In this document: in pieces, positions 1 to 32,729 of the stretch | Numbering within the stretch: the first letter of the stretch is position 1 | Layout: every line of letters begins with the position of its first letter | Assembly: GCA_937860145.1 (NCBI GenBank) | Contig: CALMBF010000071.1 | Coordinates: forward strand, 1-32,729 | From: an uncultured Geobacter sp. | GTDB taxonomy: Bacteria > Desulfobacterota > Desulfuromonadia > Geobacterales > DSM-12255 | Direction: 5' to 3' | DNA length: 32,729 bases | Notes under the pieces: model-generated | Told to the model about the DNA's origin: nothing | Database searches by the model: none | Seen by the model: only the letters and a program-made list of their open reading frames with translations | Position numbers and translations under genes: made by a program

Positions 1-46
1 AGATCTAGTACGGTCTCGTGGGCTCGGAGATGTGTATAAGAGACAG
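1..46 (+). other. Illumina Nextera adapter with i7 index (non-genomic)
   Basis: Bases 28-46 read AGATGTGTATAAGAGACAG, the 19-bp Tn5 mosaic end used in Nextera libraries. Bases 13-27 match the Nextera read-2 overhang. Bases 5-12 (CTAGTACG) match the i7 N702 index as I remember it, and bases 1-4 (AGAT) fit the end of the P7 primer. The block therefore reads P7 end, index, adapter, insert. Translating it gives the known contaminant peptides MCIRDS and MYKRQ, so apparent start codons here are false. Genomic sequence begins at base 47. Confidence 0.97.
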
Positions 47-47
47 C

Positions 48-563
48 CTCATGGGGGGGATGGAGTACCACCCCAATCTCGACGCCGCACGGTTTTTCCT
101 CGCCGATATCCTGCCCCGCATCAGGGAGGTGCTGCCGGCAGTGCCGGTTCAGGTGGTGGGGCGCAACCTCTCCCCGCTGCAGGAGTGGTTCGGCACCGGC
201 CAGGTCTTTTTTCACGAAAGCGTGCCCGATGTCCGCCCCTGGCTGGAGCGTTGCGACCTCCTGGCCGTGCCGCTCAGGCTGGGCGCCGGAACCCGCATCA
301 AGATCCTGGAGGCGATGGCCGCGGGAATCCCCGTGGTGACAACTGCCAAGGGGTGCGAGGGGATCGACGTGGTTGCCGACGAGCACCTGGTGGTCGCCGA
401 TCAGCCGGAGCGGTTCGCCGGGGCTGTCTGCCGCCTGCTTGCGGACAGGGATGCCGCGTTGCGCCTGACGGGAAACGCCCGGCGCCTGGTGGAGTCGCGG
501 TATTGCTGGCGTGAACTGGTGGAACGGATGGTCGGGGATATTACATGTCAGGTCGGGGGGTGA
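48..563 (+). CDS. Glycosyltransferase family 4, C-terminal part (5' end missing)
   Basis: This is the C-terminal Rossmann half of a GT-B fold glycosyltransferase (Glyco_trans_1 type), which would transfer a sugar from a nucleotide donor during surface-polysaccharide synthesis. The visible part has the family hallmarks in order: an HPN..A..F segment after a GGM turn, VPVQVVGRN, a 'DVRPWLERCDLLAVPLRLGAGTR' type region, then KILEAMAAGIPVVTT with the conserved Glu, followed by a GCEG loop and a helical tail. About 171 residues remain, so roughly half the protein is lost beyond the contig edge. The true start is not in the window, and any ATG in the first 46 bases is adapter. The closest relative here is the full-length gene at 1269-2444, which has the same C-terminal layout. 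The substrate is unknown. Confidence 0.88.
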   Translation, partial: LMGGMEYHPNLDAARFFLADILPRIREVLPAVPVQVVGRNLSPLQEWFGTGQVFFHESVPDVRPWLERCDLLAVPLRLGAGTRIKILEAMAAGIPVVTTAKGCEGIDVVADEHLVVADQPERFAGAVCRLLADRDAALRLTGNARRLVESRYCWRELVERMVGDITCQVGG

Positions 564-571
564 GGATCCGT

Positions 572-1255
572 ATGGCAGAGCAGTTTGACGCCCTTGTTGA
601 AGAGATAGGCCGGTTGCCGGAGGAGTGGCATACCGCGGGATCGCTGGGCCGGAAGGTGCTGCAGCGGATCGTCCACCATGCGGGCACCGGCATGCTTTCC
701 CGTACCGCCGAGACGGGCTCCGGCAAGTCGACGCTCCTTTTCTCCCGGATGAGCAGGCATCATACGGTGTTTGCCCTCGATTACGGCGGGAGCATTTCGG
801 CGGTCCGGAACTCCCCCCTGTTTGATTCCTCTGCGGTCGAGTTTGTCGAGGGGGCGACCCAGAAGACCCTCCCCGGCTACCGCTTTGACGGGAAGCTCGA
901 CCTGGTGCTGATCGACGGGCCCCACGGCTACCCTTTCCCCGAACTGGAATACTGGCACTTCTATCCCCACATCGCCGCAGGGGGGCTGCTTGTCATCGAT
1001 GATATCCATATCCCGACGATACACAACCTTTTCGCCTTTGTCAGGGACGATGCGATGTTCGAACTCCTGGAGGTCGCGGGGACAACGGCGATTTTCCGGC
1101 GGACGGCCGCCCCCCTCTTCGACCCGTATGGTGACGGGTGGTGGGAGCAGGGGTACAACAAGAAGCGGTTCCCCGCCACCCTGCGGCAAAAGCTGGTGAA
1201 CCTGATACCCATGGCCATGCAGCGCCGCCTGGCGCGACTGCTGGGCCGGGCCTGA
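572..1255 (+). CDS. Class I SAM-dependent methyltransferase (Methyltransf_24-like)
   Basis: A 227-residue soluble protein with a class I methyltransferase pattern. Near the N terminus an AETGSGKST segment takes the place of the glycine-rich SAM loop (strand 1). An acidic strand end follows (FALDYG), then DLVLIDGPHGYPFPELEYW, typical of strand 4 with the DGPH motif, and then GGLLVIDDIHIPTI. These fit the Methyltransf_24 group often found among sugar and lipid modification genes. The start at 572 was chosen because GGGGTGAGG lies 6-7 bases upstream. An in-frame ATG at 545 would overlap the previous gene by 19 bases and has no ribosome site. It lies between two glycosyltransferases, so methylation of a glycan is a reasonable guess, but the substrate cannot be read from sequence. 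Confidence 0.72.
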   Translation: MAEQFDALVEEIGRLPEEWHTAGSLGRKVLQRIVHHAGTGMLSRTAETGSGKSTLLFSRMSRHHTVFALDYGGSISAVRNSPLFDSSAVEFVEGATQKTLPGYRFDGKLDLVLIDGPHGYPFPELEYWHFYPHIAAGGLLVIDDIHIPTIHNLFAFVRDDAMFELLEVAGTTAIFRRTAAPLFDPYGDGWWEQGYNKKRFPATLRQKLVNLIPMAMQRRLARLLGRA

Positions 1256-1268
1256 ACGGGAACTATCG

Positions 1269-2444
1269 GTGAGAGTGCTACTGGTCAGTCTTTTCCTGCC
1301 CCACCCCCAGGCGCCCCATGCCGGCGGCCGCTACGTCTACGAGGTGCTGCGCCACCTTGCCGCCAGCCACGAGGTGGACCTGGCGACCCGCCACGAGGTG
1401 GGGGAGGCCCATCTGCTGCAGGATATCTCCCCCCTCTGCCGGAAGATCCACCCCTTCCCCTATGCCACGACCGCACGGCGGGGAGTCCTGGACCAGTTGT
1501 CTCTGGTGGGGAGCTACCTGAGATTCAGCCGGGCTGCCGACCGGCTGATCGCATTCGGCGGCTACGACCTGGTGCAGGTGGAGTGGGTGGAGACCGCCAT
1601 TCTCATCGGCCGGCACCGGACCCCCATGGTGCTGGATGCCCACGATGTCCTGACCAAGCCGTTCCGCCGCCGTGCCGAGGGGAAGCCGGGACTGGCCGGG
1701 GTGACCGCCCGGCTCGCAGCCTCCCTCGTGAAGGGGGTTGAGCTGGCGATCATGTCCCGCTTCGATCGCATCGTCACCCTCTCCGAGTTCGACCTGGCGT
1801 TTCTCCGCAGCATCTGGCCGGCTGCGCCGGTGGAGACCGTGCCGATACCCGCAGGCATGGACCTGACCCCGGCCGCGTATGAGCGGAAACCCGGGACGAT
1901 GCTCTTCCTCGCCTCCTACAAGTACCGGCCGGTGAATGTCCAGGCGGCCCTCTGGTTCTACCACCGGGTGTTCCCCCTGGTGCGTAGCCGGGTTCCGGAG
2001 GCCCGCTTCATCATCGCCGGTTACGGCCCGCCACCGGAGCTGACCGCGCTGGCGGCGGATCCCGGGGTGGAGGTGACGGGGTTCGTGGATGACCTGGACC
2101 GCTGCCACAAGGAGGCTGCCGTGTTCGTCGCCCCGATCCTGACCGGCGGCGGGATCATCGTCAAGCTGCTGGATGCCCTTGCCGCGGGAACGCCGACCGT
2201 GGCCACGACCTTTGGGAACGAGGGGGTCGGTGCGTTACCCGGTCGCGATCTCCTGGTGGCCGACACTCCGCAGGAGTTCGCCGCCGCTGTCGTGAAACTG
2301 CTGCTCGACAGGGAGTATGCGGAACGGCTGGGGAAAAACGGTCGGGAGTTTGTGTATGGCAGGTATGGCCGGGAGGCCATCATGGCAAGGTTCGACGCCC
2401 TTCATGCCGAGTTGGCAGGTGAGGGGAAATGTGTTGCAAGGTAG
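1269..2444 (+). CDS. Glycosyltransferase family 4
   Basis: A 391-residue GT-B fold glycosyltransferase that starts with GTG 13 bases after the methyltransferase stop, so the three genes are probably co-transcribed. The N-terminal domain begins MRVLLVSLFLPHPQAPHAGG, the usual first strand and glycine loop of family 4, and contains YDLVQVEWVE and VLDAHDV. The C-terminal domain holds SYKYRPVNVQAALWF, ARFIIAGYGPPPEL, VTGFVDDL and the signature PILTGGGIIVKLLDALAAGTPTVAT. In that signature most relatives have E-A where this protein has D-A (LLDALAAG). Expected role: addition of one sugar to a lipid-linked or surface glycan at the cytoplasmic face of the inner membrane. Donor and acceptor are not predictable. 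Confidence 0.9.
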   Translation: MRVLLVSLFLPHPQAPHAGGRYVYEVLRHLAASHEVDLATRHEVGEAHLLQDISPLCRKIHPFPYATTARRGVLDQLSLVGSYLRFSRAADRLIAFGGYDLVQVEWVETAILIGRHRTPMVLDAHDVLTKPFRRRAEGKPGLAGVTARLAASLVKGVELAIMSRFDRIVTLSEFDLAFLRSIWPAAPVETVPIPAGMDLTPAAYERKPGTMLFLASYKYRPVNVQAALWFYHRVFPLVRSRVPEARFIIAGYGPPPELTALAADPGVEVTGFVDDLDRCHKEAAVFVAPILTGGGIIVKLLDALAAGTPTVATTFGNEGVGALPGRDLLVADTPQEFAAAVVKLLLDREYAERLGKNGREFVYGRYGREAIMARFDALHAELAGEGKCVAR

Positions 2445-2484
2445 CTGCAGCTTTGTGGTGCGACATCCGATTTCCTGTTTCACA

Positions 2485-2514
2485 TTGACGGGTTGCAATT
2501 CGAGATGATATTTT
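2485..2514 (+). promoter_or_regulatory. Candidate sigma-70 promoter with extended -10
   Basis: TTGACG (2485-2490), an 18-base spacer, then TATTTT (2509-2514) preceded by TG at 2506-2507 (extended -10). It lies in the 118-base gap before the MBOAT gene, where G+C content also drops. A short inverted repeat CTAAAG/CTTTAG (2522-2527, 2538-2543) follows in the leader. This suggests the acyltransferase pair has its own promoter. Confidence 0.5.
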
Positions 2515-2562
2515 CACCCCCCTAAAGGCTAATTCAGCTTTAGATGTAACTGAGGTTGAGAA

Positions 2563-4002
2563 ATGCAAATCACGTCTCCGGTATTTCTGTTTCTTTTTCT
2601 CCCCCTGACACTGCTGCTCTTTCATTGTGCTCCTGTAAAGCTTCGTTCATGGGCTCTACTGGCATTCAGTGCAGGTTTTTATATTTGGGGTGAATTGGGC
2701 TATGGCGCAGTGATCTGCGCCTCAATTTTCTTGAATTACCTTGCAGCATTATTTCTGGAACGATTCAGCGGACGCACGCGGCAGATGATTTTCTGGGGGG
2801 CAGTTGCAATCAATCTCCTTCTACTGTCCTGGTTTAAGTACAGTTCATTCATGCTGACCACATTGACATCCACGATGGGCCTGGAAATACCGTTTTTTAA
2901 CGGCGGCATGCTCCCCGGACACCTTCCCCTGGGTATCTCATTTTTTACCTTTCTGGCAATTTCGTATCTTACTGACGTACACAACGAAATCTGTCCGGCA
3001 TCACGCAATCTCAAGGAAACAGCTCTCTACTTTCTCTTTTTCCCCAGGGTGACTTCCGGTCCGCTCATCCGCTTTCAAAGCTTTTGTGATTCCCTGGTTC
3101 CAGCCGCATTTTTTTCCGAAGAGTTTGCCGCAGGGGTCAGACGCTTTATCATCGGCCTGGCGCGCAAGGTGCTGCTTGCCACCCCTTTGATGAAGGCGGC
3201 AAACTGCATTTTCGATGCTCCTGCCGGGACAGTGGATATGCCGACTGCCTGGCTGGGAGCCATACTGTATTCCCTGATGATTTACCATGATTTTGCCGGT
3301 TATAGTGATATGGCCATCGGTCTTAGCCGTATGTTAGGTTATCAGCTTCCGGAAAATTTCGAGTATCCGTACACTGCTCTTTCCTTTACCGATTTCTGGC
3401 GCCGCTGGCACATTACCCTCTCCGGGTGGCTGCGGGATTATCTCTTTATTCCTCTCAGCCGTGCTCTGGTAACTGAACGTTTCCGTGAACGCCTGGCCTG
3501 CGGTGAAGCCACTATGCTCAGCAGAAACTGCCTTTCCATCTGTTGCGTTTTCACCATCTGCGGACTATGGCACGGCGCGGGGTGGAATTTCATCGTCTGG
3601 GGGCTTGCCCACGGCTTATTCCTCTCCTTTGAACAGACTGCAGCGGGGAAACGTCTGGCCATGGCACCTGTTGTGGTGAGGCGTTTCTACCTGCTTGCCT
3701 CTATTACTCTGACCTGGACACTGTTCCGTCTAGAGTCGCTCCGAACTGCCGGCAGTTACATTAAAACCATGGTGCTGCCAACGTTTTCTCCGGCAGCTCC
3801 CAATGTTTGGACCGGGGAATTGGTGGTCGTTGTTGCGTCGGCCTTGCTGTTTTCCTTTCCGTTTAGCCGCGATCTCGCCAATCTTATGCCTGTCAAAGCT
3901 CGCGATATACTCCATGCCCCGATCTATCTGCTGTTACTCGTCATAACGATTTCAGCTGTTGCCAGCGGTTCATTCAATCCGTTCATTTATGCGAGGTTCT
4001 GA
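2563..4002 (+). CDS. MBOAT-family O-acyltransferase (AlgI-like)
   Basis: A 479-residue polytopic inner-membrane protein of the membrane-bound O-acyltransferase family, AlgI/DltB type. It starts with hydrophobic segments and has the family landmarks: LPLGISFFTFLAISYLTDV, YFLFFPRVTSGPLIRF, IYHDFAGYSDMAIGLSRMLG and NFEYPY....FWRRWHITLS.WLRDYLF. The catalytic histidine region is GLWHGAGWNFIVWGLAHG, with His337 the expected catalytic residue and His350 next to it. Known members pass acetyl groups across the membrane to a periplasmic partner that acetylates exopolysaccharide. The next gene is such a partner (AlgX/AlgJ-like), only 4 bases away. Base composition is clearly lower in G+C than in the flanking glycosyltransferase genes, suggesting transfer or a separate origin. 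Confidence 0.92.
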   Translation: MQITSPVFLFLFLPLTLLLFHCAPVKLRSWALLAFSAGFYIWGELGYGAVICASIFLNYLAALFLERFSGRTRQMIFWGAVAINLLLLSWFKYSSFMLTTLTSTMGLEIPFFNGGMLPGHLPLGISFFTFLAISYLTDVHNEICPASRNLKETALYFLFFPRVTSGPLIRFQSFCDSLVPAAFFSEEFAAGVRRFIIGLARKVLLATPLMKAANCIFDAPAGTVDMPTAWLGAILYSLMIYHDFAGYSDMAIGLSRMLGYQLPENFEYPYTALSFTDFWRRWHITLSGWLRDYLFIPLSRALVTERFRERLACGEATMLSRNCLSICCVFTICGLWHGAGWNFIVWGLAHGLFLSFEQTAAGKRLAMAPVVVRRFYLLASITLTWTLFRLESLRTAGSYIKTMVLPTFSPAAPNVWTGELVVVVASALLFSFPFSRDLANLMPVKARDILHAPIYLLLLVITISAVASGSFNPFIYARF

Positions 4003-4006
4003 TTCC

Positions 4007-5155
4007 ATGGGTTTCCGCTCCCGCACCGGCAGCATACTGCTGCCCACACTATTTGTCATGCTGCTCCTGAGCGTGTCGCTGGCAACGCTGGTCAATCTCA
4101 AAGCTGGTCGATCGGCCACAGAAAAGCGTTCTCTGAGCCTTTTCCCCCAACTGACTTTGGATCGCGAGGGTCTTGTCACATTCCCCGGCAGGTTTGAGCA
4201 GTTTTTCAATGACCGTTTCGGTTTTCGGGAGCAGCTGGTATACCTGAACAGTCGGCTTCGGGTCACTCTGCTCAGAACCTCTCCCATCGACAAGGTTGTG
4301 GTGGGGCAGAACGGCTGGCTATTTTATGCCGATGAACGGGCGCTGTCGCCCGATCCGCTGATACCGGGGCTGCTGGAGCTTTGGCGAGTCGCTCTTGAGG
4401 CAAAACAAGCCTGGTTGGCGGCGCAGGGTATAGAGTACGTATATATGGTTGTGCCGGACAAGCATACCCTATACCCGGAGTTTCTCCCCCTCGGTCGCAG
4501 GCCGAACGGAAATCCGACTAATCTTGATCTCTTGCTCGATTATCTCAAACGCACGTCAACAGTTCGGGTGCTGGATGTCCGGACCCAGCTTTTTGCAGCT
4601 AAAGCATCTGCACCTGTTTACTATCAGACCGACACTCACTGGAATCGATTCGGGGCGGCTGTTGCCAATCATGTCCTGCTCAGCAGGCTTTCCGGGAAAC
4701 TACCCGCTATCGGATTCGATAAATTCATCCCTCGCCCTGTGAAGATATCCCCCATAAAGGGGAGGGACATGGCAGCGATGCTGTTACTGCAAAATCTGAT
4801 GACCGATAAAGAGGTCGATCCAGGGATAGCTGCCGACACTGCAAGGTTCATCGTTAACGAGGAGCAAACCCCGGACGGACTGCTGCTCTCTGTCAGCACA
4901 AATCAAAATGGGAAGCTGCCGACGGCCGTTGTTTTTCATGATTCATATTTCGATAATATGAAGCCGTATTTTGCGGAATGCTTTGCCCGTTCGGTTATGG
5001 TCGGGGGGAACAGAATCCACAAGTTTGAACCGGATATTATAGGCCGAGAACATCCGCAGGTAGTGGTGGAGGAGATAGTTGAGCGTTACCTTACTGGTTC
5101 GCCCTATGTGCCGAAGCAGATACTTGATTGGCATACCCGAAACTCTGGGAAATGA
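4007..5155 (+). CDS. AlgX/AlgJ-like SGNH-type O-acetyltransferase
   Basis: A 382-residue protein with one N-terminal membrane segment (about residues 9-31, signal anchor) and a periplasmic SGNH-hydrolase-like domain of the AlgX/AlgJ type. Markers include FPGRFEQFFNDRFGFR, VVVGQNGWLFYA and YVYMVVPDKHTLYPE. The catalytic DTHW motif lies at Asp209-Trp212 and the nucleophile region VVFHDSYFD has Ser313. In characterised AlgX the Asp and His of that motif and a later Ser form the catalytic triad. ATG 4007 was chosen because GCGAGG lies 10 bases upstream and the gap to the MBOAT stop is 4 bases; in-frame ATGs at 3959 and 3989 would overlap the MBOAT gene. It probably takes acetyl groups from the MBOAT protein and places them on a polysaccharide. 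Confidence 0.88.
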   Translation: MGFRSRTGSILLPTLFVMLLLSVSLATLVNLKAGRSATEKRSLSLFPQLTLDREGLVTFPGRFEQFFNDRFGFREQLVYLNSRLRVTLLRTSPIDKVVVGQNGWLFYADERALSPDPLIPGLLELWRVALEAKQAWLAAQGIEYVYMVVPDKHTLYPEFLPLGRRPNGNPTNLDLLLDYLKRTSTVRVLDVRTQLFAAKASAPVYYQTDTHWNRFGAAVANHVLLSRLSGKLPAIGFDKFIPRPVKISPIKGRDMAAMLLLQNLMTDKEVDPGIAADTARFIVNEEQTPDGLLLSVSTNQNGKLPTAVVFHDSYFDNMKPYFAECFARSVMVGGNRIHKFEPDIIGREHPQVVVEEIVERYLTGSPYVPKQILDWHTRNSGK

Positions 5156-5220
5156 CGAATAAGAGCAGTGACGTTCCACGGTCGTATCAGTAAGAGAAAG
5201 GATACAGAAAGCGCAATAGG

Positions 5221-6258
5221 ATGGTTTCCCCCCGCGTCTCCATAATCGTTGTCAACTGGAACGGCATCAGACACCTGCCTGCCTGTCTGGACTCGTTGCA
5301 AAAACAGACGTTCACCGATTTCGAAACCATTCTGGTCGATAACGGTTCCGTGGACGGTTCCAGGGAGTTGCTCCACAACAGTTACCCCTCGGTCAGGCTG
5401 ATTGAGCTGCCCGAAAACACCGGGTTTTCTCACGGCAACAACGAAGGTTTGCAGGTCGCTGCCGGGGAGTACGTCGTCGTTCTCAACAACGATACCGAGG
5501 CCGAGCCAGACTGGCTGGCGGAGCTGGTAGCGGTCGCCGATGCTCATCCGGAGGCCGGGCAGGTCGGATGCCGGATCTGCTCCATGGGTGATCATGATGT
5601 GATCGATTCGTTGGGGCATGGTGTCTGCGCCGACGGGATGACGCGGGGGCGCTTCAGACTCAAAAAATGGTCCGCGCTTGCGGAGCGGTTTGCTCCTGTG
5701 AGCGAGATGCTCTTCGGTACCGCCTGCGTCTCGCTTTACCGGCGGAGCGCCATCGACCAGGTCGGTTTTTTCGATGACGACATGTTCGCCTTTGCCGAGG
5801 ATTCCGATCTGGGACTGCGGCTTCGCTGGGGGGGGTGGAAAGCGCTTCTGGCGACGAAAGCGGTAGTTTACCACGCCTATTCCGGCACAGGCGGCGTCTT
5901 CTCCCCCTTCAAGCTCTATCTGGTGGAGCGCAACCACTACTGGGTCGCTGTAAAGAACTTCCCCCTGACAATGCTCTGCATGTTGCCGTATTACACGGTT
6001 GTCCGCTACCTGGTGCAGATCCGGGTCGTACTTGCCGGCGAGGGGAGCGGCGGGGACTTCGCGGCAAGCGGATCGAAATGGCAGATCGTCAGGGCTCTGT
6101 TGAAGGGGACTTTCGACGCCTTATGGGGACTCCCCGGGATGCTGACGAAACGAAGGAAAATAATGAAAAGCGCCCGCATCTCCTCTGCGGAAATGCGGGC
6201 GCTGCTGAAACAATACAGGATGACGTTTTACGAACTTCTCGATATCGAAGTCGATTGA
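5221..6258 (+). CDS. Glycosyltransferase family 2 (rhamnosyltransferase-like)
   Basis: A 345-residue GT-A fold glycosyltransferase. The N-terminal strand reads VSIIVVNWNG, followed by LDSLQKQTFTDFETILVDNGSVDGS and NTGFSHGNNEG. The metal-binding acidic motif is in VVVLNNDTEAEPDW. Later come GTACVSLYRRSAIDQVGFFDDDMFAFAEDSDLGLRLRWGGWK, holding the ED acid-base pair, and a YHAYSGTGG segment as in WbbL-like rhamnosyl- and mannosyltransferases. Hydrophobic stretches near residues 240-265 suggest membrane association. It starts 65 bases after the AlgX-like gene with only a weak ribosome site. It ends the polysaccharide cluster and faces sucD, whose stop lies 9 bases beyond; I see no clear terminator between them. 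Confidence 0.88.
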   Translation: MVSPRVSIIVVNWNGIRHLPACLDSLQKQTFTDFETILVDNGSVDGSRELLHNSYPSVRLIELPENTGFSHGNNEGLQVAAGEYVVVLNNDTEAEPDWLAELVAVADAHPEAGQVGCRICSMGDHDVIDSLGHGVCADGMTRGRFRLKKWSALAERFAPVSEMLFGTACVSLYRRSAIDQVGFFDDDMFAFAEDSDLGLRLRWGGWKALLATKAVVYHAYSGTGGVFSPFKLYLVERNHYWVAVKNFPLTMLCMLPYYTVVRYLVQIRVVLAGEGSGGDFAASGSKWQIVRALLKGTFDALWGLPGMLTKRRKIMKSARISSAEMRALLKQYRMTFYELLDIEVD

Positions 6259-6267
6259 AGGGCCTCG

Positions 6268-7158
6268 CTACTTACGGGTTTTTTTAGTTTTTCCCAGCGC
6301 TTCCTGCATGGCAACTCCCATTTTGGTTGGGCTCATGGCGACTGTCACGCCGCAGTCGGTCAATGTCCTGATCTTGTCCTCGGCCCGCCCCTTGCCGCCG
6401 GTGATGATGGCGCCGGCATGTCCCATCCTTCTGCCGGTGGGGGCGGTCACCCCGGCGATGAACGCGGCGACCGGTTTCTCCATGTTATCCCTGATCCAGA
6501 AGGCCGCATCCTCTTCGGCACCGCCGCCGATCTCGCCGATCATGAAGACCGCCTCGGTGTCGGGATCCCTGTTGAACAGTTCCAGGCAGTCGATGAACTT
6601 CATGCCGATGATCGGGTCCCCCCCGATGCCGACGCAGGTCGACTGCCCGAGACCGATGTCGGAGAGTTGCTTGACCGCTTCGTAGGTGAGGGTGCCGCTG
6701 CGGGAGACCACGCCGATCTTCCCGGGCTTGTGGATGTAGCCGGGCATGATGCCGACCTTGCACTCGCCGGGAGTGATGACGCCGGGGCAGTTGGGCCCGA
6801 CCAGCTTCATCGGTTTCCCTTCCAGGATCCTCCGGGCCAGGACCATGTCGCGGACCGGTATCCCCTCGGTGATGCAGACCGCCAGGGCGATGCCGGCATC
6901 GGCGGCCTCGAGGATGGCATCGGCAGCTGACGGCGGCGGCACGAAGATCATGGAGACGTCGGCCCCGGTGAACTGGACCGCCTCCTCGACGGTGTTGAAG
7001 ACCGGAATCCCCTCGATGTGAATCCCCCCCTTCCCGGGAGTCACGCCGGCGACGATCCGGCTGCCGTACTCCCGGCACTGCTGGGTATGGAAGAGGCCGC
7101 TCCGGCCGGTGATCCCCTGGACGACGATTCTTGAGCTGCCGTTGATCAGGATTGACAT
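6268..7158 (-). CDS. sucD: Succinyl-CoA synthetase, alpha subunit
   Basis: A 296-residue protein, close to the usual length of about 290. It catalyses interconversion of succinyl-CoA and succinate with formation of ATP or GTP in the citric-acid cycle. The N-terminal CoA-binding domain has [16 protein letters not shown] and GVTPGKGG. The phosphorylated active-site histidine is His247 in RRMGHAGAI, and the region [10 protein letters not shown] is also typical. It overlaps the end of sucC by 13 bases, so the two subunits are translationally coupled. The open frame continues far upstream, but the homologous N terminus ([15 protein letters not shown]) marks the real start at 7158. Fused or longer forms are not supported. 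Confidence 0.96.
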
Positions 7159-8348
7159 GGGCGCCTCTCCGTGACGGGGCCACCGCTCACACTTTTCAGC
7201 ATCGCCACGATCCTGGCCGCGCCGTCCCCCAGGTTTTCCCCGATCTGGACGTTCAGCCCCGAATCCCGCAGCAGCTTTTTCCCTTCCTCCACCTTGCTCC
7301 CGTCCATGCGGACGACGATCGGCAGCGTGCAGTGGACCTCCGCGGCTGCCTCGATGATCCCCTGGGCGATGACGTCGCAGTGCATGATGCCGCCGAAGAT
7401 GTTGACGAACACCCCCTTCACGTCGCTGTCCTGGAGAATGATCTTGAACGCCTCGGCAACCTTTTCCCTGGTGGCTCCCCCCCCCACATCGAGGAAGTTG
7501 GCCGGCTGCGCGCCGAACTCGTGCAGGACGTCCAGGGTTGCCATGGCCAGGCCGGCACCATTCACCATGCACCCCACGTTCCCCGCCAGCTTGATGTAGG
7601 AGAGATCGTATTTGCCGGCGGTGATCTCCAACTGGTCGAGCTGGGAGTAGTCGAGCATGTCCGGATACTCCCGGTGACGGAACAGGGCATTGTCGTCGAA
7701 GGTGATCTTGGCATCCATGGCCATCAGCCAGCCGGCCCTGGTGACAACCAGGGGGTTGATCTCCACGAGAAAGCAGTCCTTTTCCAGGGCGCAACGGTAC
7801 AGGTTGAGGATGAAGTCGACGCAGTCCTCGCAGATGCTCCCCGTGAGACCCAGGGCAAGGGCGATCCTGCGCGCCTGATACGGCCGGAGACCGGTAAACG
7901 GGTCGATCGTGAGCATGTGGATCTTCCGGGGCGAGGTTCTTGCAACTTCCTCGATGTCGATCCCCCCTTCGGCCGAGGCGATCAGGCAATAGCGCGATGT
8001 TTCCCGGTCCAGGGTTATGGAGAGATAGAATTCACGGGAGATCTCCACCGCCTCTTCGATCAGGATGCGGCGAACACGCAAGCCATCAGGCCCGGTCTGG
8101 GGGGTGACGAGTTTCCTGGCGAAAAGCTCTTTTCCCAGTTCGTGTGCCTGTTCGGGGTTATGCACCAGTCGGACCCCCCCGGCTTTGCCTCTGCCGCCGG
8201 CATAGATCTGGGCCTTGACGACACAGCGCCCCCCCATCTCCTTGGCGGCGCGCTCTACCTGGTCAGATGTCAGGGCGACTCTCCCCCGTGGAACCGGGAT
8301 GCCGTAACTGGAGAGGATTTCCTTGGCCTGGTATTCATGGATGTTCAT
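7146..8348 (-). CDS. sucC: Succinyl-CoA synthetase, ADP/GDP-forming beta subunit
   Basis: A 400-residue ATP-grasp subunit, slightly longer than the common ~388. The N terminus [22 protein letters not shown] is the family start and follows GAGGAA at a good distance, so earlier in-frame codons upstream of 8348 were rejected. Other landmarks: [42 protein letters not shown]-type sequence ([15 protein letters not shown]), [20 protein letters not shown] and [10 protein letters not shown], then [11 protein letters not shown]. It binds nucleotide and succinate and works with SucD. Transcription probably starts from the divergent promoter region near 8423-8451 shared with the giant cytochrome gene. 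In Geobacter-type metabolism the cycle is the main route for acetate oxidation. Confidence 0.96.
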
Positions 8349-8401
8349 GTCAGTTCCTCGTGGATACGTGTTGGATTTTACTTTTACCGCGAATTGCTCT
8401 G

Positions 8402-8429
8402 TTGACAAGTGGTTGGGCAAGATTATGCT
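8402..8429 (+). promoter_or_regulatory. Candidate promoter for the giant cytochrome gene
   Basis: TTGACA (8402-8407) is a perfect -35 box. A 16-base spacer and TATGCT (8424-8429) follow. If used, transcription would start near 8436 and leave a leader of about 280 nt before the cytochrome start. The -10 overlaps a minus-strand -10 for sucC. Confidence 0.5.
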
Positions 8430-8451
8430 TTGATTGATAATGTGTGAGCAA
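8423..8451 (-). promoter_or_regulatory. Candidate promoter for sucCD
   Basis: On the minus strand, TTGCTC (8451-8446), a 17-base spacer and CATAAT (8428-8423) make a plausible sigma-70 promoter about 75 bases before the sucC start. Its -10 overlaps the plus-strand -10 of the cytochrome promoter, so the two may exclude each other. Confidence 0.45.
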
Positions 8452-8713
8452 AAAAACGGTGAGGACTGTTTGGGCACAGAGTGTGCACATACTACTTGCG
8501 AAGCATAGGGCCGACACGAAGGCTCTGACGGGTAAAGTCAGGTAAGTTAAGGCAACTGGTCTGCCTGAACAGGGTTTGAAACAAATGCGAGTCTGGCGGT
8601 AGTGGTCATATAGCGGCCCGTGTACGGTCATTTAGCTGTCAGAACGCATGCTGATTAGTGATACTTAATTGAGAATAAAAGGTATAGGTCTAACACGTAC
8701 GGAGGGAACAGGT
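8436..8713 (+). promoter_or_regulatory. Long 5' leader with several hairpins before the cytochrome gene
   Basis: This stretch has no gene. It can form successive small hairpins: GCACA/TGTGC (8474-8486), AGGGCC/GGCTCT with one G-U pair (8507-8526), CTGAC/GTCAG (8525-8541) and AGGCA/TGCCT (8550-8566). A longer-range pairing ATGCG/CGCAT (8585-8589 with 8645-8649) is also possible. The ribosome site GGAGGG is at 8701-8706. Two of the hairpins overlap, so they would be alternatives. I could not match it to a known riboswitch; in particular the GEMM core sequences are not visible. Confidence 0.35.
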
Positions 8714-11700
8714 ATGAAGAGCAAATATGCACGGTGGAGCTTTTCGCATCTTCTGGCGATCATCATGATCGTCGCCGCCGGCTCTGCATTCGCAGCCGGT
8801 GAGACGTTGATGCACAACAGCGACAATCTCGGTACCACTTATGGTACATGGGGTGTCGCAGGCGGTACGTACGGGCAGTTCACCTGTTCGACCTGTCACA
8901 CCAAGACGACGACCAACGTCATGCGGGTTGTCGAGTCGATCCCCAATACGATCGGCCCCAACGCAAACAAGTCCGTCATGTTTAACAATATGACCGCCTT
9001 CGGCGATGACTCTGTCGTCCGTACCACCTCCTTCCGTATCTGCGAAGTCTGCCACACCCAGACCAAGTACCACCGGTATGACAATACGGCCCAGCCTGGC
9101 GGGCAGGGTCACCCGAACGGCGACTGTACCCAGTGCCACCCCCACGCGGATGGCTTCAAGGCAACCGGCTGTACCTCCTGCCACGGTCACAATGCGACCA
9201 GTGACAGCCCGATCGCAACGGGTAACCATACCGCCCACATCAACAATGCCGGCACGATCGGCGTGAATTACAGCTGCGCCGACTGTCACGCTCCGACAGT
9301 GAGCAGCGACACGACTTTCAGTAATGCGGCCAACCACAACAACGGCACCAAAAACTACGGCGGCACCCGCGCCGGCACCTTCAATGCCGGTACCTGTACC
9401 GCTACCTGCCACACCGACGGCAAGGGTGGTCCTGCGGCAACCGCGGTCAACTGGACTACGGGCCCGGCCCTCACCTGTAAAGGGTGCCACGGTGGCGCCA
9501 GCAGTACCGTTGGTGAGCCGGTTTATGCCAGCGGCGCAGCCGGCAGCGCAACCGCCAACAACCACCCGAAACACGTCGCCGCCACCGGCGGTGCCGCCTC
9601 CTGCCAGAACTGCCACGGCGCCACCATGAACGGTTCCGCCCTGAATGCCTCTGGCAAGCATACCGATATGACCATCGATGTGCTCCAGGGTAACAACAAG
9701 ACCTTCGGTTACACCGATGCTTCCAAGACCTGCTCCAACATCAGCTGCCACGGCAACGGCTTCTTCACCCCGGCAGACGCCCAGTGGGGTGCAGCCCTAG
9801 ACTGCGCCGGCTGCCACACGAGCTCCGCTGTCTCTGCTCTCGGCAAGCACGCCAAGCACCTGAGCCCGACGATCGCCAGTGCTTTCAACTGCGGTAACTG
9901 CCATGCCGATACCGCTACCAACAGCACGACCCTCAAGGCCGGCACGATCACCCACATGAATGCCGCCAAGGAAGTGAAGTTCGACACCAACAACGGCAGT
10001 GGCAGCTTTGACGGGACCAACTGCTCCAACATCTACTGCCACAGCTACGGTACGACCCTTAGCGGTCCGTTCAAGGTCAAGACCGTTGCGTCCTGGAGCG
10101 GTGCTGCTGTCAACTGCTATAGCTGCCACGGCAGCGACAGCACCACCGGCCTGTACAACAACATGTCCACCGGCCGTCACAAGAAGCACATGGTCGGCCA
10201 GTACACCTACGGCTGCGCCACCTGCCACGCCGCTACCGTATCTAACAACACCACCATTTCCGATGTCAGCAAGCACGTGAACGTGCAGATTGATGTCAGC
10301 TTCAGCGGCGTGGCCACGACCGGCGGTGCTGCCGCAACGTACGCCCTGAACGGCCACGCCCCGGGTGCAACCGGGACAGTCGATCAGTCCTGCAACAACA
10401 TCTACTGTCACAGTAATGCCCAGACCGGCGGACAGGTCGGAACCACCCACCGCTTCCGCAACCTGACCGGCGCCAAGCGGTTCAACCAGACCACCACCGT
10501 TTCCCTCGGCTGCAACGGCTGCCACTCCACCGGCTCCACAATCAGCGGTTCCTGGACACTGTCTGGTGCTCACCTTGCCCACCTGAGCCTGTCCGTCAAT
10601 CCGCAGATCGGCAAGGTGCTTGCCTGTAACGACTGCCATGCCAACGGCGGCACCAACCTGAACCGGGCAAACCACGCCAACGGCATCATCAACTACTCCT
10701 CCGCCCTCGGCGGCAGCAGTGCCCGGGGTAACCTGAAGCTCTCCACCGGCCGGTGCAACACCGTCTACTGCCACTCCAACGGCCAGGGTGTCTACAACAA
10801 CATGAGTACGGTTGCCTGGTTCTCCGGGGCGAAACTCGGCTGTAATGGCTGCCATGCGAATGCGGCCAATGCCTCGTCCCTCTCCGGTGCTCATAACGCC
10901 CACATCAATGGCGGTACCACCGGTGGTTCGTTCAACTGTAAAGACTGCCACGCCAGCACCCTGAATGTCACCTTCGGCAGCAGCACGACCATCAATGCTT
11001 CCGGCAACCATGTCAATACCCTGAAGAACTTCTCCGGTGCCAAGGCATACAAGACCGGTTACGTTGCCGGTGGTGCCTGCTCCACCTACTGCCACACCGA
11101 CGGTCGCGGTACTGCCGTTGCCCCGCCGCTCTGGGTCTCCGGGACGAACCTTGATTGCGGTGGCTGCCACGGCAAGGATGCCGCCTCCATGACCTCCAAC
11201 CGTCACGCAGAGCACCTTACCAAAGGGGCAACCTGCGCCAACTGCCACAACTCCACGACGACCAACGGTACGCAGATCACCGGATCTGTCCACATCGACG
11301 GTTCGGTAGAGCTGCAGCAGGGTGGTAGCTTCAGCTCCAAAGCAGTTGAGTTTGCCTACGCCGGTGGCGGTACCTGTAACAACATCTCCTGCCACTCCCC
11401 GTATGCGAGCCCATACAGCAATACTGCATCCTGGAATGCTGCGACCCCGGCAACCTGCGACACCTGCCACCCGAAAGCCGGTCTGTCCGGTGCGCACAGA
11501 ACCCATATGGGCGCCCTCGATCTGACCAGCGCCAGCATCTACTACAACATGACCGCCAACCGTTCGCCGGCTCAGGACGAGTCGGTCGGCAGGACCTACG
11601 GTTTCGGTTGCGGTACCTGTCACCCGATGACGACCGCCAACCACCTCAACGGTACCATCGACGTCGATCTCAACAGGGTGAATGTCGCCGGAGTCGGTAC

Positions 11701-12520
11701 GCTCCGCTTCCTCAATCACTCGACCGCCGGTTACACCATGGGGTCGACCAAGAAGTGCTCCAACATCTACTGCCACAGCAACGCATCGAGGATCGAGGCC
11801 GAGTCTAACGCTGCCTCCAACACCTCCCTCGCCTGGAACGATACGTACGCTGCCCATCCGGAACTCGACCGCTGCGCCCAGTGCCACGGCAACCAGCCGA
11901 CAACCGGTGCCCATGCCGCCCACTCTGTCGGTCTGCATACGTTCAACGACGGCGTGATGCTCGATGGTAACATCTACAACGGCGTATCGGGCAAACTCCC
12001 CATCACCAACAAGCCGAACACTGCCCACGGCAATCCGAACAACTCCACGACCATCGGGTGCTACATCTGTCACAATGCAACGGTTACCAGCAAGGCAAAC
12101 GACAGGAACACCAAGTGCTCTGGCTGTCACTATGCCGGTAATCCGAGAGGTGCCCAGCTGAAGGGTGTTGCCACCGTTGCCAACCTCGCGAACCATGTCA
12201 ACGGCATGCGCGACGTCCAGTTCGCTCCGATCCAGATGCGCAGCAAGGCGCAGGTCAGGCCGAAGGGTGCGAACACGGCATCGAACAGCGGCTTCGACTT
12301 CTACAGCGGCGTATGGCAGCGTACCTCCTACAAGGCCTACTCCACGCTCTCCTACGACATAGCCAAAGCTGCCTTCGATACGGCCACCATGTGGCATCCG
12401 GGCACAGCGATGAACAGCAACTGTAGCAACATCGCCTGCCACAACGGCAGGACCGTGTCCTGGAACCTTGCTAACTTCAATGACCCGAACAAGTGCATGG
12501 ACTGTCACAATGCACTCTAA
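8714..12520 (+). CDS. Giant multihaem c-type cytochrome, CxxxxCH/CxxCH type
   Basis: A 1268-residue exported protein: signal peptide about residues 1-27, with a likely cut at AFA/AG. I count 32 haem-attachment motifs: 23 CxxCH, 7 CxxxxCH (CSNIYCH, CNNIYCH, CNTVYCH, CSNISCH, CNNISCH, CSNIACH types) and 2 CxxxCH (CTATCH at 228-233, CSTYCH at 789-794). The body is made of imperfect repeats in the order H..H, CxxCH, HxNG-type segment, CSNIYCH-like, tryptophan, LxCxGCH, as in the Geobacter C4xC/C2xCH family. It is rich in Gly, Ala, Ser, Thr and Asn. ATG 8714 follows GGAGGG by 7 bases; an upstream TTG at 8669 lacks a ribosome site and would mask the signal peptide. It is probably periplasmic or on the outer surface, in long-range electron transfer. 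It forms a single-gene unit with its own terminator. Confidence 0.93.
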   Translation: MKSKYARWSFSHLLAIIMIVAAGSAFAAGETLMHNSDNLGTTYGTWGVAGGTYGQFTCSTCHTKTTTNVMRVVESIPNTIGPNANKSVMFNNMTAFGDDSVVRTTSFRICEVCHTQTKYHRYDNTAQPGGQGHPNGDCTQCHPHADGFKATGCTSCHGHNATSDSPIATGNHTAHINNAGTIGVNYSCADCHAPTVSSDTTFSNAANHNNGTKNYGGTRAGTFNAGTCTATCHTDGKGGPAATAVNWTTGPALTCKGCHGGASSTVGEPVYASGAAGSATANNHPKHVAATGGAASCQNCHGATMNGSALNASGKHTDMTIDVLQGNNKTFGYTDASKTCSNISCHGNGFFTPADAQWGAALDCAGCHTSSAVSALGKHAKHLSPTIASAFNCGNCHADTATNSTTLKAGTITHMNAAKEVKFDTNNGSGSFDGTNCSNIYCHSYGTTLSGPFKVKTVASWSGAAVNCYSCHGSDSTTGLYNNMSTGRHKKHMVGQYTYGCATCHAATVSNNTTISDVSKHVNVQIDVSFSGVATTGGAAATYALNGHAPGATGTVDQSCNNIYCHSNAQTGGQVGTTHRFRNLTGAKRFNQTTTVSLGCNGCHSTGSTISGSWTLSGAHLAHLSLSVNPQIGKVLACNDCHANGGTNLNRANHANGIINYSSALGGSSARGNLKLSTGRCNTVYCHSNGQGVYNNMSTVAWFSGAKLGCNGCHANAANASSLSGAHNAHINGGTTGGSFNCKDCHASTLNVTFGSSTTINASGNHVNTLKNFSGAKAYKTGYVAGGACSTYCHTDGRGTAVAPPLWVSGTNLDCGGCHGKDAASMTSNRHAEHLTKGATCANCHNSTTTNGTQITGSVHIDGSVELQQGGSFSSKAVEFAYAGGGTCNNISCHSPYASPYSNTASWNAATPATCDTCHPKAGLSGAHRTHMGALDLTSASIYYNMTANRSPAQDESVGRTYGFGCGTCHPMTTANHLNGTIDVDLNRVNVAGVGTLRFLNHSTAGYTMGSTKKCSNIYCHSNASRIEAESNAASNTSLAWNDTYAAHPELDRCAQCHGNQPTTGAHAAHSVGLHTFNDGVMLDGNIYNGVSGKLPITNKPNTAHGNPNNSTTIGCYICHNATVTSKANDRNTKCSGCHYAGNPRGAQLKGVATVANLANHVNGMRDVQFAPIQMRSKAQVRPKGANTASNSGFDFYSGVWQRTSYKAYSTLSYDIAKAAFDTATMWHPGTAMNSNCSNIACHNGRTVSWNLANFNDPNKCMDCHNAL

Positions 12521-12561
12521 TCCGGCCTGATCTCCGGATAGATGTCTGGTTGTTACCCTCG

Positions 12562-12591
12562 ACCCCCTGGCGAAAGCCAGGGGGTTTTTTT
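12562..12591 (+). terminator. Intrinsic terminator of the cytochrome gene
   Basis: A perfect 9-bp stem CCCCCTGGC/GCCAGGGGG (12563-12571, 12576-12584) with a GAAA loop is followed by seven T (12585-12591). It lies 42 bases after the cytochrome stop. Confidence 0.95.
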
Positions 12592-12826
12592 GTCCCCACG
12601 GGCTGCAGCACGAGCGGTAACAGGTCCAGCGAAATCGGCCGAAAGAGACGGCGAGGGAATACTCAGGACGAAGGTGGAAACTTCAAGGGGTACTGGTGGA
12701 ATGCGTAGACGGTAGGGGACTATGTACGGTTATCGGAGCGATGTACTGGTGACACTGCGGGAGTTCGACCGCAAGCTGGTACCACGTTGGAAGGTGACCA
12801 GCTCGGGTACACGAGAGCTTGGAAGC
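12592..12826 (+). other. Non-coding stretch with inverted repeats, function unknown
   Basis: About 235 bases between two terminators facing each other, with no credible gene. It holds many short complementary arms: GAAG/CTTC (12670-12684), AGCTGGT/ACCAGCT (12774-12780 with 12797-12803), CTCG/CGAG (12802-12815), and the direct repeat GTACTGGTG at 12690-12698 and 12743-12751. The middle resembles a tRNA-Leu (separate entry). No promoter is obvious. Confidence 0.4.
12689..12784 (+). ncRNA. tRNA-Leu-like sequence, probably degenerate or a tRNA mimic
   Basis: GGTGGAATGCGTAGAC (12695-12710) matches the D-arm region typical of bacterial tRNA-Leu, and GGGAGTTCGA (12759-12768) matches the 5' half of a T arm. 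The ends can pair as a 7-bp acceptor stem, GGTACTG (12689-12695) with TGGTACC (12777-12783), including two G-U pairs. TGCGG/CCGCA (12756-12760, 12769-12773) closes an oversized 8-nt T loop. There is no proper anticodon stem, the T arm is not adjacent to the acceptor stem, and no functional anticodon can be read. It is unlikely to be a working tRNA; it may be a pseudogene or a structured RNA. Confidence 0.3.
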
Positions 12827-12860
12827 AAAAAAGCCTGCCGGTACTAAGCCGGCAGGCTTT
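12827..12860 (-). terminator. Intrinsic terminator of the DUF4337 gene
   Basis: An 11-bp perfect stem AAGCCTGCCGG/CCGGCAGGCTT (12831-12841, 12849-12859) with a 7-base loop. Read on the minus strand it ends in six T (A-run 12827-12832 on plus). It lies 19 bases beyond the stop of the minus-strand gene; on the plus strand the T-tract is short. Confidence 0.85.
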
Positions 12861-12878
12861 CGTTGTAACAGCTTTGCA

Positions 12879-13415
12879 TTAGAAGAAGAGGAAAAACCCG
12901 TTGGCAAAGTAGATGATACCGACCGAGCCTACGGCGATGCCGAGCAACCAGAGTGGTTTTTTCTTGATAAGCGCGGCAATGGATGAAAGCAGTATGGCAA
13001 TCTGCAGATAGATGACCGCGATGCCGAAAATCTGTGAATGCTTCTGGGCATCGTTACGGATAGTTTCATAATTCTTGGCGGTGCGCAGGATGTCACTCTT
13101 CTCGGCTTCGTACTTCCGGATCTTCTGCGCGTAGTCATCGATCTTTGCGACATACGATTCTGTGGCTGCTGCCGTGAGGCGTCCCGCGCCAGCTTTCAGT
13201 TCGAGTTCCAGCTTGTCCCGCTGCATCTCGTACAAGTACCCCTTGATACTTTTCGCCTGATAGTAGGACCACTGGTCCGATGCCTGGGTCTGGCTCATGA
13301 CCGATCTGGTGGAATATCCGCCCCCCTTGAACGTGGAAAGAGTTGCACAGACGGCCAGGATGACCGTCGTGAGTGCAAGGTAGTTCAACCATGGCTCCTT
13401 CTTCTCTTCACCCAT
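12879..13415 (-). CDS. DUF4337 family membrane protein
   Basis: A 178-residue protein of unknown function matching the DUF4337 pattern. After a short charged N terminus (MGEEKKEPW) comes a membrane segment NYLALTTVILAVCATLS. Then comes FKGGGYSTRSVMSQTQASDQW with YYQAKSIKGYLYEMQ, and a charged helical, probably coiled-coil stretch from about 70 to 125. Two closing membrane segments are near 130-150 and 157-176. ATG 13415 was chosen because GGAGGG precedes it by 5 bases; an upstream in-frame ATG at 13445 lacks a site. It diverges from the nap operon across a 196-base gap that carries a CRP/FNR-type palindrome, so shared control is possible. Confidence 0.82.
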   Translation of the reverse strand: MGEEKKEPWLNYLALTTVILAVCATLSTFKGGGYSTRSVMSQTQASDQWSYYQAKSIKGYLYEMQRDKLELELKAGAGRLTAAATESYVAKIDDYAQKIRKYEAEKSDILRTAKNYETIRNDAQKHSQIFGIAVIYLQIAILLSSIAALIKKKPLWLLGIAVGSVGIIYFANGFFLFF

Positions 13416-13493
13416 CCGCACCCTCCTTTCATTAAATAAATGCATTATACCTAAAGAAATAACTGAAGGTAAAGGACTCCTTATCCCCCACCC

Positions 13494-13507
13494 TTGACTT
13501 AGGTCAA
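13494..13507. promoter_or_regulatory. CRP/FNR-family operator upstream of the nap operon
   Basis: TTGACTTAGGTCAA is a perfect 5-4-5 palindrome of the type TTGAC-N4-GTCAA, close to the FNR consensus TTGAT-N4-ATCAA. Its centre (13500.5) lies 41.5 bases before about 13542. A -10-like GATACT sits at 13530-13535, which is the spacing of a class II activated promoter reading toward napD. This implies control of nitrate ammonification by an oxygen- or nitrogen-oxide-sensing regulator not present in the window. Confidence 0.7.
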
Positions 13508-13611
13508 ATATTCTAATCAGCTAATTACAGATACTTTTGCACAAACAGTGCGTCATCGGTTGCTACCGGGTGGATATATGATAATTTTTTAAGCAGTCAG
13601 AGGGGGTCCGA

Positions 13612-13857
13612 ATGCCCATATCAGGAGTGGTGATAACATGCCGACCCGAGGCGAGCAGGGAACTCTGCCGCCAACTCGATCAGCCGGGTGTGGTCGAGGT
13701 CACCCATACATTGGAAGACGGTTCCCTTGTCGCCGTCATAGAGTCGTCGTCCGTTGACGACGAGGTCTCGGTGGTCAAGTCGATCATGGCAACTGCTGGT
13801 GTTCTGGACGTCAGGATTGCGTATCACAATTTCGAAGATATTGCAGACAGAGCGTGA
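13612..13857 (+). CDS. napD: NapD-like chaperone of periplasmic nitrate reductase
   Basis: An 81-residue cytoplasmic protein of NapD size and pattern: a start like MPISGVVITCRPE, then GVVEVTHTLEDGSLVAVIE and a VKSIMATAGVLDVRIAYHNFE tail. NapD binds the twin-arginine signal of NapA and holds it back until the molybdenum cofactor is inserted. The gene follows AGAGGGGG and is the first gene of the operon. Its stop is 24 bases before the NapA start, consistent with coordinated production of chaperone and client. Confidence 0.88.
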   Translation: MPISGVVITCRPEASRELCRQLDQPGVVEVTHTLEDGSLVAVIESSSVDDEVSVVKSIMATAGVLDVRIAYHNFEDIADRA

Positions 13858-13881
13858 ATGGTGTTTCCAAAGGAGGATCCC

Positions 13882-16188
13882 ATGGCGTTAAGCAGACGAG
13901 ACTTTCTCAAGGCCAGTGCGGCAGCGGCGGCTCTGGCGGCGGCGACCGGAGGCAGACTAGGTGTGGATGATGCTGAAGCTGCTGAGGGCGGCTTAAAGTG
14001 GGGCAAGGCCCCCTGCCGTTTCTGCGGCACCGGTTGCGGCGTGCTGGTCGGGGTCAAAGACGGGAAGATCGTCGCGACCAAGGGTGACCCTGCTGCTCCG
14101 GTCAACAAGGGGCTGAACTGCATAAAGGGGTACTTCCTGTCGAAAGTCCTCTCGGGAAAGGACCGGCTCACAAAGCCGCTTATCCGCAAGGGTAACAGGA
14201 TGGTCGAAGCATCCTGGGACGAGGCAATGAGCCTGATTGCAAGCAAGTTCAAGGAGTCGATCGCCAAGCACGGACCTGATTCGGTCGCCATCTTCGGCTC
14301 GGGTCAGTGGACGGTATTCGAGGGGTATGCCGCGGCCAAGCTGTTCAAGGGGGGAATCGGCACCAATAACATCGAGCCGAATGCCCGCTTCTGCATGGCG
14401 TCCGCGGTGACCGGGTTCATGTCGACGTTCAACAGCGACGAACCGATGGGGTGCTACGACGACCTTGACCTGGGGGATACCTACTTCCTCTGGGGAGCTA
14501 ACATGGCAGAGTGTCACCCCGTTCTCTTTTCCCGCCTGATCGACAACCGCCTCAAAAATCAGAAGGTGAAGATCATCGACTTCGGGACTCGTCATACCCG
14601 CACCTCCCAGATGGCGGACATGTACATCCGGTTCAATCCCCAGACCGACCTTGCACTCCTCAATGGCATAGCCCATATCATCGTGCGGGACAAGTTGTAT
14701 GACGAGAGTTTCATCAGGAAGCATGTCGTGTTCAAAAAGGGGAAAACAAACATCGGTTACGGGCTAGAGGACAAGTTCAAGTTTGCCGACGATCCCAAGC
14801 CCATGTCCTTTGACGAGTACAGGGAGTTTCTCGCGCCGTATACACCCGAATACGTGTCAAGACTCTCCGGTGTTCCCGTGAACACCATCGAAGAAGTTGC
14901 CAGGCTCTACGCTGATAAAAAACGGAAGGTGAACTCACTCTGGACCATGGGGTTCAACCAGCACGTGCGCGGGACCTGGGTCAACAACCTCGTCTACAAC
15001 GTCCATCTGCTCACCGGCAAGATCTGCAAGCCGGGGGAGAACCCCATGTCCCTCACCGGCCAGCCCTCCGCCTGTGGAACGGCACGGGAAGTAGGCACCT
15101 TTACCCATCGACTTCCAGCCGACATGGTCGTGACGAACGAGGAGCACCGCAAGAAGGCCGCGGAGATCTGGGGTGTGCCGGTAGAGAAGATTCCGGCAAA
15201 ACCGACCTACCATGCGACGGAGATGTTTCGCGCCCTTGACCGTGGCGACATCAAGGTCCTCTGGGTCCAGGTCACGAATCCGTTCCAGTCGGCCCCGAAC
15301 CTGTCGCGGTACCGTAAAGGGGCGCGCAAGGGGGGCGGGCGTTTCATCATCGTGTCGGACATTTACCCCACCCGCTCCACCGAGCTGGCAGACGTGATCC
15401 TCCCGTCCGCGTCATGGGTCGAAAAGGAGGGCTTTTTCGGCAATGCCGAGCGCCGCGGCCAGCAGTGGTTCAAGATGGTCGACCCTCCGGGGGAGGCGAG
15501 AAATGATCTCTGGCAGACCATCGAGCTGGCAAAGCGGCTGGGGTACGGTAACCTGTTCCCTTACAGGTACGTGGAAAAAGAGATCTTCGAGGAGTACCGG
15601 AAGTTCACGGTCGGGGGGAAGGACCTCGCGCCCTACGAGGCCTATACCAGGGCACGGGGTCTGCGCTGGCCCTATGTGAACGGCAAGGAGACCCTCTGGC
15701 GCTACGCCGAGGGGTACGACCCCTACGTGAAGGCCGGCGAGGGGGTCAAGTTCTACAAGAACAAGCCGACCGACGGCAGGGCGGTGATCTGGGCCCGACC
15801 CTACGAGCCGGCTGCCGAGGTGCCCGACAAGCAGTATCCGTTCTGGCTCTGCACCGGGAGGGTGCTGGAGCAGTGGCATACGGGGACCATGACCGGCCGG
15901 GTTCCCGAGCTGAAACGGGCCTACGGTACGGCGGTCTGCGAGATGCATCCGGATGACGCGAAGAGACTCGGCATAAAGCAGGGGGGAAAGGTGAAACTCA
16001 CCTCCCGCCGCGGGTCGATCGTCCTGACCGCCGATCTGCGCGGCAGGGGGAAGGCGGAAAGGGGCAATGTCTTTGTTGCCTTCTTTGACGAGAACAAGCT
16101 GATCAACGAGCTCTGTATCGATGCCTACTGCCCCATATCGGGGGAGCCGGACTACAAGAAGTGCGCCGTTAAAGTCGAGAAAGCATAG
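13882..16188 (+). CDS. napA: Periplasmic nitrate reductase, catalytic subunit
   Basis: A 768-residue molybdopterin oxidoreductase reducing nitrate to nitrite in the periplasm. The N terminus carries a twin-arginine signal (SRRDFLK, residues 4-10) and an Ala-rich segment. The [4Fe-4S] ligands are Cys45, Cys48, Cys52 and Cys80 (C-x2-C-x3-C-x27-C). The molybdenum ligand is Cys171 in NARFCMASAV, followed by DEPMGCYDD as in NapA. The C-terminal dinucleotide-binding domain includes CTGRVLEQWHTGTMTGR. It is nearer in length to the monomeric Desulfovibrio NapA than to the 828-residue E. coli enzyme. ATG 13882 is preceded by AGGAGG at 5 bases; an in-frame ATG at 13858 would disturb the Tat signal. Assimilatory NasA-type reductases lack such a signal. 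Confidence 0.95.
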   Translation: MALSRRDFLKASAAAAALAAATGGRLGVDDAEAAEGGLKWGKAPCRFCGTGCGVLVGVKDGKIVATKGDPAAPVNKGLNCIKGYFLSKVLSGKDRLTKPLIRKGNRMVEASWDEAMSLIASKFKESIAKHGPDSVAIFGSGQWTVFEGYAAAKLFKGGIGTNNIEPNARFCMASAVTGFMSTFNSDEPMGCYDDLDLGDTYFLWGANMAECHPVLFSRLIDNRLKNQKVKIIDFGTRHTRTSQMADMYIRFNPQTDLALLNGIAHIIVRDKLYDESFIRKHVVFKKGKTNIGYGLEDKFKFADDPKPMSFDEYREFLAPYTPEYVSRLSGVPVNTIEEVARLYADKKRKVNSLWTMGFNQHVRGTWVNNLVYNVHLLTGKICKPGENPMSLTGQPSACGTAREVGTFTHRLPADMVVTNEEHRKKAAEIWGVPVEKIPAKPTYHATEMFRALDRGDIKVLWVQVTNPFQSAPNLSRYRKGARKGGGRFIIVSDIYPTRSTELADVILPSASWVEKEGFFGNAERRGQQWFKMVDPPGEARNDLWQTIELAKRLGYGNLFPYRYVEKEIFEEYRKFTVGGKDLAPYEAYTRARGLRWPYVNGKETLWRYAEGYDPYVKAGEGVKFYKNKPTDGRAVIWARPYEPAAEVPDKQYPFWLCTGRVLEQWHTGTMTGRVPELKRAYGTAVCEMHPDDAKRLGIKQGGKVKLTSRRGSIVLTADLRGRGKAERGNVFVAFFDENKLINELCIDAYCPISGEPDYKKCAVKVEKA

Positions 16189-16204
16189 AAGGCGGAAGCG
16201 GCTC

Positions 16205-16873
16205 ATGGGGAAGGATGGACAGAACGGGGGTCCGGGTTGCACCCGGCGGCAGTTTCTCAAGGGGGGGGCATCGCTCCCCCTGGGGCTGGTCATGGCGGGG
16301 GGACTTGTCAGCATACCCTACCTGCGCCGGACGGGTGGCGGGGAGTTCATGCTGCGGCCGCCGGGAGCCCTCGAAGAAAAGAGATTTCTCGGTGCGTGCC
16401 TGAAGTGCGGCAAGTGCGCACGGGTCTGCCCCTACGGTTCCATCAGGCTTGCCGGGCCGGAGGCGGGCGTCGCGATCGGCACGCCGGTGATCATCCCCCG
16501 TAAAGAGCCCTGCTATCTCTGTCCCGATCTTCCCTGCGTCACGGCCTGTCCTTCGGGAGCGCTCGACAGGGGGGTGCAGGAGGTGGAAAAGGTGCGCATG
16601 GGGACGGCGGTCATCGTCGACCGGGCGAACTGTCTTTCCCTGCGCGGCCTGCGCTGCGAGGTCTGTTACCGCAACTGTCCCCTCATGGACAAGGCGATAA
16701 CCATCGAGCCCAGGCACAACGAGCGGACCGGTACCCATACCATCATGGAACCGGTTGTCCATCATGATAAATGCGTCGGGTGCGGGATCTGCGAAAAGAC
16801 CTGTGTCCGGGAGAGACCGGTGATTGTCGTGCAAAAGAGCCCGCCACGCCAGGACGATCACTATGAGTTTTAA
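16205..16873 (+). CDS. napG: Ferredoxin-type protein NapG (quinol dehydrogenase component)
   Basis: A 222-residue iron-sulfur protein with a twin-arginine signal (CTRRQFLKGGASLPLG, residues 12-27), so it is exported folded to the periplasmic side. Four cysteine clusters follow: CLKCGKCARVCPYG, CYLCPDLPCVTACPSGAL, the looser CLSLRGLRCEVCYRNCP, and CVGCGICEKTCVRERP, matching the four [4Fe-4S] sites of NapG/MauM proteins. With NapH it is thought to carry electrons from menaquinol toward NapA. The start at 16205 follows the napA stop by 16 bases. An in-frame ATG at 16121 lies inside napA and was rejected. It overlaps napH by 11 bases. Confidence 0.92.
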   Translation: MGKDGQNGGPGCTRRQFLKGGASLPLGLVMAGGLVSIPYLRRTGGGEFMLRPPGALEEKRFLGACLKCGKCARVCPYGSIRLAGPEAGVAIGTPVIIPRKEPCYLCPDLPCVTACPSGALDRGVQEVEKVRMGTAVIVDRANCLSLRGLRCEVCYRNCPLMDKAITIEPRHNERTGTHTIMEPVVHHDKCVGCGICEKTCVRERPVIVVQKSPPRQDDHYEF

Positions 16874-17636
16874 GCGGTGGACAGTCGCGCGACGATGCAC
16901 CCAGCTTGCCGTGGTTCTGCTGCTGGCCTCTCCCCTGGCCGGTACGACATTGTTTGCCGGCAGCCTGGCAGCAGCCGACATCGCCGGGCTCCCCCTCGTC
17001 GATCCCTTGGCCGCGGTGCAGGCGGTCCTGGCCTCCCGTGTCCACCCTGCGGCACTGCTCCTGCCGGCGGCAGGTGTGGCGCTGTCCTACCTTCTTGCCG
17101 GCGGCAGGACCTTTTGTGCCTGGATCTGCCCGGTCTACCTCATGGGAGAGGCCGGGGACCGGCTCCGGAGGTTCCTGGGGGGCGGTGAAAAGACCTTCCC
17201 CCTGGTGGCCAAACAGTGGCTGCTGTTGTTTGTCCTGGTGTGCACCGTGGTAACGGGGCTCCCGCTCTTTGAGACAGTGTCGCCCATCGGCCTGACCAGC
17301 AGGGCAATCGCCTACGGAAGTTACGGAGGGGCGGCCTGCCTGGCTGGCCTGCTCGCCATCGAGGTGCTGCTCGCCCGGCGGGTCTGGTGCCGCTCCCTCT
17401 GCCCGCTGGGAGGCTTCTATTCCCTGCTCGGGCGGCTGTCGCCGGTCGGGGTTGCCTTCGCTCCGGCACGCTGCAACGACTGCGGCGAGTGCAGCCGGGT
17501 CTGCCCGGTGGAAGAGGTGCTGGAACCCGTTCTCGCCCGTTCGGCGGAGCGGGTCGTGTCGGGGGAGTGCACCCGCTGCGGTTCGTGTATCGACATCTGC
17601 CCCCATGGAGCACTCGGCCTGGGCAAGGTGCGATGA
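16863..17636 (+). CDS. napH: NapH-like membrane quinol dehydrogenase with two [4Fe-4S] sites
   Basis: A 257-residue inner-membrane protein with about four hydrophobic segments (near residues 10-35, 60-80, 115-135 and 150-170). It carries the paired CAWICPV and WCRSLCPLGGFYSLLG motifs after membrane helices that are typical of NapH. A C-terminal polyferredoxin part has CNDCGECSRVCPVEEV and CTRCGSCIDICPHGAL. It is expected to oxidise menaquinol together with NapG. The start overlaps napG by 11 bases, implying coupling. No NapC or NrfH tetrahaem gene is seen in the window, so NapGH is the only visible quinol entry point of this operon. Confidence 0.92.
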   Translation: MSFKRWTVARRCTQLAVVLLLASPLAGTTLFAGSLAAADIAGLPLVDPLAAVQAVLASRVHPAALLLPAAGVALSYLLAGGRTFCAWICPVYLMGEAGDRLRRFLGGGEKTFPLVAKQWLLLFVLVCTVVTGLPLFETVSPIGLTSRAIAYGSYGGAACLAGLLAIEVLLARRVWCRSLCPLGGFYSLLGRLSPVGVAFAPARCNDCGECSRVCPVEEVLEPVLARSAERVVSGECTRCGSCIDICPHGALGLGKVR

Positions 17637-17676
17637 TAACGACACTATAAAGAAACATGTCAGCCAGGAGGTTCCC

Positions 17677-17973
17677 ATGAAAACCACGCGTCGTCTGCTG
17701 CTCTGCCTGCTGTTGCTGCTCTCCTGCGCTCTTCCTGTGCGTGCCGACGAGTCGGAGGAGGATCTGGAAAAGGCCGCCCGCATGGCAGAGAGCACTCCGC
17801 CGGTGATCCCCCACAGGGTCGAGGCCGGTTCCTCGGGCGAGGCGTGTCTTGCCTGCCACCGGGACGGCATCAAGGGTGCTCCGGCAACGCCTCACCCCGA
17901 GCGGCTGGATTGCGTCCAGTGCCACGTCCAGGGGGAGGTCAAGGTCAAAAAGAGTAAAAAAGGGAAGCACTGA
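17677..17973 (+). CDS. napB: Small dihaem cytochrome c, NapB-like
   Basis: A 98-residue exported protein: signal peptide about residues 1-23 (cut near VRA/DE), two haem motifs CLACH (57-61) and CVQCH (79-83). The segment STPPVIPHRVEA before the first haem, the GAP..TPHP between them and CVQCHVQ match the NapB layout (PPVIPHSVE..CLQCH..CLQCHVPQ in E. coli). It is shorter than usual NapB (about 130 residues after signal removal), chiefly because the loop between the haems is cut down, and it ends in a lysine-rich tail. It would hand electrons to NapA. A good ribosome site CAGGAGG precedes ATG 17677. The NapB call is by similarity of motifs. Confidence 0.8.
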   Translation: MKTTRRLLLCLLLLLSCALPVRADESEEDLEKAARMAESTPPVIPHRVEAGSSGEACLACHRDGIKGAPATPHPERLDCVQCHVQGEVKVKKSKKGKH

Positions 17974-17979
17974 CATCCC

Positions 17980-18339
17980 ATGTCTGTGAACCAGGGTCGC
18001 AAGGAGTTCCTTACCCGCGGGATGATCGCCTTTGGCCGGGATCTGCTCCGGTCGGTCCGCAGCGAAGGGGCAGGGGACGGGGGACGTGGGGAGATCGTTT
18101 GCCAGGGTAGGATGGTCCTGGATAACGCCAGGTGCCTGGCCCAGCGTGGAGGGTGCTTTGCCTGTCTGGACATCTGTCCCCGGGAGGCGCTCTGGATCAG
18201 GCCCGGTGTGGGTATACACGTTGCTGAAGAGAAGTGTGACGGGTGCGGCGAGTGCAGGGACGCATGTCCCCTCGACCCGCCGGCCCTCAGGGAATATTGC
18301 GCACCAGCAGGAACACAACCAGAGGTGAAAGGAGACTAG
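17980..18339 (+). CDS. napF: NapF-like 4Fe-4S ferredoxin
   Basis: A 119-residue protein with two [4Fe-4S] motifs: C52-x6-C59-x2-C62-x3-C66-P and C86-x2-C89-x2-C92-x3-C96-P. Its first 25 residues (MSVNQGRKEFLTRGMIAFGRDLL) recall the N terminus of NapF, which lacks a cleaved signal and acts in the cytoplasm, where NapF has been linked to NapA maturation. E. coli NapF has more clusters, so this is a shortened relative. It lies 6 bases after the NapB-like gene and 1 base before the octahaem reductase gene. Alternative: an electron carrier serving NapGH. Confidence 0.72.
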   Translation: MSVNQGRKEFLTRGMIAFGRDLLRSVRSEGAGDGGRGEIVCQGRMVLDNARCLAQRGGCFACLDICPREALWIRPGVGIHVAEEKCDGCGECRDACPLDPPALREYCAPAGTQPEVKGD

Positions 18340-18340
18340 T

Positions 18341-19942
18341 ATGCAGAAAAAACGTATCGTGCTTGCCACGGCACTGATCGGCACGGCAGCACTGTTGTCG
18401 CTGCCGGTACTGACCACGGCGGCGAAGAGCAAACCGGTGACAGTGGCCAATGACGGGCGGGCAAAGTGTTATGAATGTCACGAAGAGATCAAGGCGATGA
18501 AGGAGGGGTCCAAGCACGCCAAGCTTGCCTGCAAGACCTGTCACGACAACCTCGACAAGCACCTGTCGAGCATGGGGGAGACCAAGCCGGTGACGCTCAT
18601 CGACGCGGCGCTGTGCGGCAAATGCCACAAGGACCAGTTTGAAAGCTTCTTCAAGATGAACTACGAGGCGCAAGCCCGCAAGGAGAAGGGGATCCCCACG
18701 GGCCGGTCGCCCATGCAGGACAAGCTCCTCGAACCCTACGGCTTTACCATCGAGCACAATGAGCCCCGTGGCCATGCCTTCATGGTGGTCGACCAGTTCA
18801 TCGTCGACCGCTTCCAGGGGGGGCGTTACCAGCTGAAGGACGGGGTCACGGGATATGCCACCTCGGGCAAGACCTGGGACGTGCTGGTGGACAAGGGGGA
18901 GAAGACCAAGCTGCCGGAGACGGCCATGGCCGGGAATCCCACCTGCATCCAGTGCAAGACATCCGACCACGTGCTCAAATGGAAGTTCATGGGGGACAAG
19001 GACCCCAAGGCCAAGTTCGACCGTACCTCCAATGTCAACGACGTGGCCAAGGAGACCAACAATCCGGTCGGCTGCATCCACTGTCATGACCCCCACGGCA
19101 CCCAGCCGCGGGTGGTGCGCGATGCGCTTCTCCAGGCGATCGACAAGGACAGGGGTGGGAACATCTTCTCCAAGGGGGGGAAGACCGACCTGAAAGAGAT
19201 GGATTTCCGCGGCTTCCGCAAGATCGGTGTCATGGAAAAGACCGATTCCCGCTTGATGTGTGCCCAGTGTCACGTGGAGTACGCCTGCGGAGCGGGGTTC
19301 CAGTGGAGTGATAACGCCAAGGTGGGGTATGCCGACCAGCGGACCAACCACTTCCCGCTCAAGAACGCCAAGGAGCTGCTGGCCCACTACAAGAAACTTG
19401 ATTTCTACGATTTTAAGCATGCTGTGACCGGTGCCCGCCTGATCAAGCTGCAGCACCCCGAGGCCGAGGCATTCGCCGGGAGTGTCCACGACAGGGCCGG
19501 GGTCCAGTGCCACCAGTGCCACATGCCGAAGCAGAAGGGTAAGGACGGCAAGATGTTCTCGACCCACGGGGTGATCCGGCCGAAGAGCCACGTGAAGGAG
19601 GCCTGTCTCGGCTGCCATCCCAAGGCGACGGTGGAGCAGAAGCTCTACCAGATCGAGGCGGTGCAGAACTACACCAAGGGGAAGATGCGCAAGGCAGAGT
19701 ACTGGATCGGTCGCCTGATCGATACCTATACCGTTGCCAAGCGGGCCGGCGTCCCGGAAGATGTCCTGGCCAAGGCGAGGGAGAAGCATGAAGAGGCCCA
19801 CGTGCAGTGGGAATTCTGGACCGCGGAAAACTCGGACGGCTTCCACAACCCGGACCTAGCCCGCGACACCCTGACCTTTGCCATCAAGGCGGCCAAGGAT
19901 GGCGTTGCCCTGCTGAACGAGGCGATAGACAAGAAGAAATAG
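18341..19942 (+). CDS. Octahaem c-type nitrite reductase (ONR, TvNiR-like)
   Basis: A 533-residue exported cytochrome (signal peptide about 1-28). Eight haem motifs: CYECH 43, CKTCH 64, CGKCH 92, CIQCK 202, CIHCH 245, CAQCH 307, CHQCH 390 and CLGCH 422. The single CxxCK, with lysine as the proximal ligand of the catalytic haem, is fourth in order, as in the octahaem nitrite reductases of Thioalkalivibrio. Pentahaem NrfA lacks the three N-terminal haems. Expected catalytic residues are Arg143 (PRGHAF), Tyr314 (HVEYAC) and His409 (STHGV). Tyr314-Ala-Cys316 matches the Tyr-x-Cys pair that forms a covalent crosslink in TvNiR. It should reduce nitrite by six electrons to ammonium in the periplasm. 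AAGGAG precedes the start, and the operon terminator follows. Confidence 0.93.
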   Translation: MQKKRIVLATALIGTAALLSLPVLTTAAKSKPVTVANDGRAKCYECHEEIKAMKEGSKHAKLACKTCHDNLDKHLSSMGETKPVTLIDAALCGKCHKDQFESFFKMNYEAQARKEKGIPTGRSPMQDKLLEPYGFTIEHNEPRGHAFMVVDQFIVDRFQGGRYQLKDGVTGYATSGKTWDVLVDKGEKTKLPETAMAGNPTCIQCKTSDHVLKWKFMGDKDPKAKFDRTSNVNDVAKETNNPVGCIHCHDPHGTQPRVVRDALLQAIDKDRGGNIFSKGGKTDLKEMDFRGFRKIGVMEKTDSRLMCAQCHVEYACGAGFQWSDNAKVGYADQRTNHFPLKNAKELLAHYKKLDFYDFKHAVTGARLIKLQHPEAEAFAGSVHDRAGVQCHQCHMPKQKGKDGKMFSTHGVIRPKSHVKEACLGCHPKATVEQKLYQIEAVQNYTKGKMRKAEYWIGRLIDTYTVAKRAGVPEDVLAKAREKHEEAHVQWEFWTAENSDGFHNPDLARDTLTFAIKAAKDGVALLNEAIDKKK

Positions 19943-19964
19943 CCGTCATCGGCAGGAGATACGG

Positions 19965-19999
19965 AAAAGCCCGCTTCACGTCGTGAAGCGGGCTTTTTT
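19965..19999 (+). terminator. Terminator closing the nap operon, probably bidirectional
   Basis: A perfect 15-bp stem AAAAGCCCGCTTCAC/GTGAAGCGGGCTTTT (19965-19979, 19983-19997) with loop GTC, ending in six T (19994-19999). On the minus strand it is followed by four T, so it may also end bamD transcription. Confidence 0.95.
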
Positions 20000-20021
20000 C
20001 ATGGGGAGGCGGGAGGATGGG

Positions 20022-20762
20022 TCAGTAATACTTTTCCAGCAGCTTGCTGGCGTCCATGATGTAGGGGCTGCCGGGGAACTCGGATGAGAGCCTGTTGAAC
20101 GCCTCCTTGGCCTTGTCCAGCTTGCCGATTCTCAGGCAGGCGGCGCCGAGGAGGTAATAGGTCTCGTCGTGGGTCGGGTTTTTCGGATACGCTGCCAGCG
20201 CATCCTCGAGTCGCTTGATGGCCGCGTCGTATTTTTCCGTGCGGTAGTAGAACCGTGCCACATACTGCTCGTGCTGCAACTGCTGCGTGATGGTGGCGTC
20301 AAGCTTCTCCTTCGCGTCCGCGACATATTCCGACTTGGGATATTTGTGCAGGAACTCGTCGAGATACGTGACCGTGTTCTTCTGCGGTGTCTGGTCGGTA
20401 TCGATGCCGGTGATCTGGTAGTAGCTCGACAGCCCCATCCTGTAGAGGGCATAGGCCGCTTTTTCGTGGGACGGGTGCAGCTTGCGGAATTCGTCGTACG
20501 CCGCGGTCGCCTCGATATAGCGCTCCGACTCGAAATACGCATCGGCGATCTTCAGCTCGGCATTGGTGGTGAGGTCGGGCGAGGCATAGGCTTCCCTGAC
20601 CTTTTTCCACTGGGCGATGGCGTCGTCATACTTGCGGGACGCGTAAAAATTTTCCCCCTCCTTGTACATGCTTGCCGGCCGGTTATCCAGGGGGACCGAG
20701 GTGCAGGCCGAGAGCAGCGAGAGGAGCAGCGGGCAGAGATATAGTTTTTTGTGAACCGGCAT
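20022..20762 (-). CDS. bamD: Outer-membrane assembly lipoprotein BamD
   Basis: A 246-residue lipoprotein, the usual BamD size. The signal peptide ends in a lipobox LLSAC, so the mature N-terminal Cys should be lipidated. The rest is tetratricopeptide-like helices: YKEGENFYASRKYDDAIAQWKKV, then a YIEATAAYDEFRKLHPSHEKAAYALYRMGLSYY type region. That region holds the BamD-typical hydrophobic SSYYQITGIDTDQT. Later come FLHKYPKSEYVADAKEKL and AIKRLEDALAAYPKNPTHDE. BamD is a core partner of BamA in inserting beta-barrel proteins into the outer membrane. ATG 20762 follows AAGGGA; an upstream in-frame start at 20783 was rejected. Confidence 0.92.
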   Translation of the reverse strand: MPVHKKLYLCPLLLSLLSACTSVPLDNRPASMYKEGENFYASRKYDDAIAQWKKVREAYASPDLTTNAELKIADAYFESERYIEATAAYDEFRKLHPSHEKAAYALYRMGLSSYYQITGIDTDQTPQKNTVTYLDEFLHKYPKSEYVADAKEKLDATITQQLQHEQYVARFYYRTEKYDAAIKRLEDALAAYPKNPTHDETYYLLGAACLRIGKLDKAKEAFNRLSSEFPGSPYIMDASKLLEKYY

Positions 20763-20789
20763 AATGTTTCCCTTAATGATCATTTACGA

Positions 20790-20818
20790 AACGTAATAAA
20801 AACAGCCGGGAAAGTCAA
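20790..20818 (-). promoter_or_regulatory. Candidate promoter for bamD
   Basis: On the minus strand: TTGACT (20818-20813), a 17-base spacer, TACGTT (20795-20790). It lies in the 74-base gap between typA and bamD. The -10 is weak, so bamD may also be read through from typA. Confidence 0.3.
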
Positions 20819-20836
20819 GGAGTTGCGGAGCCGGGA

Positions 20837-22633
20837 CTATTTCCTCTTTCTCCTGTTCGGGTCGAGCTCCTTTTTCCGCAGACGGACCGACTTGGGGGTG
20901 ACCTCCACCAGCTCGTCGTCGTCGATGAACTCCAGCGCCTGCTCCAGGGTGAGAATGCGCGGCGGCGCCAGCTTGACGGCGTCGTCGGAGCCGGACGCCC
21001 GGACGTTGGTCAGTTTTTTCCCCTTGCAGGGATTGACGTCCAGGTCGTTGTCCTTGGCATGCTGACCGATGATCATGCCGCCGTAGACCTCGATTCCCGG
21101 CGGGAGGAAGAGAATGCCCCGGGGCTGGAGGGCATCCAGGGCGTAAGCCGTCGTCTCGCCGTTTTCCATGGCGATGAGGACGCCGTTTTTCCTCCCCGGG
21201 ATCTCCCCCTTGTACGGGGCATAGTCATGGAAGGTGTGGGTCATGACCGCGGTGCCGCGGGTATCGGTGAGCACCTCGCTCCGCAGGCCGATCAGCCCCC
21301 GGGCCGGGATGATGAACTCGACGCGGATCGTCTCCCCCATGGGTTGCATGGAGGTCATCTCCCCCTTGCGCGGCCCCATTTTTTCGATGATGGCCCCCTG
21401 GTACTCGGCGGGAACGTCCACCACGAGGTATTCCATCGGCTCCATCTTCGTGCCGTCGATGTCACGGAGGATGACCTCGGGCTTGGACACGGCCATCTCG
21501 AACCCTTCCCGGCGCATGTTCTCGATGAGGATGGAGAGATGGAGCTCGCCGCGGCCCGAGACCTTGAAGGTGTCGGCATTGTCGGTATCCTCGACCCGCA
21601 GGGAGACGTTGGTGCGGAGCTCCTTGTCGAGCCGCTCGCGGATGTTGCGGGAGGTGACCAGCTTCCCTTCACGGCCGGCAAAGGGGGAGGAGTTGACGAT
21701 GAAGTTCATGGAGATGGTCGGCTCGTCGATGGCGACATAGGGGAGGGCTACCGGATTTTCGGCGCTTGCCAGGGTCTCGCCGATGCCGACGCTTTCGAAG
21801 CCGGCTATGGAGACGATGTCGCCGGTGACGGCCTCTTCGATCTCAACCTGTTTCAGCCCCTCGTAGCCGAGGAGCTTGGAGATCCTCCCTTTCACCAGGG
21901 TGCCGTCCCGCTTGATGACCGCCAGGTTTTCCCCGGTCTTGACGCGGCCGCTGTAGATCTTGCCGGTGGCGATCCGGCCGATGTAGTCGTTGTAGTCGAT
22001 GTTGGTGACCAGGAACTGGAACGGTGCCCCGGCGTCACCCTTGGGGGGGTGGACGTTGCTCTCCACCACGGCGAAGAGCGGCTCCATGCTGGTGGAGGGG
22101 GAGTTCATGTCCAGCTTGGCGTACCCCATCTTGGCGCTGGTGTAGACGATGGGGAAGTCGAGCTGTTCGTCGTTGGCGTTCAGTTCGCAGAAGAGGTCGA
22201 AGACCATGTCCACGACTTCGTCGGGGCGGGCGCCGGGGCGGTCGATCTTGTTGATGACCACGATCGGCTTCAGTCCCAGGTCCAGGCTCTTCTTCAGCAC
22301 GAAGCGGGTCTGGGGCATGGGGCCGTCCAGGGCGTCGACCAGCAGGAGCACCGAGTCGACCATGGTCAGGACCCGTTCCACCTCCCCCCCGAAGTCGGCG
22401 TGGCCCGGGGTGTCGACGATGTTGATCTTGTACCTGCCGTGGTGCACGGAGAGGTTCTTGGAGAGGATGGTGATCCCCCGCTCCTTCTCAAGGTCGTTGG
22501 AATCCATGACCCTTTCGGTGATGGCCTCGTTTTCACGGAAAACCCCGGCGTGCTTCAGCATGGCGTCCACCAGGGTGGTCTTGCCATGGTCGACGTGGGC
22601 GATGATGGCGATGTTGCGAATCAGTTCCTGCAT
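20837..22633 (-). CDS. typA: Ribosome-associated translational GTPase TypA/BipA
   Basis: A 598-residue translation-factor GTPase of normal TypA length. GTP-binding motifs: AHVDHGKT (G1), RGITI (G2), DTPGH (G3), NKID (G4) and SAK (G5). These are followed by an EF-G-like domain 2, then domains III and V, and the TypA-specific C-terminal domain near [16 protein letters not shown]. Distinct from LepA and EF-G, the N terminus reads [17 protein letters not shown]. TypA binds the 70S ribosome and helps 50S assembly and stress adaptation. The start ATG follows AAAGGAG. A terminator-like hairpin lies directly upstream. Confidence 0.97.
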
Positions 22634-22659
22634 GTGATGACTCCTTTGATGACGTGAAC

Positions 22660-22681
22660 AAAAAAACGGGCCGTCAGCCCG
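22660..22681 (-). terminator. Intrinsic terminator or attenuator between the TIGR02757 gene and typA
   Basis: On the minus strand, CGGGC/GCCCG (22681-22677, 22671-22667) with loop TGACG is followed by seven T (A-run 22660-22666 on plus). It ends the long minus-strand run from dapF to the TIGR02757 gene. It also lies inside the typA leader if the promoter at 22696-22724 is used. Confidence 0.75.
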
Positions 22682-22695
22682 CTAAAAAACACATC

Positions 22696-22724
22696 AATAT
22701 CGCAGTAAATGTCTGATAGTGCAA
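22696..22724 (-). promoter_or_regulatory. Candidate promoter for typA
   Basis: On the minus strand: TTGCAC (22724-22719), a 17-base spacer, GATATT (22701-22696). It lies just after the TIGR02757 stop, and transcription would begin near 22690, directly before the hairpin at 22660-22681. Confidence 0.35.
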
Positions 22725-22736
22725 GTTAAATAATTG

Positions 22737-23603
22737 TCACCCGTCTCTCCTCGGGCAGATGCCGGCGATGGCGCAGAGCTGGCAACGTTCCGCGGTGGTG
22801 CCGTCGCACCCCTCGGAAATCCCCAGGTGGCAGAGGGAAAAGTCGTATTTCACCGGGTCAGCCGGGTCGAGGGCCCGGAGGGCGGCGGTGATCTCCCGGG
22901 CCATTTTCCAGTCGGCCTGCTTCCGGGAGGTGAAGCCCAGCAGCCGGCCGATCCTCTGGATATGGGCGTCCACGGGGATGACCAGCTGTGCCGGAGAGAC
23001 CGTGTGCCAGACCCCCAGGTCGATGCCGTCGCTGGGGCGGACCATCCAGCGCAGGTACATGCAGAGGCGTTTGCAGGCGCTTCCGGAGGCCGGGGAGGGG
23101 AAGAAGAAGGAAAAGTACGAGTCCCCGGGGGGGGTGGCCGAACCGAAGATGGCCGAGTAGTCGAGGGCGAGCAGGGCGGCGGAGAACTCGTTCAGGGCGC
23201 CGGTAATGTCCCTGTCTGTCGGGCCAAGGCCGGCCAGGAAAAAGGTCTCGATGGAATCCGCTTCTTCGAGCATCGTGCGGATGGCCAGAAAAAGGGCGCA
23301 GAGGTCGCGACCGTCGTTGAAACGGTGCTTGAACCCCGCGAAGCGACGCAGGCCCTCTTCCGGGGCGAACGTTTCCACGAAGCGGCGCGGCGACGGGCCG
23401 ATGGCGGCAAAGACCGACTCCAGGTTGCGGAGGATGATCTTCACGTTGCCGTAGGCGAAGGAGGAGGCGATCAGCCCGGCGACCTCCTGGTCCCGGGGGT
23501 CCCGGAAGCGGTGACAGAAGGAGAGGGGATCGTTCCGGAGGTGCTGCCGGGAGCGGGCGGCGTACAACCTCTCAAGGGTTGTTTTCAGAAGGTCGCTGGT
23601 CAC
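22737..23603 (-). CDS. TIGR02757/DUF2400 family protein, endonuclease III-like features
   Basis: A 288-residue protein of the uncharacterised TIGR02757 (DUF2400) family: early [18 protein letters not shown], then [18 protein letters not shown]. Its C-terminal part resembles the endonuclease III/HhH-GPD family. [16 protein letters not shown] (209-224) recalls the VDTH..R segment with the catalytic Asp (here Asp212). The end [18 protein letters not shown] gives C266-x7-C274-x2-C277-x5-C283, close to the C-x6-C-x2-C-x5-C iron-sulfur loop of Nth. The usual LPGVGxKTA hairpin with catalytic Lys is not visible, so activity is unknown. It starts with GTG and overlaps the dtd stop by 4 bases (GTGA). 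Confidence 0.8.
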
Positions 23604-24049
23604 GGTTTCCCGGGGCTTTCCAGGATAAAGGTCACCGGCCCGTCATTGGTCAGGCTGACCTTCATGTCGGCCTGGAAGACCCCTGTTGCCACCGGGATGC
23701 CCGTCTCCACGGTCCTGGCGACAAAGTACTCGTACAGCCTCTTCCCTTCGTCCGGAGGGGCGGCGGCGACAAAGGAGGGGCGTCTCCCCTTGGTGCAGTT
23801 CCCCGCCAGGGTGAACTGGGATATGGCCAGGATGCTCCCCCCGACATCCTGGAGGGAGAGGTTCATCTTGTCGTTCTCATCGCTGAACATCCGCAACTCG
23901 GCGATCTTCTTCGCCAGCCAGTCGGCGTCCCGTTCGCTGTCCCCCTGCTCCACGGCCAGGAGCACCACGGTGCCGACGCCGATCTCTCCCACCGTTTCGC
24001 CCTCAACGGTCACCCGGGCACTGCTCACCCGCTGGATGACCGCTTTCAT
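23600..24049 (-). CDS. dtd: D-aminoacyl-tRNA deacylase
   Basis: A 149-residue protein of standard Dtd length, starting [18 protein letters not shown]. It hydrolyses D-amino acids mischarged on tRNA. Diagnostic motifs are ISQFTL, with the active-site Thr, and NDGPVTFIL, the Gly-cisPro motif giving chiral selectivity; KGRRPSF is also typical. It overlaps both neighbours by 4 bases (ATGA with the lipoprotein gene, GTGA with TIGR02757), so the trio is translationally coupled. Confidence 0.95.
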
Positions 24050-24270
24050 TTCCCCCCCTTGAGGGCGGCAAGCCTTTCCCTGGCCTTCGCGGCAAAGGGG
24101 GAGTCGGGGTATGTGCGCACGATCTCTTCGTAGAGCTGGATGGCGTGGTCCCTGTTGTTCTGCTTCTCCTCGAATTGGGCGGTGTCGAACTGTTCCTTCC
24201 CCTTTTCCGCGCTGCAGGCGGTAACGGCCATGAGGGCTGCGCCCATAACCAGTAGAACGACTCGTTTCAC
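24046..24270 (-). CDS. Small lipoprotein with a tetratricopeptide-like segment
   Basis: A 74-residue protein. The first 19 residues form a lipoprotein signal ending in VTAC, so Cys19 should be lipidated. The rest reads like one TPR or Sel1-type helical hairpin: [19 protein letters not shown], then [21 protein letters not shown], similar to units in BamD-like and YbgF-like proteins. It starts with GTG after TAGGAGG. Function unknown; it may help organise an envelope complex. It overlaps dtd by 4 bases. Confidence 0.8.
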
Positions 24271-24279
24271 GATAACCTC

Positions 24280-24798
24280 CTAGGCAGATAAGTCTTCCAG
24301 TGTTTCCCGATAAATGCGCGCCGCCGCATCGCCAAAGGGGGTGAAGACCACCCGCTGCAGCTCACCGTGTTCAGCCAGGGCGCGGCGGGCCTCCTCCAGG
24401 GCGATCCGGCACCCCTGCTCCATGGGGTAGCCGTAGACGCCGCAGCTGATGGCCGGGAAGGCGAGGGAGGTGAGGCCGTGCTCGTGGGCCAGCTGGAAAC
24501 AGCGGCGGTAGCAGGAGCGGAGCAGTTCCGGTTCCCCGCGGGTGCCGCCGTGCCAGACCGGGCCGACGGTGTGGATGACATGGCGGGCCGGCAGGCGGTA
24601 CCCCCCGGTGATCTTGGCGTCGCCGGTCTCGCACCCCCCCAGGGTGGCGCACTCGGCCAGGAGCTGCGGACCCGCTGCCCGGTGGATGGCGCCGTCCACC
24701 CCTCCGCCACCCAGGAGGGTGTTGTTGGCGGCGTTGACGATGGCATCGACCGCCAGGGTGGTGATGTCGGCCTGGATGATTTCTATCTTCTTTTCCAT
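24280..24798 (-). CDS. Macrodomain protein, O-acetyl-ADP-ribose deacetylase-like
   Basis: A 172-residue single macrodomain of the YmdB/MacroD type. Motifs are [28 protein letters not shown], holding the Asn and Asp used to bind and activate ADP-ribose, then [22 protein letters not shown] and [14 protein letters not shown]. Relatives remove acetyl from O-acetyl-ADP-ribose or ADP-ribose from proteins or nucleic acids in the cytoplasm. GGGAGGAC precedes the start. The gene is in the same run as nfo and the small lipoprotein, with gaps of 15 and 9 bases, so it is probably an operon member. Confidence 0.93.
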
Positions 24799-24813
24799 GC
24801 GTCGTCCTCCCTG

Positions 24814-25662
24814 TTACGCGATGAGGCTCCTCAGGGTTGCCAGGTTGACCCGGTCCATCTCGTCATTGTCCCCCTTGGGGGTCTCCAGGATCTTCGGGAC
24901 CGCTGCGAAGCGGGGGTCGTTCAACAGCATCCGGAACGGCTCCAGCCCCAGCTCCCCCTGGCCGATGTGCTCGTGCCGGTCCACGTGGGAGCCGAGCCCC
25001 TTCTTGGAATCGTTGAGGTGGAAGCAGGCCAGCCGCTCCAGGCCGACCAGTTCGTCGAACTCGGCAAAGGTGGCGGCGTACCCTTCAGGGGTCAGGAGAT
25101 CGTAGCCGGCGGCCACCGCATGGCAGGTGTCGAGGCAGACGCCGAACCGCTCCGGATGGCTGCTGCCGGAGATGATCGCCTGCAGGTGGGCGAACCGGTG
25201 TCCCAGGTTGGTCCCCTGGCCGGCGGTGTTTTCCAGGAGGATCTTCACCGTAAAATCCGGTGCCAGTTCGAACAGGGTGTCGAACGCCTCGACGATCCGT
25301 TTCAGGCCGGTCTCTTCTCCCTCTCCCAGGTGGGAGCCGGGGTGCATGACGATCTTGCCGATGCCGAGACGGGAGCAGCGCTCCATCTCCTCGCGGAAGG
25401 CGACCATGCTCTTCTCCCTGGTGTCGCCGGGGGCGGAGGCCAGGTTGATCAGGTAGATGTCGTGGGAGACGACCTCCAGGAGGCCCGACTCCTGCCACTT
25501 TTCCCGGAAGAGGGCCACGTCGCTGTCGGTCGGCATCCTGCCCCGCCACTGGTTGGAGTTCTGGGTAAAGACCTGGATCACCGAGCAGCCGGCATCCTTC
25601 CCCCTGCCGGGGGCGAGGTGAATGCCGCCGCTGATGGACATGTGGGCGCCGAGATAGTCCAT
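24814..25662 (-). CDS. nfo: Endonuclease IV (apurinic/apyrimidinic endonuclease)
   Basis: A 282-residue AP endonuclease that cuts the backbone 5' of abasic sites in base excision repair. The zinc ligands of the family are visible in order: VVSHDIYLINLAS (His), VMHPGSH (His), LLENTAGQG (Glu), CLDTCHAVAAGYD (Asp, His), ACFHLNDSK (His), GSHVDRHEHIGQG (Asp, His) and ILETPKG (Glu). The start MDYLGAHMSISGG is typical and follows AAGGAGGAG. It lies 13 bases after the HIT gene stop. A possible DNA glycosylase-like gene (TIGR02757) is further down the same run. Confidence 0.96.
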   Translation of the reverse strand: MDYLGAHMSISGGIHLAPGRGKDAGCSVIQVFTQNSNQWRGRMPTDSDVALFREKWQESGLLEVVSHDIYLINLASAPGDTREKSMVAFREEMERCSRLGIGKIVMHPGSHLGEGEETGLKRIVEAFDTLFELAPDFTVKILLENTAGQGTNLGHRFAHLQAIISGSSHPERFGVCLDTCHAVAAGYDLLTPEGYAATFAEFDELVGLERLACFHLNDSKKGLGSHVDRHEHIGQGELGLEPFRMLLNDPRFAAVPKILETPKGDNDEMDRVNLATLRSLIA

Positions 25663-25675
25663 GGGCTCCTCCTTG

Positions 25676-26092
25676 TTATGGCTGCAGCTTGGTACGGATC
25701 AGTCCGGTACGGGCGGAGATCTCCGCCGGGGAGAGGGTCAGGGGTGTGTGGGGCTCGCTCCAGATGGGCCGGGGCCAGAGGGGGTCGGTGGTGAAGCGGG
25801 GGACGATGTGCCAGTGCATGTGGGGTACCATGTTCCCCAGGAGCTCGTAGTTCATCTTGGTCGGCGTGAAGACGGCATACACCGCTGCTGCCACCCGGTT
25901 CACCTCTTCAATGATCGCGCACCGGCTCGTTTTGTCCAGGAGAAACAGCTCGGTGACATGGTTCTTGGTGAAGACGAAGCAGTAGCCGGGGAAGAACTGG
26001 TCGGCGTTCAGGGTGACGTAGCAGTGCTCCAGTTCGGCGATCCGATGGGACGGCTCGTCATCCCACTTGGTGCACATGGGACAGTGGGTCAT
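25676..26092 (-). CDS. HIT family nucleotide-binding hydrolase
   Basis: A 138-residue histidine-triad protein. The triad is HMHWHIVPR (H-x-H-x-H), with FFPGYCFVFTKNHVTELFLL upstream and YELLGNMVPHMHWH as in HIT hydrolases acting on nucleoside phosphoramidates or dinucleotides. The N-terminal CPMC..W may bind a metal, as in some relatives. The repeat element at 26093-26154 reaches to the start codon, and no good ribosome site is visible there, unlike in neighbouring genes; translation may depend on coupling. The substrate is not predictable. Confidence 0.9.
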   Translation of the reverse strand: MTHCPMCTKWDDEPSHRIAELEHCYVTLNADQFFPGYCFVFTKNHVTELFLLDKTSRCAIIEEVNRVAAAVYAVFTPTKMNYELLGNMVPHMHWHIVPRFTTDPLWPRPIWSEPHTPLTLSPAEISARTGLIRTKLQP

Positions 26093-26154
26093 AGTAGGCT
26101 CGGGGCTCGGGGTGTTTTTGCCCAGAGCCTAGAGCCCTCAGCCTTGAGCCAGGG
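26093..26154 (+). repeat. 62-bp heptad-repeat intergenic element, copy 1
   Basis: The gap between dapF and the HIT gene is filled by imperfect 7-base units: GGCTCGG GGCTCGG on the left, and GAGCCTA GAGCCCT CAGCCTT GAGCC on the right. The arms pair as a hairpin of about 16 bp with G-U pairs (26097-26112 with 26135-26150). The core TCGGGGCTCGGGGT (26100-26113) recurs in opposite orientation at 28751-28764. Confidence 0.75.
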
Positions 26155-26994
26155 TTATAGTGTGATTTCGCCGGAGAAAACCTCCGCTGCCGGGCCGGTC
26201 ATGTAGAGATGGCCGTCCTCGGCCCATTCCAGCTCCAGGTCGCCGCCCGAGAGGTGGTTGAGGATCTTCTTGTCCGTCAGGCCGTTGAGCACCCCGGCCA
26301 CGCAGACGGCGCTGGCGCCGGTGCCGCAGGCCAGGGTCTCACCCGCGCCCCGTTCCCAGGTCCGCTGGCGGACTTCGGTGCGGGAGATGACCTGGACGAA
26401 CTCCACGTTGGTGCGGCGGGGGAAGATGTCGTGGTTCTCGATCAGCGGGCCGTACTTCTCCACCTGGAAGTTCTCCACGTCGTCCACGAAGATGACGCAG
26501 TGGGGGTTCCCCATGGAGACGGTGGTGATGTTGAACACGGTGTGGAGGATGTTGAGGGGCTGGCCCACGGTCTGGGCGTCAACCGGTTCCCCGAGCATCG
26601 GGATCTCCTGCTTGGTGAGGCGGGGCTTGCCCATGTTCACCCGCACCCGCTCGACCTTGTCGTCGCTGCCGGTGAGGAGCTGCAGGGTGAGGATCCCCGC
26701 ACCGGTTTCGGCGGTGATCTCCTTCCTGGTCACGATGCCGTGGTCGTAGGCGTACTTGGCCACGCAGCGGATGCCGTTGCCGCACATCTCCGATTCGGAG
26801 CCGTCGGAGTTGAACATCCGCATCCTGACGTCCGCCTTGTCCGAGGGCATGATCAGGATCAGGCCGTCGGAACCGATGCCGAAATTCCTGTTGGAAACCT
26901 TGATGGCGACCTCGGTCGGATTGTCAACCTGTTCGGCAAAGCAGTCGACGTACACGTAGTCATTGCCGGCGCCGTGCATCTTCGTAAACTTCAT
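26155..26994 (-). CDS. dapF: Diaminopimelate epimerase
   Basis: A 279-residue enzyme converting LL- to meso-diaminopimelate for lysine and peptidoglycan synthesis. Two active-site cysteines sit in the family motifs MCGNGIRC and [10 protein letters not shown]. Other landmarks: [17 protein letters not shown] at the start and [13 protein letters not shown] in the middle. ATG 26994 follows AGGGGGGCT; an upstream in-frame start at 27060 lacks homology. It is the first gene of the minus-strand run, which suggests the promoter lies between 26995 and 27130. Confidence 0.96.
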
Positions 26995-27064
26995 GGGTAG
27001 CCCCCCTGGTGATTGAATAGGTAACCCTTCGTTGATACCAAAAATGGGACGAGGCAACAAGAAA

Positions 27065-27088
27065 AAACAGGTGCCCCTTGACCTGTTT
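27065..27088. repeat. Inverted repeat in the divergent dapF/27133 gap
   Basis: AAACAGGT (27065-27072) and ACCTGTTT (27081-27088) are a perfect 8-bp inverted repeat with an 8-base spacer. It overlaps a -35-like TTGACC (27078-27083) for the plus-strand gene. Read on the minus strand, the hairpin runs into six T, so it could be an attenuator before dapF or a regulator site. Confidence 0.5.
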
Positions 27089-27132
27089 GCATATTTGTGT
27101 CAACAATTTCCTATCACACACAAGGGGCTTGT

Positions 27133-27342
27133 ATGGCACTGAAAACGAGAATCTGGATGACCGGCAACCTTGACTGGTTTGCCCTGATCGGCGGGGAAGA
27201 GGTATGGCTGGGGAGGAGGGAGGTCCCTGCCCCCCTGGAGGAGGGGGACGCCTGGGTAAACCAGATCGGCGACTCCTTTCGCGTCGAGGACGGGGAGATC
27301 AAGCTGCTCGGCAGGGTCGACCCTCCTGAAATAACCTGGTAA
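27133..27342 (+). CDS. Small hypothetical protein
   Basis: A 69-residue, acidic, soluble protein that I do not recognise. It starts MALKTRIWMTGNLDWF and contains ALIGGEEVWLGRREVPAPL and an IGDSFRVEDGEIKLLG stretch; no signal, membrane segment or known motif is visible. The alternating hydrophobic pattern suggests a small beta fold. ATG 27133 is preceded by AAGGGG at about 6 bases; an in-frame ATG 36 bases upstream lacks a site. It lies alone between dapF and the Rrf2 gene. Confidence 0.65.
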   Translation: MALKTRIWMTGNLDWFALIGGEEVWLGRREVPAPLEEGDAWVNQIGDSFRVEDGEIKLLGRVDPPEITW

Positions 27343-27381
27343 CCGCCCGAAATGTCTCGGATGGTACGGTTTCGATAATTC

Positions 27382-27410
27382 TTGACAGTGTTGCTAGTTG
27401 AATGTACATA
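27382..27410 (+). promoter_or_regulatory. Sigma-70 promoter of the Rrf2-larE pair
   Basis: TTGACA (27382-27387), a 17-base spacer and TACATA (27405-27410). A perfect 7-bp inverted repeat TGACAGT/ACTGTCA (27383-27389, 27420-27426) spans the promoter, from the -35 to just before the ribosome site, and could be an autoregulatory operator. Confidence 0.65.
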
Positions 27411-27437
27411 CTGAGTTGTACTGTCAGGAGGTACTCT

Positions 27438-27902
27438 ATGCGTTTATCCACGAAGAGCAGGTACGGCCTCCGCGCCATGTTCGATATCGCCTACAACTGC
27501 GGTACCGCCCCGACCCAGATCCAGGACATCTCCCGGCGGCAGCATATCTCCCAACGCTATCTCGAGCAGATCTTCCAGTCCCTGAAGAAGGGGGGGATAC
27601 TGAAGAGCAAGCGCGGCCCCCAGGGGGGGTACATGCTCGCCCGGGCACCGGGCGAAATCACCCTGAAGGAGATCATCCAGGCGACCGAGGGGGACCTGCT
27701 CCTGGTCGAATGTGCTTCCAAGGGGCGCAAGAAGACCGGGTGCGAGTTCGACGGGGTCTGCGTGACCCAGTCGGTCTGGCTCGAGGCTGCCGCCAACCTG
27801 GGAGACTTCTTCGCCACCCTCACCCTCAAGGACCTCTGTGACCGGGGGGCGTCCATGGGGGTCAGCAGGGAGCAGGACCTCCGCTTCGTCTACCAGATTT
27901 GA
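27438..27902 (+). CDS. Rrf2 family transcriptional regulator
   Basis: A 154-residue winged-helix regulator of the Rrf2 family (IscR, CymR, NsrR type). The start MRLSTKSRYGLRAMFDIAYN is typical, and the recognition region HISQRYLEQIFQSLKKGGILKSKRGPQGGY matches. Three cysteines, Cys92, Cys102 and Cys108, lie where IscR carries its [2Fe-2S] ligands (92, 98, 104), though the first spacing is longer. It may sense iron-sulfur status, sulfur supply or nitric oxide. A strong ribosome site AGGAGG precedes it. larE follows immediately, so it probably controls itself and larE. Confidence 0.9.
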   Translation: MRLSTKSRYGLRAMFDIAYNCGTAPTQIQDISRRQHISQRYLEQIFQSLKKGGILKSKRGPQGGYMLARAPGEITLKEIIQATEGDLLLVECASKGRKKTGCEFDGVCVTQSVWLEAAANLGDFFATLTLKDLCDRGASMGVSREQDLRFVYQI

Positions 27903-27910
27903 CCATCCCC

Positions 27911-28708
27911 ATGCACTCACTCCAGGAAAAATGTGCCCATCTGCAGGAGATCCTCCGGGCTGCGGGGTCCGTTCTCGTCGCCTTTTCCGGCGGGGTCGAC
28001 TCGACGTTCCTGCTGAAGATGGCGGTCGACACCCTGGGGAGCCGGGCCGTTGCCCTGACCGTGGACTCCCCCTTTTCCCCCAGCGGCGAACTCGACGGGG
28101 CCAGGGAGCTGGCCGGGCGTATGGGCGCCAGGCACCTGGTGCTGGCGATGGATCCCCTCTCCTTGCCCGAACTGGCCGCCAACCCCCGGGAGCGCTGCTA
28201 CCTCTGCAAGGTGGAGCTGATGAAGCGCTGCCTGGCGATCGCCGCAGAGGAGGGGCTCGGGGCGGTCGTGGAGGGGAGCAACCTGGATGACCTGGCCGAT
28301 TACCGGCCGGGCAAGAGGGCGCTCGAGGAGCTGGGGATCAGGAGCCCGATGCTGGAAGCGGGGCTGGGGAAGGGGGACATCCGTGCCAAGAGCCGCGAAC
28401 TCGGGCTCCCCACCTGGGACAAACCCTCCATGGCATGCCTTGCCAGTCGCTTCCCCTACGGCATGGAGATAACCGTTGCCGGCCTGGCCATGGTGAGAGC
28501 CGCGGAAGATCATCTCGCTGCCCGCGGTTTCAGGGTCTACCGGGTGCGACACCACGGCGACACCGCCCGGATCGAGCTCCCCGAGGAAGAGCTGCCACGG
28601 CTCCTGGCCGGCGACCTGCGCCGGGAGGTCGTCGCAACATTCAGAACGATCGGTTTCAGGTATGTGACGGTTGACCTGGATGGGTACCGGTCGGGGAGCA
28701 TGAACTAG
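27911..28708 (+). CDS. larE: ATP-dependent sacrificial sulfur transferase LarE
   Basis: A 265-residue PP-loop protein with the ATP-pyrophosphatase motif SGGVDST (residues 26-32), a CYLCK pair at 96-100 and EGSNLDDLADYRPG. Cys176 in the ACLASRFPYG segment is at the same number as the sulfur-donating cysteine of Lactiplantibacillus LarE. LarE adenylates a nicotinate-derived dinucleotide and gives up its own cysteine sulfur to make the nickel-pincer cofactor of lactate racemase. No larA, larB or larC is in the window. The start is uncertain: ATG 27911 has no clear ribosome site, and a TTG at 27899 overlaps the Rrf2 stop, so translation may be coupled. Confidence 0.9.
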   Translation: MHSLQEKCAHLQEILRAAGSVLVAFSGGVDSTFLLKMAVDTLGSRAVALTVDSPFSPSGELDGARELAGRMGARHLVLAMDPLSLPELAANPRERCYLCKVELMKRCLAIAAEEGLGAVVEGSNLDDLADYRPGKRALEELGIRSPMLEAGLGKGDIRAKSRELGLPTWDKPSMACLASRFPYGMEITVAGLAMVRAAEDHLAARGFRVYRVRHHGDTARIELPEEELPRLLAGDLRREVVATFRTIGFRYVTVDLDGYRSGSMN

Positions 28709-28770
28709 AGGGGAGGGGGCTGAGGGTTGAGGGCAAAGTTTTTACCCCGGACCCCGAGCCCCGAACCCGA
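28709..28770 (-). repeat. 62-bp heptad-repeat intergenic element, copy 2
   Basis: It fills the larE-hsp20 gap exactly, from stop codon to stop codon. It has imperfect 7-base units: GGGGGCT GAGGGTT GAGGGCA on the left, CCCCGGA CCCCGAG CCCCGAA on the right. It shares 14 bases (28751-28764) with copy 1 in inverted orientation, plus TTTGCCC and CCTCAGCC. The arms can pair imperfectly, better when read on the minus strand. Confidence 0.75.
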
Positions 28771-29214
28771 TTACTTCACTTCCACGGTGATCTGTTTCGG
28801 CTTCTCCTCATCCAGCTTGGGGAGGGTAATGGTCAGGACCCCCTTGTCGCAGGTGGCCTGGATGTTGTCCCGGTCAATGGACTGGGGGAGGGAGAAGCTG
28901 CGCTGGAACTGGCCGAAGCAGCGCTCCACCCGGTAGTAGTTTTCCTTCCTGATGTCCGAGGAGTGCCGCCTCTCCCCCTTCAGCGTCAGGGTGTTCCCCT
29001 CGATTTTCACTTCGATATCCTTCTGGTCCACATCGGGAATCTCCGCCTTGATGATGACCGATTTCTCGTCCTCGTAGATGTCCACCGGCGGCTGCCAGAC
29101 CCCCTCTTTCAGCTCCTCGCCGAACTCGCTGTTCCAGGCCATGTCCAGCATCCGGTTCATCTGTTCCTGCATGGTGCGAAGCTCTCTGAACGGGTTGTAC
29201 TTGACGATTGCCAT
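28771..29214 (-). CDS. Hsp20/alpha-crystallin small heat-shock protein
   Basis: A 147-residue small heat-shock chaperone. The N-terminal region reads NPFRELRTMQEQMNRMLD. The alpha-crystallin domain starts at about residue 40 with WQPPVDIYEDE and includes VIIKAEIPDVDQKDIEVKIE, LTLKGERR and the closing YRVERCFGQFQRSFSLP..GVLTITLPK. A C-terminal I-T-V tail may be the I-x-I/V motif used in oligomer assembly. It binds unfolding proteins without ATP. Ribosome site GGAGGAGG. ATG 29214 is preferred; a GTG six bases earlier is possible. Confidence 0.95.
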   Translation of the reverse strand: MAIVKYNPFRELRTMQEQMNRMLDMAWNSEFGEELKEGVWQPPVDIYEDEKSVIIKAEIPDVDQKDIEVKIEGNTLTLKGERRHSSDIRKENYYRVERCFGQFQRSFSLPQSIDRDNIQATCDKGVLTITLPKLDEEKPKQITVEVK

Positions 29215-29249
29215 AGTCACCCACCTCCTCCACGGGATTTTACACTACA

Positions 29250-29278
29250 AATATAAGCAGGCTTTGATGAAAAATCAA
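29250..29278 (-). promoter_or_regulatory. Sigma-70-type promoter of the hsp20 gene
   Basis: On the minus strand: TTGATT (29278-29273), a 17-base spacer and TATATT (29255-29250), about 36 bases before the start codon. No sigma-32 or CIRCE-type heat-shock element is evident. Confidence 0.6.
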
Positions 29279-29296
29279 GGCAGCCTCACTGGGTTC

Positions 29297-29326
29297 TTGA
29301 AGCAGGCGAGCGGTCTGGGGTAGTAT
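29297..29326 (+). promoter_or_regulatory. Candidate promoter for the DUF4177-polA genes
   Basis: TTGAAG (29297-29302), an 18-base spacer and TAGTAT (29321-29326), 28 bases before the small gene's start. AAGGGGG (29343-29350) follows as its ribosome site. Confidence 0.45.
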
Positions 29327-29353
29327 GCGGGGATAACGCTTCAAGGGGGGTAC

Positions 29354-29527
29354 ATGCTCAAGTACAAGGTGGTCGAAGTCTCCACGGTCTCCGAGGATAT
29401 GCTGGAAGAGGTCATCAACGAGTGGACCGGCAAGGGGTGGCAGTACGACGGCATGCACTTCGCCATGCGGGAGTCCCAGAAGCGCCCCTCCATGGCCTTC
29501 GTCCTCTTCACCAGGGAGGAAGGGTAA
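29354..29527 (+). CDS. DUF4177-like small protein
   Basis: A 57-residue protein with the layout of the DUF4177 family: MLKYKVVEVSTVSEDMLEE, then a VINEWTGKGWQYDGMHF stretch, and a closing strand SMAFVLFTREEG. The GW pair after a helix is typical of the family. Function unknown. A ribosome site AAGGGGG precedes it. Its stop codon shares one base with the polA start (TAATG), so translation of polA is coupled to it. The codon use is like that of its neighbours. Confidence 0.78.
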   Translation: MLKYKVVEVSTVSEDMLEEVINEWTGKGWQYDGMHFAMRESQKRPSMAFVLFTREEG

Positions 29528-32265
29528 TGGCCGGCCCCCCATCCCTCTACCTCATCGACGGCTCCTCCTACATCTACCGGGCCTACTACGCCATCCGCCA
29601 CCTCTCCTCGCCGAGCGGCTTCCCCACCAATGCCCTCTACGGTTTCACCCAGATGCTCCTCAAGGTGCTGAAGGATCGCTCTCCCGACCACGTGGCCGTG
29701 ATCTTCGATGCCGGCCGGACCACCTTCCGCACGGAGATCTACCCCGAGTACAAGGCCAACCGGGCGGCCATGCCCGACGACCTCCGCCCCCAGATCGAAC
29801 CGATCAAGGAGATGGTACGGGCCTTCAACATCCCGGCACTGGAACTGGCCGGTTTCGAGGCGGACGACATCATCGCCACCCTTGCCCGGGAGTGTCGCGA
29901 GCGCGGGGTGCAGGTGACGGTGGTGACCGGCGACAAGGACCTGATGCAGATCGTCACCGACTCCGTCCGGCTGCTGGATACCATGAAGGACAAGGAGAGC
30001 GGTCCCGCGGAGGTGGTGGAGCGTTTCGGCGTGGGGCCCGAGAGGGTCACGGATATCCTCGGCCTGGCCGGCGACACCTCGGACAACATCCCCGGCATCC
30101 CCGGGGTGGGGGAGAAGACCGCCGCCAAGCTGATCCAGGAGTTCGGTTCCCTCGATCTCCTGCTGGAGCGGGCGGTCGAGGTGAAGGGGAAGACCGGCGA
30201 GCGCCTGCGGGAGTTCGCCGACCAGGCGCGCCTCTCCCGCCGGCTGGCGACGGTGGACGACCGGGTGCCGCTGGAGTACTCCTTTGCCGAGTTTGCCGCT
30301 TCTCCTCCGGACAATACCCGCCTGGCGGGGCTCTTCAAGGAGTACGGCTTCACCACCCTGATGAAGGAGCTGACCAGCCAGTCCACCCTGGCCACGGATG
30401 CGTACCGCATCGTCACGACCGAGGTCGATCTCGGCCGCCTGCTGGAACAGCTTGCCGCTGCCGAAGCCTTTGCCATCGACCTGGAGACCACCAGCCTCAA
30501 CGTGCTGGAGGCGGAGATCGTCGGCATCTCCCTTTCCTGCCGGGAGCACGAGGCGTTCTACATCCCGGTGGGGCATGTCGCCCCTCGCCCCGCCCCTCCC
30601 CCCGGGGGGGAGGGGGGACTCTTTGCCACGGGAATGGCGGCCGTATCCCTGGTCCCCGGCCAGCTCCCCCTGGAGAGGGTGCTGGACGGCCTGCGCCCCC
30701 TCCTGACCGACCCGACCCGCCGGGTGATCGGACAGAACATCAAGTACGACTACCAGGTGCTGCGCCGCTACGGTATCGCCATCGCCGGCATCTGGTGCGA
30801 CACCATGATCGCCGCCTACCTGCACAACCCGGGCCGCCAGAGCCAGGGGCTGGACTCCCTGGCGGTGGAGCTGCTGGACCACAAGATGCTCAGCTACAGC
30901 GAGGTCACCGGCAAGGGGAAGGAGCAGAAAGGGTTCGCCGAGGTGGAGATCGAAACGGCCGGCCGCTACTCCTGCGAGGATGCGGATGCCACGTTCCTCA
31001 TCCACCGCATCCTGCTCCCCAAGGTCGAGGCGGAGGGGATGGCCGACCTGTTCCACGGGCTGGAGATGCCCCTGGTGCGGATCCTGGCGGAGATGGAGCT
31101 GGCCGGGGTCAAGCTGGACCTGGCCCTGCTGGGGGAGCTGTCGGCACGGTTCGGGGGGGAACTGGCCTCCCTGGAGGAGCGGATCTGCTCCCTGGCGCCG
31201 GAGCCGTTCAACATCAACTCCCCGAAGCAGCTGGGGGAGATCCTCTTCGAGCGGATGAAGCTCCCCACGGGGAAGAAGACCAAGACCAAGACCGGCTGGT
31301 CGACCAACGTGGAGGAGCTGGAGCGCCTGGCGGAGGGGGGGTACGAGATCGCCTCCCTGATCCTCCAGTACCGGGGCCTGTCCAAGCTGAAATCCACCTA
31401 TAGCGACGCACTCCCCCGGCTGGTCGACGCCGGCGGCCGGGTGCACACCTCCTACAACCAGGCGGTGACCTCGACGGGCCGGCTCTCCTCCTCGGAGCCC
31501 AACCTGCAGAACATCCCGGTCCGCACCGAGGAGGGGCGCCTGATCCGCCACGCCTTCATCGCACGGGAGGGGCACTGCCTGATCTCCGCCGACTATTCCC
31601 AGATCGAGCTGCGGGTGCTGGCCCACCTGTCGAACGACCCGGTCTTCTGCGACGCCTTTGCCCGGGACGAGGATATCCATACCCGCACCGCCAGCGAGGT
31701 GTTCGGCCTCTTCCCCGAGATGGTGACCCCGGAGATGCGCCGCCAGGCCAAGACCATCAACTTCGGGGTCATCTACGGCCAGAGCGCCTTCAGCCTGGCC
31801 AAGCAGCTGGGGGTGGCCCGGCGGGTGGCGGAGGAGTTCATCGACAGCTACAAGGCCCGGCACAGCGGGGCCATCGCCTTCCTGGAGGGGTGCGTCCGCC
31901 AGGCGGAGGAGCAGGGGTATGTCACCACCCTCCTCGGGCGGCGGCTCCCCATCCCGGACATCGGGAGCAGCAACTTCACCGTCCGCTCCTTTGCCCAGCG
32001 CAACGCCATCAACTATCCGATCCAGGGGTCGGCGGCGGACATCATCAAGCGGGCCATGGTCAACATCTCCGCCCGTCTCCAGCGGGAGGGGCTCTCAAGC
32101 CGGCTCATCATGCAGGTGCACGACGAACTGGTCTTCGAAGTCCCTGAGGCAGAACTGCTGCAGATGGAGCTGCTGGTGGCCCACGAGATGGAGCGGGCCG
32201 TGCCGCTGGTGGTGCCGCTGAAGGTGGACCTCAGCCACGGGCGCAACTGGAGCGAGGCCCACTGA
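29527..32265 (+). CDS. polA: DNA polymerase I
   Basis: A 912-residue replication and repair polymerase with all three domains. The 5'-nuclease domain starts YLIDGSSYIYRAYYA and has GDKDLMQIVTD and GDTSDNIPGIPGVGEKTAAKL. The 3'-5' proofreading domain keeps its acidic residues: AIDLETTSLN, GQNIKYDYQVL and YSCEDADATF, so proofreading should be intact. Polymerase motifs are SADYSQIELRVLAHL (motif A), RRQAKTINFGVIYGQ (O helix) and MQVHDELVFE (motif C). Within the exonuclease domain a Pro/Gly-rich insert (about residues 350-378) is encoded by a G/C palindrome. The start overlaps the DUF4177 stop by one base; longer starts upstream are excluded by that gene. Confidence 0.97.
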   Translation: MAGPPSLYLIDGSSYIYRAYYAIRHLSSPSGFPTNALYGFTQMLLKVLKDRSPDHVAVIFDAGRTTFRTEIYPEYKANRAAMPDDLRPQIEPIKEMVRAFNIPALELAGFEADDIIATLARECRERGVQVTVVTGDKDLMQIVTDSVRLLDTMKDKESGPAEVVERFGVGPERVTDILGLAGDTSDNIPGIPGVGEKTAAKLIQEFGSLDLLLERAVEVKGKTGERLREFADQARLSRRLATVDDRVPLEYSFAEFAASPPDNTRLAGLFKEYGFTTLMKELTSQSTLATDAYRIVTTEVDLGRLLEQLAAAEAFAIDLETTSLNVLEAEIVGISLSCREHEAFYIPVGHVAPRPAPPPGGEGGLFATGMAAVSLVPGQLPLERVLDGLRPLLTDPTRRVIGQNIKYDYQVLRRYGIAIAGIWCDTMIAAYLHNPGRQSQGLDSLAVELLDHKMLSYSEVTGKGKEQKGFAEVEIETAGRYSCEDADATFLIHRILLPKVEAEGMADLFHGLEMPLVRILAEMELAGVKLDLALLGELSARFGGELASLEERICSLAPEPFNINSPKQLGEILFERMKLPTGKKTKTKTGWSTNVEELERLAEGGYEIASLILQYRGLSKLKSTYSDALPRLVDAGGRVHTSYNQAVTSTGRLSSSEPNLQNIPVRTEEGRLIRHAFIAREGHCLISADYSQIELRVLAHLSNDPVFCDAFARDEDIHTRTASEVFGLFPEMVTPEMRRQAKTINFGVIYGQSAFSLAKQLGVARRVAEEFIDSYKARHSGAIAFLEGCVRQAEEQGYVTTLLGRRLPIPDIGSSNFTVRSFAQRNAINYPIQGSAADIIKRAMVNISARLQREGLSSRLIMQVHDELVFEVPEAELLQMELLVAHEMERAVPLVVPLKVDLSHGRNWSEAH
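30575..30620. repeat. G/C-rich palindromic repeat inside polA
   Basis: CCCCTCCCCCC (30593-30603) faces GGGGGGGAGGGGGG (30604-30617), preceded by CGCCCCTCGCCCCG. It looks like the widespread intergenic hairpin type with CCCCTC...GAGGGG arms. Here it sits in frame and encodes a low-complexity APRPAPPPGGEGG stretch. It lies between the conserved FYIPVGH and the LPLERV segments. Confidence 0.6.
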
Positions 32266-32308
32266 GACCGGTGAGTCTGGAAGTGGTCGGGACAGGAGGG
32301 AGGTGGCC

Positions 32309-32729
32309 GTGAAAAAACTGCTCAAGAAGCGCTCCCGCAAGGCCGGCATGGCGCCGGGGAGCGTGGTCCACATCGGCGAGGTGCGGCAGGCTGCCCCCCG
32401 GACGGAGGTGATCACCTTCGACCGGGAGTCGCTGGAGATTACCCATCCGGACCTGGAGGGGGAGTGTCTTCTCCCCCCCCCTGACGGGGCGGTTACCTGG
32501 GTGGACGTGGAGGGTATCGGCCGCCTGGAGCTCCTGAAGAGGCTGGGCGACTGTTTCGGCATTCACCCTCTGGTGCTGGAGGATATCGCCAACACGGACC
32601 AGCGTCCCAAGGCGGAGGAGTACGAGCAGTACCTGTTCGTGGTCCTGAAGATGCTCACCCCCGTGGAGGGTGGGGTGGTCAGCGAGCAGGTCAGCCTGGT
32701 CCTGGGGGGAGGGTGGCTCCTGACCTTCC
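32309..32729 (+). CDS. corA: CorA-type magnesium/cobalt transporter, N-terminal part
   Basis: The first 140 codons of a CorA family protein, cut by the window edge. It starts with GTG after GGAGGGAGG. The sequence includes VTWVDVEGIGRLELLKRLGD, then FGIHPLVLEDIANTDQRPKAEEY and EQYLFVVLKML, the CorA cytoplasmic funnel pattern (HPL.LED..N..QRPK.E.Y). The membrane helices with the GMN motif, which make the pore, lie beyond the edge and cannot be checked. It begins 43 bases after polA. Confidence 0.93.
   Translation, partial: MKKLLKKRSRKAGMAPGSVVHIGEVRQAAPRTEVITFDRESLEITHPDLEGECLLPPPDGAVTWVDVEGIGRLELLKRLGDCFGIHPLVLEDIANTDQRPKAEEYEQYLFVVLKMLTPVEGGVVSEQVSLVLGGGWLLTF

Follow-up and report, generated by a model that had tools for sequence, protein, structure and literature searches.

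The window, i.e. the whole stretch of 32,729 nucleotides that was analysed, encodes a 32-haem c-type cytochrome that is ordinary in kind; the interesting part is its evolution by unit steps. Judging from the sequences, a trihaem unit is added or lost in whole steps among related iron-reducing bacteria. As to function, we take it to be a soluble protein that is exported and, in a single chain, lines up 32 haems for the transport and storage of electrons, a reading to which we assign a probability of roughly 0.6. The features are collected in Table 1, where genomes of relatives are denoted by G numbers.

Table 1. Features of the cytochrome gene and its surroundings (positions in the window)
Feature	Position	Strand	Remarks
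sucC	7149..8348	-	divergent neighbour; also adjoins the cytochrome gene in G001, G005, G007 and G008
GGAGGG, ribosome-binding-site-like	8701..8706	+	5' of the ATG; read from the sequence
32-haem c-type cytochrome, TIGR01904/PF09698 family, 1268 aa	8714..12520	+	ORF, ATG start, profile scores, motif count
Sec-type signal sequence, about residues 1-28	8714..8797	+	without lipobox cysteine; by eye; hydrophobicity peak at residues 9-29
N-cap, motifs 1-3 (all CxxCH)	8798..9139	+	62 of 141 genomes in the order have a match
Trihaem unit 1 (CxxCH, CxxCH, CxxxCH)	9140..9412	+	
Trihaem unit 2 (CxxCH, CxxCH, CxxxxCH)	9413..9751	+	
Trihaem unit 3 (CxxCH, CxxCH, CxxxxCH)	9752..10042	+	
Trihaem unit 4 (CxxCH, CxxCH, CxxxxCH)	10043..10411	+	
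Trihaem unit 5 (CxxCH, CxxCH, CxxxxCH)	10412..10774	+	
Trihaem unit 6 (third motif CxxxCH)	10775..11095	+	
Trihaem unit 7 (CxxCH, CxxCH, CxxxxCH)	11096..11395	+	
Trihaem unit 8 (CxxCH, CxxCH, CxxxxCH)	11396..11776	+	
C-cap, motifs 28-32 (CxxCH, CxxCH, CxxCH, CxxxxCH, CxxCH)	11777..12517	+	54 of 141 genomes in the order have a match
Terminator-like hairpin, 11 pairs (8 G-C), then T run	12561..12586	+	directly 3' of the cytochrome gene
DUF4337 gene	12879..13445	-	next on the other side; also close to the cytochrome gene in G004, G005 and G007; none found in G001
nap genes and octahaem nitrite reductase gene	13858..19942	+	neighbouring nitrate-to-ammonia cluster, distinct from the cytochrome gene

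An earlier note on this DNA had counted 23 CxxCH, 7 CxxxxCH and 2 CxxxCH motifs in 1268 residues, and the count is exact: the CxxxCH motifs stand at residues 228 and 789, and 2000 shuffles of the protein give 0.5 motifs on average and 4 at most. All 64 cysteines fall within the 32 motifs, 40 histidines lie outside them, and there are 38.75 residues per haem. The protein is real and, going by its motifs, should bear 32 haem groups, full loading being what we infer. The signal peptide and the lack of a membrane anchor that had been noted also hold. A Sec-type, cysteine-free signal sequence ending in AFA-A was recognised by eye, and the best 19-residue Kyte-Doolittle mean is 0.8 past residue 40 versus 2.0 in the signal, so that no anchor is apparent past the signal. 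Export, for which the signal sequence is the sole support, is probable. No catalytic domain is found among the Pfam or NCBIfam matches of the protein.

The three motif spacings are ordered. A trihaem unit consists of CxxCH, CxxCH and then CxxxxCH or CxxxCH, and the protein is made up of a trihaem N-cap, eight such units and a pentahaem C-cap. Of the eight steps from one long-spacing motif to the next, seven measure exactly three motifs, a regularity that is reached in 3 of 200,000 shuffled motif orders; the units align, and the order is greater than the regular repeat that had been claimed. Variation in spacing is restricted to one slot per three-motif unit and one C-cap motif: the third slot holds CxxxxCH in six units and CxxxCH in two, and the remaining 16 slots are CxxCH. 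The units are 91-127 residues long (mean 110). When 22 of the 30 full units of the window cytochrome, L021 and L022 are aligned, the residues of the haem motifs do not vary, nor does an HxxH pair; a tryptophan and a third distal histidine are conserved to at least 90%. Each unit has three proximal and three distal histidines, and because of the latter bis-His ligation would be expected.

It has to be asked whether the motif count is partly an artefact of assembly, or whether haem is carried by only some of the motifs, nine of the 32 being other than CxxCH. Contig ends cut the gene in G001 and G004, which means that array lengths taken from draft genomes can be wrong. However, the window gene showed no tandem repeat at the DNA level that extends across the array, its eight units are only 24-39% identical to one another, and relatives with 44 motifs occur in two single-contig genomes (G022 and G035). 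We regard this explanation as highly improbable; collapse of the array is unlikely, a near-identical tandem copy being the remaining case.

By its sequence the cytochrome is clearly a member of TIGR01904/PF09698 (GSu_C4xC__C2xCH), a known but little-studied family of Geobacter cytochromes in which CxxxxCH and CxxCH alternate as they do here. The whole protein scores 217.1 bits with TIGR01904 (cut-off 27) and 80.2 bits with PF09698 (cut-off 21.7). PF09698 matches all eight segments taken in the c7 phase at 20-40 bits, seven of them above the cut-off, and one of eight frame-keeping shuffles at 10 bits. The window genome holds at least 120 domain matches of the family (150 of 265 candidates scored). 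The two models span a single piece of 36-73 residues, and the descriptions of them that we have seen are without the trihaem register, the caps and the 3n+2 tendency described below.

A resemblance to c7 domains is also found. PF14522 (c7) scores 88.6 bits with the whole protein (cut-off 24.8) and aligns nearly end to end with six of the eight c7-phase segments, versus none of eight in the other phase, which score lower. The ligand order of c7 domains, HxxH-CxxCH-H/M-CxxCH-CxxCH, is found in the units as HxxH-CxxCH-H-CxxxxCH-CxxCH, i.e. with CxxxxCH or CxxxCH instead of CxxCH in the middle slot. Single real modules score 16-26 bits (one is unmatched) and the frame-keeping shuffles, all eight of them, 14-21 bits; since PF14522 also matches such shuffles, the resemblance is mostly one of ligand order. 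Beyond the ligand frame, a sequence relation to true c7 modules was not borne out: a profile of 18 c7 modules from the same genome, run against 32 modules, gave 3.4 bits in the c7 phase, 4.0 in the other phase and 2.1 with shuffles that keep the Cys/His frame. By eye, the c7 polymers of this genome have the same ligand order with a methionine replacing the lone histidine. In its nine-module c7 chain successive modules follow at intervals of 73-80 residues, which is less than the length of the units of the cytochrome.

In relatives, the genes that occupy this position next to sucCD have 44 motifs, or at least 47 where the gene is split over two contigs, and they differ in length by whole units. 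A nine-haem block is duplicated in five proteins, with copies 68-91% identical in DNA, and each of these five has 44 motifs; four other ORFs matching both caps have 20, 37, 59 and 68, and the natural series runs through 14, 17, 20, 23, 32, 35, 38, 44, 56, 59 and 68. Among complete C-capped ORFs, read from stop to stop in 40 regions hand-picked among search matches and encoding proteins related to one another, 26 of 36 have 3n+2 motifs (12 expected by chance), a count that omits eight ORFs truncated at the edge of their locus as well as the 44-motif protein of G005 (L121), which was removed by a filter. The remainder is 0 in five of the others and 1 in five, and with these ten deviating a strict 3n+2 rule is ruled out. 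Growth by internal duplication, as the earlier note had proposed, stands for the family, where units align, lengths differ by whole units and recent copies are seen in relatives (adjacent units of G001 are 90% identical). It does not stand as recent growth of the window copy, which is without recent duplication, its units being 24-39% identical. With considerable reserve, we speculate that the array between the conserved end caps grows and shrinks by trihaem units and also by the nine-haem block, which is homogenised in some genomes, and that one locus might thereby yield single-molecule wires of quantised, evolvable length, with 32, 44 or at least 47 haems to suit the charge or distance that a given species requires.

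If haem number shifts by threes between same-locus genes, orthology is poorly tested by haem count. In a 2026 study of Geobacter cytochromes, according to the available excerpt (PMC12977616), homologues entered the rate analysis only if they differed by no more than two motifs and 20% in length; such a filter would by construction reject these same-locus genes. The natural series of 14-68 motifs is moreover a ready set for relating conductance or charge storage to the number of haems per chain.

The surroundings of the gene were searched for regulatory elements. Terminator-like sites number eight in the region versus 4.8 expected. A riboswitch or structured leader 5' of the gene was rejected: Rfam models found nothing in the window that reached gathering scores and, in 8400-8760, nothing with an E-value of 5 or below, the folding energy of the leader lies at the shuffle mean (z -0.05), and the leader has no match in the 19 other genomes searched.

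The adjoining nap and octahaem nitrite reductase genes suggest that the cytochrome could be a periplasmic electron distributor or buffer for nitrogen-oxide respiration. As in the window genome, napA lies downstream in G001 and G004 (92% and 86% identical to the window napA), the downstream side being readable in five genomes; G007 has a respiratory nitrate reductase set there, with the beta and gamma domains recognised by Pfam, and in G005 a nitrite/sulphite reductase gene sits between the cytochrome and DUF4337. The neighbouring enzymes, however, vary from genus to genus, and that of G005 could act on sulphite. The cytochrome gene has its own terminator-like hairpin, the next gene in the window is on the opposite strand, and the conserved neighbour, sucCD, is on the other side. 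Such a role seems unlikely to us.

No PDB chain matches the whole cytochrome at E up to 1, and sequence and unit-profile searches found no solved relative among the PDB matches seen (the best 60 of 87 listed for the profile). AlphaFold models were unusable both for the C-terminal 702 residues (six-row alignment, mean pLDDT 30) and for one unit (22-row alignment, pLDDT 57). Profile matches in the PDB such as that to UndA at 1e-8 were rejected as a sign of kinship, as they are sums of weak haem-motif stretches with a best single i-Evalue of 0.07. The earlier note had suggested a comparison with Geobacter cytochrome filaments, and kinship with them is not borne out: the unit profile gives E 0.27 with OmcS (6ef8) and 0.25 with OmcZ (8d9m, PMC9473688), and OmcE is not among the best 60 of 87 profile matches listed. 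A subunit of an extracellular filament of this kind would, like our protein, look exported, haem-dense and anchor-free, and the source is related to Geobacter (of the contigs found, the two that bear names belong to Geobacter and Geobacteraceae MAGs). But a protein that lengthens by internal units need not polymerise, and we consider this alternative very unlikely.

The protein might also be exposed at the surface as a terminal reductase, or form part of a porin-cytochrome conduit of the outer membrane, comparable to MtrC or the large PCC3 cytochromes. Its 38.75 residues per haem fall within the range of PCC3 cytochromes, which have sequence repeats and 10-85 motifs at 22-39 residues per haem in the excerpts at hand (PMC5566968, PMC10734462), and PF22113 (MtrC/MtrF domains) scores 52 bits with the whole cytochrome (cut-off 30). 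No single stretch passes that cut-off, however, and two of eight frame-keeping shuffles match at 17-21 bits. Furthermore, neither a porin gene nor an inner-membrane gene of the PCC3 type came to light when window ORFs were scanned with Pfam models alone, and ten neighbouring ORFs scanned in same-locus relatives included no porin. We hold this possibility to be distinctly unlikely.

The likeliest site of the cytochrome would be the periplasm or its outer-membrane face, and its role is best read as that of a conduit or capacitor rather than an enzyme, working like the 12-haem GSU1996. All 32 motifs would carry haem, all bis-His ligated, with neighbouring haems within hopping distance; small periplasmic cytochromes would feed in the electrons, which would exit at the opposite end or pass to a conduit in the outer membrane. 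The analogy with GSU1996 makes a haem wire plausible, and wire-like conduction is likely.

It is instructive to set the cytochrome beside known systems. The PCC3 cytochromes of iron oxidisers, likened here by description alone, are built of repeats with very high motif counts (the periplasmic ones carry 21, 24 or 27) and are modelled as long and mostly linear, as far as the same excerpts go (PMC5566968, PMC10734462); their genes adjoin a porin and a five-helix inner-membrane protein, neither of which was recognised among the window ORFs scanned with Pfam. OmcS, OmcE and OmcZ are exported multihaem cytochromes of Geobacter too, but their subunits are smaller (407 and 473 residues in the OmcS and OmcZ chains versus 1268) and polymerise, and OmcS and OmcZ are without sequence match to our protein. 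The 26-, 27- and 34-37-haem Geobacter cytochromes (e.g. GSU2495) come from related bacteria and resemble the window cytochrome in size class; the 12 and 27 haems of Geobacter cytochromes are explained as four or nine c7 modules in the excerpted text of PMC2996986. GSU1996 of G. sulfurreducens is, in the portion of PMC10138318 at hand, a chain of four c7-type trihaem domains with haem edges 3-5 A apart and one His-Met haem in each domain. The window cytochrome differs from it in having eight units, CxxxxCH in one slot and a conserved lone histidine, and resembles it as a soluble single chain of repeated trihaem domains with the same ligand order. GSU1996 places 12 haems in 12 nm and, scaled from it, the stretched chain of the window cytochrome would be about 30 nm long.

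The window cytochrome carries 23 CxxCH, 7 CxxxxCH and 2 CxxxCH motifs, i.e. exactly the 32 motifs of three spacings counted in the earlier note, and all 64 of its cysteines lie within them; in 2000 shuffles of the protein the mean was 0.5 motifs and the maximum 4. There are 38.75 residues per haem, and the predicted mass of the mature chain is ~128 kDa (~148 kDa with 32 haems). The signal peptide without membrane anchor, also noted previously, holds as well: judged by eye, residues ~1-28 form a Sec-like signal ending in AFA-A and lacking a lipobox, and a hydrophobicity scan of the chain gave values too low for an anchor everywhere beyond it.

Features of the window and of the compared loci
Feature	Position	Strand	Remarks
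32-haem cytochrome gene	8714-12520	+	1268 residues; ATG start with GGAGGG upstream
terminator-like hairpin	12561-12586		11 pairs; 3' of cytochrome gene
napA, napG-like, napH-like, NapB-like dihaem ORF	13858-17973	+	napA over NCBIfam cut-off
octahaem nitrite reductase	18341-19942	+	7 CxxCH + CIQCK
respiratory nitrate reductase set	L145 1907-11959 (genome G007)		slot beside DUF4337
nitrite/sulphite reductase	L143 8144-9439 (genome G005)		slot beside DUF4337
giant cytochrome ORFs (window genome, contig C134)	L054 834-12284; L055 791-12385; L056 833-13915

With 2, 3 and 4 standing for CxxCH, CxxxCH and CxxxxCH, the spacing order along the chain is 222 / 223 / 224 224 224 224 / 223 / 224 224 / 22242, which we read as a trihaem N-terminal cap, eight trihaem units and a pentahaem C-terminal cap. 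Both CxxxCH motifs occupy the slot otherwise held by CxxxxCH. In 7 of 8 cases a long motif is followed by the next at a step of exactly three motifs, a regularity reached by 3 of 200,000 permutations of the motif order. Among 22 of the 30 full units from the window gene and two relatives with named records (first units, last units and near-duplicates were excluded), the haem-motif residues and one HxxH pair never vary, and conservation reaches at least 90% at a lone His and a Trp, so that each unit would offer three proximal and three distal histidines. Since the protein has 40 non-motif histidines for 32 haems, bis-His ligation is possible at every haem.

The protein scores 217 bits with TIGR01904 (cut-off 27), 80 bits with PF09698 (cut-off 21.7) and, over its whole length, 88.6 bits with PF14522 (cytochrome c7; cut-off 24.8). 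With PF22113 (MtrC/MtrF domains) the whole protein reaches 52 bits (cut-off 30), yet no single stretch exceeds the cut-off. When read HxxH-CxxCH-H-CxxxxCH-CxxCH, the units share the ligand order of c7 modules. In this phase PF14522 matches 7 of 8 segments at 16-26 bits, 6 of them nearly end to end. With the segments cut in the other phase all 8 match, at 12-19 bits, though never from end to end; shuffles keeping just the Cys/His frame also match in 8 of 8 cases (14-21 bits). A profile of 18 c7 modules from the same genome gave 3.4 bits on 32 unit modules, 4.0 in the other phase and 2.1 on shuffles, i.e. no separation. Because of the shuffle matches and this profile, the likeness appears to be mostly one of ligand order; common descent with c7 is supported by neither control. 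The c7 polymers of the same genome, with nine, four and three modules (L146-L160 and L163; contigs C179, C200 and C162), have, by eye, Met at the position of the lone His. No PDB chain matched the window protein sequence at E up to 1, and the PDB matches listed for the unit profile are scattered multihaem proteins alone, the best being UndA (1e-8, a sum of weak stretches).

In the window, sucCD and a DUF4337 gene flank the cytochrome gene. An orthologous sucC (at least 83% identity) is present in 10 of the 13 genomes of the family searched, the window genome included, and a capped cytochrome adjoins it in five of these 10 (window genome, G001, G005, G007 and G008); the flanks of sucC were read in these five and in G010, whose contig stops just beyond sucC, the other four being G002, G006, G009 and G011. 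In G004 the C-terminal end of a cytochrome gene stands at a contig end, followed by DUF4337 and napA. DUF4337 is near the cytochrome in the window genome, G004, G005 and G007, is on a separate contig from it in G008, and was searched for and not found in G001. The motif count at the sucC locus is 32 in the window and 44 each in G005, G007 and G008; G001 has 10 and 36 motifs on two separate contigs, at least 47 in total if both pieces are one gene with at least one motif between. Over the aligned array and C-cap the window cytochrome is 44% identical to those of G001 and G007. Its caps are conserved, the N-cap being 70% and the C-cap 75% identical to those of G001, and 55% and 69% to those of G007. 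Most neighbouring genes are more similar between genomes than the aligned array and C-cap: sucC 86%, sucD 88% and DUF4337 73% against G007; napA 92%, octahaem reductase 78% and napG 73% against G001, where napH (58%), a small ferredoxin-like ORF (53%) and the NapB-like ORF (53%) are less alike.

Growth by internal duplication, as the earlier note suggested, is visible as recent copies in relatives but not in the window copy. Here the eight units are 24-39% identical pairwise and a search for tandem DNA repeats across units gave none, so this copy is without recent growth. In G001 neighbouring units are 90% identical, and the best internal pairs of five 44-motif proteins are three units apart, the duplicated nine-haem block measuring 348-364 residues with DNA identity of 68-91%. 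In G005 and G008 a single duplication common to both accounts for most of the pattern. In G022 and G035 (each a single-contig genome) copies inside one protein share 83-98% identity; between the two genomes, units 5-7 are 76-79% identical to the same units, and units 8-10 of G022 are 74-85% identical to units 5-7 of G035. This suggests homogenisation or repeated duplication. Since all five relatives with the duplicated block have 44 motifs, the 32 motifs of the window may be a shortened form, but this is only a guess, as four other ORFs matching both caps have 20, 37, 59 and 68 motifs.

A search of 141 genomes of the order gave N-cap matches in 62 and C-cap matches in 54. Motif counts of the form 3n+2 (remainder 2 on division by three) were found in 26 of 36 complete C-capped ORFs in the fetched loci (12 expected; five exceptions have remainder 0 and five remainder 1), a count that omits eight ORFs truncated at the edge of a locus, along with a 44-motif protein lost to a filter. 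When all 44 ORFs are taken together, 335 of the 407 steps from one long motif to the next measure exactly three motifs. The pattern is a strong tendency rather than a law, and the proteins are mutually related. In several genomes a 24- or 27-motif cytochrome adjoins a C-capped 3n+2 cytochrome, as if paired: 27 + 14 motifs in the window genome (L063 2182-7138, contig C24), and further pairs in L135, L129, L132, L137 and L138, the 24-motif ORF being cut by the locus edge in the last two. Read stop to stop, the three neighbouring giant ORFs of contig C134 are 3816, 3864 and 4360 aa long and contain 63, 62 and 86 motifs; the 86 of the L056 ORF equal those of an ANME-2c protein, the largest single-protein number in the literature passages covered.

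Downstream of the window cytochrome, the napA, napG-like, napH-like and NapB-like ORFs and then the nitrite reductase gene (E 1e-232 against the solved octahaem nitrite reductase 8rv0) form, judging by their sequences, a compact nitrate-to-ammonia cluster. The content of this slot beside DUF4337 varies by genus. A dedicated role of the cytochrome in the nitrogen-oxide reduction encoded there could be proposed, as such genes (or sulphite reduction genes) follow in all five genomes with a readable downstream side. However, the enzymes are not alike (the window genome, G001 and G004 have nap, G007 has a respiratory nitrate reductase set and G005 a nitrite/sulphite reductase) and the cytochrome gene has its own terminator-like hairpin; we therefore regard such a role as unlikely.

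The window protein belongs to an already known kind of cytochrome, and the motif observation is confirmed. In the parts of the literature covered, 12- or 27-haem Geobacter cytochromes consist of four or nine fused c7 modules, and the largest cytochromes of three Geobacter species have 34-37 haems (2010 genome paper, PMC2996986); a 2017 paper described repeat-containing PCC3 cytochromes with as many as 85 motifs, and a 2023 paper modelled such proteins as long and largely linear (PMC5566968, PMC10734462); published giants include a 69-motif and an 86-motif protein (PMC4914508, PMC9012536); and a 2026 study, which used a ±2-motif filter, reported high mutation rates for Geobacter cytochromes (PMC12977616). 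In this partial literature, taken without supplements, we found no account of TIGR01904 cytochromes that change in length by whole units at one locus. The modular anatomy is clean, and the evolutionary pattern is worth following.

No porin was recognised beside the cytochrome when the window ORFs were scanned with Pfam. The comparison with Geobacter cytochrome filaments proposed earlier yielded no sequence support for an OmcS- or OmcZ-type filament, and OmcE is absent from the PDB matches listed for the unit profile (60 of 87). The window protein is most likely a soluble exported haem chain, in which electrons would pass along, and be held in, a row of haems within one chain. The nearest worked example is GSU1996 of G. 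sulfurreducens: in the parts of PMC10138318 covered, it has four trihaem domains in one chain with haem edges 3-5 A apart, is described as a capacitor and, per the title of a structure paper cited there, is 12 nm long. If the rise per haem equals that of GSU1996, the window protein would be ~30 nm long.
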